Source: Opitutales bacterium
GTDB taxonomy: Bacteria; Verrucomicrobiota; Verrucomicrobiia; Opitutales; UBA953
Reading direction: 5' to 3'
DNA length: 64,000 nucleotides
NCBI GenBank assembly: GCA_017531845.1
Contig: JAFXKI010000003.1
Coordinates: 1-64,000, forward strand
Shown: positions 1 through 64,000 of the stretch, piece after piece
Position numbering within the stretch: position 1 is the stretch's first letter
Layout of the letters: the number at the start of each line of letters is the position of its first letter
Translations under genes and position numbers: made by a program
The notes under the pieces: generated by a model
What the model was told of the DNA's origin: nothing
The model's database searches: none
What the model saw: only the letters and a program-made list of their open reading frames with translations

Positions 1-1
1 A

Positions 2-559
2 GCACGGGGAAAGCTCGAAAACGCCGAGCTCATTTTGTATTACTCCGGACACGGCGTGCCGAACGACGAAACGCGCACCGCGTACTTGCTCCCGACCGAT
101 GTTTCGCCGGCAAATCTTGACTACGTGAAATCTCTCAACGAGATTTACACGCAACTTGCGCGTTCCCGCGCCAAACTCGTTGCCGTATTTTTGGATTCCT
201 GCTTCAGCGGAATGCGGCGGGACAATTCGCCGGTGGTCGCCGCAAAAGCCGTTCGCCGCGCCGTTCCCGCCGGAGACATTTCCTCGCTTCCGCCGAATCT
301 TATCGTTTTCACGGCGGCGAGCGGAGACCAGACTGCGCATTTCGCAAAAGAGGAAAAACACGGGCTTTTCACCTACGCGCTTTTGAAAAAAATCAAAGAA
401 ACGCGCGGGGACCTTTCCTTCGCGGAACTTGCGGAATATTTGCACAAAGCCGTTCCCGAGCAGTCGCTCAAACTTGGCGATTTCGAGCAAACGCCGAGCA
501 TTCTCTCTCACGATGCGTTCCCGTATTGGGACGAAAAACTTTACGCGGAAAAAGAATGA
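2..559 (+). CDS. Caspase-like peptidase, C14 family (5' end outside the window)
   Basis: The open frame runs in from before base 1, so only the C-terminal 185 residues or so are seen. It carries the two hallmarks of clan CD caspase-like peptidases: a YYSGHG block with the catalytic His (about base 38-55) and a DSCFSG block with the catalytic Cys (about base 194-211), in the order and spacing usual for peptidase C14. Bacterial members are metacaspase-like proteases in signalling, stress or defence. Which role applies cannot be told here. Its stop TGA overlaps the ATG of the next gene by four bases, so the two are probably translated together. The missing N-terminus leaves export or fused domains open. 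Confidence 0.85.
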   Translation, partial: ARGKLENAELILYYSGHGVPNDETRTAYLLPTDVSPANLDYVKSLNEIYTQLARSRAKLVAVFLDSCFSGMRRDNSPVVAAKAVRRAVPAGDISSLPPNLIVFTAASGDQTAHFAKEEKHGLFTYALLKKIKETRGDLSFAELAEYLHKAVPEQSLKLGDFEQTPSILSHDAFPYWDEKLYAEKE

Positions 560-1584
560 AAACGCTGATTTTGAGTTTTTGTGCGCTTTGCGTAAGCGGG
601 CTTGCGGGCTTCGGAGCCGTTTCTCCCGAAGAAATCTCCGATTTGAAATATCGTGCCAATAAAGGCGAAACGGACGCGCTCGTCGCACTCGGCGAATGTT
701 ATGAGCACGGAAAAGACGTTCCCGCAGATAAAACCGCCGCGCTTTGCTACTATCTTGTCGCGCTGAAAAACGAGCCGGAAAACAAAAATCTGCAACAGCG
801 CATCACCTCGCTTGGCGGCGCAAAATTTTTGCCTGGCGCGCCGGGACGCGGCGTTTCCGGAGAAAAACACGTCGTAGACCTCGGCAACGGAATCAAAATC
901 GTGCTCATTAAAATTCCGGCGGGAACGTTCATGATGGGAAGTCCAAAAAGCGAGCAGGAATATTTTTCCGATGAAAAGCAGACGGAGGTAAAACTGACCG
1001 AGCCGTTCGCTCTCTCCGAAACTGAAATTACACAGGCACAATGGTGTGCGCTCATGGATAAAAATCCGTCATTTCACCAAGGGGAAAATTTTCCGGTCGA
1101 ATGTGTAACATGGCACGAAGCACTCGCGTTTTGCCGCGAATTGACACGGCGGGAACGCGCATCCGGAAAACTTCCCCGCGGGATGAAATTTTCTCTTCCG
1201 ACCGAAGCTCAGTGGGAATTTGCCTGCCGCGCCGACACGCAAACGCGTTTTAGCTTCGGTGATTTCGCCGACGAAATCGCGCTTTACGGGAACGCCGCGA
1301 CCGGCGGCGAAACAAAACCCTGTGCCGTGAAAAGTTTTCGACCGAATTCATGGGGCTTTTTTGATATGCACGGGAACGTCTCCGAATGGTGTCTGGACTC
1401 GTATTCGCGCCAACTTCCCGGCGGCGAAAATCCTTTGTCGCAATCCCGTTCCGCGAGCAAAATCCATCGCGGCGGGAGCTGCGATTCCGTGCCGTATGAT
1501 TGCCGCTCGGCAAATCGCGCGGGACTTCCGCCAACGTCAAAAAACCGCTATCTCGGCTTCCGTGTTGCCTTAGTGAAAGAATAA
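556..1584 (+). CDS. Exported formylglycine-generating-enzyme-like (SUMF1/FGE fold) protein with Sel1-type N-terminus
   Basis: I chose the ATG at 556 rather than a TTG 30 bases upstream because it overlaps the previous stop as ATGA and begins a clear signal peptide (MKTLILSFCALCVSGLAGFG). Residues about 25-75 look like a Sel1/TPR-type repeat (DALVALGECYEHGKDV). The rest is an FGE/SUMF1 domain: GTFMMGSP near the start, a TEAQWEFACRA block, GNVSEWCLDSY, and a C-terminal RGGSC then GFRV end. Most bacterial relatives are not sulfatase activators but binding or scaffold domains. The coupling to a caspase-like peptidase suggests one functional unit, with this partner outside the cytoplasm. The substrate is unknown. 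Confidence 0.8.
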   Translation: MKTLILSFCALCVSGLAGFGAVSPEEISDLKYRANKGETDALVALGECYEHGKDVPADKTAALCYYLVALKNEPENKNLQQRITSLGGAKFLPGAPGRGVSGEKHVVDLGNGIKIVLIKIPAGTFMMGSPKSEQEYFSDEKQTEVKLTEPFALSETEITQAQWCALMDKNPSFHQGENFPVECVTWHEALAFCRELTRRERASGKLPRGMKFSLPTEAQWEFACRADTQTRFSFGDFADEIALYGNAATGGETKPCAVKSFRPNSWGFFDMHGNVSEWCLDSYSRQLPGGENPLSQSRSASKIHRGGSCDSVPYDCRSANRAGLPPTSKNRYLGFRVALVKE

Positions 1585-1652
1585 GTCCCGGCGGAAATTC
1601 TATTTTTTCTTTCGCGACAAACCGGAAAAAGGCATAATACCCCGAAATCAGT

Positions 1653-2618
1653 ATGCGTTTTTTCTCGTTGATGCTTATGTTCCTTTGCGGGATCGCTTTC
1701 GGCGTTCCCGCCGCCTTGGCACAAGTCGTCAATTTTGAAACGGAAATTCGAGAAAAAGGTTTCGGCAGAAACGAATCGCGGGAACGCGGTGTCGGCAGCT
1801 GGCGCAAGGGCGGCACGCGCATCGAAATTCAGGATCGCAAACGCTATGCGTTGGTCAACGGTTCTCGCCTTTATCTCGGGCATTCGCCGAGTTACGAGCA
1901 CGGGAAATTTTTTGTCAAAAAACGGGACTGGGATAAACGTTTTTCTCCGATTGCCGCTCCGCCGAAAACGAAATCTCCTCGGCGCATCGTGATTGATCCC
2001 GGACACGGCGGTCGTGATCCGGGAAAAATTAATAAGCGCGGCATGTATGAAAAAACTTATGTGCTCGATATTTCCAAGCGCGTTGCCCGGATTCTGAAAG
2101 CGCGCGGCTACACGGTGCTTCTTACGCGCGACGGGGATACGACGCTGGAGCTTCCGGAGCGACCCGCACGCGCAAATCGCTGGAATGCGGATCTGTTTGT
2201 CAGCATTCACTTAAATTCCGCCTCTTCTTCATCCGCGCGCGGCATCGAAACTTTTGCACTGACTCCGGTCGGCGAAACTTCAACCGGAGACCCGGGCGGG
2301 AACGCCAAAACACAAGCGGACGACGGGAACGCTCGCGATGCGCTCAATACGCTTTTCGCCTTCAAAGTGCATTCTGCGCTCGTGGCAAAAACCGATGCGG
2401 AAGATCGCGGTGTAAAATACGCAAATTTTGCGGTTTTGCGACCGCTGAAATGCCCGGGAATATTGGTCGAGTGCGGTTTTTTGACAAACGCGTCGGACAC
2501 GGCTTTGGTTTCGACGAAAAACGGGCGGGAACGCATTGCCGTCGGCATCGCAAACGGCATTGAAGCGTATGTGCGCGCCGTCGGGAGCGCGCCGCCTGCG
2601 GCAACTCGGAGGCGCTGA
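1653..2618 (+). CDS. N-acetylmuramoyl-L-alanine amidase (Amidase_3)
   Basis: This predicted periplasmic zinc amidase cleaves the amide bond between MurNAc and the stem peptide of peptidoglycan. The first 23 residues form a signal peptide ending in AALA. An N-terminal region of about 85 residues precedes the catalytic domain, which begins at about residue 111 with RIVIDPGHGG (His118 a zinc ligand). It continues with a Glu ligand in GMYEKTYVLD, a second His in FVSIHLNSA and the catalytic Glu in ILVECGFLTN. Length (321 aa) fits AmiC-like enzymes. Its TGA overlaps the murJ start by one base, placing a wall hydrolase and the lipid II flippase in one transcript. Confidence 0.92.
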   Translation: MRFFSLMLMFLCGIAFGVPAALAQVVNFETEIREKGFGRNESRERGVGSWRKGGTRIEIQDRKRYALVNGSRLYLGHSPSYEHGKFFVKKRDWDKRFSPIAAPPKTKSPRRIVIDPGHGGRDPGKINKRGMYEKTYVLDISKRVARILKARGYTVLLTRDGDTTLELPERPARANRWNADLFVSIHLNSASSSSARGIETFALTPVGETSTGDPGGNAKTQADDGNARDALNTLFAFKVHSALVAKTDAEDRGVKYANFAVLRPLKCPGILVECGFLTNASDTALVSTKNGRERIAVGIANGIEAYVRAVGSAPPAATRRR

Positions 2619-4237
2619 TGAAAAACGGAGCTTCGTCTTATCTCTCGATGTTGGTTACGGCCGCGGGAACGTCGGGCTCGCGCCTGCTCGGACTTGTCCG
2701 CGACCAGCTAATCGCCGGATTTTTCGGCACGGGGAATTTTGCGGCGGCATTTATCATCGCGTTTCAGATTCCCAATTTGTTCCGGCGGCTTTTGGGCGAG
2801 GGCGCGCTGACTTCCGCGCTCATGCCGGTAATGACGCAGGAACGGAAAGCCGGCGGGAACGCAAAGGCGTTTTCTTTTTTCAATCTCGTTATCTGCCGCA
2901 TTGCGCCGTGGATGTTGCTGATAACGGCGCTTTTCTGCATCACCGCGCTCGCCGTTGCGCTGGCTCCGGAATCGTGGGTGATTGCGGGAGCAAAACTCAT
3001 CGGTTCGGATGGAGATATTTCGCGGCATCGCCTCGCGGCGTGGCTCACCGCACTTTGTATGCCGTATATGCCGATGATTTGCATTGCGGCGGTCTTTACG
3101 GCGGGGCTGAACATGCTCGGAAAATTCACCGTCACGGCACTGAGCGCGGTTTGGCTGAACTTGGCGATGATTTTTTCGCTTGGCGTGTTGGGATATTATT
3201 TCGGAGAAACGCCGACGGAGCGCGTGATTTGGCTTTGCTCCGGCGCGTTACTCGGCGGTGCGCTACAACTTGGCGTTCCCGCGATCGCGCTTTGGAGAGA
3301 AGGGTGGCGGTGGAAATGGAATCGCGAACGCACGGAAGCGTGGGCGGATTTAAAAGCAATGTTTTTGCCTGCGGTGGTCGGCGCCGGAATCAACCAAATT
3401 AACATTTTTTTCACGCGCTTTCTGGCGTTCGCGCTCGAGGAGCAGGCGCTTTCCGTTTACTACTACGCGAATCGGATTGTCGAGATTCCGGTCGGGATTT
3501 TTACGGTTACGGTAACGACGGTCGTTTTCCCGCTTTTGGCAAAACACGCGGCAGACGGGAATGCGCAGAAGCTCGGCGGAACGTTCGCGCACGGAATGCG
3601 CCTGATTTACGCGATAAACATTCCGGCAACGGTCGGAATCATTGTGCTCGCGTTCCCGCTGGTAACCTTGTTTTTCGAACACGGAAATTTTACGGCGGAA
3701 GATACGGCGGCAACCGTTCCCGTGTTGCTGATTTTCGCCTTGGCAGTGCCGTTTTACGCGGTGAGCGGGTTGGTAGGGCGCGCACTAAATTCGCTCAAAG
3801 ATACGAAATCACAAACGAAGATGGCGGGCGTCGCGTTCGCGCTGAATTGCGTGCTCGCACCGACTTTGGGTTGGTTTTTCGGAGCTGTCGGCTTGGCGGC
3901 GGCGAATCTGATTTCGGCGGCGGTGCAGTGCGTTGCGCTTTATGTGATTCTGATTCGGCGGGAACGCGCTTTCCGGACGGAATCCGTTTCCGGCGCGTTT
4001 TTCAAAACATTGTTTGCCGCCTTACTCATGGGCGCGGGAACGTGCGGACTTTGGTTTCTTGTTTTTGAAAAAATCTTTGAAGGCGGAATGCTTTTCGGGA
4101 AAAACGCCGGAATCGTTGCCGCGCTTTTCGTCGTCGTTCCCGTCGCCGTCTCGTTCTATTTCGCGATTTTGAAAATTCTGCGCTTTCCGGAGTGCGACGA
4201 AATCCTCACGCTCGTTTTCAAACGCTTCAAAAAATAG
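2618..4237 (+). CDS. murJ: Lipid II flippase MurJ
   Basis: This polytopic inner-membrane protein of 539 residues matches the MurJ/MviN family. It opens with a TSGSRLLGLVRDQLIAGFFG block followed by FQIPNLFRRLLGEGALTSALMPV, the classic conserved first helices of MurJ. About 14 hydrophobic segments follow. MurJ flips lipid-linked peptidoglycan precursor to the periplasmic face. Start and upstream stop overlap (TGATG), so it is translationally coupled to the amidase gene. No terminator is obvious in the 40 bases after the stop, where the opposite-strand cluster begins to run in. Confidence 0.95.
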   Translation: MKNGASSYLSMLVTAAGTSGSRLLGLVRDQLIAGFFGTGNFAAAFIIAFQIPNLFRRLLGEGALTSALMPVMTQERKAGGNAKAFSFFNLVICRIAPWMLLITALFCITALAVALAPESWVIAGAKLIGSDGDISRHRLAAWLTALCMPYMPMICIAAVFTAGLNMLGKFTVTALSAVWLNLAMIFSLGVLGYYFGETPTERVIWLCSGALLGGALQLGVPAIALWREGWRWKWNRERTEAWADLKAMFLPAVVGAGINQINIFFTRFLAFALEEQALSVYYYANRIVEIPVGIFTVTVTTVVFPLLAKHAADGNAQKLGGTFAHGMRLIYAINIPATVGIIVLAFPLVTLFFEHGNFTAEDTAATVPVLLIFALAVPFYAVSGLVGRALNSLKDTKSQTKMAGVAFALNCVLAPTLGWFFGAVGLAAANLISAAVQCVALYVILIRRERAFRTESVSGAFFKTLFAALLMGAGTCGLWFLVFEKIFEGGMLFGKNAGIVAALFVVVPVAVSFYFAILKILRFPECDEILTLVFKRFKK

Positions 4238-4276
4238 CGGGATTCCCGCGAGCTAAAAAAATCAAGCCTGCTCGGC

Positions 4277-4428
4277 TTAGTTTATCCGGGCGTTATCTTC
4301 TTCAAAATAGCGGAGAAGTTTTTCGGCTTTGTCCTTTTCAAGCTCCGACTCGATAAAAAGACGAATACTTTCTTTCGTTTTTTCGCCGTAAAATTTTTTC
4401 GTCAAAAAACCTGCATTATCAAGAAATG
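4277..4428 (-). other. Out-of-frame C-terminal continuation of the 4402-5154 gene
   Basis: Read in the shifted frame, this stretch encodes a segment ending RYFEEDNARIN before a TAA at 4277-4279. It has no start of its own. It matches the C-terminal part of the 5180-6025 protein in spacing and residue type (RAVEYWREN versus LLRYFEED). It is best read as the lost or conditionally translated tail of the gene upstream, not as a separate gene. Confidence 0.6.
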
Positions 4429-5154
4429 AAAAAAAATGCCCGGGTCGATAGTATGGTTTTCATAAAAATCCATCATAATACGAAATGACATCCTTCGTGC
4501 GAAATCAGCACTGCCTTGGCGTTTTTCTATTGCGAAAATTCGCTGAAGTTTTGCGTTAGTCAAAAGATAACGTTGTTTGATTTTCTGAAAGTTTTCCGCA
4601 TGTCTTGATGTTCTTCGGATTCGGGTATATTCACCCCAAGCGGAGCGTGCTGCCTGCTTCGTTTGTTTCGAAATTTTTTGGGTGCGGTCCTGCTCATTGT
4701 TAATTTCCGCCCATAGTAGGAATAAACATTCACAGCGTTCGGGCGGCGGGATTTGATTTTCCGGATGACAGAGAATGCCGACGAGCTCCAATTTCAAAAA
4801 GTAATCAAGTCCGGCGAGATCGGCATTAGTAAAAGGAGCGAAATTTATCGAACATTTATAAGGCGAACGCTTGCGGCTAAAAACGATTTGGTTAAAATCG
4901 CCGCCGGAGCCGGCAATAAGACCTCTTTTATGCGGAGGGTGCCGACGCTCGAATTCCGCTTTTTTTTCGGCTTCGATAAATCTCATATAATCTTCGGTCT
5001 CAACTTCCCTTCCAAGGAGGGCTAAAACCCGTTCTTTCCACGTTCCCGCGTTTTCATATTCGCGGGAAAGCAGATATTCCAAATCCCCGGAAGCCGCAGA
5101 AATACACGCGTTCCCGAAGAACAACAGTATAAGAATAACGAGGAGAAATTTCAT
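4402..5154 (-). CDS. Exported protein of unknown function, paralogue 3 (apparently frameshifted)
   Basis: No known domain is recognised. A signal peptide opens it (MKFLLVILILLFFGNACISA). The body resembles the next gene upstream: both have a segment reading KLE(L/F)VGILC and similar length. The reading frame ends with ...FFHFLIMQVF just after a run of eight A on the top strand (4429-4436). Adding one base there restores a frame to the TAA at 4277-4279 that encodes about 50 more residues (GIFFSFLDNAGFLTKKFYGE onward). These align with the C-terminus of the paralogue (LFNFFTETGYMEDLIAADKP). So the gene is a frameshifted pseudogene, a slippage-controlled gene, or a sequencing error. Confidence 0.7.
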   Translation of the reverse strand: MKFLLVILILLFFGNACISAASGDLEYLLSREYENAGTWKERVLALLGREVETEDYMRFIEAEKKAEFERRHPPHKRGLIAGSGGDFNQIVFSRKRSPYKCSINFAPFTNADLAGLDYFLKLELVGILCHPENQIPPPERCECLFLLWAEINNEQDRTQKISKQTKQAARSAWGEYTRIRRTSRHAENFQKIKQRYLLTNAKLQRIFAIEKRQGSADFARRMSFRIMMDFYENHTIDPGIFFHFLIMQVF

Positions 5155-5179
5155 TCGTTTCTTTATTTAACGAGGTTTA

Positions 5180-6025
5180 CTATAAATTTTCTCCGAATGA
5201 AGATTTGTTCTCCCGCCAATATTCCACAGCACGAATAAGATATTGAACCGGACATTCGTCCATAATCCAACGAGAAAGAACGTGCTTCGGCTTGTCTGCG
5301 GCGATCAGATCTTCCATATAGCCGGTTTCGGTAAAAAAATTGAAGAGCTCTGCAAGGTCTTCCGGATAGTTTTTGAAAAAGACATATACCGTATCGTGAA
5401 AAAGAGCTTCGCGCACCGGGTCAATATTCCACATCTTCTGTTTTCGTTTAAGCAAGAGACATTGCCGATTATACTCTTTCATTCGCTCGTAAGAAGGCGC
5501 AATATTTCCGTTATCAAATTTCGAAATATATTCCCGCGCTTCTACTTCGGAGATAATCGTATCCTGCCGGAGCGATTTCCAAAGCCTCGTCAAATGCCGA
5601 GTAAGCTCTTCGGGCGGAATGTCTTTGCGCATGTCGCAAAGAATGCCGACAAATTCTAATTTCGCGAGATGGTCAATAAGCGGGGTAAAGCCGTAGATAC
5701 AGAGATTTTCGAATTGTTCACGAATTTTGTAGCGAGAGGGCGGGCGCTCCACAACGGTGCGCCCGTCTCCGCCGTTTCTCGCGTTCTCATAAACCAAACC
5801 GACATATTTGATTTCGTTTTTGTCTAAAATCGCCGAGATTTGCTTTTCGATTGTCTCTTCCTGTTCGTATCTGCGGTCAATAAGATATTGAGCATCATCT
5901 CTGACTTCACGCTTCTTTCTTCGAAAAGATTGTTGACGATGCGGCTTAGTTGATTCGTCCTCCGGAGCTGCATATAAACAGCTCCAGAGGAAAGCAGCGA
6001 AAAGAATCAAAAAAATCTTTTTCAT
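5180..6025 (-). CDS. Exported protein of unknown function, paralogue 2
   Basis: This is a 281-residue protein with an N-terminal signal peptide (MKKIFLILFAAFLWSCLYAA) and a charged, largely helical body. It shares a KLEFVGILCD block and a C-terminal FNFFTETGYMEDLI region with the downstream gene, and a similar layout, but I recognise no named domain. Its ATG overlaps the stop of the upstream 535-residue gene as ATGA, and the next gene follows after 25 bases, so the three form one minus-strand operon. Function is unknown. Co-transcribed, diverged, exported copies suggest a family expanding by duplication. Confidence 0.75.
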   Translation of the reverse strand: MKKIFLILFAAFLWSCLYAAPEDESTKPHRQQSFRRKKREVRDDAQYLIDRRYEQEETIEKQISAILDKNEIKYVGLVYENARNGGDGRTVVERPPSRYKIREQFENLCIYGFTPLIDHLAKLEFVGILCDMRKDIPPEELTRHLTRLWKSLRQDTIISEVEAREYISKFDNGNIAPSYERMKEYNRQCLLLKRKQKMWNIDPVREALFHDTVYVFFKNYPEDLAELFNFFTETGYMEDLIAADKPKHVLSRWIMDECPVQYLIRAVEYWRENKSSFGENL

Positions 6026-7629
6026 GAGTTCACAGGAGGATAGGGAAAGGTATTTTCGACTTGAATTTGAATACTCTGATCGTATCGGGAAATTGCTTCG
6101 TCGGAAAGGTCTGTGCGCCCGAATTTCATAAGGTCAATTTTTCCGCGAATGCCGACGGTATCGTAGATTCGTCGTTGTTCCTCGATGTCGTTCCCGTAAA
6201 GATATCGCAGTCCGGAGAAAAAGGTTTGAATAAAACCGTTTTCGAGAAATTCACGAATTGATTTTTGTCGTTCGTAGTTGAATTTTATATTCAAAATTGC
6301 GGTGTTTTTAGCGAGCGGAGAGAAATCGTTTTCCGTGCATTTTTCGATTTTTTCACGAAGCTGTTCTTCTACGCCCGGATGATATTCGTCGAGTAATTCG
6401 GAGAATAATTTGAGTCCGCATTCCCAGTGCATTCGTGCCGCTTGGAGATTTTCGAGATTTTTCAGCATTTCCCGACTCATGAGAACGCGCAAAACAGACT
6501 GTTTCAATAAAATGTCGCCTGTGGAAAAACGATGGCGAATTATGTTTTCTCCGCAAAATTCTTCAAACGGGATTTTCCATCCGGAAAGAACGGGAACGGC
6601 GTGTAGCGCTTGAGTGAGGCGAATCTTTGAAGATTCCTGTGCTGTTAAATCCAAGCGAGAATCTTCGGAAATCCTGCGTGAGGCGCGTTGCCAATCGTGT
6701 CCGAAAAACGCCAGAACTCGTGTCGTTTTTTCGGAAAAACATTCCTCGGATTTGGGCTGGAACGCGAAAACGGGAACGCTGTCTCCGGAAACAAATATCC
6801 GCTTTTGCGGCAAAGTTGCATCTTCCTCCTGATAATTCGAGATAGATTCTTGGCACAAATCCGGGCGATTTTGGCGGGACAGCTCCAATTTTCCTGCGAT
6901 TCCGGTTTTGGCGCAGAATCTCATTTGAGCTTCGATGTCATTATTGAGAAAGCGGCTCAGCCCGGCGAGAAATGCACGAGTGATGTGTCCGAATTTTAAA
7001 ATTTTTTGGAGTTCACGTTGGCGATAGTAATCGAAACGGGCACGTACCAAAAAAATATTTTGTGTGCGCTTTTCGAATCCGGCATCGGTTTTATCTATTT
7101 CCGCTTCCAGAAAATTAGCGCGTCCCGGACGAAATTCTCTGAGCAAATCGGAAAAAAGATTCGCGCCCATTTCCCAATGTTCGCGGGAACGCTCGCCGGA
7201 GGAACGGACCGCCACTTCCATTAGGGAAAGGGCAAGTTCCGATTTTTGCAGAATGTCGCAAGATGCAAAGCGGCGTCTGTCTCCGGACTTTAGGCAATAA
7301 TCTGCAAAAGGCAAAGTCCAGCCGCAGAAAAAATCATAGGCATCGTCTACCTGTTTTTCCCACGCTTCCGGGCTTTCATAGTTTTTTGGGGAAAACGGAT
7401 GCCCCGAGAGCAATTTCCATTTTGCCTCGAAAACTTTAGTCTTCGGAGAAATTTCGCCCGCGAGCACCGGTTCCGTCGTTCCCGCCGGACGTGCGCCGGA
7501 AAGAAATGCACGGGTTCTTTCCGGCGACTCAAGCAAGGTCCATTCTCTCCAATCTTCGGCACTTCCCTCTGTAACGAGCAAATTCGCACAAAGGAAAACG
7601 GCGAAAAAAAAGTAAAATAATTTTTTCAC
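6022..7629 (-). CDS. Exported protein of unknown function with internal duplication, paralogue 1
   Basis: This is the first gene of the three-gene minus-strand operon, 535 residues, with a signal peptide (MKKLFYFFFAVFLCANLLV) cleaved probably after EGSA. The body is two tandem copies of about 240 residues. The first contains FLAGLSRFLNNDIEAQMRFC then GIAGKLELSRQNRPDL. The second contains FFSGLRYLYGNDIEEQRRIY then GIRGKIDLMKFGRTDL. Further pairs are GWTLPFADYCLKSGDRRRF and GWKIPFEEFCGENIIRHRF. The repeat is helix-rich with no catalytic motif that I recognise. Location is probably periplasm or cell surface. Confidence 0.75.
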   Translation of the reverse strand: MKKLFYFFFAVFLCANLLVTEGSAEDWREWTLLESPERTRAFLSGARPAGTTEPVLAGEISPKTKVFEAKWKLLSGHPFSPKNYESPEAWEKQVDDAYDFFCGWTLPFADYCLKSGDRRRFASCDILQKSELALSLMEVAVRSSGERSREHWEMGANLFSDLLREFRPGRANFLEAEIDKTDAGFEKRTQNIFLVRARFDYYRQRELQKILKFGHITRAFLAGLSRFLNNDIEAQMRFCAKTGIAGKLELSRQNRPDLCQESISNYQEEDATLPQKRIFVSGDSVPVFAFQPKSEECFSEKTTRVLAFFGHDWQRASRRISEDSRLDLTAQESSKIRLTQALHAVPVLSGWKIPFEEFCGENIIRHRFSTGDILLKQSVLRVLMSREMLKNLENLQAARMHWECGLKLFSELLDEYHPGVEEQLREKIEKCTENDFSPLAKNTAILNIKFNYERQKSIREFLENGFIQTFFSGLRYLYGNDIEEQRRIYDTVGIRGKIDLMKFGRTDLSDEAISRYDQSIQIQVENTFPYPPVNS

Positions 7630-7771
7630 GGATTAGTCTCCGGCGTTTTTGAAAAGGTATTTTCGCTCATCGGATTTTTCTCTCCTGTTTGGAGTTATCT
7701 TGAGCATCTTCAAGAATCGTTTCCGAAAACGAGAGGCATACAAACAGCTTACGGTGTTTTTTCGAGGCAAA

Positions 7772-7811
7772 AAAAAGCGTTCCCGCAAAATGAATTACGG
7801 GAACGCTTTTT
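7772..7811 (-). terminator. Intrinsic terminator of argF made from an inverted pair of the octamer
   Basis: The nine-base arms GCGTTCCCG (7777-7785) and CGGGAACGC (7798-7806) are perfect complements around a 12-base loop, flanked by A and T runs, 19 bases beyond the argF stop. The stem consists of one forward and one reverse copy of the dispersed octamer. Paired uptake sequences form terminators in the same way in Neisseria and Haemophilus. Confidence 0.85.
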
Positions 7812-7829
7812 CAGTTTCTGCAAATTTTC

Positions 7830-8789
7830 TTACGCTTTTTTCGCGTTTTCCTGTGCAAGAAATGCAAGAATCGCCTTTTGCGTGTGGAGGCGGTTTTCCG
7901 CTTCGTCAAAAATGATGCTTTGCGAACCTTTCAGAACGCCTTCGGAAACTTCCTCGCCGATGTGCGCGGGCAGGCAGTGCATAAAATACGCGTCTTTTTT
8001 CGCAAGCGACATCAGATGCTCGTTCACCTGATAGGGACGGAATTCGCGCAGGCGGCGTTCTTTTTCGTCTTCCATGCCCATGCTCACCCAAACGTCCGTG
8101 TAAAGCACGTCTGCACCTTTGGCGGCGGCTTCCGGATCCGTCGTGAAGGTGAAATTCGGCGCAATGCCGTCCGCTTCAAACTGCCTGTAAAGTTCCGCCG
8201 GCGGCTCGTAGCCCGCGGGACCGCAGAGCACGACTTCCATGCCGAGGTGAACACAACCGAGCGCGAACGTATTTCCCATGTTGCAGGCCGTGTCGCCGAT
8301 GAAAACGATTTTGCGCCCGCGAAGCGATTCTCCCATTTTTTTCGCGTTCCCGCCGCTCCAGCGTTCGGCGAGCGTGAACATGTCCGTGTAGAATTGGCAC
8401 GGGTGGAGAAAATCGGAAAGGGCGTTGACGACGGGCATCGAGCCTTCGCGGACAAAGGTTTCGAGCAACGAATGTTCGTGGCAACGAATCACCATGCCGT
8501 GCAGATAGCGCGAAAGCACTTTCGCCGTATCTTCCGGCGTTTCGCCGCGCGCGAGCTGCATGTCGTCCGCGTTGAGCATGACGGGATTGCCGCCGAGTTC
8601 GCGCACTCCGACTTGGAAGGAGACACGCGTCCGCGTCGATTTTTTAAAGAACAAAAGCCCCCAGGATTGGTCGGCAAGCGGCTTCGGCGCATCCGCGCTC
8701 CCGCGCGTGGCTTTCAGCTTGGCGGCGAGTTCAAAAACGTAGGCGGCTTCTTCGACGCTCAAATCGGTTTCTTTCAAGAAGTGTCTCAT
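7830..8789 (-). CDS. argF: Ornithine carbamoyltransferase
   Basis: This cytosolic enzyme joins carbamoyl phosphate and ornithine to give citrulline in arginine synthesis. Carbamoyl-phosphate binding shows as KKSTRTRVSF and HPCQFYTD. The ornithine side shows as DVWVSMGMEDE and the catalytic HCLPAH. The Ser-Met-Gly and Cys-Leu-Pro loops favour ornithine over aspartate transcarbamylase. I take the ATG at 8789 (MRHFLKETDL) rather than a TTG 12 bases upstream. Length is 319 residues, typical for the family. It is transcribed alone and followed by the octamer-built terminator. No ARG box was recognised upstream. Confidence 0.93.
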   Translation of the reverse strand: MRHFLKETDLSVEEAAYVFELAAKLKATRGSADAPKPLADQSWGLLFFKKSTRTRVSFQVGVRELGGNPVMLNADDMQLARGETPEDTAKVLSRYLHGMVIRCHEHSLLETFVREGSMPVVNALSDFLHPCQFYTDMFTLAERWSGGNAKKMGESLRGRKIVFIGDTACNMGNTFALGCVHLGMEVVLCGPAGYEPPAELYRQFEADGIAPNFTFTTDPEAAAKGADVLYTDVWVSMGMEDEKERRLREFRPYQVNEHLMSLAKKDAYFMHCLPAHIGEEVSEGVLKGSQSIIFDEAENRLHTQKAILAFLAQENAKKA

Positions 8790-8917
8790 TGTTTTTTCCA
8801 AGTTCTACGCGTAATGAATTGTGAAAAAGAACGAATTAGAACATGCAGAAATTATAAACGCAAGTTCGGTTTTTGAAGCAAAGTTGAACAGGGCGCGATC
8901 GCTAAATGTTTGAATGT

Positions 8918-8982
8918 TTAAAAGCTGAGAAGTTTAATCGGCTTAGCCGAGCGTTTACTTTTGCAAAAATAAAAAAGGACTT
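8918..8982 (+). repeat. Intergenic repeat, copy A, upstream of tkt
   Basis: The stretch contains AAAAGCTGAGAAG, a TCGGCTTAGCCGA hairpin, TTTACTTTTGC and AAAAATAAAAAAG in that order. The same order of blocks occurs near 36,100 and 45,750. It lies in the 240-base gap between the divergent argF and tkt genes. This copy is the shortest and ends in a TTCATTTCAATTG remnant. Confidence 0.65.
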
Positions 8983-9042
8983 CATTTCAATTGTTGAAAA
9001 GAGTCGAGAAAAACTATTTCATAGAACGAAATTTTCCAGAAC

Positions 9043-11037
9043 ATGACGATTACACCTGATATTCCCGCACTTTCTCGCGCTGCCAACGAAGCTCGCGGAC
9101 TCGCTTTGGACGCTATCGCCGGTTGCAAATCCGGACATTTGGGGCTCCCGCTCGGAACGGCGGAAATCGGTGCCGCACTTTTCGGGAACGCACTCAAAAT
9201 TGCGCCGAAGCACCCGAAATGGATTAATCGCGACCGTTTTGTCCTATCGGCAGGACACGGAAGCATGTTCGTCTATGCCTGGTTGCATCTTGCCGGATTC
9301 GATATTTCTCTCGACGATTTGAAAGCGTTCCGTTCCCGCGGCAGTTTGACGCCCGGACACCCGGAATTCGGCGATACGCCCGGCGTGGAAGCCACGACGG
9401 GACCGCTCGGGCAGGGCATCGGAAATATTGTCGGTATGGCAATTTCCGAAAAAATGGCAGCCGCGCGTTTTAACACGGAAGAGCACAAAATTTTTGACCA
9501 CGTCGTGGTCGGACTTTGCGGGGACGGTTGCTTGCAGGAAGGAATTTCCTACGAAGCGGCGGCAATTGCCGGGCGTCTCGGCTTGGACAACCTGATTTTG
9601 TTCTACGACTCCAACGCGATTACGCTCGACGCGCCGACCGATAAGACGCAAAACGAAAACACTGTGGATCGTTTTCAAGCGGCGAACTGGGACGTTTGGG
9701 AACTCGAAGACGGGCACAACATCATCGAAGTGCTTTCTTCGTTTGAGCGCGCTCGCGAACACCGCAACGGTCGCCCGAAACTCATCATTTGCAAAACGAC
9801 AATCGGACGCGGTGTCTCCGAAGTCGAAGGCACGACAAAAGCGCACGGCGAAGGCGGTGCCAAATTCGCGGCGGATGCGCACAAACGCCTCGGCTTGCCG
9901 GAATCCGCATTTTATGTTTCCACGGAAACACGCGAATATTTTGCCGGGCTTTGCGCTCGCCGAGAAGCGGAATACAACACGTGGACCGAAACCTTCGAAG
10001 CGTGGAAGCTCGCCAATCCGGAACTCGCAGAGTTGCTTGAAAAGGGCGTGAAACACAATCACGGGAACGCGGAAGAGCTTTCCGCAATTATTCCCGTCTT
10101 CGGCGAAAACAAAAACGCAACCCGCGTTTCCGGCGAAATTTCTCTGAATGCGCTCGCAAAAGCGGACTCGCTGATCCTCTCCGGATGCGCAGACCTTTTC
10201 AGCTCCGTTAAAACCTACATCAAAGACGGGGGCGATTTTGACACGGATAACCGCGCCGGACGCAATATTTGGTTCGGAATCCGCGAGCACGCCATGGGCG
10301 CAATTCTCAACGGGATTGCTTATGCCGGAATTTTCAAGCCCGCAGGCTCCACCTTCCTGACGTTTGAAGATTACATGCGCCCGTCCGTTCGCGTTGCCGC
10401 GCTGGCTAAACTCCCGCTGTTCTACATTTTCACGCACGATTCCGTCGCCGTCGGCGAAGACGGACCGACGCACCAGCCCGTGGAACTCGTCTCGTCCTTG
10501 CGCTGTATCCCGAATCTCGACGTAATCCGCCCGGGTGATGCCGAAGAAACCGCCGCTGCCTACGCCTACGCCGTTGCGCGCAAGGACGGTCCGGTAGCTC
10601 TCTGTTTGTCTCGCCAAAATATCGAGTCGCAGGAATCAATTCCTGCGGAAACACGCCGTGCGGGAACGCTTCGCGGCGCTTATATCGCCGTAAAAGAACA
10701 GGGCGCGTTGGAACGTATTATTCTCGCATCCGGCAGTGAACTCGGAATTGCTGTTGCGGCGGCAAAGGAACTGGGCGCGGGAACGCGTGTCGTGTCCATG
10801 CCTTCGATGGAAATTTTCGAAAAGCAAACGCCCGAATATCGGGAAAGCGTCTTGCCGGAAGCCTGCAAAAACCGCATTGCAATCGAGGCGGGAATTACGC
10901 CGTTCTGGTGGAAATACGTCGGACTCGAAGGCAAAGTCATCGGAACGGATTCTTTCGGTTTTTCCGCTCCCGGAAGCGTTGTTCTCGAAGCTTGCGGAAT
11001 TTCCGTCAAAAATCTTGTCGAAAAAGCAAAGGCGTAA
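9043..11037 (+). CDS. tkt: Transketolase
   Basis: This thiamine-diphosphate enzyme of the pentose phosphate pathway moves two-carbon units between sugar phosphates. The full-length protein (664 residues) has the N-terminal cofactor domain with SAGHGSMFVYAWLHLAG, TTGPLGQGI and the ThDP/Mg motif GDGCLQEGISYEAAAIAG ending in YDSN. The central pyrimidine domain carries FGIREHAMGA and HDSVAVGEDGPTHQP. The C-terminal domain shows a substrate-binding region around LCLSRQN. A single ATG fits the alignment (MTITPDIPALSRAANEARGL). The upstream gap carries the intergenic repeat, and the small 49-residue gene follows after 34 bases. Confidence 0.96.
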   Translation: MTITPDIPALSRAANEARGLALDAIAGCKSGHLGLPLGTAEIGAALFGNALKIAPKHPKWINRDRFVLSAGHGSMFVYAWLHLAGFDISLDDLKAFRSRGSLTPGHPEFGDTPGVEATTGPLGQGIGNIVGMAISEKMAAARFNTEEHKIFDHVVVGLCGDGCLQEGISYEAAAIAGRLGLDNLILFYDSNAITLDAPTDKTQNENTVDRFQAANWDVWELEDGHNIIEVLSSFERAREHRNGRPKLIICKTTIGRGVSEVEGTTKAHGEGGAKFAADAHKRLGLPESAFYVSTETREYFAGLCARREAEYNTWTETFEAWKLANPELAELLEKGVKHNHGNAEELSAIIPVFGENKNATRVSGEISLNALAKADSLILSGCADLFSSVKTYIKDGGDFDTDNRAGRNIWFGIREHAMGAILNGIAYAGIFKPAGSTFLTFEDYMRPSVRVAALAKLPLFYIFTHDSVAVGEDGPTHQPVELVSSLRCIPNLDVIRPGDAEETAAAYAYAVARKDGPVALCLSRQNIESQESIPAETRRAGTLRGAYIAVKEQGALERIILASGSELGIAVAAAKELGAGTRVVSMPSMEIFEKQTPEYRESVLPEACKNRIAIEAGITPFWWKYVGLEGKVIGTDSFGFSAPGSVVLEACGISVKNLVEKAKA

Positions 11038-11071
11038 ACACTAAATCCGAACGAGGGAACGCTTACAAGTT

Positions 11072-11221
11072 ATGATGATTCTCGGATGTATGGCTTGTTT
11101 GAGTTTTGCCGGCATTGTAGCCGTCATCGTTTCCGCGTTTTTGTTCGGACTTAGATTCTGGAAAAGATTTTGCCGACGAATCGCTAATGAAAAATGCGAT
11201 TGTTGTCGGAAGAAATCTTAA
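11072..11221 (+). CDS. Small cysteine-rich single-span membrane protein (49 aa)
   Basis: This short open frame is closed by its own strong terminator 10 bases later, which supports its being a transcribed gene. It starts MMILGCMACLSFAGIVAVIV, a transmembrane helix with two Cys near its start. It continues into a basic stretch (FWKRFCRRIANE) and ends with a CDCCRKKS cluster. Cys-rich tails of this kind appear in small metal-associated membrane peptides, but I cannot assign a family. The ribosome-binding site is weak: GAGGGAA lies 16 or more bases upstream. Co-transcription with tkt is possible. Confidence 0.5.
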   Translation: MMILGCMACLSFAGIVAVIVSAFLFGLRFWKRFCRRIANEKCDCCRKKS

Positions 11222-11230
11222 CTCAAAGAA

Positions 11231-11267
11231 AAGAAATGCGGGACAATGCGTTCCCGCATTTCTTTTT
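11231..11267 (+). terminator. Intrinsic terminator after the small membrane protein
   Basis: Arms AAGAAATGCGGGA (11231-11243) and TCCCGCATTTCTT (11252-11264) are perfect complements with an 8-base loop and a following T run. One CGTTCCCG octamer spans the loop and the right arm. The 11222-11485 gap holds nothing else that I can name. Confidence 0.85.
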
Positions 11268-11485
11268 GAAAATTCGTTTACGAATGCGTTGTTGAAGCGG
11301 ACCACACTATCTTTCATCGTCTTTTCAAAATACGCACAATAAGTATTATGTCTAATTTTTATTGTGTAAAAATAAGGGACGACCTTCTCTCCGGTTTTTC
11401 ATGGGAAGATATTTTCTATCGTCCAAGTAGATTTGTATTGAGGCTCAATGTTTGCGTCTGTTTATTGAAAGCAAAACACAAAAAC

Positions 11486-12310
11486 ATGATGAAATTACAA
11501 ACTCGCTTCAAACACGCCCTGCTCGGGCTCGCTCTTTCGGGAATAAATCTCGTTCCCGCGTTCGCCGGCACAGATGCTTCACTGAGTTACACGGATTCCG
11601 GCGGAACCAAGCACTCCGAAACAGACACGCTGGGAATTTTTATTTTAGAAAATTCGGCAAGCGATCTCGTTTTCAATTCGGGAACGAATTATGATTACAG
11701 CAAAGGACTTTATTTAAACTCCGGAACATTCACGAATCTTTCCTTCTCTGCGACCGGGAGCGAAGCCGAAGCTCGGGTTTATAACAAAGCGACTATTAGC
11801 GGAAACGTCTCTATTTCCGGCTCAACGGCTTATTTTTATCAAAACGGCGGAAGTATCACCTCGGGAACAAAATTCTCGCTGAACAATTCATGCTTTGAGT
11901 TCGGAACCTCGCAAAAGCATGTTTGGAATATTAGTTCGGAGGCAGATCTGAACGGTTTAATCTCGGGAACGGGAAAAGTGATGATTCGTCAGACCACCCT
12001 TTACGACCGCCCTCTCACTTCGTGGCTTGAAATAAATTTTGCAAACGAAAACCTTTTAAATAAAACGACAGAGCTCAATCTAATCGCGCCCTCTTCCACT
12101 ATAACGACTTCAAGCCGAGGCTTTGAGGGCATCACAATAACCGTTAACGGTTGGTCAAAAGACGACTACGCGGCGAGCTTGGATTGGACACCCGGTAGCG
12201 CGAATTTCGGGAAAATATCAATCACGCACCCGATTCCGGAGCCGTCGACGTTCGGCTTACTCGCCGGCTTATGCGCCTTGTTCCTCGCGGGAACGCGCCG
12301 CCGGAAATAA
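11486..12310 (+). CDS. PEP-CTERM sorting-signal surface protein
   Basis: The frame is open from 11348, but the signal peptide begins at the ATG pair at 11486 (MMKLQTRFKHALLGLALSG, cleavage after AFA), so I start there. The mature part is Ser/Thr/Gly/Asn-rich with short alternating strands (SGNVSISGSTAYFYQNGGSI), as expected of a beta-helical secreted protein. The last 25 residues form a PEP-CTERM tail: IPEPSTFGLLAGL, a hydrophobic helix, and a basic TRRRK end. Such tails are cut by exosortase (EpsH/XrtA type) and linked to exopolysaccharide export. No exosortase gene lies in this window. Ligand and role are unknown. Confidence 0.85.
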   Translation: MMKLQTRFKHALLGLALSGINLVPAFAGTDASLSYTDSGGTKHSETDTLGIFILENSASDLVFNSGTNYDYSKGLYLNSGTFTNLSFSATGSEAEARVYNKATISGNVSISGSTAYFYQNGGSITSGTKFSLNNSCFEFGTSQKHVWNISSEADLNGLISGTGKVMIRQTTLYDRPLTSWLEINFANENLLNKTTELNLIAPSSTITTSSRGFEGITITVNGWSKDDYAASLDWTPGSANFGKISITHPIPEPSTFGLLAGLCALFLAGTRRRK

Positions 12311-12320
12311 GAGTCAAAAC

Positions 12321-12374
12321 TAAACGCAAAGAGCGCAGAGAATTTTTCCGTTCTCTGCGCTCTTTTTGCGTTTA
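12321..12374. terminator. Bidirectional terminator between the PEP-CTERM gene and purB
   Basis: Long complementary arms (12321-12342 reading TAAACGCAAAGAGCGCAGAG onward, and 12351-12374) surround an A/T loop between two convergent genes. Either strand gives a stable hairpin, so it can serve both. Confidence 0.85.
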
Positions 12375-12383
12375 AAGCAAGTT

Positions 12384-13808
12384 TTACAAAATTGCGCCGG
12401 GCTTGATTTCAGCGGCGGCGGGGAATTTTGCTAAAAGTTCGTTGGCGGTAGCGACAAAGTTGTCGACCTGCATGCCTGCCGTTCCCGTTTCGGCGGCGGC
12501 GATTTTGGCGATCGCGTCGAAATCGTCGCGGGAAAGTTTCAGGCGACCGTCTTCGGCGAGGCGGTCAAACAGGTTATTGTTCGAAATTTTGCCTTGGCGA
12601 ATATCGCGCGCGGTGGCGACGGCGTGTTCCTTGATAACTTCGTGCGCGGTTTCGCGCCCCACTCCGCGTTTGACGGCTTCCATCATGATAGTCGTCGTCA
12701 GCAGGAACGGCAGGTAATAATTCTTTTCGCGCTCAATGACGGGAACGTTAATTTCCATCTGGTTCAAAATGACGAGGAAGGTTTCGAGCAGCGCATCAAT
12801 CGCGAAGAAGGAATCCGGGAGCGCCACGCGGCGCACGACCGAGCAGGAAACGTCGCCTTCGTTCCATTGGTCGCCGGCGAGATCCGCCGCCATAGCGAGA
12901 TAGCCTTTCAAAATAACGTGCAAACCGTTCAAACGTTCGCAACTGCGGGAATTCATTTTGTGCGGCATCGCGGAAGAGCCGACTTGTCCCGGCAGGAAGC
13001 CTTCGCTGGCGAGCTCGTGCCCCGCCATCAGGCGCAACGTTTTCGCGAAGCTGGACGCGCCGGAGCCGATGTGGACGAGCGTGGAAATCGTCGCAAAATC
13101 GAGCGAGCGCGGGTAAACCTGCCCCGTTGCATTGAATGCGTGCGGAATGCCGAGGTGTTTGCGGACGCGGGAATCAAATTCCATCGCCTTCTCGACATCG
13201 TGGTCAAACAGCGTGAGCAGATCGAGTTGCGTGCCGACGGCTCCTTTTACGCCGCGCGCCGGGTAGTTGGCGATAAGCGCGTCGAGTTCCCGCAGAGCGA
13301 CGAGCATGTCTTCGCCGAACATCGCGAAACGCTTGCCGAAAGTCGTGAGCTGTGCCGCAACGTTGTGCGTGCGGGAAGTCATCGCAATGTCGCGCGTTTC
13401 TGCGGCACGCTCGGCGAGGCGTTTGACGGCGGCGACGGTTTTGAGGCGAATGTATTCGAGCGAGCGGAAAACCTGAAGCTGTTCGACGGATTCCGTGAGG
13501 TCGCGGGAAGTCATTCCCTTGTGAATGTGCTCAAAGCCGGCGAGATCGCAAAATTCTTCGATGCGGGCTTTGACGTCGTGGCGCGTAATGCGTTCCCGCG
13601 CGTTGATGGAATCGAGATTGACGTTTTCCTTGACGCGTTCGTAAGCCTCGATGGCTTCGGCGGGAATGTCGAGCCCGAGGTCGCGCTGAGCGCGCATGAC
13701 GGCGATCCAAAATTCGCGTTCGAGGATGATGCGTCCGGTTGCCGACCAGATTTTGCGAATCGGGTCCGTGGCGTAGCGTTGAGCGAGAACGTCTGCGATT
13801 TGTTCCAT
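12384..13808 (-). CDS. purB: Adenylosuccinate lyase
   Basis: This fumarase/aspartase-superfamily lyase acts twice in purine synthesis, on SAICAR and on adenylosuccinate, releasing fumarate. The signature loop GSSAMPHKMNSR, with its catalytic Ser, lies in the middle of the 474-residue chain. Earlier conserved blocks are HKGMTSRDLTES and TSRTHNVAAQLTTFGKRFA. The length is in the range of the longer PurB group. It is convergent with the PEP-CTERM gene and divergent from clpP. No operon partner is present. Confidence 0.95.
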   Translation of the reverse strand: MEQIADVLAQRYATDPIRKIWSATGRIILEREFWIAVMRAQRDLGLDIPAEAIEAYERVKENVNLDSINARERITRHDVKARIEEFCDLAGFEHIHKGMTSRDLTESVEQLQVFRSLEYIRLKTVAAVKRLAERAAETRDIAMTSRTHNVAAQLTTFGKRFAMFGEDMLVALRELDALIANYPARGVKGAVGTQLDLLTLFDHDVEKAMEFDSRVRKHLGIPHAFNATGQVYPRSLDFATISTLVHIGSGASSFAKTLRLMAGHELASEGFLPGQVGSSAMPHKMNSRSCERLNGLHVILKGYLAMAADLAGDQWNEGDVSCSVVRRVALPDSFFAIDALLETFLVILNQMEINVPVIEREKNYYLPFLLTTTIMMEAVKRGVGRETAHEVIKEHAVATARDIRQGKISNNNLFDRLAEDGRLKLSRDDFDAIAKIAAAETGTAGMQVDNFVATANELLAKFPAAAEIKPGAIL

Positions 13809-13888
13809 AAGTTCCTGAAGTTGAAATAAAATTTTAAAGTTTAAATTATCTAAAAAAATCGGCGTTCCCGCAAATATTAAAAATTAGC

Positions 13889-13904
13889 TGGCACAGGACT
13901 TGCA
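13889..13904 (+). promoter_or_regulatory. Sigma-54 (RpoN) type -24/-12 promoter upstream of clpP
   Basis: The sequence TGGCACAGGACTTGCA matches the RpoN consensus TGGCACrNNNNTTGCw at every defined position. GG and GC are at the required spacing. It lies 31 bases before the clpP ATG, placing transcription start near 13915. No enhancer-binding activator gene is visible nearby. Confidence 0.65.
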
Positions 13905-13934
13905 TGAAAAATAGAATTTCACCCACTTTTTATC

Positions 13935-14576
13935 ATGTGCGAAGAAGACAATAAGAAAAACAACGCCGAATCCGCTCCCGTAGCGGCGCAGATTCAGAAA
14001 GAATTTCTCAAGCAACGGAAAATTTTTCTTTGGGGTGCAGTCGAAGATTCCAGCGCGCGCGACATTACGGAAAAGCTGCTTTACCTGGAAGCGACGGAGC
14101 CGGGAACGCCGATTACCTTCTACATCAATACGCCGGGCGGATCGATTACCGCCGGGATGGCGATTTATGATACGATTAAGCTCATTTCCTCACCGGTTAA
14201 AGTCGTGGTTACCGGCATGGCGGCTTCAATGGGCTCCATCCTCTTGAGCGCACCCGCGAAAGGAAACCGCTTTCTTTATCCGCACGCGCGTGTGATGATT
14301 CACCAACCGCTGATTATGGGACAATTCCAGGGACCGGCGGTTGACATCCATATTCAGGCGCAGGAAATGGAACGCACGCGGGACGAGCTAAACCGCATTC
14401 TTTCATCGGCTTCCGGGCAACCGCTTGAAAAAATCCGGACAGACACGGATCGAGACTTTTATTTGACTGCGGAAGAAGCCATCGCTTACGGGCTTGCCGA
14501 TGCGATTGTGTCTCCGGACGGCGCGACGCCGAACGCCACCAAAAGCAAGCTTCCGGCTTCGCGCAAAAAGAAATAA
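13935..14576 (+). CDS. clpP: ATP-dependent Clp protease proteolytic subunit
   Basis: This cytosolic serine protease forms a barrel with ClpX or ClpA. The catalytic Ser99 lies in GMAASMGS, His123 in ARVMIHQPL, and the Asp in TDRDFYLTAEEA. The PGGSITAGMAIYDTI block shapes the oxyanion region. The 213-residue chain has a longer, charged N-terminus and a basic C-terminal tail (SKLPASRKKK) beyond the standard fold. No clpX follows. Instead a rhomboid protease gene starts 9 bases downstream, so this is a proteolysis operon. A sigma-54-type promoter precedes it. Confidence 0.94.
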   Translation: MCEEDNKKNNAESAPVAAQIQKEFLKQRKIFLWGAVEDSSARDITEKLLYLEATEPGTPITFYINTPGGSITAGMAIYDTIKLISSPVKVVVTGMAASMGSILLSAPAKGNRFLYPHARVMIHQPLIMGQFQGPAVDIHIQAQEMERTRDELNRILSSASGQPLEKIRTDTDRDFYLTAEEAIAYGLADAIVSPDGATPNATKSKLPASRKKK

Positions 14577-14585
14577 ACTCCGCGC

Positions 14586-15287
14586 ATGCGCAGAATCCCT
14601 TCCATTCCCGAATTGCGTTCCCGCGTTCGTGATTTTTGGGCGCATTCCGTTACGAACAAAATCGTGGTGCTTTGCGTCGCGATTTTTGTCGCGCAATCCC
14701 TACACTGGTTTTTCGCGAACGCGTTTTCGCTGAACGCGGTATGGGTGCACGAGGGATTTTGGCTGAATTTTGTCAGTTACGGCTTTTTACACGGGGACTT
14801 TTGGCACCTTGCATTAAACATGCTCGCCCTTTACTTTGCCGGGAACGCCGTAGAACGCTACGATTCGGTACGCAATGCGCTGATTGCCTTTTTCGGAGGA
14901 GTGATTCTCGGCGGGATCTCGTGGTATGCCTGCGTGCTTGCCTTTGCCGTAGCGCCGCTTGAGGCAACCTTAGTCGGTGCCTCTGCGGGAATTGCCGCCC
15001 TTTTCGCTTATTTCTCCGTGCTCTATCGGGATTCAGAGATTCGGGCGATGATTTTCTTCGTGCTACCGGTAAAAATGCGCGCGTGGGTGATTTTCGCCGT
15101 GCTTGCCGCGCTCTCCTTGCTCGGTCTTGTTGCAGATGAATTGCCCGCACTGCGAAGCGGCTTGCAACAATCCGTTTCCATTGCGCATTCGGCTCACCTC
15201 GGCGGGATTCTTTTCGGCGCGATTTTCGCGTTCGCCTACGACCGCTTCCGGGGACGTTTCGGGAACGTTCGCTATTTTCATCGTTAA
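14586..15287 (+). CDS. Rhomboid-family intramembrane serine protease
   Basis: This polytopic membrane protein of 233 residues has the rhomboid catalytic pair: Ser in VGASAGIAALFAY and His in AHSAHLGGILFGAIFA. The family's HxxxN-type block appears as GDFWHLALNMLALYFAGNAVE. About six hydrophobic segments are visible. Rhomboids cut single-span substrates within the membrane. The substrate is unknown. It sits nine bases after clpP and 21 before a tail-specific protease gene, so three proteases of different compartments appear co-transcribed. Confidence 0.88.
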   Translation: MRRIPSIPELRSRVRDFWAHSVTNKIVVLCVAIFVAQSLHWFFANAFSLNAVWVHEGFWLNFVSYGFLHGDFWHLALNMLALYFAGNAVERYDSVRNALIAFFGGVILGGISWYACVLAFAVAPLEATLVGASAGIAALFAYFSVLYRDSEIRAMIFFVLPVKMRAWVIFAVLAALSLLGLVADELPALRSGLQQSVSIAHSAHLGGILFGAIFAFAYDRFRGRFGNVRYFHR

Positions 15288-15308
15288 AAAACTACTTCAA
15301 CATTTCTC

Positions 15309-17669
15309 ATGCTAATAAAGAAAAAAATCATCTTCGGATTATCTCTTGCCTGCTTTGCCGCCGGTGCTTTTGCCGTCGCGGGAACGCTTTCCGAAAGCAC
15401 GCCCGCCATTATTGCTCCGGAACAGGAAAACCTGCGCTACACCACGACGCAGGACATGAAAATCGAAACCTGCCTCACGGCGTTTTTCCTTGAAAGAGCG
15501 CATATTTCTCAGAAAAAAATTGCCGAGCTGGACATGGGAGAGCTTATCGAATCCGATTGCTCCTCACTGGATTCCACGCGCTCGATTTTCTTGCAAAGCG
15601 ATATCGAGGCGATGAAATCGCGCTTCGCTCCGACGTTGTCGGATCACCTTTCCCGGGGGAATCTTCACGCGGCATTCACCATTTACAATCTTTTTCTAAA
15701 GCGTCTCGACGAGCGCATCGCTGAAATTGAGCTTCGGTTAGAAAAACCGGAATCTTTCAACCTGAACCGGGAAGATTCGCTCAATCTCAACCGCAAAAAG
15801 GAGCAATGGCCCGCGGACGAAGCCGCCGCCGATGAACTTTGGGAAAAACGCCTCACCAGCGAAATTATCACGGAACTCCTCGGCGAGGAAAACGAGGAAA
15901 GCGCCGAAGACTCAGAAGACGTAGAAAATGAGCCGCAAGCCTCTCTCGACGAAGCGCACCCGACACCGGAGTCCGTCGCCGCCGCCTGCGAAAAATTGCG
16001 GGAACGCTATTCCAAATTACGCGATAATCTCAAACTTGAGCCCTGGGAAGTGGAAGAAATTTTCCTCAACGCCCTGACCACGCAATACGACCCGCACACG
16101 TCCTTTTTCTCCAAACAATCCATGGAGGAATTTGAGATTATGATGCGCAATTCACTTTGCGGAATCGGTGCCGTTTTGACAATGGAAGACGGCTACTGCA
16201 CGATTCGTGAAATCATGCCGGGATCGCCGGTGGAACGCTCGGGAAAACTTTCCGTCGGAGACCGTATCGTCGCCGTCAACGCCGAAGGGAAAAACGAATC
16301 GCTGACGGATGTCGTAGGCATGCGCCTCAATCGCATCGTCCGCATGTTGCGCGGAGAAAAAGGCGTTCCCGTAACCTTGCTCGTGGAATCCGGGAACGAT
16401 CATTCTCGCTCGATGATTACGCTGACGCGCGACGAAGTAAAACTGACGGAGCAACTCGCTTCGGCTCAAATTTTTGAAGTCCCGGAAGGCGATAACACCG
16501 TTCCCGTCGGTGTTATCAGTTTGCCCTCATTTTACGGAAAAGACCGCTCGGACAAAGCCTCGTTTTCAACGTCCGAAGACGTTAAAGAACTTTTGGGAAA
16601 ACTTAAAAAAGCCAAGGTAAAAGCTGTTGTTTTGGACTTGCGGCGCAACGGCGGCGGTTACCTGAACGAAGCCATCGATTTGCTGGAACTCTTCGTCGGA
16701 CCGGGCGTTCCCGCATTGCAAACACGCGGCTCCGGATCGCGCCCGAGCAAACTCGTAACCGGCGGCACATTCGGCATGGCGCGTAGTCTTTTTTCGGATA
16801 CACCGGAGTGGACGGGACCGGTGATCGTTCTTGTTTCCAAGCTGAGCGCATCGGCAAGCGAAATTGTCGCCGGCGCATTGCAGGATAATCGGCGAGCAAT
16901 TATCGTCGGAGATCCGCAAACACACGGTAAAGGCTCCGTTCAGGAAGTAATTCCTTTCAAGGCCTACGATTCGTCGCAAGAGGCGTCCATTAAACTCACG
17001 CGCAGTAAATGGTATGCACCTTCGGGCAAATCAATTCAGATTAAAGGCGTTGCTTCGGACGTTGTTACTCCGTCCGTTTACAGCGTGCTTCCCGTTGGCG
17101 AAGGAGATCTTGACCGCCCATTGCCGTGGGATTTGGTGCCGTCGGTTCTCAGCGACGAGATTCCCGAATGGCTAAGTGCGCCGGTCTCACCCGAGCTGAT
17201 TGAAATCCTCGCCGAGAACAGCCGTCGCCGCCAAGCCGAATTGCCGGAATTTCTGACGCACAACCGCAACATTGCTTGGCTGGACGAGCGCGAAAAAGAT
17301 AAGATGCTCCCGCTCAGTATAAATGAACGCTTGGCTCTGCGCGATAACGATAAGGCTTTCTACGACCTCGTTAAAAAAGAATACACCGACCTGAGCGAAG
17401 AAAACGGCTTTAAAAAAACGGAGGTCAAACTGGATTCCGCACTTGAGCAGGAAAAAGAATCCGAAGCAAACCACTCCAAATCGAAGAAAAAATCGCTTCT
17501 GAAGTCTAACTCAAATGCGCTTCCGGGAATCTCCGGCGAGGACGAGGAAGGCGAATGGCCCGACTACGATGTGCTCCTTCGCGAAGCCGTGCGCATTGCC
17601 GCAGATTGGGTCGAAATTCTCGAAAAAGAAAAAGCCGTGCAACTTTCCGCCGTCGAAGCAAAAAATTAA
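15309..17669 (+). CDS. Carboxy-terminal (tail-specific) processing protease, S41 family
   Basis: This exported protease of 786 residues has a signal-anchor-like start (MLIKKKIIFGLSLACFAAGA), an N-terminal helical region, and a PDZ domain at about residues 275-345 (GIGAVLTMEDGYCTIREI). The S41 core follows, with VVLDLRRNGGGYLNEAIDLL, then the catalytic Ser (about 515) in LSASASEIVAGAL and Lys (about 541) in THGKGSVQ. Length and a C-terminal extension of the Prc (Tsp) type match periplasmic Prc, which degrades proteins from their C-termini. An acidic linker (about 195-220) is unusually Glu-rich. It is the last gene of the clpP-rhomboid cluster, followed closely by the SDR gene. Confidence 0.93.
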   Translation: MLIKKKIIFGLSLACFAAGAFAVAGTLSESTPAIIAPEQENLRYTTTQDMKIETCLTAFFLERAHISQKKIAELDMGELIESDCSSLDSTRSIFLQSDIEAMKSRFAPTLSDHLSRGNLHAAFTIYNLFLKRLDERIAEIELRLEKPESFNLNREDSLNLNRKKEQWPADEAAADELWEKRLTSEIITELLGEENEESAEDSEDVENEPQASLDEAHPTPESVAAACEKLRERYSKLRDNLKLEPWEVEEIFLNALTTQYDPHTSFFSKQSMEEFEIMMRNSLCGIGAVLTMEDGYCTIREIMPGSPVERSGKLSVGDRIVAVNAEGKNESLTDVVGMRLNRIVRMLRGEKGVPVTLLVESGNDHSRSMITLTRDEVKLTEQLASAQIFEVPEGDNTVPVGVISLPSFYGKDRSDKASFSTSEDVKELLGKLKKAKVKAVVLDLRRNGGGYLNEAIDLLELFVGPGVPALQTRGSGSRPSKLVTGGTFGMARSLFSDTPEWTGPVIVLVSKLSASASEIVAGALQDNRRAIIVGDPQTHGKGSVQEVIPFKAYDSSQEASIKLTRSKWYAPSGKSIQIKGVASDVVTPSVYSVLPVGEGDLDRPLPWDLVPSVLSDEIPEWLSAPVSPELIEILAENSRRRQAELPEFLTHNRNIAWLDEREKDKMLPLSINERLALRDNDKAFYDLVKKEYTDLSEENGFKKTEVKLDSALEQEKESEANHSKSKKKSLLKSNSNALPGISGEDEEGEWPDYDVLLREAVRIAADWVEILEKEKAVQLSAVEAKN

Positions 17670-17692
17670 AAAACGCGGGAGAAAAAATCAAA

Positions 17693-18745
17693 ATGGACGA
17701 AGTTCTTTTTTCTCCGGCTAAAACACCGACACGCGTTGCTGTTACCGGCGGCGGCGGCTTCCTCGGGAACGCGATTTTACGTCATTGCCGCGCGCGCGGT
17801 TGGGATGTTGTCGCACTCGGACGCACGCCGCGACCGGATTTGGCGGGAGAAGGCGTGAACTTTTTCTCTCTTGATATTTCCCTCCCGGAAAATATTGAAA
17901 AACTTGCCGAAATTTTCACCGGCACCGATGTCGTTTTTCACACGGCGGCGAAAGCAGGTGTTTGGGGAAAATACGCGGATTTTGAAAAGGCGAATCTCAC
18001 GGGAACGCGCAATGTGATAGAAGCCTGCCGTCGTACGGGAACGCGCAATCTCGTCTACACGAGCACGCCGAGCGTAGTTTTTAACGGGAACGCGATTTGC
18101 GGCGGGAACGAATCCCTGCCCTACTATTCGGGCAAACTTTCTCCTTACGCGAAAACGAAAGCGGAAGCCGAAGCCGAAGTGCGCCGCGCGCATTCCGGAA
18201 ATTTACGCACGGTTTCCCTGCGCCCGCACCTGATTTGGGGCGTAGGCGATCCGCATTTGCTTCCGCGAGTAATCGAACAGGCCTCGCAAATGAAACTACG
18301 TATCGTCGGCGACGGGAAAAACAAGGTAGATTTAACGCACGTCGAAAACGCTGCGCACGCGCATTTGCTCGCCGCCGAAGCTCTTCTCGCTGACAATCCT
18401 GCGCTTTGTGAAAATCCGAACGGCAACGGGAACGCGTATTTTGTTTCGGACGACGCGCCCGTTGTCCTCTGGGACTGGATTAACAAATTCCTCACCGGGC
18501 TCGGTGTTCCCGCCGTCACGGGGAAAATTTCCTTCAAGGCGGCTTACCGTGCGGGAACATTGCTTGAGTTTTTTTGGAAAATTTTCGGTGTCGCGGGAGA
18601 GCCGCCGATTACGCGCTTCGTTGCCACCGAGCTTTCGCACGACCACTGGTTCAATATTTCCACGCTGAAAAAAGACCTGGGTTACGCGCCGATTGTTTCC
18701 GATGCCGAGGGCGTGCGCCGCCTGCTTGAAAATTACGCACGATAA
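17693..18745 (+). CDS. NAD(P)-dependent SDR-family epimerase/3-beta-HSD-like reductase
   Basis: An extended short-chain dehydrogenase of 350 residues with a Rossmann nucleotide loop (VAVTGGGGFLGNAIL) and the active-site pair in VYTSTPSVVF and SPYAKTK (Tyr and Lys four residues apart). It resembles the 3-beta-hydroxysteroid dehydrogenase branch and, in the Ser-Thr-Pro-Ser-Val-Val-Phe-Asn stretch, the OleD reductases of hydrocarbon synthesis. No oleA, oleB or oleC is nearby, so that assignment is tentative. The frame is open from 17555 inside the protease gene. I use the ATG at 17693, which has GGGAGA ten bases upstream. The next gene starts two bases after its stop. Confidence 0.8.
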   Translation: MDEVLFSPAKTPTRVAVTGGGGFLGNAILRHCRARGWDVVALGRTPRPDLAGEGVNFFSLDISLPENIEKLAEIFTGTDVVFHTAAKAGVWGKYADFEKANLTGTRNVIEACRRTGTRNLVYTSTPSVVFNGNAICGGNESLPYYSGKLSPYAKTKAEAEAEVRRAHSGNLRTVSLRPHLIWGVGDPHLLPRVIEQASQMKLRIVGDGKNKVDLTHVENAAHAHLLAAEALLADNPALCENPNGNGNAYFVSDDAPVVLWDWINKFLTGLGVPAVTGKISFKAAYRAGTLLEFFWKIFGVAGEPPITRFVATELSHDHWFNISTLKKDLGYAPIVSDAEGVRRLLENYAR

Positions 18746-18747
18746 AA

Positions 18748-19191
18748 ATGACGGCTCCCGAAACAGAACCCGCAACGGGAACGCCGCAGGAAAAAAAATC
18801 CCGCCGGCCGGAAACTCTGAACAAAGCATGGCTTTTCCTCGCGCTTATCGGTTTCGTCGCCGCATTTCTTTTTCAGTGGAAAAACAGTCTCGACCAAAGC
18901 TCCATCGCGGAAACCGATTCCGGCTCCGTGGTGCGCGTGAAATTTGAAGAAGGCTGCTTTAAATTTTTCTCCGACAAGGAAGTTCCGCTCAAAGATATTT
19001 TTGTCTGTGATGCCGACGGGAAAATTCTCGCCGCGCTGATTCCTGTGCCGCAGAAAGCGAATGCGTTCACGCCCGAACTTCGCGTTCCGCAGGAAGTCGC
19101 CGCCGAGCCGCGCTTCGTCAACATTGTCGTGCCTTCGCTGAAAAGCGATGGAATCCCGCTTGTGCTCAAACTCGAAAACCCGCTTCGTTAA
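18748..19191 (+). CDS. Single-span membrane protein of unknown function
   Basis: This protein of 147 residues has a Pro/Glu/Lys-rich cytoplasmic start, one membrane helix (WLFLALIGFVAAFLFQW), and an exported domain of about 95 residues rich in beta-type alternation (RVKFEEGCFKFFSDKEVPL). No domain is recognised. It lies two bases behind the SDR gene and 12 bases before the Ppx/GppA gene, so it belongs to the same plus-strand run. The GFVxxFLFQW helix followed by a small folded domain is compatible with a membrane-tethered accessory subunit, but that is guesswork. Confidence 0.65.
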   Translation: MTAPETEPATGTPQEKKSRRPETLNKAWLFLALIGFVAAFLFQWKNSLDQSSIAETDSGSVVRVKFEEGCFKFFSDKEVPLKDIFVCDADGKILAALIPVPQKANAFTPELRVPQEVAAEPRFVNIVVPSLKSDGIPLVLKLENPLR

Positions 19192-19203
19192 TTAATTTTT
19201 TTC

Positions 19204-20088
19204 ATGCGCTCAGCGGTTATAGACATCGGCTCAAACTCGATAAAACTTCTTGTTGCAGACGGCGTGAACGCGACTCCGGTTTTTGAAACTATTCGCGAAA
19301 CGCGGCTGTCTCCGAACGCCGAAAGCTCGCGGGAACGTATTGACGATGCCGCTTTCTCCGCCGGAATAAACGCCGTGCGTGAGCTTTTCCAAACCGCCCG
19401 AAACCACTCCCCCGAAAAAATTGCCGTCGTCGGCACCAGCCTGTTTCGCACCGCCGAAAATGCAGCGGAGTTTGCCCGCGCCGTTGAGTCGGCGACGGGA
19501 ACGCCGATGCAGATTTTGTCCGGCAAGGAAGAAGCCGCCCTCGTTGCCGCCGGAGTCCTGACGGACGAACGGATTCATGCACCGTGCGCGATTTTTGACC
19601 TCGGCGGCGGAAGTCTCGAATTTATCGCCCGCCCGGAAAGCTCTGATAAAGGCGTTTTCGAAATCAGTTGGAAGCTGGGTGCAGTGCGCCTCTCGCGTAA
19701 GTTTTTTCCGGATACAAAAGCTCCAATCTCACGGGAACGCCTCGCAAACCTGCAGGCGTATGTCAGAGAAAAACTTGGCGATGTTTTGTTGAAACAAATT
19801 CCGAGAGCGGCACAAATTGTGTTTTGCGGCGGTGCGGCAGGAATCGCCGAACGGCTTCTACCGGAGTTGTCTTCAGAGGCGATAGAAATGCTTTTGCACA
19901 AAATTTGCGCAGGAACGTTTGCAGAGCGTGTCGCCCTCGGCGTTCCCGAAAAGCGGGCGGATATTCTTCCGGCAGCACTCGCCGTATTTGCTGAAATTTG
20001 CGCCGCAGGAAATATTTCCCGTGCTGCGTATACGACACGAAACTTGCGCTACGGGCTTTGCGCACAGTTAAATTCCGCCGCAGGCTGA
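19204..20088 (+). CDS. Ppx/GppA-family phosphatase
   Basis: This actin-like ATPase-fold protein of 294 residues belongs to the exopolyphosphatase/pppGpp phosphatase family. Seen motifs are the phosphate-1 loop AVIDIGSNSIKLLVAD, the GTSLFRTAENAAEF block, the LSGKEEAALVAAGV segment, and the phosphate-2 loop FDLGGGSLEFI. It is only the two-lobed catalytic core, without the C-terminal HD-like domain of E. coli Ppx or GppA. Such short forms hydrolyse polyphosphate or pppGpp. Which one cannot be read from sequence. It ends the run that began at clpP. Confidence 0.88.
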   Translation: MRSAVIDIGSNSIKLLVADGVNATPVFETIRETRLSPNAESSRERIDDAAFSAGINAVRELFQTARNHSPEKIAVVGTSLFRTAENAAEFARAVESATGTPMQILSGKEEAALVAAGVLTDERIHAPCAIFDLGGGSLEFIARPESSDKGVFEISWKLGAVRLSRKFFPDTKAPISRERLANLQAYVREKLGDVLLKQIPRAAQIVFCGGAAGIAERLLPELSSEAIEMLLHKICAGTFAERVALGVPEKRADILPAALAVFAEICAAGNISRAAYTTRNLRYGLCAQLNSAAG

Positions 20089-20406
20089 GTTCGCGCTTTT
20101 GCCTTGCAAGAGCAAACGCTCCGCCCCAAACTCTACGCCACTCTGCAGTGTTCGACCCTTCGTTAAAACGCTCTTTTCCTATGAGTATATTAAGGGATTT
20201 GCGAAATACGCGGAAACGCCAAACCGCTTCACGCGGAAGGCGGGAACGCGTGCATGCGAAGCCCACCTTGCTGTAAATGGTGCAAGAGATTTATCTGAAG
20301 ACGACACAGGCGGAGCTTTTTTGTTCGCGGTTTTTAGAGAACATTCTTGACAGTGCACCAAGAAAAAGATTTCATCCGTATCACTTTTATTGCTTCTGCA
20401 ATCTAA
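20089..20406. other. Intergenic region upstream of tRNA-Gly
   Basis: This 318-base gap holds no convincing gene. A 31-codon frame (MSILRDLRNTRKRQTASRG onward, from 20180) is basic and lacks support. A TTGACA hexamer at 20347-20352 could be a -35 element for the tRNA, but no good -10 at standard spacing is evident. Confidence 0.4.
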
Positions 20407-20482
20407 GCGGGCGTAGCTCAATTGGTAGAGTACCACCTTGCCAAGGTGGATGTTGGCGGTTCGAACCCGCTCGCCCGCTCCA
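20407..20482 (+). tRNA. tRNA-Gly (GCC anticodon)
   Basis: This is a 76-base cloverleaf. The acceptor arm GCGGGCG pairs with CGCCCGC. The D arm contains TAGCTCAATTGGTAGAG. The anticodon stem-loop CCACCTT-GCC-AAGGTGG has GCC at 20440-20442. The T arm carries GGTTCGAACC. The terminal CCA is encoded. It is followed by a strong terminator. Confidence 0.97.
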
Positions 20483-20488
20483 CTTTCT

Positions 20489-20523
20489 AAAAAAAATCCT
20501 GTGTGAGAACACAGGATTTTTTT
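20489..20523 (+). terminator. Intrinsic terminator after tRNA-Gly
   Basis: Arms AATCCTGTGT and ACACAGGATT flank a four-base GAGA loop, with A and T runs on either side, seven bases after the tRNA. Confidence 0.9.
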
Positions 20524-20569
20524 GAACGATAAGCTCCGCTCTCTCCGCTTTAATGACAAAGGATTTTCT

Positions 20570-21733
20570 ATGATTTACGATTTCACTTATTTCAATCCCA
20601 CGAAAATTTATTTCGGAAAAAACGCCCTCGCCAATTTGGACGGCGAACTGAAAAACTACGGCAAAAATATCCTCCTGCTTTACGGGAAAAACGCCATTAA
20701 GCAAATCGGGCTTTACGACGAGATTCTCGCAACGCTGAACGCCTGCGGAAAAAACATCGTCGAGCTCGCTGGAATCAACGCAAACCCGCGCTACTCTCAA
20801 GTGCTGGAGGGCGCGCGCCTCGTTCGCGAAAACAAAATCGACCTGATTCTCGCCGTCGGCGGCGGGAGCGTCGTCGATTGCGCTAAAGCGATCTCCGTTT
20901 CCGCCTACGCCGAAGGCGATCCATGGCAACGCTACTGGATTGATTTTGAGCCCGTAAACAATCCGATCGTTCCCGTCGGCACCGTTCTGACAATGGCGGG
21001 AACGGCGTCCGAGATGAACGGCGGGTCCGTTATCACGCACGAAGAAAAAATCATCAAAGCCGGGCGCGTGTTCCCGCCGGAAGTCAATCCGAAGTTCTCC
21101 GTTCTGAATCCGGAATTTACTTATTCCGTGCCCAAGCTTCAAATGGTGAGCGGAATTTTTGACATTTTTTCGCACCTGCTCGAACAGTATTTTTCGGGAA
21201 CGGACGATAATACCACCGATTACCTCATCGAAGGCGTGCTCGAATCGCTGATAAACAGTGCCCGCGTTGCCGTCAAAAATCCCACGGATTACGAGGCGCG
21301 AGGCAATATCATGTGGTGCGCGACGCTCGCGCTCAACACCGTTACCGGGCTTTCAAAAACGCAGGACTGGGAAGTTCACATGATTGAACACCAGCTAGGT
21401 GCTTACACCGATTGTCCGCACGGCTTGGGCTTGGCGGTTATTTCCGTGCCGTATTATAAATTTATTTACAAATACGGACTTCCGAAGTTTGTGCGCTTCG
21501 CCAGAAAGATTTGGAAAATCGAGTCCGCCGGCAAGACGGACGAAGAAATCGCCCTCGCGGGAATTGACGCGCTCGCGGCGTTTATCCGCGAACTCGGGAT
21601 CCCGTCTTCCCTGCGGGAACTCGGCGCAACCGAAGCCATGCTCCCGGAAATTGCCCGCACCACCGTCAAAGGCGGCGGCTACAAAAAACTTTCCGAATCC
21701 GACATTCTCGCCATCCTCCGCGCCTGCTACTAA
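20570..21733 (+). CDS. Iron-containing alcohol dehydrogenase (NAD(P)H-dependent butanol dehydrogenase type)
   Basis: This group III alcohol dehydrogenase of 387 residues resembles BdhA/YqhD. The dinucleotide region shows ILAVGGGSVVDCAKAISV. The metal ligands sit in FDIFSHLLEQYF (Asp and His), MIEHQLGAY (His) and DCPHGLGLA (His). Likely activity is reversible aldehyde/alcohol conversion in fermentation, with broad substrate range. The frame is open from 20522. I use the ATG at 20570 (MIYDFTYFNP) because it has AAAGGA seven bases upstream and matches the family start. It stands alone after the tRNA terminator. Confidence 0.9.
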   Translation: MIYDFTYFNPTKIYFGKNALANLDGELKNYGKNILLLYGKNAIKQIGLYDEILATLNACGKNIVELAGINANPRYSQVLEGARLVRENKIDLILAVGGGSVVDCAKAISVSAYAEGDPWQRYWIDFEPVNNPIVPVGTVLTMAGTASEMNGGSVITHEEKIIKAGRVFPPEVNPKFSVLNPEFTYSVPKLQMVSGIFDIFSHLLEQYFSGTDDNTTDYLIEGVLESLINSARVAVKNPTDYEARGNIMWCATLALNTVTGLSKTQDWEVHMIEHQLGAYTDCPHGLGLAVISVPYYKFIYKYGLPKFVRFARKIWKIESAGKTDEEIALAGIDALAAFIRELGIPSSLRELGATEAMLPEIARTTVKGGGYKKLSESDILAILRACY

Positions 21734-21829
21734 GCGCGGGAACGCGGTCCGAAGGAGAACAGGAGTCCCGCCTGTTTTGCGTCCTCTCCCGCAAGCTTCT
21801 TCAGAAAAGCGCGGAAACGAGCCGAATTC

Positions 21830-22894
21830 CTATTCTTCAAAATACCGACGACAGACACTTGCCTGCCGCACGTAATCGTCCGCATACGCATCTGACTCTC
21901 CGTTGCCGACAAAAGCCAATTCCTCAAAAATCTTTCGCTTGAAATTTTCAACAGCACATTGAATTCGCGCTACGTCACGATACGTTTGCGTTCCCGCAAA
22001 AATCGCATCCGAAACGTTTTTTAAATATTTCCGCGATGGCACTAACCGACTGCAAATCGAAATCTCCGAAGAACGTCGTTGTAAATCCCATTCAATTTTC
22101 GGAAAGCACAATCCCGTACTCGCACCTTCCTGCATCTTGTCAGCTGTCGCCCCTTGTCCGCGAGCAAGCAAATGACAATTATCTTCCGTTAAGCCGGACA
22201 AAATGAACGCGCCTTTTTGCCGAGCGACTCGCGGATTTGACATACGCGGATAAACCATCCGGTTGCGGGAACATTCCTCACGGACGTTTTTCAAAAAGAA
22301 ATCTTCGCTGAAATCATTCCGCTCCTGCGCAACTTCATGGCGCAGATGCCCGGAGTTAAATCTTGGCTTCATTCTCGCGACGTTTGCAAGGGTCGAAACC
22401 AAGTCGCTATCGACAAATTTCTCGCGTTCCAGTGGGACGCGAATCACTAAAATGTTGGGAATGTAAAATACTCCGCCGCGTGGATTGTTGATGTTTTCGA
22501 GCAATTCTTTCGCATTCCAACCGTCTATTGCCATAAACCACGCCATCGCTAGATCCGGCGAAATATCAAGCAGGCGCGTCGGAAACCCATAGTGTTGCAT
22601 TTGGCAAAGCTTGTCGAATGTCGTCGGGCAATTTTCAAAAAGCTCTGGAACGCGATTGAGCGCATCTTGAAAAATCTTGTGTTCGTTTTCCAAAAGCTTC
22701 TCCGAACGAAAAATGCTCGGCATCGGCTCCGGGAAAAACGCACATTCTCCGCGAAAGAAATAACGTGCCTTCCCGTCCGCCTTGAAATTTCTGATGCCTA
22801 AATCAAAAAGATCTCCGAGCGAATCAAACGTCAACGTATCCGCCGCGTGCGGCGGATACGTCATTATCCCGAATTCCGGAAACATGTTCAACAT
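21830..22894 (-). CDS. FRG-domain protein
   Basis: This 354-residue protein has an N-terminal FRG domain, named for its Phe-Arg-Gly triad, seen here as ARYFFRGECAFFPE. The family's second block is QMQHYGFPTRLLDISPDLAMA, with conserved Gln-His-Tyr-Gly and Thr-Arg-Leu-Leu-Asp. The C-terminal 150 residues are not recognised. FRG proteins often sit in variable or phage-related islands, and their activity is unknown to me. The ATG lies 12 bases after the stop of the small gene upstream, with GACGGGAAC before it, so the two form an operon. A+T content is higher than in flanking housekeeping genes. Confidence 0.8.
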   Translation of the reverse strand: MLNMFPEFGIMTYPPHAADTLTFDSLGDLFDLGIRNFKADGKARYFFRGECAFFPEPMPSIFRSEKLLENEHKIFQDALNRVPELFENCPTTFDKLCQMQHYGFPTRLLDISPDLAMAWFMAIDGWNAKELLENINNPRGGVFYIPNILVIRVPLEREKFVDSDLVSTLANVARMKPRFNSGHLRHEVAQERNDFSEDFFLKNVREECSRNRMVYPRMSNPRVARQKGAFILSGLTEDNCHLLARGQGATADKMQEGASTGLCFPKIEWDLQRRSSEISICSRLVPSRKYLKNVSDAIFAGTQTYRDVARIQCAVENFKRKIFEELAFVGNGESDAYADDYVRQASVCRRYFEE

Positions 22895-22906
22895 TGCCCG
22901 TTCCCG

Positions 22907-23245
22907 TCAAAATATTGCTTTGAAGCCAACAACTTTCAGTTCACTTTCTTCGACAATCAGATTTGATTGTTTTCCAATCGCCAGCTCCAAAACAACAGTA
23001 GAGTAGTTATGAGAAAGTAGCATCTCAGGAAATGCGCAAATGCCAAATAACAGACTCATTGTCAGCCTTTCAGATAGTTCTACTAACTTTAGATGACTTT
23101 TTTCTGAATACAAAACTGCATATTTCGTCTCTAGCTTATTTGGTAAAGAATAGAGCCACCGTGGTTTTATTGTAATTTTACTCTCAATAGGAATGTTACG
23201 CACTTCCCCTCCGACGATTTCACATTCTAACAAATAATTAGCCAC
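22907..23245 (-). CDS. Small protein of unknown function paired with the FRG gene
   Basis: This 112-residue protein has no signal peptide or obvious membrane helix. It alternates polar and hydrophobic residues (ECEIVGGEVRNIPIESKITI, then KLVELSERLTMSLLFGI), suggesting an alpha/beta fold. No domain is recognised. It is transcribed with the FRG-domain gene 12 bases downstream and looks like its partner. Base composition is A+T-rich and codon use differs from the surrounding core genes, as expected of transferred DNA. Confidence 0.55.
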   Translation of the reverse strand: MANYLLECEIVGGEVRNIPIESKITIKPRWLYSLPNKLETKYAVLYSEKSHLKLVELSERLTMSLLFGICAFPEMLLSHNYSTVVLELAIGKQSNLIVEESELKVVGFKAIF

Positions 23246-23307
23246 AGACTCTGTCCTCCCAAAATTACGGATGTAAAACCAAAAGATTTTTTATTCGAAG
23301 AAATATC

Positions 23308-25176
23308 TTAAAGATCCGTAACTTTCGTTCCCGTTGCTTCTGCCATAAGGGAAACGATTTCGTTGGCTCTTTTAATGACATTTCTATCAATATCCTGGCC
23401 GCTTCGACTTGCATCAACAAGTCGGTTGTAACACTCAATCGCAAAACTCATTAGTGTTTTTTGTCCGGCATCTCCAAATGCACCTTTAATCGGGATCGTA
23501 TCATTCGGATTCGCTCCGTGGCGTAAAAATACCATCACCGCGATGTTGTTAGAATTTTCAATCGCCACCGCAAGAGGAGTCATATTTACGCGGGATTTTT
23601 TATTAATATTTACCTCCGCATTTTTCAGAGCGACAATAAAGCTTTCGTCAATCGTTTCTGCCTTTTCGCGGAAAAAACTAATCTCGCTAAAATCTAAGTC
23701 TGCGATCATATGAAATGCGTTTTGCCCATCAAATTCCGCTTTTAGATTAATCTCGCCGCTTTTTACTGCTTGAGCAATAGGATTCCAGCCTTGATGAGGG
23801 ACAAATGCCAAGGCTCGTATTAATCTAAGCCCAGATGTCATAGCAGCCTCTTCTTCCGACATTTTAGAAGCTCCGGCATCTAATAGTAGTTTTCTAATTT
23901 TAGATACCGGATATCCGAAACTTCCCGAAGACGCTATCTCAATCAAAAACAGCGGTGAATACATTTTTCCGTCTTTGGCTACAACTTTGTCGTTAACATC
24001 TGCACCTGCCTTAATGCAACGTTCAACAGCTTCGAGATCTCCGCCGCCAATCGCCTTTTTTAAATCTTCGTTAAGTTTTTTCTGTAATTGCGCAACTTCT
24101 TCCGGAAGTAATTTCGCTCCGGCATCTTCTAAGACGGATGCGTATTCCGAATTATTTAATTTTGCAACATAAAGCAAGGAGTGTTCTCCTATTTTGGCGT
24201 TTACATCTGCACCTTGTAGCACCAAGCCATTCCATGTGAATCCGGCAAAGGAATCATCCTTTTCTTCTACAATTTTCATAAGTATCGCTGTTGCTTCTTC
24301 TTTGGTAAAGCGTGCTCCGGCCTTTTGAAGAATTTCAAGGCACTCACGGGAGCGATTTTTATGTCTAAGACAAAGGTAAAGCACGGATTCTCCGTCAGAG
24401 GATTTTGCGTTTACATCGGCACCCGCCGAAACAAACGCCTCTAAATCCTTTTCTCGAAGGTCATCACAGTTTTTCAAAAACAGAACGAGTGCCGAGTTCC
24501 CGTTTTCGTCTTTTGCATTTGCAGCGTCTTTTGCAATGAAGTTAGTTCCCGTGTGTCTATATCCTCTTTCGTCATGGCGGATGTCCCCTGACGCACACCG
24601 CTTTAAAAATTTTTGAGTTTTTATCGCCTTAATTGTCTCCGGAGAAAATAGCTTTACTTCGTCATCAGTCAAAAGTCCTGTCTCGCAAATCTCACTTAAA
24701 ACATGCTCCGATGCCCAAGTGCCCCGCGATATCCTTGAATAATTACCAACGAAGAGATCAAACATTTGATTCGCAACCTCAACAAGCTGCAAGCGCATCA
24801 CTTCTTTTGATTTGTCCGGATGCTTAAGACAGAAGAACATTAAATCTGCATCTTGTTTTTTGTAAGCATACATGAACAAGGAAAACGGGGAACGCACCTT
24901 CCCGGCATCCGCCTCAAAACATGAAACTCCGCCTTTCTCAACAAATAATTCGATTAAATCGCGTCGATTTTGTTCCGCGGCTTCTTCCAAAAAGCATCGC
25001 CCCAGCCAGTTTTCTTTTACGTCAGCACCGTTCTCGAGAGCTTCCCTCGCCTGCGCGTAAGTAATATTTTTATTTTTTAATCCGTTGGAAATCGTTGCCG
25101 TATTCCACGAAGCACATGAGGCGAAAAACGGAAGCGTAGCTATTGCAAGGACTGTTGAGAGTTTGGTGAATTTCAT
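23308..25176 (-). CDS. Ankyrin-repeat lipoprotein
   Basis: This 622-residue exported protein starts MKFTKLSTVLAIATLPFFAS, with a lipobox-like FASC giving a lipidated Cys. The mature chain is a series of degenerate ankyrin repeats, visible as GADVKENWLGRCFLEEAAEQ, GADVNAKSSDGESVLYLC, GADVNAKIGEHSLLYVAK, AGADVNDKVVAKDGKMYSP and a last repeat with HGANPNDTIPI. Ankyrin solenoids bind other proteins. An outer-membrane or periplasmic anchored version suggests surface or envelope interactions, possibly with a host or competitor, which is inference. The octamer motif is almost absent here, supporting a later arrival. Confidence 0.8.
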   Translation of the reverse strand: MKFTKLSTVLAIATLPFFASCASWNTATISNGLKNKNITYAQAREALENGADVKENWLGRCFLEEAAEQNRRDLIELFVEKGGVSCFEADAGKVRSPFSLFMYAYKKQDADLMFFCLKHPDKSKEVMRLQLVEVANQMFDLFVGNYSRISRGTWASEHVLSEICETGLLTDDEVKLFSPETIKAIKTQKFLKRCASGDIRHDERGYRHTGTNFIAKDAANAKDENGNSALVLFLKNCDDLREKDLEAFVSAGADVNAKSSDGESVLYLCLRHKNRSRECLEILQKAGARFTKEEATAILMKIVEEKDDSFAGFTWNGLVLQGADVNAKIGEHSLLYVAKLNNSEYASVLEDAGAKLLPEEVAQLQKKLNEDLKKAIGGGDLEAVERCIKAGADVNDKVVAKDGKMYSPLFLIEIASSGSFGYPVSKIRKLLLDAGASKMSEEEAAMTSGLRLIRALAFVPHQGWNPIAQAVKSGEINLKAEFDGQNAFHMIADLDFSEISFFREKAETIDESFIVALKNAEVNINKKSRVNMTPLAVAIENSNNIAVMVFLRHGANPNDTIPIKGAFGDAGQKTLMSFAIECYNRLVDASRSGQDIDRNVIKRANEIVSLMAEATGTKVTDL

Positions 25177-25227
25177 AATCTTTATAATGTTAGGTTTTAC
25201 CGTTGAAAGATGAATTTTCGGGAACGC

Positions 25228-25584
25228 TTAATCATCAATAGAATCGACTCCAAAAACAGCATTTCGAAGCATCGTGAGAAAAAATAGAACGCCGCCAATA
25301 AATCCTCCGATCATGATGACTTGAATTAACGGAGCATCAAAAAAGCGGTCAACAGTCTGAATCCCGTACCATTTTTCGTTGACGGAAATAGCGGCACATT
25401 CAGATCCGAGAATAAATCCGTTCCCGCGAAGAATTCCTCGATTCATAAATTGCGGAAGCCATTCTTCTCCGCAGATAAATTCACCGCCGCCGAAATAAAA
25501 TAGAGCCAAGCCGATTCCGAGAAAAACGAAACCGCAAACAAATGCACGAATGCGATCAGAGGTTGATAGGGAAATAAATGCCAT
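25228..25584 (-). CDS. Small two-span membrane protein of unknown function
   Basis: This 118-residue protein has a first membrane helix near residues 15-33 (FVCGFVFLGIGLALFYFGGG) and a second near 90-108 (LIQVIMIGGFIGGVLFFLTM). Between them is an exported loop of about 50 residues that contains two Cys. No family is recognised. It is transcribed ahead of the ankyrin lipoprotein with a 51-base gap, so a joint envelope role is possible. The stop codon lies within two octamer lengths of a CGGGAACG copy near 25,219. Confidence 0.55.
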   Translation of the reverse strand: MAFISLSTSDRIRAFVCGFVFLGIGLALFYFGGGEFICGEEWLPQFMNRGILRGNGFILGSECAAISVNEKWYGIQTVDRFFDAPLIQVIMIGGFIGGVLFFLTMLRNAVFGVDSIDD

Positions 25585-25762
25585 TTGTTTAACTGATGAG
25601 AGGTGTTGTTAGAAAAAGCCAAGCGAATTACTCATTCGGTGCACCACTCTCTTGAAACCCGCTTAAATAAAGGAAATCAACAAAAAGTTATTTCTAAAAT
25701 AGGACGGTAAAGGACATTGATTTTTTGGGGCGTTCCATGTATAAACTGAAAAATAAAAGCGA

Positions 25763-25795
25763 AGCCCACCGAATGAGTAATTCGGTGGGCTTTTT
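25763..25795. terminator. Strong hairpin with T run in the gap before the XRE gene
   Basis: Arms AAGCCCACCGAAT and ATTCGGTGGGCTT are perfect complements with a five-base loop, then a T run. The inner sequence AATTACTCATTCGGTG also occurs once more at about 25,625-25,642 in the opposite sense, so the gap may encode a short structured RNA. Confidence 0.75.
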
Positions 25796-25833
25796 GCTGT
25801 CTCAGCTGTAAAAAGCACCGCATAATTGACGGT

Positions 25834-26058
25834 GTGAAACCGTTTTCCGTGTCTGAAAGATTAAAAGCATTGCGTGCTGCGTCGGGGCTGACGCAGGAAG
25901 CTTTTTCCGAGCTCGCGGGAATGGACTACAAAACGTATCAGCACATTGAAGCCGGGCGACGCCCGAGCGTCCGCCTGTGCACTATCGAAAAGATTTGTGC
26001 CGCATATCGCATTGAGCTTTGGCAGTTCTTTTTCCCGACATTACCGGATAAGAAATAA
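25834..26058 (+). CDS. XRE-family helix-turn-helix regulator
   Basis: This 74-residue protein is almost entirely a Cro/C1-type HTH domain: SERLKALRAASGLTQEAFSE is the first helices and turn, then LAGMDYKTYQHIEAGRRPS gives the recognition helix. The end (IELWQFFFPTLPDKK) resembles the dimerising tail of small XRE repressors. It starts at GTG 25834. Its last 18 bases overlap the 3' end of folP on the other strand. Its target is unknown. Likely candidates are its own promoter or the accessory genes to its left. Confidence 0.82.
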   Translation: MKPFSVSERLKALRAASGLTQEAFSELAGMDYKTYQHIEAGRRPSVRLCTIEKICAAYRIELWQFFFPTLPDKK

Positions 26059-26961
26059 GGAAATTAAGCTTTCCTTTAAAAAGAGCGTGCGGGAGATGGC
26101 GTCGGCGGTGATGACGTTGTCGCGGTGGGCGGCGATGTCGTGCAGGCGTAGGCACGCCGCTCCGTGGAATGCGCCGAGCGCGCAGCAGGCGGAATCTCCG
26201 CCCGTGCGTTCCCGCGGCAGCTTTCCGCCGAGAATGATTCCGAGCGTACTTTTCCGGCTCGTTCCGAGCAAAATCGGAAATCCGAGCATAGCGATTTCCC
26301 GCAGGCGTGCCACGATTTGCAGATTTTGTTCCGGTGTTTTTCCGAAGCCGAAACCGGGATCAATCCAAAGCTGATTTGCGGGAACGCCGCTTTTTAGAAT
26401 GCGGTCGATACCGACATTTAAATCTTTTAGAAAATCCGTCCAAAAATCCCCGTAATCGGGCGTCGGGCGATTGTGCATTGCGATGAGTGGAGCTCCGAGT
26501 CTCGCCGCGACCTGCCCCATCTCGTATTTCTCCGAAGCGGCGGGAACGGTGCCGGACACGCCGATGGCGAGAACGTCGTTGATAATATCCGCGCCGGCGA
26601 GAATTGCGGCTTCGGCAACTTCCGGGCGCGACGTGTCGACGGAAACGGGAATGTGCGGAAGCGCATCGCGAATGGCGCGCAAAGCGGGAAGCAAGCGGCG
26701 CAATTCTTCGTCTGCACTGATTCGTTCCGAACCCGGACGCGTGGATTCCGCGCCGAGGTCGATAATGTCCGCGCCCGCCACGACCAATGCGCACGCCTGT
26801 TCCCGCGAGGCTTCGGGAGCGAGAAAATTTCCTCCGTCGGAAAAGGAATCCGGCGTCGCATTCACGATGCCCATCAGCAAGGTGCGTTTCGCAAAATCGC
26901 ACGGAAGCGCACGCCCGTGCGGAGACGTCCAAAAACCGTTTTTTGCAAAAAACGCAGGCAT
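26041..26961 (-). CDS. folP: Dihydropteroate synthase
   Basis: This folate-pathway enzyme joins 4-aminobenzoate to dihydropterin pyrophosphate. The conserved first strand and loop read LLMGIVNATPDSFSDGGNF. Next come AGADIIDLGAESTRPGSERI, the SVDTSRPEV strand, INDV, and the Lys/Arg region LLGTSRKSTLG near the C-terminus. Length (306 residues) includes an extra 25-residue N-terminus. A sulfonamide target in other species. It overlaps the XRE gene tail to tail. No folE, folB or folK lies nearby. Confidence 0.93.
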   Translation of the reverse strand: MPAFFAKNGFWTSPHGRALPCDFAKRTLLMGIVNATPDSFSDGGNFLAPEASREQACALVVAGADIIDLGAESTRPGSERISADEELRRLLPALRAIRDALPHIPVSVDTSRPEVAEAAILAGADIINDVLAIGVSGTVPAASEKYEMGQVAARLGAPLIAMHNRPTPDYGDFWTDFLKDLNVGIDRILKSGVPANQLWIDPGFGFGKTPEQNLQIVARLREIAMLGFPILLGTSRKSTLGIILGGKLPRERTGGDSACCALGAFHGAACLRLHDIAAHRDNVITADAISRTLFLKESLISLFLIR

Positions 26962-26966
26962 TTTTT

Positions 26967-27004
26967 AGTGGAAAAGTGAAAGAGTGGAAGAGTGGGAAAG
27001 TGGA
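26967..27004 (+). repeat. Degenerate GTGGAAGAGTG-type simple repeat between folP and panE-like genes
   Basis: Tandem variants of AGTGGAAGAGTG fill the 46-base gap between two minus-strand genes. The same unit, AGAGTGGAAGAGTG, borders intergenic repeat copy B near 36,090. It may be a fragment of that family. Confidence 0.5.
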
Positions 27005-27007
27005 GTG

Positions 27008-27931
27008 TTAATTCCTAATTTCTCTGTTCCGGCAAAGTGTTTTGAGCAAAAGATAAAGCGTTTCGAGGTGCGGCATGGAAACGCCGTTGGCGGTGCCGCG
27101 ACGAAGCGGTTCTCCCCAAATGGATTCGATTTCGACTTCCCGCCCGGCGCGAAAATCGAGCAGGCTCGACGGCAAATATGCGCCACAACGTGCGGTAACG
27201 TCGAATTGCTTCTGCAAATGCTCGTCCGAAATTTCGCATCCGCGGGAACGTGCCGCTGCCTGAATTTCGCGCATGAGAATCCAAGAAAGTTTGACGAGTT
27301 CGGGAGAAGCCAAAAGCGCATCGCACGCGATATTCCCGCCGGCAATCGCAAGCCCGTTAAACGGAATATTCCAGCAGAGTTTTTTCCAAAGGGTTTCTTC
27401 GAGCGAATTTTTTGCCTCGGTCGGAAGCCCGGCTTCGCAAAACATTTTCACGAGTGCGTGCGTGCGTTCCCGCGGAGTGCCGCCGTCACCCTCGCCCAGC
27501 CACAGACGCGTGCCGCCGAGATTGGCGATAACGCCGGGCGCGACGCGATTGATTGTAACGTAACACAGCCCGCCGACAACGTTTTCCGCGCCGAAAAGTG
27601 CGCCGAGAGCCTCAACGTTTCCGAGTCCGTTCTGCAAGGTCAGAACCGTCGTTCCCGCGCCGACAAGCGGAGGAAGCAACTTCGGAAAAACTGCGTTCCC
27701 CGTCGTTTTTAATGCGATCAAAACGAGGTCGCAAACACCGATTTCCTCGGGTGATTTGTGCGCGTGGACGGGAACGAAAAATGTGTTCCCGCGATCGCGA
27801 ATTTCAAAACCGCGCTCCCGTACGATTTCGTAATCGCTTCGTAAAATGAAATGAACTTCGTGCCCGGCTTGGGCAAGCTTTACTCCGTGATAGGCGCCGA
27901 CTGCGCCCGCTCCGACAACCGCAATTTTCAT
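27008..27931 (-). CDS. 2-dehydropantoate 2-reductase family (ketopantoate reductase-like)
   Basis: This NADPH-dependent oxidoreductase of 307 residues belongs to the PanE/ApbA family. Its Rossmann loop is KIAVVGAGAVGAYHGVKLAQ, and the Lys of VLIALKTTGNA and Asn of LQNGLGNVEAL are the expected catalytic-side residues. The C-terminal helical domain has WKKLCWNIPFNGLAIAGG, including the conserved Lys and Asn. PanE makes pantoate for coenzyme A, but several paralogues have other substrates, so the symbol is withheld. It is likely co-transcribed with folP after the short repeat gap. Confidence 0.85.
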   Translation of the reverse strand: MKIAVVGAGAVGAYHGVKLAQAGHEVHFILRSDYEIVRERGFEIRDRGNTFFVPVHAHKSPEEIGVCDLVLIALKTTGNAVFPKLLPPLVGAGTTVLTLQNGLGNVEALGALFGAENVVGGLCYVTINRVAPGVIANLGGTRLWLGEGDGGTPRERTHALVKMFCEAGLPTEAKNSLEETLWKKLCWNIPFNGLAIAGGNIACDALLASPELVKLSWILMREIQAAARSRGCEISDEHLQKQFDVTARCGAYLPSSLLDFRAGREVEIESIWGEPLRRGTANGVSMPHLETLYLLLKTLCRNREIRN

Positions 27932-27974
27932 AACAGAGAGAGATTGTAATTACGCTGCGGAGAAATAGAAATAA

Positions 27975-28010
27975 GAAAAAAGAGCCGCGTTTAGGAGCGA
28001 CTCTCTTTTC
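27975..28010 (-). terminator. Terminator after the 28032-29813 gene
   Basis: Arms AGAGCCGC and GCGACTCT (one G-T pair) with a short loop and flanking A/T runs give a transcriptional stop on the minus strand, 21 bases beyond the stop of the large unknown gene. Confidence 0.7.
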
Positions 28011-28031
28011 TCAGATTTTCCTGAAAAGAAA

Positions 28032-29813
28032 TTACCCGAGCGTTGCGATGTCCGGCTCGAAGGAAATTTCTATGCGATACGGCATTCCCGGACGCAGGCG
28101 CATCGGCTCCGAACGCTCAAACGTCTGGTAATAATAAACCTTTCCGTAGCGCGTGCGCTGTTCCGGATCTTCCAATACGTTCTCGTAGTCGAGCCAGGCT
28201 CCTTGGAAGTCATCTTTCGGCACCGTGCACCCGAAACTTTTTTCGCCGAGGCGGAATGAACTCGCCAAATGATAACGGCTGTGCGCCGCCGCAATCGGCA
28301 TAACAAAGCGCATGGAAGAAAGCTGCGCAGGTTGCTTCACCTGAAGCGTGTAGCGCACCGTCATTTTACCGCCGAGGAATTCCCACTCGACGCGGCAGGA
28401 GCCGACTCCGGGAACAATTTTTTCTTCCTTCGTAATGAGTTCCGGCTGTTCGTAAGTGAAGCGGAACGCATTTTTCATGCCGAGCCCGACGGCAATATTT
28501 TTACCGTAAAATGACGGCGTGAACGTGTTTTCTCCAATTGTCCATTCCGGAACAAAAGCAGGAACGTAGCGACCGACCGGAGCATCAAAAACGCCCGGCA
28601 TGTGCGGGAACGCAAGAGCATCGGAATCGCCTCTCGCTCCGCCCGAAACCAGAGGAATCTGGACGTGTAAGCCGTTTTCCGGATTCCGGTAAACGCACAA
28701 GCCCTGTTCTTTGCGGGAAGCGCGGTCAAACGTGATAATGCGGCAGCTCGGTTTCGCGGCGGCGAGAACGGGCTTCCCGTCATCGAGCGCACCGCCGACG
28801 GTTTTTGCGAGGCGGGACCACTGGCAAAGATAGCGGGCGGCATCGAAATTGGCGACACGCGTCGTGTGTGTAGTATCCGTATCGCGTTCGCCGTCGCGAA
28901 TGACCAAAACACCCTGTTCCTGATCAATATACGTCATGAAGAAGAAGAGGAACAATTTACGGAGCAAGTCTTTGTAAAGCGGCATTTTGTCGCTTGTAAT
29001 CCAGCCGTCGCGCATGGATTGAAGAACGAGGCTTATCAAGTGCATTTGCCCGTAAGCGCCCGTTCCCGCGCCCGTGCACCAGCCGAGTCCGTCTGCGCGG
29101 ACGATGTCCGGCAACATTTTCAAATATTTTTCCGCGTAAGTGCGAAGCGTCGGGAGTTTACGTTCCCGCAGGTGGATGTTTGAGTGAAGCTGCAACGATT
29201 GGCGGATGAAAACGTATTGCATTACGCCGTGCAAATCGAAGCAACCGCCGAGAACTCCGAGGTTTTCCGGCGTGCGCGGAACATCATCGCAAAAACCGCC
29301 TGTGCTGTTGCTTTTAATCCGGTCGATGAAACGTTCGATGAGGCGTCCGGTTTCGTCTTTTTTGGAAAGTCCGAGCGAAAAACGCGTTACAGCCTTGCCT
29401 ACATTAAATGCTTGCCGGTGGTCATTGTAGTCAGAGCGCACAAGCAAGCGCTTGTCCATCAAATCGCGGGTTGCCTCGTCCAAATGCGCCCACGGGGCAT
29501 TACGTTCTTTCGAGGGTCCGAAAGAAAGCACGCCGAGTGCCGCGTATGCGAGTCCGTTTTCGGATTCCGTTTCCTGGCGGAGCTGAGAGGACACGCAACG
29601 CGCAACGAGATCCACAATATCTTTTTGCCCGATGCGGGTTTCCTGCGTCGCCCGATAAAACTCGCCGAGTGCGAGTGCCGCATGCCCCGCTTCATCGGAG
29701 CGACCGAGTTCTCCCGGTGCCGGCTCGATAGAACCATCTGCATTGATGGCTTCAATATTATGGCTCAAAATCACGCGAGCCATGTCCAAACATTGATCTG
29801 CAAAATTATGCAT
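28032..29813 (-). CDS. Large cytosolic protein of unknown function, alpha/alpha-barrel plus beta-sandwich layout
   Basis: This 593-residue protein has no signal peptide. The first 330 residues are helix-rich with repeated aromatic segments (LGEFYRATQETRIG, CFDLHGVMQYVFIRQSLQL, GWCTGAGTGAYGQMHLI), like the helical barrels of polysaccharide lyases and heparinase II/III-type enzymes. The C-terminal 230 residues are strand-rich (MTVRYTLQVKQPAQLSSMRF). That two-part layout is the basis for suspecting action on a glycan, but no catalytic motif is certain and no carbohydrate genes lie alongside. It is single-gene, ended by the terminator at 27975, and begins 43 bases after the rho stop. Confidence 0.5.
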   Translation of the reverse strand: MHNFADQCLDMARVILSHNIEAINADGSIEPAPGELGRSDEAGHAALALGEFYRATQETRIGQKDIVDLVARCVSSQLRQETESENGLAYAALGVLSFGPSKERNAPWAHLDEATRDLMDKRLLVRSDYNDHRQAFNVGKAVTRFSLGLSKKDETGRLIERFIDRIKSNSTGGFCDDVPRTPENLGVLGGCFDLHGVMQYVFIRQSLQLHSNIHLRERKLPTLRTYAEKYLKMLPDIVRADGLGWCTGAGTGAYGQMHLISLVLQSMRDGWITSDKMPLYKDLLRKLFLFFFMTYIDQEQGVLVIRDGERDTDTTHTTRVANFDAARYLCQWSRLAKTVGGALDDGKPVLAAAKPSCRIITFDRASRKEQGLCVYRNPENGLHVQIPLVSGGARGDSDALAFPHMPGVFDAPVGRYVPAFVPEWTIGENTFTPSFYGKNIAVGLGMKNAFRFTYEQPELITKEEKIVPGVGSCRVEWEFLGGKMTVRYTLQVKQPAQLSSMRFVMPIAAAHSRYHLASSFRLGEKSFGCTVPKDDFQGAWLDYENVLEDPEQRTRYGKVYYYQTFERSEPMRLRPGMPYRIEISFEPDIATLG

Positions 29814-29855
29814 TTGAATCAGTTTCTATATGTAAAAGAGGTTTTGGGATTCTCT

Positions 29856-31220
29856 CTAATTTGCACAAATTAGTCGAATAAATTCCGCATTCGTTTTTGT
29901 TTTTTTCAGACGGTCTATCATTGCTTCGGCGACGTCTTCGATTTTTCCGCCCACCATCGCGCGGCGGAGAAACGACGCTGCTTCAAGCGCGTCCGGAGCC
30001 AAAATCAGTTCTTCTTTCCGCGTTCCCGAAGCAGCAAGATTGAAGGCGGGCCAAATGCGCAATTCGGCGACTTTCCGGTCGAGTACCATTTCCATATTTC
30101 CGGTGCCTTTAAATTCTTCAAAAATCAAATCGTCCATCTTGGAGCCGGTCTGAATCAGTGCCGAGGCGATAATCGTCAGGCTTCCTGCTTCCTCCGTATT
30201 GCGGGCAGAGGAAAATATTTGCCGCGGTTTTTCCATTGCGCGGGAATCCAAACCGCCCGTCATTGTGCGTCCGGAGCCTGCTTTCGCATTGTTGTAAGCG
30301 CGTGTCAGGCGCGTGATCGAATCCACCAGCAACACGACATCGTGCCCGGTTTCGACCAGGCGGCGGGAACGCTCAATGCAAAGTTCCGCCACGGCAACAT
30401 GGTTTTTCGCATCTTCATCGTTTGACGATGCGTAAATTTCTGCGGCGGGCAAATCACGTTTAAAATCCGTAACTTCTTCGGGGCGTTCGTCAACGAGCAA
30501 CACAATCACCTTGCACTCGGGATAATTTTCGAGAACGCCGGCAGCTATGTCCTTGAGTAAAGTTGTTTTTCCCGTGCGCGGCGGGGCGACGATGAGTCCG
30601 CGTTGTCCTTTCCCGACCGGGCAAAACAAATCTATTACGCGCGTCGTCATGCGCCCGTCCTTGGTTTCGAGGCGTAATTGTTTGTCCGGAGCGATGCTGG
30701 TTAATTGCTGGAATTGCGGGCGGCGATGCCGTTCGTTGGGGTTAACGCCGTCGATACCGTCAACGTAAGCGAGTTTTGACTCCGTTGCCCCGACATTGCG
30801 TTGAGCCTTGCCTTCAATCCAACTGCCCGTCTTCATTTTGAAGCGCTTTATCAAATCTTTTCCGACAAAAACATCCGTCGGGTAAGATTTTCCGCAACGC
30901 GCCGGAGAACGGAGCATTCCGTTGCTGTGCTCGTCCACGACGAGCACTCCGCCGGCGGCGAAATCTTCAATCGGCAGTTCCGGATTGATGATTTTCGGTT
31001 TCGGTGCCGGCGGATTTCCGGCAATGCCGTTCGCCCTTTTCGGGGGCTGCGGCGGGCGCGGTATTTTCCCGGCAGGCTTGCCGAAAGGCTTCTTTCCCTT
31101 CGGGTTCTGCGGATTTCCGCCCGCGTTCCCGCGAAAGTTTTTTTTGTTATTTTTCCCGAATTTATTAAACTTCGATCTAAATTTCGGAGGTTGCGGAGTC
31201 TGCGAATTGTTTTCGCTCAT
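29856..31220 (-). CDS. rho: Transcription termination factor Rho
   Basis: This hexameric RNA helicase terminates transcription. After an 80-residue Asn/Gly/Lys/Pro-rich extension (FGKNNKKNFRGNAGGNPQNP), the RNA-binding domain has GMLRSPARCGKSYPTDVFVG. The ATPase core shows Walker A APPRTGKTTLL, Walker B VIVLLVDERPEEV, and the Q- and R-loop regions with DSITRLTRAYN and GSLTIIASAL. I use the ATG at 31220 (MSENNSQTPQ), not a TTG six bases upstream. The A/T-rich gap to the next gene on the plus strand is a shared promoter region. Confidence 0.96.
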   Translation of the reverse strand: MSENNSQTPQPPKFRSKFNKFGKNNKKNFRGNAGGNPQNPKGKKPFGKPAGKIPRPPQPPKRANGIAGNPPAPKPKIINPELPIEDFAAGGVLVVDEHSNGMLRSPARCGKSYPTDVFVGKDLIKRFKMKTGSWIEGKAQRNVGATESKLAYVDGIDGVNPNERHRRPQFQQLTSIAPDKQLRLETKDGRMTTRVIDLFCPVGKGQRGLIVAPPRTGKTTLLKDIAAGVLENYPECKVIVLLVDERPEEVTDFKRDLPAAEIYASSNDEDAKNHVAVAELCIERSRRLVETGHDVVLLVDSITRLTRAYNNAKAGSGRTMTGGLDSRAMEKPRQIFSSARNTEEAGSLTIIASALIQTGSKMDDLIFEEFKGTGNMEMVLDRKVAELRIWPAFNLAASGTRKEELILAPDALEAASFLRRAMVGGKIEDVAEAMIDRLKKTKTNAEFIRLICAN

Positions 31221-31226
31221 TTTCAA

Positions 31227-31520
31227 TATGTAAAATTTGTTAAGTAAAATAAAAGTAAAAGCGTTTTTCTTCCTTTTTGCGGGAACGCATTTTCTCTTTA
31301 GCGAAAAGCAAATATATATTTTCTTTCAAACACGAAAAAAAGGAAGTGCTTTTCAAAAGAAGCATTCACTCCGCGCTCGCGCGGAAAAAGGAACGACGGG
31401 AACGGCAAAAGCTCAAAATCCCTAAAAACGTCCTTACTCTCCCGAAATTCGGTAAAAATTGCAAGCAGGAATTCAACAAAAAGCCTTTCTTTTTTTACAA
31501 AGAATTGAGAAGATTCCCGA
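31227..31520. other. Divergent promoter region between rho and the SNF transporter
   Basis: This 294-base A/T-rich gap has no gene. It holds a CGGGAACG copy near 31,280 and another near 31,397. It also holds a possible hairpin around GCGCTCGCGCG at about 31,374, close to AAAAGAAGCATT. No promoter hexamers stand out strongly. Confidence 0.5.
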
Positions 31521-32966
31521 ATGGATCAGAAAGCGCGCGTAACATTCGGAACCAAACTCGGCATTATCGCCGCCACAGCCGGCTCTGCCGTCGGCTTGGG
31601 AAATATTTGGAGGTTTCCCAGCCAAGCGGCTCAGGACGGCGGCGCGATTTTCGTTTTCGTATATTTGGCATGCGTTGCATTTTTCGGCATTCCGATTGTG
31701 TTGGCGGAGTTTATTCTCGGGCGTGCCGGCAAAGCCAACTCGGCGGGAACGTATCGCAACCTCGCTCCCGGGAAAAAATTCCATTACTTCGGATATTTCG
31801 CGATCTTAGCCGCGTTTTTGATTATGGGATTTTACATGGTCGTTTCGGGCTGGACTCTGGAATACCTCGTACTTTCGATTACCGGAGAGCTCGGACGCAC
31901 GCAGGATTTTAGTGCTCTATTTGCGAATTTACGCAACAACCCGACCGCACAAATCACGTGGATGGTTATCTTTACCGCCGCCACCGCCGGAATTGTCGCC
32001 TTCGGCGTGAAAAAAGGAATTGAGCTCGCCAGCAAGCTCATGATGCCCCTGCTTCTTCTCGTGATGCTGATTCTCTGCGCGCGCGCCGTAACGCTTCCCG
32101 GCGCAAACGAAGGGTTGGTTTATCTTTTCGCACCGAACTTGGAAAACGCAAGTAGCGCAGGAATGCGGATTTTGACGGACGCGCTCGGACAAAGCTTTTT
32201 CTCGCTCTCGGTTGGTATGGGCTGTTTGATGACCTACGCTTCTTACTTCGGGAAAGACGTTCGCTTGGTAAAAACGGCGGGAACGATGGCAAGCTTGGAC
32301 ACCTCCGTCGCCATTCTCGCGGGAGCGATCATTTTCCCGGCAGCATTTGCCCTTACGACGGATCCGGGCTCCATGGTGGAAACGCTTAAAACCGGCGGCC
32401 CCGGACTCGTTTTTATCGCGATCCCGCAACTGTTGCAGTCGTTGCCGGCGGCTCAAATTTGGTCTGTTTTCTTTTTCCTGCTTTTGGTTTTGGCTTCCTT
32501 GACTTCGACGATTTCGCTCCTTGAAGTCATCACGGCATTTGTTCACGAGGAAGTTCGCGTTACTCTTCCGAAGCCGATTCGTTTTCAAAAAACCAAGCCG
32601 GAGAACGGCGTGCTTCATCAGGAATACCGCATTGCGCGCCCGTTTGCCGTTTCCGTTATTTCAATCGGCATTATCGTTCTCGGAATTTTCTGCTCATATT
32701 CACTCGGTGATCACTCGGCGCTGAAAGTTTTCGGCATGAGCTTCTTTGATTTCCTTGATTTCGTTACGGCAAAACTGATGATGCCGATTGGAGGCATCTT
32801 CATTTCGCTCTTTGCCGGTTGGTATTTGGACAAAAAAATTCTGGCAGCGGAACTTTCAAACGAGGGCACAATCCCGTTGCGCTTTTTTAAGACGTATAGC
32901 TTTATTTTGCGTTTTATTGCTCCGCTCGGAATCGCCGTCGTGCTCGTTGTCGGGCTTGTCGGGTAA
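31521..32966 (+). CDS. Sodium-dependent transporter (neurotransmitter:sodium symporter family)
   Basis: This polytopic inner-membrane transporter of 481 residues uses the LeuT fold. The unwound helix-1 sodium/substrate site reads ATAGSAVGLGNIWRFPSQAA. Further conserved blocks are QSFFSLSVGMGCLMTYASYF and FFFLLLVLASLTSTISLLEV. About 11-12 membrane helices are visible. It would import an amino acid or similar solute with sodium. Substrate is not predictable. The ATG at 31521 follows GAGAAGATTCCCGA, a weak ribosome site. It ends 15 bases before the hemA gene on the opposite strand. Confidence 0.9.
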   Translation: MDQKARVTFGTKLGIIAATAGSAVGLGNIWRFPSQAAQDGGAIFVFVYLACVAFFGIPIVLAEFILGRAGKANSAGTYRNLAPGKKFHYFGYFAILAAFLIMGFYMVVSGWTLEYLVLSITGELGRTQDFSALFANLRNNPTAQITWMVIFTAATAGIVAFGVKKGIELASKLMMPLLLLVMLILCARAVTLPGANEGLVYLFAPNLENASSAGMRILTDALGQSFFSLSVGMGCLMTYASYFGKDVRLVKTAGTMASLDTSVAILAGAIIFPAAFALTTDPGSMVETLKTGGPGLVFIAIPQLLQSLPAAQIWSVFFFLLLVLASLTSTISLLEVITAFVHEEVRVTLPKPIRFQKTKPENGVLHQEYRIARPFAVSVISIGIIVLGIFCSYSLGDHSALKVFGMSFFDFLDFVTAKLMMPIGGIFISLFAGWYLDKKILAAELSNEGTIPLRFFKTYSFILRFIAPLGIAVVLVVGLVG

Positions 32967-32980
32967 ATAAAAACGGATCG

Positions 32981-33985
32981 CTACCGCTCAAACCGGGCAA
33001 AGACACGCTCGGCTCTGCAGGAAAATTCTTCGCGGCAAACGGCGGCTTCGCGTTCCCGCGCCGCCAAATTTTCATTAGCGATACTTGCCAAATCCTCCAA
33101 ACCGTAGATCCAAAGCTCGTCTGAAGTAACACCCGACGGAAAATTCCTCGGCATTCCCAAATCAATTAAAAACAGCGGATTCCCGCTTCGGGAACGCAAA
33201 ATTTCCCTAAGGGTTTTCTCCGAAAGCAGCGGTTCGGAAACACTCGCACACCCGACTACGATGTCGGCATGTATCGCGCGCCCCGCCACGGAGTCCAATT
33301 CCACTGCGCCCGCTCCGATTTCCGCCGCCAAAGCACGCGCCCGCTCAAAATTACGGCTTGCGACCAAAACATTTCCCGCGCCGCGGGAAACAAAGGCCTG
33401 CGCTGTTTTGCGCCCCGCATCTCCCGTTCCGACAACCAGCACGGCGCAACGCTCCATCTCCCCGAAAATGCGACCGGCAAGCTCCACGGCAACGTTACCT
33501 ACGCTGATCTGCCCGCTCGCGATTCCCGTGTGCGTGCGCGCCCATTTCGCCGCCTGAAAGCTTTTTTGAAAAACTCGGTTTAAAACCACGCCTGTTTTCC
33601 CGTGAGCGAACGCCGTTTCGTAAGCCTGCTTTACCTGTCCGAAAATTTCAGCTTCCCCGACCATACGGGAATCCAATCCCGCCGCGACATTAAAAAGATG
33701 TGCGACTGCCTCCGCGTCGGAAAAAAACTCCGACTGCTTCAAAATCGCTTCTGCAGGAACGCCGGAATTCTCGCTCAAAATTTTCGCTGCAATTCCTTCG
33801 GAAAGCTCGTTTCCTGCCGCATAAATTTCAATTCGGTTACAAGTGGAAACCACGGCGCATTCCGAAAAAACATCTAAAGCCGTACCATTGTAAAGAGCCT
33901 CAAGGCGTTCCCGCGAAAACGAAAGCCGCTCCAAGACGGAAAGCTGCGTGCAACGAAAATTACAGGAAAGCGCAAGCAATTTCAT
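32981..33985 (-). CDS. hemA: Glutamyl-tRNA reductase (short form)
   Basis: This enzyme makes glutamate-1-semialdehyde from glutamyl-tRNA, the first step of tetrapyrrole synthesis by the C5 route. Catalytic Cys49 lies in VVSTCNRIEIY. A substrate block reads DSRMVGEAEIFGQVKQAYE, and the NADPH site reads VLVVGTGDAGRKTAQAFVSRG. At 334 residues it is about 80 shorter than typical, losing much of the C-terminal dimerisation domain. I use the ATG at 33985, preceded by GGAGGAGG, rather than the longer frame to 34168. Its ATG overlaps the stop of the upstream ccsA-like gene by four bases. Confidence 0.9.
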   Translation of the reverse strand: MKLLALSCNFRCTQLSVLERLSFSRERLEALYNGTALDVFSECAVVSTCNRIEIYAAGNELSEGIAAKILSENSGVPAEAILKQSEFFSDAEAVAHLFNVAAGLDSRMVGEAEIFGQVKQAYETAFAHGKTGVVLNRVFQKSFQAAKWARTHTGIASGQISVGNVAVELAGRIFGEMERCAVLVVGTGDAGRKTAQAFVSRGAGNVLVASRNFERARALAAEIGAGAVELDSVAGRAIHADIVVGCASVSEPLLSEKTLREILRSRSGNPLFLIDLGMPRNFPSGVTSDELWIYGLEDLASIANENLAAREREAAVCREEFSCRAERVFARFER

Positions 33986-34881
33986 TGTGCCTCCTCCGTT
34001 TGCGCGGGAACGTCGTTGCCTGGCGACGGAGGCGGAGCTTCGCGTAAACAGGCGATCCCGCCGAGCAGGACAATAGCCGAAATGAAAATCGCCAAGCCCG
34101 CACGGGAAAACTTGAGCGCGGAAATTTTGTTTTTCCGCCTCAAAAACAAAACGAGAGCGAATCCGCAAAAAATCAGCGCGGAAACCAAAATTTTATAAAC
34201 TGCCAATCGGGAACCGAGATGCGAATTTCCCGAAAGCGCGACCACGCCGCCCCCGATTCCGAATCCGAAGAAAACTAATCCGGCGGAGCACAGTCGCCTG
34301 CCGATGCGCTCCAATGCCGCCAAATCCGGCAATTTCGCAAAAAAGCGATGCGTGTAGCGACGGCGTAGAGCAGAATTTTGCAAAAGGAAAAGCCACCAAA
34401 TCATCGCCGCCGCCGAGAAGCAGGCGTAGCCGACCGTCGCAAAGCCGACGTGGAGTTCTATCCAAGGCGTTCCCGCGATCGACGACTCGGAAAAAGCCGA
34501 CGGCAAATCCCAAGTTTTCACATTTACAAAACTAAGAACGCAAAGCACAGCGGCCGTTCCCGTCGCCGCGAATACGGGAACGCACAATCCCCAAACCGCC
34601 CGCAAAAGCACCGTTGAAAACAAGGCGCACCAACCCAGCGATTGGAAAATTTCAAAAATATTTGAAAACGGAAGATGCCCGGTTGCGGAAACACGTTGTC
34701 CCAATGCAAATGTCAAAAACAACCATCCCGCGACAGACAGAAGCAGCTCCGAAAAACGGATACCGCGCACCGTCGCGTTCCCGCGCGTGCGCTTTGCAGC
34801 AATGAGCCCGAGAACGCAAGACGCCCCGAAAATCGCACCCGCACAAGCGAACCAAATTCTGTTTTCAAAAATTTCGTTCAT
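33982..34881 (-). CDS. Cytochrome c biogenesis protein of the CcsA/HemX family
   Basis: This polytopic membrane protein (299 residues) has about eight helices. It shows the family's aromatic region around ELHVGFATVGYACFSAAAMI and an invariant-looking Trp-rich area (AAMIWWLFLLQN). CcsA-type proteins bring haem to apocytochrome c, and HemX relatives are linked to haem synthesis. The pairing with hemA in one operon suits both. A short WWLF in place of the longer Trp-rich WWD motif argues for the HemX-like branch. The start at ATG 34881 follows a TTG three bases earlier, and no clear ribosome site was seen. Confidence 0.8.
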   Translation of the reverse strand: MNEIFENRIWFACAGAIFGASCVLGLIAAKRTRGNATVRGIRFSELLLSVAGWLFLTFALGQRVSATGHLPFSNIFEIFQSLGWCALFSTVLLRAVWGLCVPVFAATGTAAVLCVLSFVNVKTWDLPSAFSESSIAGTPWIELHVGFATVGYACFSAAAMIWWLFLLQNSALRRRYTHRFFAKLPDLAALERIGRRLCSAGLVFFGFGIGGGVVALSGNSHLGSRLAVYKILVSALIFCGFALVLFLRRKNKISALKFSRAGLAIFISAIVLLGGIACLREAPPPSPGNDVPAQTEEAQ

Positions 34882-34943
34882 CAAAAAGGAATTGAGAAAG
34901 AGGAATCAGAAATGAAAAAAATCATTCCCGAGTTTTAATTTTA

Positions 34944-36005
34944 TCAAAAAAGCGAGCCCTGCTTGCCGAAAGTGCGCTCCACGTCGCACACGCCCCAGCC
35001 TTTTTCCGTAAGTACGCGTCCTTGCGGCGTGCGTGCGATGTAGCCTTCCTGAATCAAATACGGCTCGTGAACTTCCTCAAGCGTGTGCTCGTCCTCGCCG
35101 ACGGCAACGCCGATGGTGCCGAGCCCGACGGGACCGCCGTTGTAATTCTGTGCGAGTGTGCGCAATATGCGCTTATCCATGTCGTCCAAGCCATGCCGGT
35201 CGATTTCGAGCAATTCGAGCGCAGCGGCAGCGGTTTTTTGGTCGATAGCGCCGTTCCCGCGTTCGAGAGCGTAGTCGCGTGCGAAGCGGATAAGATTGTT
35301 CACAATACGCGGTGTGCCGCGCGCGCGACGTGCAATTTCCATCGCGCCGCCGTCGTCCGCCGCGATGCCGAGTTTCGCGCAGTTGCGTTTGACGATTTTA
35401 AACAAATCTTCGTGAGAGTAATAATCAAGGCGCGTTTGAAGCGTGAAACGGGAACGCATCGGTGCGGTGAGCAAGCCCGTGCGCGTCGTTGCACCGACCA
35501 GCGTAAAGCGCGGAATCGACAGGCGGACACTGCGCGCATTCGGACCTTGGTCAATCATGATGTCGATACGAAAATCCTCCATCGCCGAGTAAAGAAATTC
35601 TTCCACAACCTTGGAAATGCGGTGGATTTCGTCGATAAAAAGAATTTCGCCCTCTTCAAGCGCCGTGAGCAAACCCGCAAGGTCGGCAGGTTTTTCGATG
35701 ACGGGACCGGAAGTAATTTTCACTCTCGTTCCCATTTCTTCGGCAAGAATCAGCGCGAGTGTGGTTTTGCCCAAGCCGGGCGGACCGTGAAGCAAAATGT
35801 GGTCGAGAGCCCGGCGTTCCCGCCGCGCCGCACCTACCATCACGCGCAGACGCTCAATCGTGCGCGGTTGCCCGGTAAAATCGTCAAAATTCGGCGGACG
35901 CAACGCCTGATCCAGCGTCGCATCCTTGAGCGCGAGCGCGTCTTCGAAATAACTGCGCGGCGCATCGTCCGCGTATCCGTTCTGCTCTGTTTTTTTCTTC
36001 GCCAT
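34944..36005 (-). CDS. ruvB: Holliday junction branch migration helicase RuvB
   Basis: This AAA+ motor works with RuvA and RuvC in recombinational repair. The Walker A motif is LLHGPPGLGKTTLA, Walker B is LFIDEIHRI, and sensor 1 reads TLVGATTRTGLL. The C-terminal winged-helix part has LEVHEPYLIQEGYIARTPQG. At 353 residues it is normal for the family. The N-terminus adds a 15-residue polar lead. ruvA and ruvC are not adjacent, and no LexA-type box was recognised upstream. Confidence 0.96.
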   Translation of the reverse strand: MAKKKTEQNGYADDAPRSYFEDALALKDATLDQALRPPNFDDFTGQPRTIERLRVMVGAARRERRALDHILLHGPPGLGKTTLALILAEEMGTRVKITSGPVIEKPADLAGLLTALEEGEILFIDEIHRISKVVEEFLYSAMEDFRIDIMIDQGPNARSVRLSIPRFTLVGATTRTGLLTAPMRSRFTLQTRLDYYSHEDLFKIVKRNCAKLGIAADDGGAMEIARRARGTPRIVNNLIRFARDYALERGNGAIDQKTAAAALELLEIDRHGLDDMDKRILRTLAQNYNGGPVGLGTIGVAVGEDEHTLEEVHEPYLIQEGYIARTPQGRVLTEKGWGVCDVERTFGKQGSLF

Positions 36006-36306
36006 CAGGAATTTTCAAGAAAGATAGCGCGTTCCCGCCCTTTTTCGCAAATTGAAATTTGCTGTTACGTCGGAACAACAAAAGCGGAAGAGTGGAAGAG
36101 TGAAATCGGCTTCGCCGAGAATTTTACTTTTATAAAAATAAAAAAGGTTTCTTTTTCTTCTTTCGCTACGAAACAAGAAAACTTCTAAGCCCTTGAGCTC
36201 TTCCACTCCTCCACTCCTCCACTCTCGCCAAAGCGCTCTTCGATAAATTTCAATTTGCGGGAACGTAATGAAAAGCGTATCGTTCCCGGCAATACTTTTT
36301 TTCTCC
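36006..36306 (+). repeat. Intergenic repeat, copy B, upstream of gatB (longest form)
   Basis: This 301-base gap between ruvB and gatB is largely the repeat. An inverted pair bounds it: GCAAATTGAAATTTGC near 36,045 and ATTTCAATTTGCGGGAACG near 36,247. Inside are AGTGGAAGAGTG units, the TCGGCTTCGCCGA hairpin, TTTTACTTTTAT, AAAAATAAAAAAG, then AAACAAGAAAACTTCTAAGC. It is followed by complementary CTCTTCCACTCC units. No gene is present. Confidence 0.7.
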
Positions 36307-37767
36307 ATGGAATACGAAGCAGTCATCGGTTTGGAAATTCACGTTCAGCTCAAAGCCAAGAGCAAAGTTTTCGCGGGATCGCCCGCAGGCTTCGGCGAAC
36401 CGCCGAACAAGCTGATTGACCCGACCGTGCTCGCGCTTCCGGGCGCGCTTCCTGTGCTTAATCGCGAATCCGTGGAAAAATCCGTGAAATTCGGACTGAT
36501 GATTGACGCGAAAATGCCGGAAATTTCCCGCTGGTCGCGCAAAAATTATTTTTATCCGGACAGTCCGAAAAACTACCAAATCACGCAGCTCGCCGAAGAA
36601 GCGATTGTCGGTCCCGGCGAAGTCGAAATCGAGCTTCCCGGTCCGTCCCGCAACGTGATGGGCGAACACAAAAAAATTCGCATCAACCATGCGCACTTGG
36701 AGGAAGACGTCGGAAAACTCACGCACGGCGGCACGACCTCGCTCGTCGATTACAATCGCGCGGGAACGACACTTCTCGAAATCGTCACGGAGCCGGATAT
36801 GCATTCCGCCGAAGAAGCCGTCGCCCTCCTGAACGCACTTCGCATGATTTTGAACGCCGCCGGGCTTTCCGATTGCGACATGGAAAAAGGTCAGCTGCGT
36901 TGCGACGCGAACGTTTCCGTGCGCCCGAAAGGTTCATCCGAACTGCGCACGCGCACCGAAATGAAAAACGTCAATTCGCTCACCGGTGTGCGCAACTGCA
37001 TTAATTTTGAAATCAAACGCCAGATCCGCGCTTACGAAAACGGTGAAAGCATCGTACAGGAAACGCGCGGCTGGAACGCCGAAACCGGGCATACTTATTC
37101 CATGCGCTCCAAGGAAAATGCGCACGACTACCGCTATTTCCCGGATCCGGATCTGATGCCGGTAAAGCTCGATGACGCGTGGATCGCCCGCCTCAAAGCC
37201 GACTTGCCGGAAAAACCGTTTGACCGCCAACGCCGCTACATGACGGACTTCGGCTTGCCCTACACGATTACTTCCGTGCTCATTCCCGACCGCGCGCTTT
37301 GCGACTTTTTTGAAAAATCCGTCGCCGCGTTCCCGAAAGCCCCGCAGCAAACGGCGAATCTTATCGTGAACGAAATCCTCCGCGAAATTGCCGCCGCGGG
37401 AACGGAAGCGACGATTGCCGACAGCAAAATTTCTCCGGAAGCACTCGCCGGGCTCGTCGAAGCCGTTGAGGTGGGAACGATTTCCAAGCAACAGGCAAAA
37501 GAAGTTTTCGCCGACATGTGGAATACCGAAAAATCCGCCGCCGATATCATCAAAGAAAAAGGCTTGGCGCAGAGTTCCGATTCCGGCGAGCTTGAAGCCA
37601 TGATTTCCGCCGTGATTGCCGACCCGAAAAACGCTGACGCCGTCGCCTCCTTCAAAGGCGGGAACGAGAAAGTTATCAACGTTCTTAAAGGTCAGGTAAT
37701 GAAAGCTTCGCGCGGCAAAGCCAATCCCGCCAAGGTCGACGAAATCATGCGCAAACTTTTGGCATAA
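36307..37767 (+). CDS. gatB: Aspartyl/glutamyl-tRNA(Asn/Gln) amidotransferase subunit B
   Basis: This subunit of GatCAB turns Glu-tRNA(Gln) and Asp-tRNA(Asn) into their amide forms, by phosphorylating the ester-linked acid and receiving ammonia from GatA. The first block YEAVIGLEIHVQLKAKSKVF, KNYFYPDSPKNYQITQ and the Zn/Mg region INHAHLEEDVGKLTH are all intact. The C-terminal YqeY-like domain shows INVLKGQVMKASRGKANP. The frame is open to 36268. I use the ATG at 36307 because MEYEAVIGLE is the family start. gatA and gatC are not adjacent. Repeat copy B precedes it. Confidence 0.96.
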   Translation: MEYEAVIGLEIHVQLKAKSKVFAGSPAGFGEPPNKLIDPTVLALPGALPVLNRESVEKSVKFGLMIDAKMPEISRWSRKNYFYPDSPKNYQITQLAEEAIVGPGEVEIELPGPSRNVMGEHKKIRINHAHLEEDVGKLTHGGTTSLVDYNRAGTTLLEIVTEPDMHSAEEAVALLNALRMILNAAGLSDCDMEKGQLRCDANVSVRPKGSSELRTRTEMKNVNSLTGVRNCINFEIKRQIRAYENGESIVQETRGWNAETGHTYSMRSKENAHDYRYFPDPDLMPVKLDDAWIARLKADLPEKPFDRQRRYMTDFGLPYTITSVLIPDRALCDFFEKSVAAFPKAPQQTANLIVNEILREIAAAGTEATIADSKISPEALAGLVEAVEVGTISKQQAKEVFADMWNTEKSAADIIKEKGLAQSSDSGELEAMISAVIADPKNADAVASFKGGNEKVINVLKGQVMKASRGKANPAKVDEIMRKLLA

Positions 37768-37782
37768 AAAAAAACACGAGAC

Positions 37783-37813
37783 AAAAAAAACAGGCGTTCT
37801 GCCTGTTTTTTTT
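37783..37813 (+). terminator. Intrinsic terminator after gatB
   Basis: Arms ACAGGC and GCCTGT with a GTTCT loop, flanked by eight A and eight T. It lies 16 bases after the stop. Confidence 0.88.
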
Positions 37814-37922
37814 GCTTCACGTTCCTTTACGCCGCGACATCCCGACCTACCCCAAATTTGCACCAAAGCACTAAGGAGAAAATAACCTTTGTCGCTCGGT
37901 AACTTGGTGCAAACCTTTCGGA

Positions 37923-39677
37923 TTATTCTCCGGAGGCGGTTTTTTGGCGGGAACGCTTTCTTTCTTCGAGAAGCGCACGGGAACGGTCGATCGCCGTTTG
38001 CATATCCGGACAAATGTTTTCCGCGCCGATAATTTTGTCCAATTCGGCGTGTTCGATAGCGCGCTTCGGCTGCGGATGCAGGCCGGCAATAACGAGAGAA
38101 GTTCCGTTGGCGCACATGTCCAGGTGCGTTTCCGAAATGGCGTGAATGCCGGTAGCATCAATAGAAATAAGGTTACTCAAATCAAGGATAAAGACTTTCG
38201 GTTTACGTCCGACACGCTTGAAGTTTTCGCGAAACTGGTCAACTGCGCCGAAGAAAAGAGAGCCGAAAACTTCGAAGACTTCGACATTGTCCGGCAATTT
38301 TTCACGCCACGCGGCAAGCGAGCCGTGAGGGTCAAATTCATTTTCACCCAGCTGCTTACGCGAGAAAATATGGAATTCCGCTGTTTCGGATTCACGTTTG
38401 AGAAAGAGGAAGGCAGAAAGCACAACGCCGACTTCAATCGCAACGGACAAATCGACAAACACCGTGAGTAAAAACGTAAGCGTCAGCACAATAATGTCAC
38501 TCTTCGGCGACGTGCGGAGCAAGCCGTAGAACGAACGCCAGCCGCTCATCGTGTAAGAAACCAGCACCAAAACCGCGCCGAGTGCACACATCGGCACCCA
38601 AACGATGTATTCGCCGAGGCAAAGCAATATTGCCAAAAGCACGCCTGCATGAATCAGGGCTGCGACCGGAGTGCGCCCTCCGTTTTTAATATTTGCCGCC
38701 GTACGCGCAATCGCACCTGTCGCAGGAATGCCGCCGAAAATCGGTGAAAGGATATTGCCGACGCCTTGCGCAACAAGTTCTGCGTTCGGACGATGCCGGC
38801 GCCCCGTCATGCCGTCGGCAACAACTGCCGATAGCAAGGATTCAATCGCGCCCAAAAGCGCAATCAAAAAAGCAGGCGCAATCAGCTCTCGCATTTTTTC
38901 AAAACTTAAATCCGAAAAAATCCCGAAGTCCGGAGTCGGGAATCCGGACGGGAACGGTTTATCCATGAAAAATTTACTGCCGATGGTAACGACTCCGTTC
39001 GGGTTTTGCGCTCCCGCGCCCCATCCGAGGAAAATCACGGCGAGTGTTGCCGCAACGATAACAAACAGTGCGCCCGGAATCTTCGAGGTCAGGCGCGGCC
39101 ACGTAAATACAGCAATCGTCGCGAACAGCGAAATAACACAGGTTTTCCAATTCGCCGTATCGAAATATTGGATATATAACGACCATTTTCCGATGAAGTC
39201 ACCGGGAATTTTTTCCGGGATCGTCAACCCGAACAAATCCGGAATTTGAGTGGAAAAAATCGTAACGGCAATCCCCGCCGTAAAACCGACGATTACCGGA
39301 TACGAGATAAATTTGAGCAACGCGCCCATTTTGGCGAGCCCCAATGCGATGAGGATCACGCCCGCCATCACGGTCGCAAACGCCAAACCGCTCAACCCGT
39401 ATTGCGCTACAATCGCGTAAATAATCGGGATAAATGCACCGGTCGGACCGCAAACCTGTGTGCGGCTTCCGCCTAAGAGAGCAATCGCAAATCCGGCGAT
39501 AATCGCCGTGTAAAGTCCTTTTTCCGGAGCGACGCCGGAAGCGACGGCAAAGGCAATTGCCAACGGGAGCGCAATTACGCCGACGATAATCCCGGCGATA
39601 AAATCGGATTTAAAATCCTTTATTCCGTAACCGTCCCGCAAAACAGTCAGCAATTTCGGTTTAAGATCGGATCGCAT
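37923..39677 (-). CDS. SulP-family anion transporter with STAS domain
   Basis: This inner-membrane transporter of 584 residues belongs to the SLC26/SulP group. The transmembrane part has the signature VALPLAIAFAVASGVAPEKGL (family consensus P-x-A-x-A-x-G) and SRTQVCGPTGAFIPI. From about residue 440 a C-terminal cytoplasmic STAS domain follows (FILDLSNLISIDATGIHAIS), as in bacterial bicarbonate or sulfate transporters. Substrate is unassigned. The octamer is sparse in the gene, at one copy per 500-1000 bases. Sits between gatB (tail to tail) and recO (upstream on the same strand, separated by a terminator). Confidence 0.92.
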   Translation of the reverse strand: MRSDLKPKLLTVLRDGYGIKDFKSDFIAGIIVGVIALPLAIAFAVASGVAPEKGLYTAIIAGFAIALLGGSRTQVCGPTGAFIPIIYAIVAQYGLSGLAFATVMAGVILIALGLAKMGALLKFISYPVIVGFTAGIAVTIFSTQIPDLFGLTIPEKIPGDFIGKWSLYIQYFDTANWKTCVISLFATIAVFTWPRLTSKIPGALFVIVAATLAVIFLGWGAGAQNPNGVVTIGSKFFMDKPFPSGFPTPDFGIFSDLSFEKMRELIAPAFLIALLGAIESLLSAVVADGMTGRRHRPNAELVAQGVGNILSPIFGGIPATGAIARTAANIKNGGRTPVAALIHAGVLLAILLCLGEYIVWVPMCALGAVLVLVSYTMSGWRSFYGLLRTSPKSDIIVLTLTFLLTVFVDLSVAIEVGVVLSAFLFLKRESETAEFHIFSRKQLGENEFDPHGSLAAWREKLPDNVEVFEVFGSLFFGAVDQFRENFKRVGRKPKVFILDLSNLISIDATGIHAISETHLDMCANGTSLVIAGLHPQPKRAIEHAELDKIIGAENICPDMQTAIDRSRALLEERKRSRQKTASGE

Positions 39678-39772
39678 AGTTGAAAGAAATACTGTGGCAA
39701 CGATACTCCCGTGCGACTTGATTTTCCAATAAAAAATAAGGTTCCCCGCATGCGATTTTGACGAAAGAAAAA

Positions 39773-39799
39773 CCGCTCCCCACCTAAGGTGAGGAGCGG
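39773..39799 (-). terminator. Terminator after recO-like gene
   Basis: Arms CCGCTCC and GGAGCGG enclose a further CACCT/AGGTG pairing. On the minus strand the hairpin is followed by GGTTTTTCTTTC. It separates recO from the SulP gene. No gene lies in the 253-base gap. Confidence 0.75.
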
Positions 39800-39930
39800 A
39801 GTGTCTCTTATCTCTACTAACTTAACTCTAACTTCTCTATTCCCCGGCTACACTTGCGTGCTCCGGGAAAATTCAAAACTGGGGAAACGTTAAGAGAAAC
39901 CGTTTTCAAAAGCAACAAAATTCGTATTTT

Positions 39931-40530
39931 TTAAGAAATAAAAAAATCATTTTCCCGGGAAAGCCAATATTCGAGGCGTGAAATGACGCGCTCGGACTCC
40001 GGCGCGGGAACGTCCAAGGCTTCCAGTGGTGTGCGCAAAATCCGAGCCACGCAGGTTTTGTCGTCAAAAGGCAGACTTTCAAACCAATCTTCGCGAACCG
40101 GCAATCCGCATTCCCTTGCCAAAAGCCACAGCGACTTGAAATAAGTGGCATCTTTGCGGGGTTTGTCCGAAAAAGCGGAAATGGCATTCCTGCAAAGTGC
40201 GTAAACGCAAGCTCGTGCGTCCGGCGGGAACGCGTTGCGGGCGAGTACCGCCGCAAAGCGGCTCGCGTAAACCAATCCGGAATAATTTCCGGAAATTCCC
40301 GTGTGGCGTGCCGTCAGCGTGTATTCTTTTGCAAAGCGAGGTCCTTCAGTGCCGGCTTTTGAGCGTTCTAATGTCAGCTCCGCCTCGTCAAACAAATCCG
40401 GAACAATCGTTCCCGTTTTTTTAGTAGATTGCCGAATGAGGCAGGATAAAACGCCTTCTTCTTCCGAAAGTGTCGTTATCAGCCAAAATTTTTCACCGTG
40501 AACGGCGCGCCCGAGAATGAAGGCTTTCAT
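39931..40530 (-). CDS. RecO-like DNA repair protein
   Basis: This 199-residue protein resembles the RecO fold at its start: an OB-type strand series (AFILGRAVHGEKFWLITTL, then GVLSCLIRQSTKKTG) followed by helical parts. Function would be loading RecA onto SSB-coated DNA. The family zinc cluster is not seen, and the chain is short, so identity rests on position and the N-terminal half. It lies 18 bases after the recJ stop, a natural partner, since recJ and recO act in the same gap-repair route. The TAA-terminated end is followed by a terminator. Confidence 0.5.
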   Translation of the reverse strand: MKAFILGRAVHGEKFWLITTLSEEEGVLSCLIRQSTKKTGTIVPDLFDEAELTLERSKAGTEGPRFAKEYTLTARHTGISGNYSGLVYASRFAAVLARNAFPPDARACVYALCRNAISAFSDKPRKDATYFKSLWLLARECGLPVREDWFESLPFDDKTCVARILRTPLEALDVPAPESERVISRLEYWLSRENDFFIS

Positions 40531-40548
40531 GGGAAACGTTTCCTCAAA

Positions 40549-42273
40549 TTAAGCTTGCGAGGGGCGCCACGCGATGAGTTCTGCCTGTTGGTATTTCCGC
40601 CCGTTATAATTATTCCACGAAAGCCTAACCGCCAAATCCGCTTGCGTTCCCGCCGCAGGAATGCCTTCCGGCTTGTGCCACGCGACGACTCCGAGCCGCG
40701 AAAAATTCGGCAACAGGATCTGAAAACGAAAATTATTTTCCCCGAACGCAATTGCTCCCTGCGGCATAATCACGTTTCGGATACCGAAAATCGGTTCCGG
40801 ATTTCCTTCTCCGAAAGGTGAAAGCTGTGCGATCTGATCAAACAATTCCGCCGTAATTTCTGTCGGAGAAAGCCATGAAGCAATCTCGAGTTCTCGCTCA
40901 TTAGAGGATTCTGAACCGTTTTTCGACAAAGCTTCCCCAACGGCGCAATCGAGGTATTCACGAAATTCATCCACTTTCCCGACCTCTACGGAAATTCCCA
41001 CCGCCATCGGGTGTCCGCCCCACGAATCCAGGTTGTCTCCATACGGGCGCAATACGTCGATAAGATTTACGCCGGGAACGCCGCGCCCCGAGCCTTTCGC
41101 CAAGTTTCCTTCGATACCGAGCACGACACAAGGCTTGTTAAAATGCCTGGCAAGTTTGCCCGCGACGATGCCAACCACTCCCGGATGCCATTCCCCGCAC
41201 GCCACCAGAGCATGGCGCGTTCCCGCCTGCGGCTCAAGTTGGGCTAAGGCTTCGTCAAAAATTCCGCGCTCGATTCCCTGGCGGTCGCGATTCATTTCGG
41301 AAAGTTCCCGCGCGAGATCCGCGCAACGATTTTCGTTCTCGCAAAGAAACATGTCTACAGGAAGCGAAGCGTCCGCCAAACGCCCGCTTGCATTGATGCG
41401 CGGCCCGATTCGGTGCGAAACATCGACCGGCAAAATATCCGCCGTGTCGGCAATATTGCTTGCGGAAATCAAGGCTCTCAGCCCCTTTCGCTTGGTATTT
41501 TTCATTTGACGGAGACCGAACCAAACCATTGTGCGGTTTTCCGCAACCAGCGGAGAAATATCCGTAATGGTGCCCAGAGCCACCAAATCAAGATATTCTC
41601 GCAAAATAATATCGAATGATCGCGGATCCCGGCGCGTCCGCATAATTTTAAGCACGCCGTGCAATACCTTGAACATTAATCCCGCCGTACACATGGGAGA
41701 AAAATCCGGCGCGGCGGCAAAGGCGGAGTTCGGATTTACAAAAATCGCGTCCGGAGCTTCCGCAGTTTTACTGCGATGATGGTCGACAATCACTACGTCG
41801 ATTCCGCGGGAACGCAAAAGCGCAACCTGCTCGTTGGCATTCGTTCCGCAATCCAAAGCAAAAAACAAAGCCGGACGATCCCGCGCAAGCACACGCTCCA
41901 CAATCGCGGAGCTCAGACCGTAGCCCTCTTCGCTCCGACGCGGAACAAAATAATGCGGACGCAAACCGAAGCGACGCAAAAAACAAACCAAAAGCGTTAC
42001 CGCCGTCACGCCGTCCACGTCATAATCGCCGACAATCGAAATCATTTCCCTGTTGTCGATTGCCCGCATAATACGCTCAGCAGCGGCTTCAAGATTCGGT
42101 ATCAGAAACGGATCCGTAACGTGGGAAAGCTTCGGTGAGAGGAACTTTTCCGCGTCCTCTGGGCTTTTGTAGCCCATTTTTACAAGAATCGATGCAATTG
42201 AAGGAAGTAGCGCCAGCGTCTCCTCCAATTCACGCGTAAGGCGCGCATCCGATTCTGTATGTATCCATTTCAT
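40549..42273 (-). CDS. recJ: Single-stranded-DNA-specific exonuclease RecJ
   Basis: This 5'-to-3' nuclease acts on single strands in repair and recombination. The DHH-domain motifs are in place: SIVGDYDVDGVTAVTLLVC (motif I), FALDCGTNANEQ (motif II) and VIVDHHRSK (motif III). The DHHA1 part has GGHPMAVGISVE and GKLARHFNKPCVVLG, with an OB-type C-terminal end. Length (574) is standard. It is divergent from the Fur-family gene. The start at 42273 (MKWIHTESDA) is the only reasonable one. Confidence 0.95.
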   Translation of the reverse strand: MKWIHTESDARLTRELEETLALLPSIASILVKMGYKSPEDAEKFLSPKLSHVTDPFLIPNLEAAAERIMRAIDNREMISIVGDYDVDGVTAVTLLVCFLRRFGLRPHYFVPRRSEEGYGLSSAIVERVLARDRPALFFALDCGTNANEQVALLRSRGIDVVIVDHHRSKTAEAPDAIFVNPNSAFAAAPDFSPMCTAGLMFKVLHGVLKIMRTRRDPRSFDIILREYLDLVALGTITDISPLVAENRTMVWFGLRQMKNTKRKGLRALISASNIADTADILPVDVSHRIGPRINASGRLADASLPVDMFLCENENRCADLARELSEMNRDRQGIERGIFDEALAQLEPQAGTRHALVACGEWHPGVVGIVAGKLARHFNKPCVVLGIEGNLAKGSGRGVPGVNLIDVLRPYGDNLDSWGGHPMAVGISVEVGKVDEFREYLDCAVGEALSKNGSESSNERELEIASWLSPTEITAELFDQIAQLSPFGEGNPEPIFGIRNVIMPQGAIAFGENNFRFQILLPNFSRLGVVAWHKPEGIPAAGTQADLAVRLSWNNYNGRKYQQAELIAWRPSQA

Positions 42274-42405
42274 ATAAAAAGATCGCGGATTTTACAGGCT
42301 TCAATGCAGGAAACGCAAGCGCGGGAACGTGAAAAAACATCTTGCCTTTAGGTTTTTGCACAATAATAATGAAATCATTCCAAATAAAAAAATCGCGATT
42401 TTACC

Positions 42406-42846
42406 ATGCATTCCTTCGATCCGGATTCTATTCTTATTTCCCACGGGATTCGTCCGTCGCGCCAACGCCGCGCGATTTTAAAATACATTGCCGAACATCC
42501 GTCCCACCCGACTGCCGAAGATATTTATCAGGCTCTTTACAAAACTATAAAGACGCTTTCCCGCACGACGGTTTATAATACGCTTCGGCTCTTTTGCTCC
42601 AAAGGCGCGGCGCAAATGGTAACGCTCGAAGAAAACGAAATGCGCTTCGATGCCGCCACTCACCCGCATGGTCACTTTAAATGCACGGAATGCGGAAAAA
42701 TTTTTGATTTTCCCTACGACACGATGTTCAATGACGCCTCCGGGAAGCTTCCGGAAGGCTTCCGGCTTGAGGAAACTCAGCTTTACGTCCGCGGGCTTTG
42801 CAAAAAATGTAACGAAGCAAAATCCGGCATGAACGCTTGCGCTTGA
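42406..42846 (+). CDS. Fur-family metalloregulator (PerR-like)
   Basis: This 146-residue regulator has the Fur winged helix at residues about 10-80 (LSRTTVYNTLRLF in the recognition area) and a C-terminal metal/dimer domain. The regulatory site reads HPHGHFKCTECGKIFDFP, with the first Cys pair of the structural zinc site. The second pair is in LCKKCNEA. The His-Pro-His-Gly-His series differs slightly from the H-H-H-x-x-C form of Fur and suits PerR. No Fur or PerR box was recognised nearby. Neighbours (recJ divergent) do not indicate targets. Confidence 0.88.
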   Translation: MHSFDPDSILISHGIRPSRQRRAILKYIAEHPSHPTAEDIYQALYKTIKTLSRTTVYNTLRLFCSKGAAQMVTLEENEMRFDAATHPHGHFKCTECGKIFDFPYDTMFNDASGKLPEGFRLEETQLYVRGLCKKCNEAKSGMNACA

Positions 42847-42867
42847 AGCACACGTTCCCGCGCCGCA

Positions 42868-42903
42868 AAAAAACGCGTCCGTCTCCGGGCGCGTTTTTTT
42901 TTG
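42868..42903 (+). terminator. Terminator after the Fur-family gene
   Basis: A-run, CGCG, a 12-base loop, CGCG, then T-run. It is 22 bases past the stop and can also act on the opposite strand for the 42919 gene. Confidence 0.75.
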
Positions 42904-42918
42904 CGAAAAGCCTCCAAA

Positions 42919-43434
42919 TTACTTGGCTCCGAGAGCCGCTATATTCGGCGATTTTTCAACACCTTCAACTTTCGTTCCCGGACCGGTCGTTACATTAAAG
43001 GAAATTCCGTGTTTCGTGAAATTCAGATTGAATTTACGGACAATTTGATTCACGCCCGGCGCGACAACGTTTTTGCGTTCCCGCAACGCGTCGATCAGCG
43101 CATCGATTTGCTCCGGAGAAGCATCGGGCAGAGCGAGCAGTTTTTCCCGCGCCGCAGCGACAGCGGCATCTCCTTCGGTGATGGCATTCCAAAGCAAAAT
43201 CGCCACATTCATTGCACCGCGAATCGCCGTGTGATTTCCGCCCGCCTGTGCAATTACCGGACGGGAAAATTCGATAATCATGTTCGCAATATTCGGGCGA
43301 TTCGGATCTCCCGCCGCAGCAGGAATCGGCTCCGCCTGCTCATTCAAGAGTGCTTCGTAGTGGTAGCCGACTTCGCGGATTTTGCTGGAGCCGAACGCAC
43401 CGACTGTTTTTTTTCGATTAAAAGATGTTGCCAT
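42919..43434 (-). CDS. Protein of unknown function (171 aa)
   Basis: This protein has no signal peptide or membrane helix. It is helix-rich with charged segments (AITEGDAAVAAAREKLLALP, then IDALIDALRERKNVVAPGVN). The ends are low-complexity (MATSFNRKKTVGAFGSSK, then NIAALGAK). No domain is recognised. The coding character is solid: third-base pattern and octamers resemble neighbouring core genes. It is transcribed alone, 58 bases after the HIT gene stop, so co-transcription is possible. Confidence 0.6.
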   Translation of the reverse strand: MATSFNRKKTVGAFGSSKIREVGYHYEALLNEQAEPIPAAAGDPNRPNIANMIIEFSRPVIAQAGGNHTAIRGAMNVAILLWNAITEGDAAVAAAREKLLALPDASPEQIDALIDALRERKNVVAPGVNQIVRKFNLNFTKHGISFNVTTGPGTKVEGVEKSPNIAALGAK

Positions 43435-43491
43435 TTTTTTGTTTTTCTAAAATTTAAAACTGTTTTCTAAAAATCAGACAGAATAAAAAAA

Positions 43492-43830
43492 TCAACCCGG
43501 AGGCCACGCGAGTTTGCGACCGCCGATGAGGTGAACGTGCAGATGCGGGACGGTTTCTCCGGCATCGGGGCCGGAATTAATCACCGTGCGGAAACCGCCG
43601 ATGAGTCCGCGCTCGGCAGCGATTTTTCCGGCGACAGTCAAAAGATGTCCTAACGTTTCCGCGTCAGAATCCGTAGCAGCCGAGAGCCGCGAAATTACGC
43701 GCTTGGGAATAACGAGGATATGCGTCGGTGCCTGCGGGTTAATGTCTTCAATCGCAAAGCAGATTTCGTCCTCATAGACCATTTTTGAGGGAATTTCGCG
43801 ATCGGCGATTTTTTGAAAAAGCGTTTTCAT
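43492..43830 (-). CDS. HIT-family nucleotide hydrolase (HinT-like)
   Basis: This 112-residue protein has the histidine triad HLHVHLIGGRKLAWPPG at its end, where the central His attacks the nucleotide phosphate. Typical start motifs read LFQKIADREIPSKMVYEDEI. HinT enzymes hydrolyse AMP-lysine or AMP-NH2. Its length is normal for the HinT group. It sits between a PAS-kinase/DUF192 pair and a 171-residue unknown, with no obvious functional link. Confidence 0.9.
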   Translation of the reverse strand: MKTLFQKIADREIPSKMVYEDEICFAIEDINPQAPTHILVIPKRVISRLSAATDSDAETLGHLLTVAGKIAAERGLIGGFRTVINSGPDAGETVPHLHVHLIGGRKLAWPPG

Positions 43831-43878
43831 GAAAGCGTTTGATGCTGATTTTTTTGCGGAAGAAGGTAAAGCGGAAAT

Positions 43879-44454
43879 TTAATGTTCGGAAGAAATTTCA
43901 AACTTTTGGGGCGAAAATCCGCGCGCGGCGACAAAAGGCGCGAGTACTTCGGGAGGAAACGACGTTCCCGTGCGGATTGCGTTGCGCTCAAACCAACCTT
44001 CCGGCATCTCAAGCACAAATTTTACCTGATCCGATTTTGAAGACGTTACGGAAAAATCGTTGGCTCGCATTTCCTTTTTCTCAAGCAAATGCCCGCCTGA
44101 ATCAAAAAAGCCGATGGACAAATTTATCGGAACGCCGCGCATCCAAAATCCGCGCGAATCCTCGTCCGGATAAACGAAAAGCATGCCCGAATTTTCCGCC
44201 AACCCCCGACAGCCCGTCAAGCCCTGCTGACGCTCAATTTCCGTGAGTGCCAAGCGAACAAAAATCGTTACGTTCCCGAGTTTTAGCGGAAACTCCGTGT
44301 CGAAACTTTTGCGTTCCCGCGATGTTTCGTAAGTACCGCCGCATTTTTTTTCACCGGCAAAAAACATGCACGCGCCAAGACCGAACAGCGAGAGAAGAGC
44401 CGATGCTCCGAGCAAAACCGCTACGCGTCCCGATATTTTTTTGAAAAAAGACAT
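43879..44454 (-). CDS. Membrane-anchored DUF192 protein
   Basis: I use the ATG at 44454 rather than the extended frame to 44577, because it begins MSFFKKISGRVAVLLGASAL, a signal anchor. DUF192 blocks follow: LALTEIERQQGLTGCRGLAE, GMLFVYPDEDSRGFWMRGVP, and INLSIGFFDSGG. Function of the family is unsettled; a small beta-barrel outside the cytoplasm is likely. The start lies 16 bases after the histidine kinase stop, so the pair is probably co-transcribed. The Cys in LFGLGACMFF could be lipidated, which I regard as possible only. Confidence 0.8.
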   Translation of the reverse strand: MSFFKKISGRVAVLLGASALLSLFGLGACMFFAGEKKCGGTYETSRERKSFDTEFPLKLGNVTIFVRLALTEIERQQGLTGCRGLAENSGMLFVYPDEDSRGFWMRGVPINLSIGFFDSGGHLLEKKEMRANDFSVTSSKSDQVKFVLEMPEGWFERNAIRTGTSFPPEVLAPFVAARGFSPQKFEISSEH

Positions 44455-44470
44455 TGGCTCGCCGGCTCGT

Positions 44471-45670
44471 TTATTTTGTAGGCGGTAGCATGCGCGCACG
44501 CGCGCCCGGTTTCGGAAATTGCAACGTAACCGTCGTTCCCGCTCCCGGCGTGCTGTCAATTCCGACCTGTCCTCCATGTTCCCGCATAATGCGCATAACG
44601 ATCATCATGCCCAGTCCGTGTCCGTTATTTTTTGTTGTAAAAAACGGTTCGTAAATTTTGGAAATATCATCCCGATTGATACCGCACCCTGAATCTTTAA
44701 CGCGGAGATAAACGAATTCTTCGTCGCAGTAGAGCTCAATCGCGATAGAGCCGCCGTCCTGCATCGCCTCCATCGCATTTTTCGTCACATTAAACACCAA
44801 TTGCTTCAGTTGAGATTCGTCGCCGAGGACAACGGGAAGCTCTTTGCTCGCCTGAATCATCGAACAACGGATATTTCGGTTTTCGAGCTCCACTTTTTGA
44901 ACGCCGAGCACGTCGATAACGATTTCCACCAAATTCGTTTTTACCAAATCCGGTTTTTGCGGACGAATCGCGCCGAGAAAGTTTTTCAAAATGTCATCGA
45001 GGCGGGAAATTTCTTCCAAGCAGATTCCGACAGAGTTTTTCAACGATTTCGTGTTTTCTGCGGGAACGTCAAGTTTGGCGAGTTTTCTCCGAATCAGCTC
45101 CAGATGAATTTTCATCGAGTTGAGCGGATTTCCGATCTCATGCGCCACGCTGGCGGCGAGCGTGAAAATCGAATTTACGCGTTCGCTCTCTATCATTTCC
45201 TCAGTGGATTCCCGATCCGCCGTAATATCACGCAAAATAACGACGAAGCGTGCCGGCTCCGTGCTTTGGAGCGAAATACGACTCAGCTGCAATCTAAGCC
45301 AACGATGTTCCGGATAAAAAATTTCCGCATCGCGGGCAATATTCGGAGCCAAATTATCTTCGCCGAAAAAATCGAGCGTGCGGGCTAAGTCCGGCACCAA
45401 CTTCCACAAGATCGCGCTTCCGGTTTCGTTCCCGCGAAGCCCTACCATGCGCATTCCCGCACGGTTTGCGTATTCGATCGTTCCCGTTGAATCGATGACG
45501 AGAATACCTTCGTCGATCGTATCAAAAAGCATTTCAAAAAGTCCGCGTTCCCGCGCAAGCCTTTGCACCAGGATTGTCAGATTTGCAGAGTCCAAATCGT
45601 CAAGCCGCCCCAAAATGCGCTCTATGGAAGAAACCCGGCGTCCCGCGCCGCTACTTTTTTTTGCCGCCAT
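44471..45670 (-). CDS. PAS-domain sensor histidine kinase (NtrB-like cytosolic)
   Basis: This 399-residue kinase has no membrane helix. A PAS domain spans about residues 40-150 (LFDTIDEGILVIDSTGTIEY). The phosphoacceptor His sits in ASVAHEIGNPLNSMKIHLEL. The ATPase domain shows N-box NVTKNAMEAM, G1 VKDSGCGIN and G2 NNGHGLGMMIV. No response regulator is adjacent, so it is an orphan here. The cytosolic layout is shared by NtrB-type kinases that partner sigma-54 activators, which is of interest given the clpP promoter, but no link can be shown. Confidence 0.88.
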   Translation of the reverse strand: MAAKKSSGAGRRVSSIERILGRLDDLDSANLTILVQRLARERGLFEMLFDTIDEGILVIDSTGTIEYANRAGMRMVGLRGNETGSAILWKLVPDLARTLDFFGEDNLAPNIARDAEIFYPEHRWLRLQLSRISLQSTEPARFVVILRDITADRESTEEMIESERVNSIFTLAASVAHEIGNPLNSMKIHLELIRRKLAKLDVPAENTKSLKNSVGICLEEISRLDDILKNFLGAIRPQKPDLVKTNLVEIVIDVLGVQKVELENRNIRCSMIQASKELPVVLGDESQLKQLVFNVTKNAMEAMQDGGSIAIELYCDEEFVYLRVKDSGCGINRDDISKIYEPFFTTKNNGHGLGMMIVMRIMREHGGQVGIDSTPGAGTTVTLQFPKPGARARMLPPTK

Positions 45671-45733
45671 AACAATCTCAAAACTATGCGCGTTCCCGTC
45701 CTCTCCCGCAAGCCGAAGCTTGCTTCGGCAAAA

Positions 45734-45916
45734 GTTTAAAAGCTGAGAAGATGAAAAGTTTTGTCGGCTTTGCCGAAAGTTTTACTTTTTATAAAAATAA
45801 AAAAGAACTCTCTTCCTTGCTTCGTTTGCCAAACAACTAAACGTCCAAGCTCCTAAGCTTTCTCAGCTCTTGCCGCTCGCGAAACGAGCAAAAAAATTTC
45901 AATTTGCGGGAACGCT
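45734..45916 (+). repeat. Intergenic repeat, copy C, upstream of the CrtI-type gene
   Basis: The 45671-45972 gap (302 bases) holds no gene. It starts with an octamer and a GCCGAAGCTTGCTTCGGC palindrome. Then comes the repeat: AAAAGCTGAGAAG, the TCGGCTTTGCCGA hairpin, TTTTACTTTTTAT, AAAAATAAAAAAG, AAACAACTAAACGTCCAAGC, and the complementary CTTTCTCAGCTCTT. It ends AATTTCAATTTGCGGGAACG, as copy B does. Confidence 0.7.
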
Positions 45917-45972
45917 GATAATTTGCCATTGTTTTATGCCATTTTTATTCACTCATTTTCCTTACAGAACGC

Positions 45973-47421
45973 ATGGACGCAAAAAATCCGCTTTTCGGCA
46001 TTCAAAAATCTTACGACGCCATCGTCATCGGCAGCGGGCTCGCCGGGCTCACCGGCGCAAACTATCTCGCCAAGGCGGGACATTCCGTTTTGCTCTTGGA
46101 ACACCACTACCAGCTCGGCGGACTCGCGACGTATTTTAAGCGTCCGGGCGGACACATTTTTGACATCTCCCTGCACGGTTTCCCGCACGGCATGATTAAG
46201 TCCTGCCGCAAATATTGGAGCAAGGAAATTGCGGATTCGATTCGCCAGCTCAAAGACATCCGCTTCATCAATCCGGAATTTAATATTCAAACGACATTCG
46301 ACCGCGAAGATTTCACGCGCATTCTCATCGAAAAATTTAACGTTCCCGCCGAGCGCGTTCACGGATTTTTCGAGCATCTCGCGCAGATGAATTATTACGA
46401 CAACGATAAACGCACAACGCGGGAACTCTTCGAAGAATTTTTCCCCGGACACACCGACGTTTGGCGCCTGTTGCTTGAGCCGATCGCCTACGCGAACGGT
46501 TCCACGCTCAACGAACCCGCGATTACCTACGGAATTGTTTTTTCCAACTTCATGAGCCGCGGCGTTTACATTTTCCAAGGCGGAACCGATTTGCTCATTC
46601 AAAAAATGACGGAAGAGCTCAAGAAAAACGGTGTCGACATCCGCCGCAACTGCCTTGCGGAAAAGATTCTGACCGAAACCGGCACCGACGGCGTTCCCGC
46701 AGTGCGCGGCGTGCGCGTCCGCGATATGCGCTTCGGCGAAACGGTCGAAATCGCCTGCAAATCCGTGCTTTCCAACGCGAATATCCGCAATACCGTGGAA
46801 GAAATGCTTGAGCCGGGAACCGTTCCCGCCGATTTTCTCGCGGAATCCGAAGCCGTGCGCGTCAACACCTCTTCCTGCCAGGTTTACATGGGCATTCGCG
46901 AAGGCGAAACGATCCCGCATATCGGCGATCTCGTTTTCACCTCGGAAGCGCCGAAATTCGACAGCGACGACCTCGTCGATTTGCACACGAGCTCCCGCAC
47001 TTACTCGGTTTACTATCCGGACACGCGCCCGCAACGCAAAATCCCGCATTACGCGATTGTAACGTCGATTAATCAGCGTTTTTCGAACTGGGAAAATCTT
47101 TCCGACGAAGCCTACGAAGCGGAGAAAAAACGTATCATCGAAGAATCGTTTGCCGGGCTTGAAAAATACATTCCGGACATCCGCGCCAAGGTCGATTGGG
47201 TGGAAGCCGCGACGCCGCGCACCGTCAAACGCTACGTGCGCCACCGCGACGGCACCTCGTTCGGCACGAAATTCGAGGGTTTGAAGATTTCGATGGAATT
47301 GCCGGAAAAAGTGCGCGGGCTTTACCACGCGGGATCGGTCGGCATCATCATGTCGGGCTGGCTCGGCACGATCAATTACGGCGTCATCACCGCAAACAAA
47401 ATGGCGCTCGCGATGAAGTAA
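45973..47421 (+). CDS. FAD-dependent oxidoreductase of the CrtI/phytoene-desaturase type
   Basis: This protein of 482 residues has an N-terminal FAD-binding fold ([20 protein letters not shown], then [16 protein letters not shown]). A central substrate domain includes [20 protein letters not shown]. The end ([20 protein letters not shown]) returns to the flavin site. The layout is that of carotenoid desaturases/isomerases and RetSat-like saturases. No crtB or hopanoid gene is nearby, so the substrate cannot be set. It is a monocistronic gene preceded by repeat copy C and ended by the hairpin at 47444. Confidence 0.8.
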
Positions 47422-47443
47422 TTTTAATAGATGATTTTTCTTG

Positions 47444-47475
47444 AGGCGGCGAAGATTGTCCTGTCTTCGCCGCCT
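47444..47475. terminator. Bidirectional hairpin between CrtI-type gene and tsaD
   Basis: Arms AGGCGGCGAAGA and TCTTCGCCGCCT are perfect complements with an eight-base loop, between two convergent genes. Confidence 0.85.
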
Positions 47476-47500
47476 GCTTTTGCCGTTTTACAGAGAGTTT

Positions 47501-48544
47501 TTACGCTTTATCAATTGTAAGAGAAGGCTCAAACGTTACCGGCAATTCCGGCTCCGGAGAAGGCAAGCAGGAATCAAACCAGGCAGCAAAGGCGATCATC
47601 GCGGCGTTGTCTCCGGTGTGCTTCGGGTGCGCCGTCAAAAGCGGAATTTTGTGTTTGGCGGCGATTTTTGCAAAAGCCGCACGCAAGGCTTTGTTGTTGG
47701 AAACGCCGCCTGAAAGTCCGATGCTTGCGAAGGTGCGTTCTCGAAGTGCGGCTTCGACCTTGCCCGCGAGTTGAGCGATGATCGCGTCCTGATAGTCCGC
47801 ACAGATTTCCGGAAGAGAAGCTTCAAGCTCCTCGTCCGACATTTTTTCAAGGCGATAGCGCAGGCTTGTTTTAAGTCCGGAAAAACTGAAGCGCTCTCCC
47901 TTTTTCAAATTTTCTCCCCGCGGGAACGTGAATTTTCCGCGTTCCCGCGCAAGATTTGCCTGCTTTTCGATAAGCGCACCGCCCGGATACGGCATACCGA
48001 GCAATTTTGCACCTTTATCAAATGCTTCGCCGGCGGCATCGTCCACGGTTTGTGCCAAAATTTCAACCCGACGACTTTCTTCAACGGAAACTAAAAGCGT
48101 GTTCCCGCCGGAAACGACGAGCCCCAAATGCGGAAAATATTTTTTGACTTCGTGCGGGAACGTTGACGGATTTTTTTCATGCTCCGGAATAAACGGTGAG
48201 AAAAGGTGTCCGCGCAGATGATTTACCGCAAGAAGCGGCTTTTCCCAAACTTGCGCGACCGTCCGTGCATAAGCGATTCCGAGGGCAAGGCACCCCGCTA
48301 ACCCGGGACCGCGCGTAACCGCAACCGCATCCGTCTCTTCAGAATTTATCTCACAGGCAAGACGCGCCAACAACTCCGGGAAATTAGCAAGATGTTCCCG
48401 CGAGGCAAGATCGGGAACGACGCCTCCGAATTGCCCGTGCAAAGCGACCTGCGTGTTCACAAGTTCCGCGACAATGCCTTTATCGGAATCAAAAACGGCA
48501 AGCGCGGATTCGTCGCACGAACTCTCTATCGCAAAAATTTTCAC
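47501..48544 (-). CDS. tsaD: tRNA N6-adenosine threonylcarbamoyltransferase
   Basis: This enzyme makes t6A37 on ANN-decoding tRNAs with TsaB, TsaC and TsaE. The ASKHA fold shows MKIFAIESSCDESALAVF at the start, the metal site HLRGHLFSP (two His), and VVSGGNTLLVSVEES. The third metal ligand area and GGVSNNKALRAAF are in place. Length (347) is standard. Its ATG overlaps the stop of the helicase gene as ATGA, so the two are co-translated. The other t6A genes are not in the window. Confidence 0.95.
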   Translation of the reverse strand: MKIFAIESSCDESALAVFDSDKGIVAELVNTQVALHGQFGGVVPDLASREHLANFPELLARLACEINSEETDAVAVTRGPGLAGCLALGIAYARTVAQVWEKPLLAVNHLRGHLFSPFIPEHEKNPSTFPHEVKKYFPHLGLVVSGGNTLLVSVEESRRVEILAQTVDDAAGEAFDKGAKLLGMPYPGGALIEKQANLARERGKFTFPRGENLKKGERFSFSGLKTSLRYRLEKMSDEELEASLPEICADYQDAIIAQLAGKVEAALRERTFASIGLSGGVSNNKALRAAFAKIAAKHKIPLLTAHPKHTGDNAAMIAFAAWFDSCLPSPEPELPVTFEPSLTIDKA

Positions 48545-49728
48545 CGGTTCCGACGACGCGGGCGCGCCGCTCCTACGCCGTTCCCGGGCATAAGCATCAA
48601 AGGTTCCGTGCGATAATTGAAACCTTCCAGCTTTTTGCGCTCGATTGTTTTTCCGATAAGTCGCTCTATCGCCTGAAGCTGAAGCAGTTCGTCCGGCGAA
48701 AACAGCGTGAACGCCTCCCCTTCGTCGCCCGCGCGGCCTGTGCGCCCGATGCGGTGCACATAATCTTCCGGATGCTCGGGAACGTTATAATTGATAACGT
48801 GGGAAACACCGGAAATATCGAGCCCTCGCGAAGCAATATCCGTGGCGACAAGCACGCTGAATTTTCCGTTTTTGAATCCGGCAAGTGCCTCCGTACGTTC
48901 CCGTTGAGTGCGGTCCGCGTGCATCGTCGCAACCGCGATTCGGTTGGACTCAAGCCACTCCGTAATACGGTCGGCATCGCGTTTCGTTCGTGTGAAAACA
49001 ATAACACTCTTGTAATGAGTGCGTTCAAGAAGCGCGAGGAGTAAATCGTATTTTTGGTATCCGGCAACCGGATACAAAGCGTGAGAGATCGTGTCGGCGG
49101 TAATCGCTCCCGTACGAACGTCAATTTCTTCCGGTTCACGCAAAGCCCAATCGGCAATTTCCCGAATGGTTTTATTGACCGTTGCCGAAAAAAGAAGCGT
49201 TTGGCGTTCTTTCGGACACATGCGGATAATGGAGGAAACATCTTCGATGAAGCCCATATCAAGCATACGATCCACTTCGTCCAAGACCAAAACTTCAATA
49301 CCGGAAAGATCGACGAAACGCTGTTTCCAAAGGTCAATCAGGCGCCCGGGTGTCGCGACGACGATTTCCGCTCCGTCCTGCAAGGTTTTTAACTGCTGAT
49401 CGTAGCGTACGCCGCCGTAAAGTAGCGCCACTTTTCCGGACCAATTTTCGGCGAAAATGCGGAACGCCTCGTCGACCTGCATTGCGAGTTCCCGTGTAGG
49501 AACAAGCACAAGGCAACGTGGCTTCCCTCGGGCTTCTCCTATCCGGGCGAGCGTCGGTAAGGCGTAGGCGGCGGTTTTCCCCGTTCCCGTCTGCGCGGCG
49601 CCGATAATATCTTTCCCCGACAACGCAACGGGAATCGCCTTTTCCTGAATCGGAGTCGGGGCTTTATACCCGATTTTTTCTATTACCGAGAGTATATTTC
49701 CGGGTAGTCCTAAATCTGCAAAACTCAT
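48541..49728 (-). CDS. DEAD-box RNA helicase (RhlE-like) with DEVD in motif II
   Basis: This RNA helicase of 395 residues has all conserved motifs: Q motif PTPIQEKAIPVALSG, Walker A AAQTGTGKTAAY, motif Ib ATPGRL, motif III LLFSATVN, motif V ATDIASRGLDI and motif VI HRIGRTGRAG. Motif II reads DEVD (VLDEVDRMLDMGF) rather than DEAD. The Ala-to-Val change still fits ATP hydrolysis, since both Asp and the Glu remain. A short basic tail ends the chain. Its place before tsaD suggests a link to RNA handling, which is inference. Confidence 0.92.
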   Translation of the reverse strand: MSFADLGLPGNILSVIEKIGYKAPTPIQEKAIPVALSGKDIIGAAQTGTGKTAAYALPTLARIGEARGKPRCLVLVPTRELAMQVDEAFRIFAENWSGKVALLYGGVRYDQQLKTLQDGAEIVVATPGRLIDLWKQRFVDLSGIEVLVLDEVDRMLDMGFIEDVSSIIRMCPKERQTLLFSATVNKTIREIADWALREPEEIDVRTGAITADTISHALYPVAGYQKYDLLLALLERTHYKSVIVFTRTKRDADRITEWLESNRIAVATMHADRTQRERTEALAGFKNGKFSVLVATDIASRGLDISGVSHVINYNVPEHPEDYVHRIGRTGRAGDEGEAFTLFSPDELLQLQAIERLIGKTIERKKLEGFNYRTEPLMLMPGNGVGAARPRRRNR

Positions 49729-49765
49729 GGATTTTTATGAAACGCGTTCCCGCAAGAGCGGGACA

Positions 49766-51181
49766 TTATCGGGCTCTGTAATATCCCGTTTTATCGTAAA
49801 TTGCCCAGAAATCAAAGGGATTTTCGAGAACCGGAAGTTCAACAAAGCGTCTGCCCTGAGCGTCTGTCTGTTCCGGCATAGGAGGCGTCGGCATCATCAT
49901 TCCGTTGTTTGGCTCTTTAGGCGGGTTTTCCAGAGAAATCACCCCGGTTTCCTCAATGCGCTCCGCAATATGATCCACCCACTTCAGCTCAACGGCTCGC
50001 TCTCCGTTTTCCTGCCAATCCCCGTCCGAATTATGCGCATACATTTGTCGGGTAAATTCTTCGAGCGTAAGCCCCATCTTTTTGGCAACAGGCTCACCGA
50101 AGCGCTTATACCAAAGTTCTCCCATTGCAACGCCCTCCCGAAGCATTGTAAGATTGCCCTGCACTCCGGTGGAAATTTGGTGGTGCAAGATACGCGAATT
50201 TGCGTAACAGAAAGAGCGTTCCGCAGTCGTTGTAATCACGGCTGCCATGGATGCGGCAAAACTTTTGACGACAACGTACACCGGTGCCGTGCAGCTCTGC
50301 ATCGCTTTTTGAATCTGATAGCCGGCGGCGACGCTTCCGCCCGGAGAGCTGTCAATTACGATAAAAATCGGATACTCCGAATTTTGATTGTTAAAGAAAT
50401 AAAGCTGCTCGCAAACCGTTTTGGCAGAGTCCTCCGTGATGGGACCGTTTAGCGGAACCCGGCGATCCGAAATATAGAGCGTGCCATCCACAAAAGGTTC
50501 TTTGAGATACTTAGGAGAAACGGCTGCTTTCGGTGCCAGGCGGGAAAGTTTTTCCTGCTTTTCCGCCATCGACATCACGTATTGCGTCCTCATGTTTTCG
50601 CCGTTCATTTCCAGCTGTTGTTCGCGCAGTGCCATTTCGAGCAAGCTAAGTTCTTTTTGCTTCGCGCGAAACGTTGCCGCCGAGCGGGAATTTTCCAAGG
50701 CGATGCGACGTTCTATTTCCGTGCGTTCATCTTCGAGACCGGCAATCTCTTCGGCAATTTTTGCAGAACGCTCCGCCCGCTCCGCATCCAAAACCATTTT
50801 CTCGAGCTTCATCGCCTGCATCGCCCTCTCGTTTTCCGAAGAAGCGAGCGCGAGGCGAGATTCTATCAGAGATTTTTCAAGGTGGATTTTGTTTGTTTCT
50901 TCAGAAAGTTTTTTTAGCTCCTTCTCTATTTCCTCTTTGGAAAGCATTTTCGGAGCGTTGGCGGGAACGACTTCAATCTCCTCGTCAACAACAACGAGCG
51001 TATCTGTTGCGGAAGTTTCCGAAACCTGCTGCAACTCGACTTCCTCTCCGGCGTGAACGCCGTCGCCCGCTTTGGCGGGAACGTCTGCCGTCGCAACCGG
51101 CGTTCCTGCGGCACAGCCGGCAAACATCAATGCCGCGAGCGACAAAGCGGAGCGAGTAAGGTATTTTTTTTCAAACAACAT
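49766..51181 (-). CDS. Exported lipoprotein with coiled coil and ClpP-like protease domain (copy 1)
   Basis: I use the ATG at 51181 (after GGAAAACGAC, and inside a longer frame to 51223). It begins MLFEKKYLTRSALSLAALMF, with a lipobox FAGC. Residues about 85-215 are a long charged coiled coil (RALQ-type heptads: EIEKELKKLSEETNKIHLEK). The C-terminal 250 residues align with ClpP: IVIDSSPGGSVAAGYQIQKA, Ser311 in KSFAASMAAVI, His334 in RILHHQIS and Asp in SDGDW. So the fold and triad of ClpP are present outside the cytoplasm with a stalk. No Clp ATPase can be there, so substrate delivery must differ. Paralogue of the gene 45 bases upstream. Confidence 0.8.
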   Translation of the reverse strand: MLFEKKYLTRSALSLAALMFAGCAAGTPVATADVPAKAGDGVHAGEEVELQQVSETSATDTLVVVDEEIEVVPANAPKMLSKEEIEKELKKLSEETNKIHLEKSLIESRLALASSENERAMQAMKLEKMVLDAERAERSAKIAEEIAGLEDERTEIERRIALENSRSAATFRAKQKELSLLEMALREQQLEMNGENMRTQYVMSMAEKQEKLSRLAPKAAVSPKYLKEPFVDGTLYISDRRVPLNGPITEDSAKTVCEQLYFFNNQNSEYPIFIVIDSSPGGSVAAGYQIQKAMQSCTAPVYVVVKSFAASMAAVITTTAERSFCYANSRILHHQISTGVQGNLTMLREGVAMGELWYKRFGEPVAKKMGLTLEEFTRQMYAHNSDGDWQENGERAVELKWVDHIAERIEETGVISLENPPKEPNNGMMMPTPPMPEQTDAQGRRFVELPVLENPFDFWAIYDKTGYYRAR

Positions 51182-51226
51182 TGTCGTTTTCCTTCTAAAT
51201 AAAATTTTAAAATTAAAGGGCAAAAA

Positions 51227-52627
51227 TTAACGGGCGGCAGTACGATAGAGATTGTTCGGATCGTAAATCATCCATACATCGCCCGCCGGGAGGGTCGGCA
51301 AGTCAAAATACGGACGCCCCTGTTCGTCAATTTTTTGCTGGCGAATAATCAGCGTTTGCATTTTGGGGCGTTTTGCCTCGGACTCCTTGCGCACGAAAGC
51401 GGTTTCGTCAATGGTATCGACGATATCCGTGATCCAGTTCCATTTTTTTGCGCCGTCGCCGAACTCTGTCCAATCGCCCTGGGAATTGTGTTTATACATT
51501 TCGGCGACGTATTCTTCGTAAGTCAGACCCATTTTAGCGGCAAGCTTGTCGTTGATATTACGCGTCCATTCCACCACCAAATCCAACTGTTCTGCCATTT
51601 GGCGAAGATTTCCCTGCGTTCCCGAGGAAGGCTGGTGTTGCATGATCACCGTGTCTTTGTAGCAGAAGGAGCGTTCTGCCGCCGTGGCAATCATCGCCGC
51701 CATGGATGCGGCATAACTTTTGACCACAACATAGACGGGAGCCTTGCTGCTTTCCATGGCTTTGATAATTTGGTAACCGGCGGAAACGCTTCCTCCCGGA
51801 GAGCTGTCAATCACGATGAAAATCGGATATTCCGTGTTCTGATTGTTGTAAAAATAAATGCGTTCCGTGACATAGTTTGCAAGCTCGGGCATAATTACAT
51901 CATTAAGCTCGATGCGGCGATCGGAAATGTAGAGTTTTCCGTCCGACAGCGGATCCTTAAGGTAATTTTCCGGAGCAAACGCGGCGGCGGGAGCGACGGT
52001 GCGAAGTTTTTCCGCCATTTGCACCTGTGCGATTTCACGATTGCGATGCGCGAGCGTCAAATCCTGCTTGGCTCGCTCGATTTTAAAATCGAGATCTGCC
52101 GCGCGCAGTGCGTTCCCGCGTTCCAAAATTGCCAAATCATCGCGTGCCTTTTCCAGAGAAAGCGCAGCGTCGAGTTTACGTTTTTCCGCTTCAATATCGG
52201 CAAATTTCGCGTTATTGCGAGCCACGCGCAACGCCGTTTCCGCCTCCATGCGGGCGCGCTCCGCTGCACGCGGTGCAAGTTGCTCCGAGAGTCGGGCTCG
52301 TGCGAGTGCCATTTCTGCATCAATACGAGCCTTTCTTGCAGAAAGCAGGCGAACTTCCATTTGCTTGCGCTGCTCCGGGGTCAATTCCGGAACCGGAGGA
52401 GGAACGGGAACCGGTTCTGCCATCTGCGCAGGTGCTACAGATTCTTTTACACCTTCGACGGGAACGCTTTTCGCCTCTGTGCTTCCGGCAATTTCCGCTT
52501 CTTCAACAACAACCACGGAGACTTTTTCCTTATCAGGATTCTCAGATTCGGCTATCGCTTGTCCGAACGCAAACGGAGCCAACGCCAACGCCGAGACGGC
52601 ACTCAGAAAAAACTTAAATGAGTTCAT
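51227..52627 (-). CDS. Exported protein with coiled coil and ClpP-like protease domain (copy 2)
   Basis: This 466-residue protein has a signal peptide (MNSFKFFLSAVSALALAPFA, cleaved near FGQA) with no lipobox. A Pro/Val/Glu-rich linker is followed by a coiled coil at about residues 80-215 (KARIDAEMALARARLSEQLA). The ClpP-like domain matches copy 1 closely: IVIDSSPGGSVSAGYQIIKA, Ser308 in KSYAASMAAMI, His331 in VIMQHQPS and Asp in SQGDW. The C-terminus shares a final YDPNNLYRTAAR, like YDKTGYYRAR of copy 1. The two lie in tandem with one lipidated and one apparently soluble form, suggesting hetero-oligomers in the periplasm. ClpP assigned by motif alignment, not by search. Confidence 0.8.
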   Translation of the reverse strand: MNSFKFFLSAVSALALAPFAFGQAIAESENPDKEKVSVVVVEEAEIAGSTEAKSVPVEGVKESVAPAQMAEPVPVPPPVPELTPEQRKQMEVRLLSARKARIDAEMALARARLSEQLAPRAAERARMEAETALRVARNNAKFADIEAEKRKLDAALSLEKARDDLAILERGNALRAADLDFKIERAKQDLTLAHRNREIAQVQMAEKLRTVAPAAAFAPENYLKDPLSDGKLYISDRRIELNDVIMPELANYVTERIYFYNNQNTEYPIFIVIDSSPGGSVSAGYQIIKAMESSKAPVYVVVKSYAASMAAMIATAAERSFCYKDTVIMQHQPSSGTQGNLRQMAEQLDLVVEWTRNINDKLAAKMGLTYEEYVAEMYKHNSQGDWTEFGDGAKKWNWITDIVDTIDETAFVRKESEAKRPKMQTLIIRQQKIDEQGRPYFDLPTLPAGDVWMIYDPNNLYRTAAR

Positions 52628-52836
52628 ATTCTACAGGGTAATTATTTTCGTAGAATACGCTTTAGCAAAAAAATTTACGACAGAAAAAAGTAAAGCGCAT
52701 GAAAAACAAAAGAAATTAAAAAGACATTTTACAAGTTCGCGCTTGTATGTAATCCTGAAGCACAGATTTCTCCCGATTTCTCTCACCCCTCAAAAAAACT
52801 TTGCCTTCCCGGCAACCCCCTCTAAGTCCTCCGCGT

Positions 52837-53517
52837 ATGAAAAAGAGCAAACTGACACCCGGCGTAATTTTCGATTGGGACGGTGTCGTCGTAGACTCCT
52901 CCGGCGCACATCGCCGCAGTTGGGAAGTTCTCGCGGAGAAACGAAATCTTCTCCTTCCGGAAAATTATTTTAAGCTCGGCTTCGGAAAATGTAACGAGGA
53001 AATCATTCCGAGAATTTTACGATGGAGCCACCTTCCCGAGGAAATAAAAGAAATCTCCGATGCCAAAGAAGAAATTTTCAGAAAAATTATTTCCGAAGAA
53101 GGCATCGACCCGCTTCCCGGCGTGCGTCGGCTTTTGGAAGATTTAAAACTTCGAAAAATCCCCTGCGCCATCGCTTCGGCTTCATGTCGCAAGAATATTG
53201 ATCTTGCCCTTGAAATCACGGATTTAAAAACTTACTTTTCCGGAATTATCTCCGAAGAATGCACTCTCGCCCGCAAACCGATGCCCGATGTTTTTCTCCA
53301 GGCTTCCGTTAAACTTGAGCGTAGCCCTTCGGAAATTGTTATCTTTGAAGATTCTTTGGCGGGAATCGAAGCTGGGATCACCGGCGGTTTTAAAGTTGTG
53401 GCGGTTGCGACGACTAATCCCGCGGATTTGTTGCGACGCACCCGCGCGCATTGCGTTGTTGATTCCCTGACGAAAGTCAGCGTCGGGCTCATAGACGTGC
53501 TCTTGCGGGAACGTTAA
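52837..53517 (+). CDS. HAD-superfamily phosphatase (beta-phosphoglucomutase-like)
   Basis: This 226-residue protein shows HAD motif I GVIFDWDGVVVDSSGAHR (first Asp the nucleophile), motif II IASASCRKNIDLA, and motifs III-IV KPMPDVFLQA then IVIFEDSLAGIEAGITGGF. A helical cap follows motif I. The subgroup resembles beta-phosphoglucomutase and small sugar-phosphate phosphatases. Substrate unknown. The frame is open to 52801. I use the ATG at 52837 with MKKSKLTPGV. Its last four bases overlap the EamA gene tail. Confidence 0.85.
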   Translation: MKKSKLTPGVIFDWDGVVVDSSGAHRRSWEVLAEKRNLLLPENYFKLGFGKCNEEIIPRILRWSHLPEEIKEISDAKEEIFRKIISEEGIDPLPGVRRLLEDLKLRKIPCAIASASCRKNIDLALEITDLKTYFSGIISEECTLARKPMPDVFLQASVKLERSPSEIVIFEDSLAGIEAGITGGFKVVAVATTNPADLLRRTRAHCVVDSLTKVSVGLIDVLLRER

Positions 53518-54422
53518 GTTTCCGCCTTCGGGCGGCTTTTGGTCACCAAGTAAACGCCGACGAAAATGATAATCGCGGCGAGGAGCTTTTCCCACGAAAA
53601 CGCGTCTTGCCCAAGAATCACGGCAAGTGCGCAGGCGACAATCGGTTGCACGTAGTTATACATGCTCGCGGTTGTCGGGCGAATCCGTTTCACCGCCATC
53701 GGAATGAGCATGTAGGCAAGAAAAGTTGCACCGACGAGCACATACGCCATTGCCGCAAACGTTTTCCATGTAGGAACGGTAAGAAAGATGCCTCCCGGGC
53801 TCAAGATCCCCGGAAGTGTTATCGGCAAAACTTCTATGACGGCGAACAGGAACATCCATTTCATCATTGTTACCGCCTGGTATTTTACGGAAAGCGGTTT
53901 GGAGAAAACGAAATACACGGCGTAAATGAAACTGCTTCCGAAAATGCAAAGATTTCCGGCAAGGCTCGATGCGGCGTTCCCGCCGACGGCACCTGAAAGC
54001 AAAACCAACCACACTGCACCGAATGCGCCCGTGAAAACCCCGGCGACCTTGAGCCGCGTTATCGGTTCGCGCAAAATCACAGCCGCAAGAATCATTACGA
54101 TAATCGGCGTTCCCGTCGTGATCACCGAAGCGTCAATCGGAGAAGTCATGCTCAAGCCCCAGATAAACAGAGCCTGATTGCCCGCCACCCCGCACAGCGA
54201 ACAAAGGAAAAGCACGCCGATTTCTTTGAGGGTAAGTTTTTCCTGCGGCAAAAACAGAGAAACGCCCCAAAACAGAATACACGCAGCAACCATGCGCGCA
54301 AGCGTGTGAAACTCCGGCGTCAATTGCTCTGCAAGCAACCATTTCGAAATCGCGTAATTGATTCCGAAAATCAGATTCGCCGTAAAAATCAGCAAATGTC
54401 CCTTGGCGCGCTCCGAGAGCAT
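53514..54422 (-). CDS. EamA-family (DMT) membrane transporter
   Basis: This 302-residue protein has ten predicted helices made of two EamA repeats, the first with ANLIFGINYAISKWLLAEQL, the second with PTTASMYNYVQPIVACALAV, which carries the typical Pro. EamA proteins export metabolites or drugs, and the substrate cannot be told. It overlaps the HAD gene by four bases tail to tail. The start is 45 bases from the nitroreductase gene end, so the two could share a transcript. Confidence 0.85.
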   Translation of the reverse strand: MLSERAKGHLLIFTANLIFGINYAISKWLLAEQLTPEFHTLARMVAACILFWGVSLFLPQEKLTLKEIGVLFLCSLCGVAGNQALFIWGLSMTSPIDASVITTGTPIIVMILAAVILREPITRLKVAGVFTGAFGAVWLVLLSGAVGGNAASSLAGNLCIFGSSFIYAVYFVFSKPLSVKYQAVTMMKWMFLFAVIEVLPITLPGILSPGGIFLTVPTWKTFAAMAYVLVGATFLAYMLIPMAVKRIRPTTASMYNYVQPIVACALAVILGQDAFSWEKLLAAIIIFVGVYLVTKSRPKAET

Positions 54423-54466
54423 TTTTTTTCAAAAAAAAGCGGGAACGGAAAACCGGAATCCGAAAA

Positions 54467-54988
54467 TCACCAGTGATCGTAGTGGATTTTTTCCGGTTTC
54501 CATTTATCCTTCGGCTTTTCTCCGACGGTGGGGTCCGGATAGCCGATCGCCAAAATTGCCATCGGAATCACATTTTCCGGAATGCCGAGAAATTTCGCCG
54601 TCGCAGCAGCCCGTTCCTCGCGCGGATACAGACCGCACCAACACGCGCCGAGCCCCAGCGCATGCGCCGCGAGCAACGCGTTTTCCGTTGCGGCAGAGCA
54701 ATCCTGCTGCCAGTAAAAACCGAAATCCTCCGCCGGATCCCCGCAAATCGTGATCGCCGCTTGCGCCGACGCCAACATTTTGGCATTCGGCAAAAACTCA
54801 ATCATCGCATCAAGCTCTTCTCGCTTCGTCGTGATCACAAATTGCCACATCTGCTTGTTACAGGCGGACGGAGCCGACATCGCCGCGCGGCAAATCGTTT
54901 CAAGCAGTTCCAGCGCAACCGGTTTATTCAAAAAATGCCGCACCGTATGGCGCGTAAATATAATCTCCAACGCTTCGTTGTTTTGCAT
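54467..54988 (-). CDS. Nitroreductase-family FMN oxidoreductase
   Basis: This 173-residue flavoprotein shows FMN contacts in FTRHTVRHFLNKP at the start, the APSACNKQMWQFVIT block, and GLGACWCGLYPREE. It is a dimeric enzyme using NAD(P)H to reduce nitro compounds, quinones or flavin-like substrates. Its length is that of the compact subgroup. It stands just upstream of the EamA gene on the minus strand. No regulator is nearby. Confidence 0.88.
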   Translation of the reverse strand: MQNNEALEIIFTRHTVRHFLNKPVALELLETICRAAMSAPSACNKQMWQFVITTKREELDAMIEFLPNAKMLASAQAAITICGDPAEDFGFYWQQDCSAATENALLAAHALGLGACWCGLYPREERAAATAKFLGIPENVIPMAILAIGYPDPTVGEKPKDKWKPEKIHYDHW

Positions 54989-55096
54989 GCGAGCATTTTA
55001 CCCGTGCGTTCCCGCCCGAAGCGAATCAAAAGTAAAGCCGGGAACGCGAATTAAATTTCTTTCCCAAGCAGTGCTGCTGTGTTTTAATCGGGCGTT

Positions 55097-55264
55097 GTGA
55101 ACGAACAAGCGAAAAGATCAGAAAAAGCCCCCGCTCCGCGGAAAATGCCCCTGCGCATGCAGCCGCTCGCGGCAGACTCATTTACCACCTGTGTTTACGC
55201 CTGCATTTGGGCACTCATCATCGGTGAATTTATCGCCCTGTTTTGGCTCGATCTTTTTTCCTGA
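55097..55264 (+). CDS. Small membrane protein upstream of hisS (55 aa)
   Basis: This short frame starts at GTG 55097 and ends 39 bases before the hisS ATG. The N-terminal half is basic and Pro-rich (EKAPAPRKMPLRMQPLAADS), and the second half a single membrane helix (ACIWALIIGEFIALFWLDLF). Its third-base composition is gene-like, and the tight spacing to hisS suggests one transcript. No family is recognised. Confidence 0.5.
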   Translation: MNEQAKRSEKAPAPRKMPLRMQPLAADSFTTCVYACIWALIIGEFIALFWLDLFS

Positions 55265-55303
55265 AAATTGCCGAAACGATAAAAACATTCTCAAAAAATT
55301 ATC

Positions 55304-56713
55304 ATGCAATTCAAATCACTTCCCGGTTTTCGCGAGTTTTATCCGGAAGACTGCGCCCTGCGCAACTTTATTTTTGAACGTTGGCGAAATGCCGCACGCC
55401 GCTTCGGATTTTCCGAATGGGATGCGCCCGCCCTTGAACCACTCGAACTATTCACGGAAAAATCCGGCGAGGAAATCGTTTCCCAGCTTTTTAATTTTGA
55501 GGATAAAGGAGGTCGCAAAGTTTCCCTTCGTCCGGAAATGACACCGTCGCTCGCCCGCCTCGTCGCCGCCCGCGCGGGATCGCTCCGCCGCCCGATTAAA
55601 TGGTTCGGAATCGGCGAAAATTATCGCTACGAAAAACAACAACGCGGACGCTTACGCGCATTTTATCAATACAACGCAGACATTCTCGGCGAGCCGAGTT
55701 GCGCCGCCGATGCGGAAATTATCGCTCTCTGCGTTGAATCGCTCCGCATGTTCGGTCTTAGCGAAGCCGATTTTTGCATTCGTCTCAGTGACCGCACGCT
55801 CTGGTTTCTTTTTCTCGAAAATCTCGGCATTTCGGAGGAATCAACCGCCGTTAAAGTTCTCGCCGTTGTGGACAAACTTGAACGCGTCGCGCACGACGGT
55901 TTGCTCGAAATGATGAGCACCGCGCTCGCGGGAACGCCGCTTGATCCCGCTGGAACGCTCGCCACCATTCGAGAATTTGTCGCGCTCAAATCGCTTGGCG
56001 AATTAAACACGTTTTTCTCCTCTCGCTCCGGCGCGGAAAAAGCACTGGCGCGCTTGGAAGAATGGAAAAAACTTCTGAGCCTGCTCAACGCCATGGGCGT
56101 CGGCGAATTTATCCGAACGGATTTAACCATCGTGCGCGGCTTAGCGTATTACACGGGCTTTGTTTTTGAAGCCTTCCAACTCGTCGGAGAAGGACGCGCT
56201 CTCGCCGGCGGCGGTCGCTACGACAAACTCGTCAAAAAACTCGGCGGTCCGGACATGCCGGCAGTCGGGTTCGGCATGGGCGATGTTACCTTGCGCAATC
56301 TGCTTGAACAGCAGGAACTTCTACCGCAAATCGGCGACGCTCCCGATTTTTACGCCATCATACTCGGCGAAGAAAACCGCACGGAAGCGCTCTCCGATGT
56401 CGCCCTGCTCCGCGCCTGCGGTTTCCGCGTGGAATACGCGTTCAAAGACGGAAAATTCGGCAAACTTATTCAAGCGGCAGAACAAACCGGCGCGCGCTAC
56501 GCACTCATTTACGGCACGAACGAACTCGCGCTCGGCGTTGTCAAAGTACGAGATACGCGGGAACGCCGTGAAATCGCATTCCCGCGCGAAAATCTGGCGG
56601 GAACGCTCTCCGAAATTCTCGAATTCGGACTTCCCGTAGTCGAAGAACCGCATTGCCACGGCGACGGTTCCTGCGGCGGACACTGCACTTGCGGTAAACA
56701 TAGCCACGACTGA
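55304..56713 (+). CDS. hisS: Histidyl-tRNA synthetase with Cys/His-rich tail
   Basis: This class II synthetase of 469 residues has motif 1 in EWDAPALEPLELFT, motif 2 GENYRYEKQQRGRLRAFYQY, the histidine loop RGLAYYTGFVFEAF and motif 3 ALAGGGRYDKLVKK-VGFG. The C-terminal anticodon-binding domain runs from about residue 345 (FYAIILGEENRTEAL). HisZ, a catalytically dead relative, is less likely because these motifs and this domain are present. The end of the chain is unusual: HCHGDGSCGGHCTCGKH, with four Cys and five or more His in 20 residues, a possible metal-binding tail. Confidence 0.85.
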   Translation: MQFKSLPGFREFYPEDCALRNFIFERWRNAARRFGFSEWDAPALEPLELFTEKSGEEIVSQLFNFEDKGGRKVSLRPEMTPSLARLVAARAGSLRRPIKWFGIGENYRYEKQQRGRLRAFYQYNADILGEPSCAADAEIIALCVESLRMFGLSEADFCIRLSDRTLWFLFLENLGISEESTAVKVLAVVDKLERVAHDGLLEMMSTALAGTPLDPAGTLATIREFVALKSLGELNTFFSSRSGAEKALARLEEWKKLLSLLNAMGVGEFIRTDLTIVRGLAYYTGFVFEAFQLVGEGRALAGGGRYDKLVKKLGGPDMPAVGFGMGDVTLRNLLEQQELLPQIGDAPDFYAIILGEENRTEALSDVALLRACGFRVEYAFKDGKFGKLIQAAEQTGARYALIYGTNELALGVVKVRDTRERREIAFPRENLAGTLSEILEFGLPVVEEPHCHGDGSCGGHCTCGKHSHD

Positions 56714-56726
56714 ATTCCGCGCTCCC

Positions 56727-56996
56727 ATGTTTTCTCTGCTGTCCCGTTTTTTTCGGAAGCTTGAGCGCCGCTACGAGCAAAGTGTCGCTTTCAAGCAGCC
56801 GAATCTCTGGGAAGAAATTCGTCCGCCGGCATGGGAACGTTTTATGCGCTGGTTTTTCGGCGCGCCCTTCACTGGAGAAGGCTCTCCGGACGCCGTTTTT
56901 TGGAAATGGGTTCAGCGCATCGCTCTCGTTGCGCTTTACTTTTTTTTTCTGTGGATACTCTACGAAAGCTTCTGGGCGTGGGGTATTTTTGATTAA
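56727..56996 (+). CDS. Small single-span membrane protein (89 aa)
   Basis: It lies 13 bases after hisS and 47 before rimO in the same direction. The N-terminal two-thirds are basic and Trp-rich (NLWEEIRPPAWERFMRWFFG). The C-terminal third is a hydrophobic helix (IALVALYFFFLWILYESFW). No family is recognised. Likely an inner-membrane protein expressed with the flanking translation genes. Confidence 0.6.
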   Translation: MFSLLSRFFRKLERRYEQSVAFKQPNLWEEIRPPAWERFMRWFFGAPFTGEGSPDAVFWKWVQRIALVALYFFFLWILYESFWAWGIFD

Positions 56997-57043
56997 TTAA
57001 TGAAAGTAAATTTATTCTTCTCCGAACAATAAAAAATAAAAAA

Positions 57044-58426
57044 ATGCTCACCGTCGGAATTGTTTCTTTAGGTTGTCCCAAAAATCAATCGGACTCGGAG
57101 GTGCTCATCGGGCACATGCTCGAAGCCGGAATGACGCTTACCGCTGATCCGCGCGAGGCGGACGCCGTCGTCGTCAACACCTGCTCGTTCATTCTCGACG
57201 CACGCAAGGAAAGCTTGGACGCGATTTCCGAAATGGCGAAAGAAGCCAAACGCCGCCGCAAAAGCGCCAAACCGCTTAAAATCGTCGTCGCCGGCTGTAT
57301 GCCGCAACGCTACGGCGAAAAAATCCGCGAAATGATTCCGCAGGCGGACGCATTTATCGGTATCGATGAGCTGGAAAAAATTTCGCCGCTCATCGAAAAA
57401 CTTTGCGGGAACGCCGGGAAGCCTCTCGCGAAAGACGGACGCGTTCCCGTCGCCGTTTCCAAGCGCCCGCGCTACATTCCGGATTATTCCACGCCGCGCG
57501 CGCGCCTTACGCTCCCGCACATCGCCAACGTCAAAATCGCCGAAGGTTGCAATCACGGCTGCGCGTTTTGTGCGATTCCCGGTATTCGCGGCAAACACCG
57601 TTCCCGCGCGATTGCCGATATTGTCGCTGAAGTCAAAACGCTTGTCCAAGTCAACGGCGTAAAGGAAATCAACCTGATTTCTCAGGATACGACTTATTTC
57701 GGCATGGACACGTGGCAAAAAACAAAGGTCGGCAAAACCACGAAAGTTTCTTCCGAAGAAGGCGAATCGCTCGCCGTGCTTTTGCGCGCGCTCAACCGCA
57801 TTCGCGGCGATTTCTGGATCCGCGTTTTTTACACGCACCCTGCGCATTGGAGCGACGAGCTGATTTCCGTTTTCGCCAAATGCAAAAAAGTCGTTCCCTA
57901 CATTGATATTCCGCTTCAGCATATTTCCGACAACATGTTGGCTGCGATGAAGCGGGAAACCGACGGAAAATATATCCGCGATTTAATTACAAAAATCCGC
58001 AAGGGAATTCCCGGCGCCGTCATTCGCTCGACGTTCATTGTCGGCTTCCCCGGCGAAACGAAGGAAGATTTTGAGGAGCTTTCCGCATTTTTAGGCGAAG
58101 AAAAATTTGATCGCGTCGGCGTTTTCCAATATTCCAAGGAAGAAAACACACGTGCGGCGCTGATGCCGGACCAAGTTGCTCCCGCAGAAAAAGTGCGGCG
58201 TTGGAACGCAACGATGGTCCAACTCCAAAAAATTTCGCGGGAACGCATGCGATCCCGCGTCGGCGAAAAAATCCGCGTTCTCGTGGATGAGCCCGGAATC
58301 GCGCGCTCTGCCGGCGACGGCTTCGACGTGGACGGCTTGGTTTTCGTGCCGAAAAGCCTGCCCGTCGGAGAATTTGCGGAGGTAACCGTTACCGGCTACA
58401 AGGCTTACGATTTAATCGCGAAGTAG
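57044..58426 (+). CDS. rimO: Ribosomal protein S12 methylthiotransferase
   Basis: This radical SAM enzyme adds a methylthio group to Asp of ribosomal protein S12. The N-terminal UPF0004 domain has GIVSLGCPKNQSDSEVLIG, VVNTCSFILDAR and VVAGCMPQRYGE (three Cys for the auxiliary cluster). The radical SAM cluster is in EGCNHGCAFCAIPGIRG. The TRAM domain (GEKIRVLVDEP, FAEVTVTGYKAYDLIA) ends the chain, and the 460-residue length is normal. A 15-residue insert near KTKVGKTTKVSSEEGESLA is longer than usual. Confidence 0.95.
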   Translation: MLTVGIVSLGCPKNQSDSEVLIGHMLEAGMTLTADPREADAVVVNTCSFILDARKESLDAISEMAKEAKRRRKSAKPLKIVVAGCMPQRYGEKIREMIPQADAFIGIDELEKISPLIEKLCGNAGKPLAKDGRVPVAVSKRPRYIPDYSTPRARLTLPHIANVKIAEGCNHGCAFCAIPGIRGKHRSRAIADIVAEVKTLVQVNGVKEINLISQDTTYFGMDTWQKTKVGKTTKVSSEEGESLAVLLRALNRIRGDFWIRVFYTHPAHWSDELISVFAKCKKVVPYIDIPLQHISDNMLAAMKRETDGKYIRDLITKIRKGIPGAVIRSTFIVGFPGETKEDFEELSAFLGEEKFDRVGVFQYSKEENTRAALMPDQVAPAEKVRRWNATMVQLQKISRERMRSRVGEKIRVLVDEPGIARSAGDGFDVDGLVFVPKSLPVGEFAEVTVTGYKAYDLIAK

Positions 58427-58443
58427 ACTTTTTTTGAAAAAAC

Positions 58444-59448
58444 CTACGCCGAAACGAGCTTCAAATGTTCTAAAATAACGGCGATAATTTTTTCGCGGTC
58501 GCAGTCCAAATCGGCTCCGTCGAGATTAAATCCTGCAGCGCGGATATGCCCGCCGCCGTTGAGCTTTTGCGCGAGCAAATCCACACGGTAAACATCTTCC
58601 GCACCGCGCAGACTGCCTTTGATTCCCGTGTGCGATTGCTCCAGCTGACAGGCAATTTTCACGCCGGCAATATTGCGCAGGTAATTAACAAAATTTTCCG
58701 CATCTTCTCGCGTCGTTCCCGTTGCGGCGAAAGCGTCTTTCGGAATCCAAGCAAGCGCGACTTGCCCGTCGGCAAGCAGTTTCGCTGTCGCCAAATAACG
58801 TTGCAAAAGCTCAAGCTTTTGAAATTTTTCCTGCTCGTAAAGTTCACGGGAAATTTGCGCCGGAGACGCTCCCGCGCGCACGAGAACGGCGGCGATTTCC
58901 ATGACCTCGCAAGTCGTTGCCGAATACTGAAATTGCCCGGTGTCCGTCGCGATGCCTACGTAAAGAGCTTCGGCGAGCTCCGCACCGATTTCTATTCCGC
59001 AATCCAGGCAAAAAGCCGCGAGAATGTGGCAAGTTGCCGCCGCGCTTGAAATCACGATATTTTCTTCCGTTGCAAAAAATTCATTCGTTTCGTGATGGTC
59101 AATCGCGGCAAAAATTCCTTGCGGGAACGCTTTGGCGAGCAAAGTTTTTCCGAGTCGGGAAAGATTCCCGCAATCCACCGCAACGGCGATACGCCCGTCA
59201 TTTTCAAATTCTTCCTCGCTGAAAAACGGCGTTTCCCGCACAAACGCCTTCAGATTATACGGCACGGAATGATGATTTACGCAAACGGCATCGATTCCTC
59301 GGGAACGCAAAATGCGGCAAAGCGCAAGCTGCGCGCCGATACAATCTCCGTCCGGGCGCACATGCCCGAGCACGGCTACGCGCTTTCCTTCAAGTTTTTC
59401 CAACAGTACCGCAAAGCGTGCACTTTCTTTTTCAAAATACTTTTTCAT
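58444..59448 (-). CDS. DHH-family phosphoesterase (NrnA-like oligoribonuclease/pAp phosphatase)
   Basis: This 334-residue enzyme has the DHH motif set: VLGHVRPDGDCIGAQLAL (motif I), AVDCGNLSRLGK (motif II), IFAAIDHHETN (motif III, with DHH), and a DHHA1 GGGH loop in LNGGGHIRAAGF. NrnA-type enzymes degrade short RNA and pAp. Length matches. Tail to tail with rimO and no terminator seen in the 17 bases between. Divergent unknown upstream partner: der is 163 bases away on the same strand. Confidence 0.88.
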   Translation of the reverse strand: MKKYFEKESARFAVLLEKLEGKRVAVLGHVRPDGDCIGAQLALCRILRSRGIDAVCVNHHSVPYNLKAFVRETPFFSEEEFENDGRIAVAVDCGNLSRLGKTLLAKAFPQGIFAAIDHHETNEFFATEENIVISSAAATCHILAAFCLDCGIEIGAELAEALYVGIATDTGQFQYSATTCEVMEIAAVLVRAGASPAQISRELYEQEKFQKLELLQRYLATAKLLADGQVALAWIPKDAFAATGTTREDAENFVNYLRNIAGVKIACQLEQSHTGIKGSLRGAEDVYRVDLLAQKLNGGGHIRAAGFNLDGADLDCDREKIIAVILEHLKLVSA

Positions 59449-59611
59449 AAAATTTTTGTTAAAAACGGGAGAAGCAAAATTCCCTTCACTTAGTAAGCGA
59501 AGTCGAAGCCCCCGAAATCAAATTTTCACCGCAAATCGCTCCGCGTGCAAAGCGGGATTTTTATACACGTTGCATTCTCGTCAAAAGCGGCAGGAATGTC
59601 GCTTCTCCCGC

Positions 59612-61195
59612 TTAACGTTTTTTGCGCGGGAACGAAGTTTTTTTGCCGCCGTTTTTCGAGGAAGGCGTTCCCGTGCGTTTTTTAGGCGGAACGATGCGTG
59701 CGTTTCCGCGAGTCTTTGCCGTGGAAGCTCCGCCGACCGTTTCTGTTTGTTGCGCCATGAAAAATGTGCGCTCCTGCTTGGGTTTTCCCACAAAGTCAAA
59801 CTTCACGGGAACGCCACCCAAGTCGAATGCCGCATAAAATTTCGAAAGCAAAAAGCGCTCATAGGTTTCGTCGATTTTTTCCTCGGAATTACAAAACAGG
59901 CGAATGCGTAGCGGCTTGTTTCCGGTTTGCACGGCGTAATAGCACTTGAAACGCCGCCCGCTGACCATTTTCGGCGGATTCGCTTCCATCACGCCGTGAA
60001 TGACGCGATTGAGTTGCCCGGTCGGGATCTGCACATTCATGCGACCGTAAAGCGCGCGCGCTTCCTTAAGCATCGTTTCCACACGCAAGCCTTCGAGCGC
60101 GGAAGTGAAAAGCACCGTCGAGCCGGGTAAAAAGAACAGTTCCCGATTCACCGCTTTCGCGAAAGCGCGGCGAAACTCCTCTTCCGTTTCGTATCCGGAA
60201 ACCGTTCCCGTGCGGAAATGTTTCAACGCCAAATCCCATTTGTTAACGACGACAATCAACCCCGTTCCCATTTCGATGATTTGCCCGGCGAGTTGCTTGT
60301 CCAAGCGCGTAACGCCGGTTACCGCATCAATAACAAGAAAACAAACGTCCGCGCGCTGCATCGCTTCGTCCGTGCGCAGAGCGGAAAAATATTCCAAGGT
60401 GTCAAACTTGTTCTTGGCACGTTTCCCGGCGGTATCAATCAACTCAAATGTCGAAGTTTCGCCCGTTTTTTTGTCCGTATAATCCAAGCGTTGCTTAATC
60501 GGATCACGCGTCGTTCCCGCCACATCGCTGACAATCAGACGGGAATTTTTCGTCAAAGCGTTCCCGAGCGAACTTTTTCCGACGTTCGGGCGCCCCGCCA
60601 AGCAAATACGAATCGGGTTCGGCGTTCCCGCGTCAGGATTTATAACGTTCCCGTCTTCGTCCTCCTCAACTTCCGCAAGTCCGATTTCATCCAAAATTTT
60701 ACGCTTCAGAAATTCGATTCCGCGATTGTGCTCGGCGGAAATCAGAATCGGCGCGCCGAAGCCGAGAGAGAAGAAATCGCCCTGCTCCATGTGGCGTTCA
60801 TCGTTGTCCACTTTGTTCACGACGAGCAAAACTTTTTTCCCGAAGCTGCGCAATCGTGCCGCAACTTCATGGTCAAGCGGCGTGCAACCTTGGGAGACAT
60901 CTGTCACCAACACGACGAGTTCCGCCGCCTGAATTGCAAACGCAACCTGCTCTTCCACCGCATCGGCAATAACTTTCGGCGTCGCCTCTTCCGTGAAAAG
61001 CCCAATCCCCCCCGTATCCATCAGCAGATAATCATCCACGGGAACGCGTTCCGTAATCAAATCGCGCGTCACGCCCGGCATGTCGTGCACAATCGAAACA
61101 CGCCGCCCGACGAGGCGGTTAAAAAGGCGGCTTTTCCCGACATTCGGGCGCCCCACGATGGCGACGCTACGCGGTATTTCATTCTGCTTTGCCAT
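59612..61195 (-). CDS. der: GTPase Der (EngA) with basic C-terminal tail
   Basis: This double GTPase functions in 50S ribosome assembly. Two G domains are seen: the first with GRPNVGKSRLFNRLVG and DMPGVTRD, the second with GRPNVGKSSLGNALTK and GTTRDPIKQ, each with its NKxD box (NKVD, NKWD). The KH-like C-terminal domain follows (QIPTGQLNRVIHGVMEANPP). The chain ends with about 65 extra residues rich in Lys, Thr and Ser. I use the ATG at 61195 (MAKQNEIPRS), not the frame to 61258. Octamer copies are unusually dense here (about 9 in 1.6 kb). Confidence 0.94.
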   Translation of the reverse strand: MAKQNEIPRSVAIVGRPNVGKSRLFNRLVGRRVSIVHDMPGVTRDLITERVPVDDYLLMDTGGIGLFTEEATPKVIADAVEEQVAFAIQAAELVVLVTDVSQGCTPLDHEVAARLRSFGKKVLLVVNKVDNDERHMEQGDFFSLGFGAPILISAEHNRGIEFLKRKILDEIGLAEVEEDEDGNVINPDAGTPNPIRICLAGRPNVGKSSLGNALTKNSRLIVSDVAGTTRDPIKQRLDYTDKKTGETSTFELIDTAGKRAKNKFDTLEYFSALRTDEAMQRADVCFLVIDAVTGVTRLDKQLAGQIIEMGTGLIVVVNKWDLALKHFRTGTVSGYETEEEFRRAFAKAVNRELFFLPGSTVLFTSALEGLRVETMLKEARALYGRMNVQIPTGQLNRVIHGVMEANPPKMVSGRRFKCYYAVQTGNKPLRIRLFCNSEEKIDETYERFLLSKFYAAFDLGGVPVKFDFVGKPKQERTFFMAQQTETVGGASTAKTRGNARIVPPKKRTGTPSSKNGGKKTSFPRKKR

Positions 61196-61373
61196 AAAAA
61201 ATTCTTTCGTTCCCGTCAATGTCTCAAATTCCGCGCCGCAAGTCGATTGCGAAAACACAGGAACCGTTGAGCATGTACCTCCCTGTTTTTTTTGAACGGC
61301 ATCGCCGGAACGCTTATCAGTCAGAGGAAGCGGAACCTAAGCATGCGTCCCCGCCCATTTTTTCAGTACATGC

Positions 61374-62546
61374 CTATGGCTTAGACGCTTTATTCAAATT
61401 TTCCGCGAAGCGCTCGGCGTAGAGCGGAAGCCAAGTTACGCCTTTGGAGCCGAAGCCGTTAAAAAGGAATATTTTGGAAAATTTTTCGTGCGCACCGACT
61501 TTCGGCAAAGTTCCCTGAACCGCGGGACGCACACCCGCGCGATGCGCGACAATCCGCGCGGATTCCGCATCCGGCGTTCCCGCAAAAATCGCGCAAAACG
61601 AACGGCGGATACGCTCGGCGACTTCCGGCGTCGGTTGCGAGTCGAGCGTGTCGCGATCGTAATTTGTCCCGACACGCCAGCGCGTGCCGCCGAGCGGAAT
61701 CGCCGCAACCGAGCTTTTTAAAATCTGCCCTTGAAATTTTTCCGTTCCCGCGAGTTCGATTTCGACAAATTCGCCTTTCGCCGGTTGCCATTTCAAATGC
61801 GAAAACCACGGATTTTCCCGCACGCGAAAGCCTTCGCAAAAAATGATCCCGCCGCGCACTTCGCGTCCGCGCCAGCGCACACCGCCGCGCGAGGTTTCGA
61901 CATCCGCGTAATTAAAATTTTCTTCAAGAAAAACGCCGCGGGAACGCCACATTTCGCGCGCTCGGGCAAGCAGCTTCGGGATGTCGAGCCAGCCGGCACG
62001 ATTGACGAAAAATCCGCCAAGGCGGTCCGAAAGCCCGCCGCCGCAAAGCGTTCCCGCGGGAACGTCCGGAGAAAGCCAACCGTCGTAATCGGGATCTTTT
62101 TCGCGCTTTGCCTTAACGCTTTTTTCGTGTTCGGAAGTATAAAAACGATAGAACGGCGTTTCGCGGAAAAACGTTTCACCGAATCGCTCGGCAAGCTCCG
62201 CATAAACGCGCTTGGCGGCGGGAACGAGATCGTCCGCCCCGAGCGTTTTGACGATGCGCATTCCCGTTACGGGGTTGAGAACGCCGGCGGCAACCTGCGA
62301 GGCGGCGGTTTTCCAACCGTCGTCGACGATGAGCACCCTGCGTCCGCGCTTTTCGAGCTCGAGCGCGAGTAGCGTTCCCGCCAAGCCCTGCCCGACGATG
62401 ACGAAATCGAGCATATCGGCGGAAGCCACTTCTTCGGCGGAGTTTTTTTTATTTTTTTTGAAAAGACGAAACGTGAGATAGCCCAAAAATGCCATCAAAA
62501 CGCCCGTTCCCGCGCAGGAAATTTGACTTGGGAGTTCAGGCAACAT
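61374..62546 (-). CDS. FAD-dependent oxidoreductase (DAO family) with N-terminal membrane helix
   Basis: This 390-residue protein starts with a membrane helix (GTGVLMAFLGYLTFRLFKK) and then a Rossmann FAD motif (DFVIVGQGLAGTLLALELEKRG). A DAO-type substrate domain follows, with SQVAAGVLNPVTGMRIVKTL and RAGVRPAVQGTLPKVG near the C-terminus. Relatives oxidise amines or amino acids or act in tRNA uridine modification (MnmC C-terminal domain). Substrate unknown. The start ATG overlaps the rlmN stop by 11 bases, which makes it the third gene of the rph-rlmN operon. Confidence 0.8.
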   Translation of the reverse strand: MLPELPSQISCAGTGVLMAFLGYLTFRLFKKNKKNSAEEVASADMLDFVIVGQGLAGTLLALELEKRGRRVLIVDDGWKTAASQVAAGVLNPVTGMRIVKTLGADDLVPAAKRVYAELAERFGETFFRETPFYRFYTSEHEKSVKAKREKDPDYDGWLSPDVPAGTLCGGGLSDRLGGFFVNRAGWLDIPKLLARAREMWRSRGVFLEENFNYADVETSRGGVRWRGREVRGGIIFCEGFRVRENPWFSHLKWQPAKGEFVEIELAGTEKFQGQILKSSVAAIPLGGTRWRVGTNYDRDTLDSQPTPEVAERIRRSFCAIFAGTPDAESARIVAHRAGVRPAVQGTLPKVGAHEKFSKIFLFNGFGSKGVTWLPLYAERFAENLNKASKP

Positions 62547-63642
62547 TTTTTTCCTTGTCCAGATTTCTCAAACGAAGCTGACCGCAGGCAGCATCAATGT
62601 CGTGCCCTTTTTCGCGGCGCAGAGTCGCGGGAACGCGGCGCTCCTGCAGGATTTTTAAAAACTGCATTTGGCGGTTGCCCGACGGGCGTTTCCACGGCAA
62701 GCCTTCAACCGTGTTATAAGGAATCAGATTCACATGCGCGTGGAGTTCCCGCGCGATGTCGGCGAGCTTGCGCGCCTGCTCGAGCGTGTCGTTCACGTCT
62801 TCGATGAGAATAAATTCGAGCGTAATCATGCGCCCGTGTTTTTCCGAAAATTCCTTTGCGGCGGGAATGAGTTGTGCGAGCGGGAACTTGCGGTTGACGG
62901 GCATGATTTGCGAGCGCACCTCGTCGGTCGCGCCGTGCAGGCTGATTGCGAGGCGAAACTGCATCGGCTCGTCGGCAAGCTCGCGAATTTTCGGCACAAC
63001 GCCGCTCGTGGAAATCGTGATGCGCCGCGCGCCGACGCCCAAGCCCCAAGGCGCATTCGCGATGGTGAGCGCGCGCATCGTAGCCTCGTAATTCATGAGC
63101 GGCTCGCCCATACCCATGACAACGATGTTGTCAAAATCCGTAAATCCGGTTTCGCGCGTGCCCTTATCGCCGCCTTCCCAGCAAACGAACATGAGCTGCG
63201 CCATGATTTCGCCTGCGTCGAGATTGCGTTTCCAGCCCGCCAAGCCGCTTGCGCAAAATTTGCATCCTTGGGCGCAGCCGACCTGAGTCGAAATGCAAAC
63301 GGTTTTGCGGGAACGCTCTTCGCCCGTTCCATCTTGCGGCGCGCGAAGAATCACGCATTCGACGAGCGCGCCGTCGCGCATTTGGAGCAAAAATTTTTCC
63401 GTAACATCGCTTGTCTGCGCGCTTTTTGCGACGAGTTTCGCCGGCATAAAATCATAGGTTTCCGCCAGCCACGCGCGCGTTCCCGCCGAAATATTCGTCA
63501 TTTCCTCGAAAGAGCGCACGCGTTTTTTGTAAATCCATTCGAGAATTTGCGTGGCACGAAACGCTTTTTCGCCGCGCGCCTGCAATGCGGCTGCGAGCGT
63601 TTCTTTAGTTTCGGAAAAAATCAGCGGGCGAGGTTCGGACAT
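62536..63642 (-). CDS. rlmN: Dual-specificity RNA methyltransferase RlmN
   Basis: This radical SAM enzyme methylates C2 of A2503 in 23S rRNA and of A37 in tRNA. The radical SAM cluster is in GCAQGCKFCASGLAG, with the SAM-side GEPLMNYEATM block. The mechanistic Cys sits in DIDAACGQLRLRN at the C-terminus. I use the ATG at 63642 (MSEPRPLIFS), because the frame upstream to 63849 lies in rph. Length is 368, normal. It starts 17 bases after the rph stop. Confidence 0.95.
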   Translation of the reverse strand: MSEPRPLIFSETKETLAAALQARGEKAFRATQILEWIYKKRVRSFEEMTNISAGTRAWLAETYDFMPAKLVAKSAQTSDVTEKFLLQMRDGALVECVILRAPQDGTGEERSRKTVCISTQVGCAQGCKFCASGLAGWKRNLDAGEIMAQLMFVCWEGGDKGTRETGFTDFDNIVVMGMGEPLMNYEATMRALTIANAPWGLGVGARRITISTSGVVPKIRELADEPMQFRLAISLHGATDEVRSQIMPVNRKFPLAQLIPAAKEFSEKHGRMITLEFILIEDVNDTLEQARKLADIARELHAHVNLIPYNTVEGLPWKRPSGNRQMQFLKILQERRVPATLRREKGHDIDAACGQLRLRNLDKEKNVA

Positions 63643-63659
63643 TTTTTGCCGGAAAAATT

Positions 63660-64000
63660 TTATGCGAGAACGCGTTTTTGGATTTCGGAAATTTCGGCAA
63701 TGCCTTTTTTCCCGAGAGCAATCATTGCAGCAAGTTCCTCCGGAGAAAATGTCGCTTCTTCGCCGGAAGACTGAAGCTCGACAAAACGCCCCGTTCCCGT
63801 CATTACGACGTTTGCATCCACGGCGGCATCTTTGTCTTCCAGATAGCACAAATCAAGAATCGGTGTTTCCTGATACATTCCGACGCTAATGGCGGCGACG
63901 GAATCCGTGAACGGATCTTCGGAGAGTTTACCTGCTTCGATGAATTTTTTGACGGCGAGCTTAGCGGTAACATAGGCACCGGAAATGGACGCGGTGCGCG
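63660..64000 (-). CDS. rph: Ribonuclease PH (5' part outside the window)
   Basis: Only the C-terminal 112 residues are in the window. They read SISGAYVTAKLAVKKFIEAG, SVAAISVGMYQETPILDLCY, LEDKDAAVDANVVMTGTGRF and AEISEIQKRVLA, all matching the C-terminal half of RNase PH, a phosphorolytic enzyme that trims tRNA 3' ends. The frame is open to base 64000, so the start lies further right. Its stop is 17 bases before the rlmN start on the minus strand. Confidence 0.93.
   Translation of the reverse strand, partial: RTASISGAYVTAKLAVKKFIEAGKLSEDPFTDSVAAISVGMYQETPILDLCYLEDKDAAVDANVVMTGTGRFVELQSSGEEATFSPEELAAMIALGKKGIAEISEIQKRVLA

Follow-up and report, generated by a model that had tools for sequence, protein, structure and literature searches.

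The analyzed window is a 64,000-nucleotide stretch of the 1.69 Mb genome (G000) of an Opitutales bacterium, and within it two adjacent genes of the minus strand, to which all coordinates of the pair given below refer, encode paralogous proteins. The first gene (51230..52627) codes for the 466-aa protein P0002, composed of a Sec signal, a disordered Pro-rich linker, a long helix, a ClpP domain and a conserved C-terminal tail, and the second (49769..51181) codes for the 471-aa P0001, with a lipoprotein signal followed by a linker, a long helix, a ClpP domain and a tail. ORF calls placed both reading frames where the earlier note on this DNA had put them. P0001 starts 45 bp past the stop codon of P0002, and the two proteins are 42% identical over 386 columns. 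Since its orthologues begin there, the start codon of P0001 is most likely the ATG at 51181 and not the TTG at 51223. A promoter scan around the pair revealed no excess over shuffled sequences.

The N-terminal residues 1–22 of P0002 (52562..52627) form a predicted signal peptide of the Sec/SPase I type (ALALAPFAFG-Q), while residues 1–23 of P0001 (51113..51181) form a predicted lipoprotein signal, in which the lipobox F-A-G-C (MFAGC) was found to be real by pattern, with Cys23 (51113–51115) following the hydrophobic stretch. In both proteins a low-complexity linker (PVPVPPPVPE in P0002) lies between the signal and the helix. Export features, as well as single residues, were counted over 126 distinct members of the family, diverged down to ~30% identity. 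A strong hydrophobic N-terminal stretch is present in 123 of these proteins, across nine families, and a small-x-small motif behind it in 125. The same hydrophobicity score was reached by 1 of 38 cytosolic neighbour proteins read from the first start and by 14 of 38 if any Met, Val or Leu within the first 60 residues was counted as a start, so that conservation across the members outweighs the score of any one protein. Among the low scorers, L044 does carry a signal at its true start (MHPRPLLRALALAFLVAAPVLAQS), L195 is truncated at the end of its stretch, and the other is L192. The comparison of 123/126 members with 1/38 cytosolic controls supports the export of both proteins, predicted at first from the letters of the window.

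A lipobox was detected in the second copy of six genomes (G000, G038, G053, G103, G082, and G667) and is absent from the second copy of G666, which belongs to the same genus as the window; most genomes of that genus retain it there. The pairing of a lipidated with a soluble form, as proposed by the earlier note, therefore stands for some genomes of this genus and falls as a general feature; restricted in this way, it cannot account for function in general, and a universal lipidated/soluble pairing was rejected.

The ClpP domains, residues 234–407 of P0002 (51407..51928) and 236–410 of P0001 (49952..50476), match the Pfam family PF00574 at 1.9e-23 (83.7 bits) and 2.9e-22 (79.9 bits), respectively, against a cut-off of 20.2, and searches of PDB sequences with the pair gave ClpP matches throughout. 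As the scores with the NCBIfam ClpP equivalog TIGR00493 (58.4 and 58.8 bits versus a cut-off of 308.6) and with all other ClpP equivalogs are far under the cut-offs, both proteins are, by sequence, ClpP-like proteins and not ClpP orthologues. Membership of other families of this fold was rejected, i.e., S49 (SppA, PF01343; 14.1 bits for P0002 and no match for P0001, cut-off 24.9), NfeD1b (PF25145; 20.7 and 16.1 bits, cut-off 40) and the SDH-type serine proteinases (PF01972; 30.3 and 19.4 bits, cut-off 31.3). Kinship with phage prohead proteases was also rejected, the viral matches being only remote ones to the ClpP domain (22–38% identity).

Each copy was modelled alone with AF2 (as a monomer, from 15-row alignments), and both models show the ClpP fold, with VIA Z values versus 6mx2 of 22.7 for P0002 and 24.3 for P0001. 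The P0001 model superposes on 5g1r with an rmsd of 1.4 Å over 167 residues (model 238–410 on chain 29–197). The handle helix and the GGS oxyanion region are retained in both proteins. Alignment to Ser97, His122, and Asp171 of E. coli ClpP identified as putative catalytic residues Ser308 (51704..51706), His331 (51635..51637), and Asp385 (51473..51475) of P0002, and Ser311 (50249..50251), His334 (50180..50182), and Asp388 (50018..50020) of P0001; the offsets along the P0001/5g1r superposition also bring Ser, His and Asp to the ClpP triad, which bears out the register claimed for them previously. Within the family the triad is kept at the Ser97 position in 124, at His122 in 124 and at Asp171 in 123 of the 126 members; in one single-copy member Asp is replaced by Asn.

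The surface by which ClpP docks to its ATPase has a different fate. In ClpP, strong conservation marks the pocket residues that correspond to Y62 and F82', mutation of these equivalents in Bacillus subtilis ClpP greatly reduces caseinolytic activity, and in the apo-form the cleft is covered by the C-terminus (PMC11005422). In all 126 members of the exported family (E. coli ClpP numbering) Tyr62 is replaced by V/I/M, Phe82 by A/S/T/G and Met92 by Lys (Lys303 of P0002, 51719..51721), the pocket position Leu48 is substituted, and the sensor Arg170 has become Gly or Ala; Leu114 is Tyr or Phe in 125 of them. In the same order, 17 cytosolic ClpPs have invariant Tyr62, Leu48, Leu114, and Arg170, with F/L at position 82 and V/I/L at position 92. 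Position 60, with Phe in the exported family and H/Y/Q/N in the cytosolic controls, is not informative. With the pocket residues replaced in 126/126 members and the triad conserved, the exported family is, as far as residues can tell, devoid of a surface for Clp ATPase docking while its active site is retained. This agrees with the previous suggestion that these proteins act independently of an AAA+ unfoldase, the hydrophobic pocket being kept in 17/17 cytosolic ClpPs. The retained PF00574 domain and handle helix would also suit cytosolic accessory subunits mixing with normal ClpP, their hydrophobic N-terminus being no export signal; however, nearly every member combines a hydrophobic start with a small-x-small cleavage motif, several have a lipobox, and the AAA+ docking pocket is lost in all of them, which makes this explanation extremely improbable.

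A further family trait with no counterpart in ClpP is the conserved aromatic C-terminal tail (family-wide motif D-x-W-W-I-Y-D-P-x-x-x-Y-R, found in 114/126 members). It is encoded at 51230..51334 in P0002 (D-x-W-x-I-Y-D-P ... Y-R) and at 49769..49873 in P0001 (PFDFWAIYDKTGYYRAR), where it was modelled at a block pLDDT of 76–80. At a guess, this tail might fill the remodelled ATPase pocket.

The segment preceding the ClpP domain is modelled by AF2 as a single continuous helix, comprising residues 84–215 of P0002 (51983..52378; block pLDDT mostly 88–95) and residues 82–215 of P0001 (50537..50938; block pLDDT mostly 84–90), so that confidence is mostly 84–95 over the two. Its ~132 residues, at 1.5 Å each, would extend to ~20 nm if straight; the width of the Gram-negative periplasm is usually quoted as close to ~20 nm. 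The helices of the pair contain ~40% charged residues and 11–22% Ala, and the median length of the longest Pro-free stretch in family members is 97 residues. The earlier note described this region as a coiled coil of 130 residues. The long helix is confidently predicted, but the 3.5-residue heptad periodicity did not exceed that of shuffled sequences in P0001, in P0002 or in the family profile, and no heptad signal was detected in any of 113 members, whereas the GCN4 zipper used as positive control was detected (p 0.001). A classical coiled coil was therefore rejected, and the stalk is better described as an extended helix rich in charged residues, which may stand by itself or pack in a ring and in which a coiled coil is not demonstrable. 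When the P0002 model is overlaid on ClpP, the helix end coincides with the N-terminal segment of the latter (model 196–200 onward on chain 2–4 onward), which tentatively suggests that the stalks would exit from the entrance side of ClpP; this geometry is tentative because pLDDT drops below 50 at residues 211–220 of P0002 and the superposition of P0001 begins later (218–238).

The pair is under strong purifying selection, with dN/dS versus the closest orthologue of 0.077 for P0002 and 0.047 for P0001. Omega of the helix is 0.034 in P0002 and 0.038 in P0001, and over the comparisons it ranges from 0.017 to 0.043 in the helix, from 0.018 to 0.037 in the ClpP domain and from 0.25 to 0.49 in the N-terminal linker. 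The helix thus matches the ClpP domain in its slow evolution, and the linker does not.

The distribution of this architecture in Verrucomicrobiota was surveyed with an HMM (A1) built from 22 members. It was found in 33 of 388 genomes sampled over the phylum (~9%) and in 34 of 286 sampled over the class, all at E < 1e-100. In the window's own family it occurs in 71 of 79 genomes, and in 35 of the 36 good ones. In the tree, a branch with 100% SH-aLRT support divides all the exported forms from the cytosolic ClpPs, i.e., the exported family is monophyletic. Within the window's family the genes form a tandem pair in four genera (g1, g2, g3, and g324), so that the pair noticed in this one genome proved to be conserved in its relatives, and occur as a single gene in g323; outside this family a single gene is found mostly. 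As two ordinary cytosolic ClpPs are also encoded in the genome of the window, the exported pair is not its housekeeping ClpP.

In two genomes one partner of the pair has no triad, namely the second copy of G082 (L040:8925-10322(-)) and the first copy of G664 (L189); in both, GGVA replaces ASMA, His and Asp are changed, and the partner is intact. Both triad-less copies are placed on very long branches of the tree. Catalysis is consequently not essential in every subunit, and the loss of the triad in one partner is compatible both with heteromers in which one subunit is structural and with paralogues under relaxed constraint.

These observations bear on whether the tandem partners form an obligate hetero-oligomer, with mixed or stacked rings resembling ClpP1P2, one subunit held at the membrane and the other soluble, and with an inactive structural partner in some lineages. 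The tandem arrangement with its 45-bp spacing, the strong purifying selection on both genes and the presence of the pair in almost every complete genome of four genera argue for it, the triad-less copies beside intact partners in G082 and G664 give a hint, and ClpP1P2 provides a precedent (PMC9753991). However, the single copy in g323 and in most genomes of other families means that one protein suffices and a homo-oligomer must work, and a lipid anchor is confined to one genus and lacking in G666. We regard an obligate hetero-oligomer as a serious possibility, with odds slightly below even. A mainly structural role, in which the stalked protein would be a scaffold or pseudoprotease that oligomerises through its ClpP-fold head, is unlikely: the constraint on the helix (omega 0.017–0.043), equal to that on the ClpP domain, and the loss of the triad in two tandem partners are consistent with it, but each triad residue persists in ~98% of the 126 members, which is hard to explain without catalysis.

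Several known systems share features with the pair. Compared with ClpP itself (PF00574, MEROPS S14), it has the same fold, an in-register Ser-His-Asp triad, the handle helix and the GGS oxyanion region, but it is predicted to be exported, carries a helix of ~130 residues in place of the N-terminal axial loop, is devoid of the docking residues Y62, F82, M92, and L48 and of the sensor R170, and has the additional conserved C-terminal tail. ClpP1P2 hetero-tetradecamers, which are established complexes (PMC9753991), bring together two ClpP paralogues, as the tandem pair might; they are cytosolic and ATPase-driven, unlike the exported proteins, for which a heteromer is hypothetical. NfeD1b, a ClpP-class protease of the membrane that is paired with SPFH/stomatin proteins, is also encoded in the genome of the window (C9:243585). 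Its protease domain likewise has the ClpP fold and lies outside the cytosol, and its genes adjoin that of a long-helix SPFH partner (PMC2636767). The tandem pair differs from NfeD1b in having neither an NfeD domain nor transmembrane helices after the signal, in the ClpP-like Ser-His-Asp triad, and in that no SPFH neighbour was found.

SppA, with a fold of the ClpP superfamily, faces the periplasm and is ATP-independent, as proposed for the pair, and its catalytic residues are Ser-Lys. The combination of the ClpP fold with export, together with the peptide substrates near the membrane that may be expected by analogy, could point to a signal-peptide peptidase doubling for or replacing SppA. This is very unlikely, since the pair scores under the S49 cut-off and has Ser-His-Asp in place of Ser-Lys, and SppA itself (PF01343) is present in the genome of the window and throughout its family (36/36 good genomes), for which reason replacement of SppA was rejected. 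Given that SppA and NfeD1b already act outside the cytosol, and occur in this same genome, the exported branch is not categorically new; it is nearer to true ClpP than either of them and has its own stalk. The description of the architecture as unexplored is accordingly fair for the exact arrangement and too broad for ClpP-fold proteases outside the cytosol. In open-access literature we found nothing on periplasmic, exported or secreted ClpP, nor on periplasmic ClpP-like proteins in Verrucomicrobia, which is weak evidence of novelty.

Judged from its residues, this is a real, conserved, exported ClpP branch without the means of unfoldase docking. In the reading that we prefer, with a probability of about 0.62, the pair represents a peptidase derived from ClpP that is exported, needs no ATPase and is borne on a helical stalk. 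Each protein would be secreted by Sec, the second copy usually being lipid-anchored in the window's genus. The ClpP domain probably still forms rings with the catalytic sites inside; as the AF2 models are of monomers, ring formation is something that we infer, and the loss of Arg170, the ring-ring sensor, makes a heptamer or another assembly possible. The charged helix of ~20 nm would take the place of the entry gate of ClpP and of its N-terminal axial loops, joined by the disordered linker to the signal, and each ring would bear a bundle of stalks that may tether it to, or space it from, the membrane or cell wall. As neither an AAA+ docking pocket nor ATP is available outside the cytosol, the proteins would be able to act only on peptides or on unfolded, mislocalised or damaged exported proteins that diffuse or thread into the chamber, and the outcome would be periplasmic peptide disposal or quality control. 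In a bolder version, the proteins would build a self-compartmentalising ClpP barrel that works without ATP outside the cytosol; a crown of ~20 nm helices would span the periplasm in place of the entry gate, the tandem paralogues would assemble into lipid-anchored mixed rings, and the tail would plug the ATPase pocket. This we consider rather doubtful. ClpP, normally an intracellular enzyme, is the textbook example of proteolysis dependent on an unfoldase driven by ATP. The exported branch may be viewed as nature's own experiment on the capabilities of a ClpP chamber deprived of ATP, and it bears on how large compartmental proteases could operate in the periplasm. With representatives in ~9% of the sampled genomes of the phylum, single-copy in many species, the family is testable.

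As regards the neighbourhood, no gene common to the pair was found across the genera of the window's family, and thus no conserved substrate or partner there. Within the window's genus only, a DEAD-box helicase and TsaD are shared downstream of the pair, and both look unrelated. The pair gave no plasmid match, and a plasmid-borne or mobile origin was rejected. In at least 11 loci of families f29 and f33 (e.g., L108:10155-11006(-), L084:10119-11006(-), and L113:7004-7864(+)), a gene of an uncharacterised membrane protein family (A4) is localized just upstream, on the same strand, of a single-copy exported ClpP. These proteins have an N-terminal SPFAGC motif, a transmembrane segment, ~200 residues outside and often a second transmembrane segment, and yielded no Pfam match above the cut-off. 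Distant A4 members are widespread in the class without a ClpP-like gene. A4 was rejected as an obligate partner, since members of the window's family and of others have the ClpP-like gene but no A4, and several genomes have A4 alone; nor do the two genes always adjoin.

Two other loci with ClpP-like genes may be mentioned. A contig filed as viral encodes a 183-aa ClpP-fold protein with a likely signal peptide (L133:1021-1569), which represents a different exported ClpP-like type. Elsewhere in the window (13935–17666), neighbouring genes for a second, cytosolic ClpP, a rhomboid protease and a tail-specific protease (S41, TSP_NTD) form a cluster of three protease genes.
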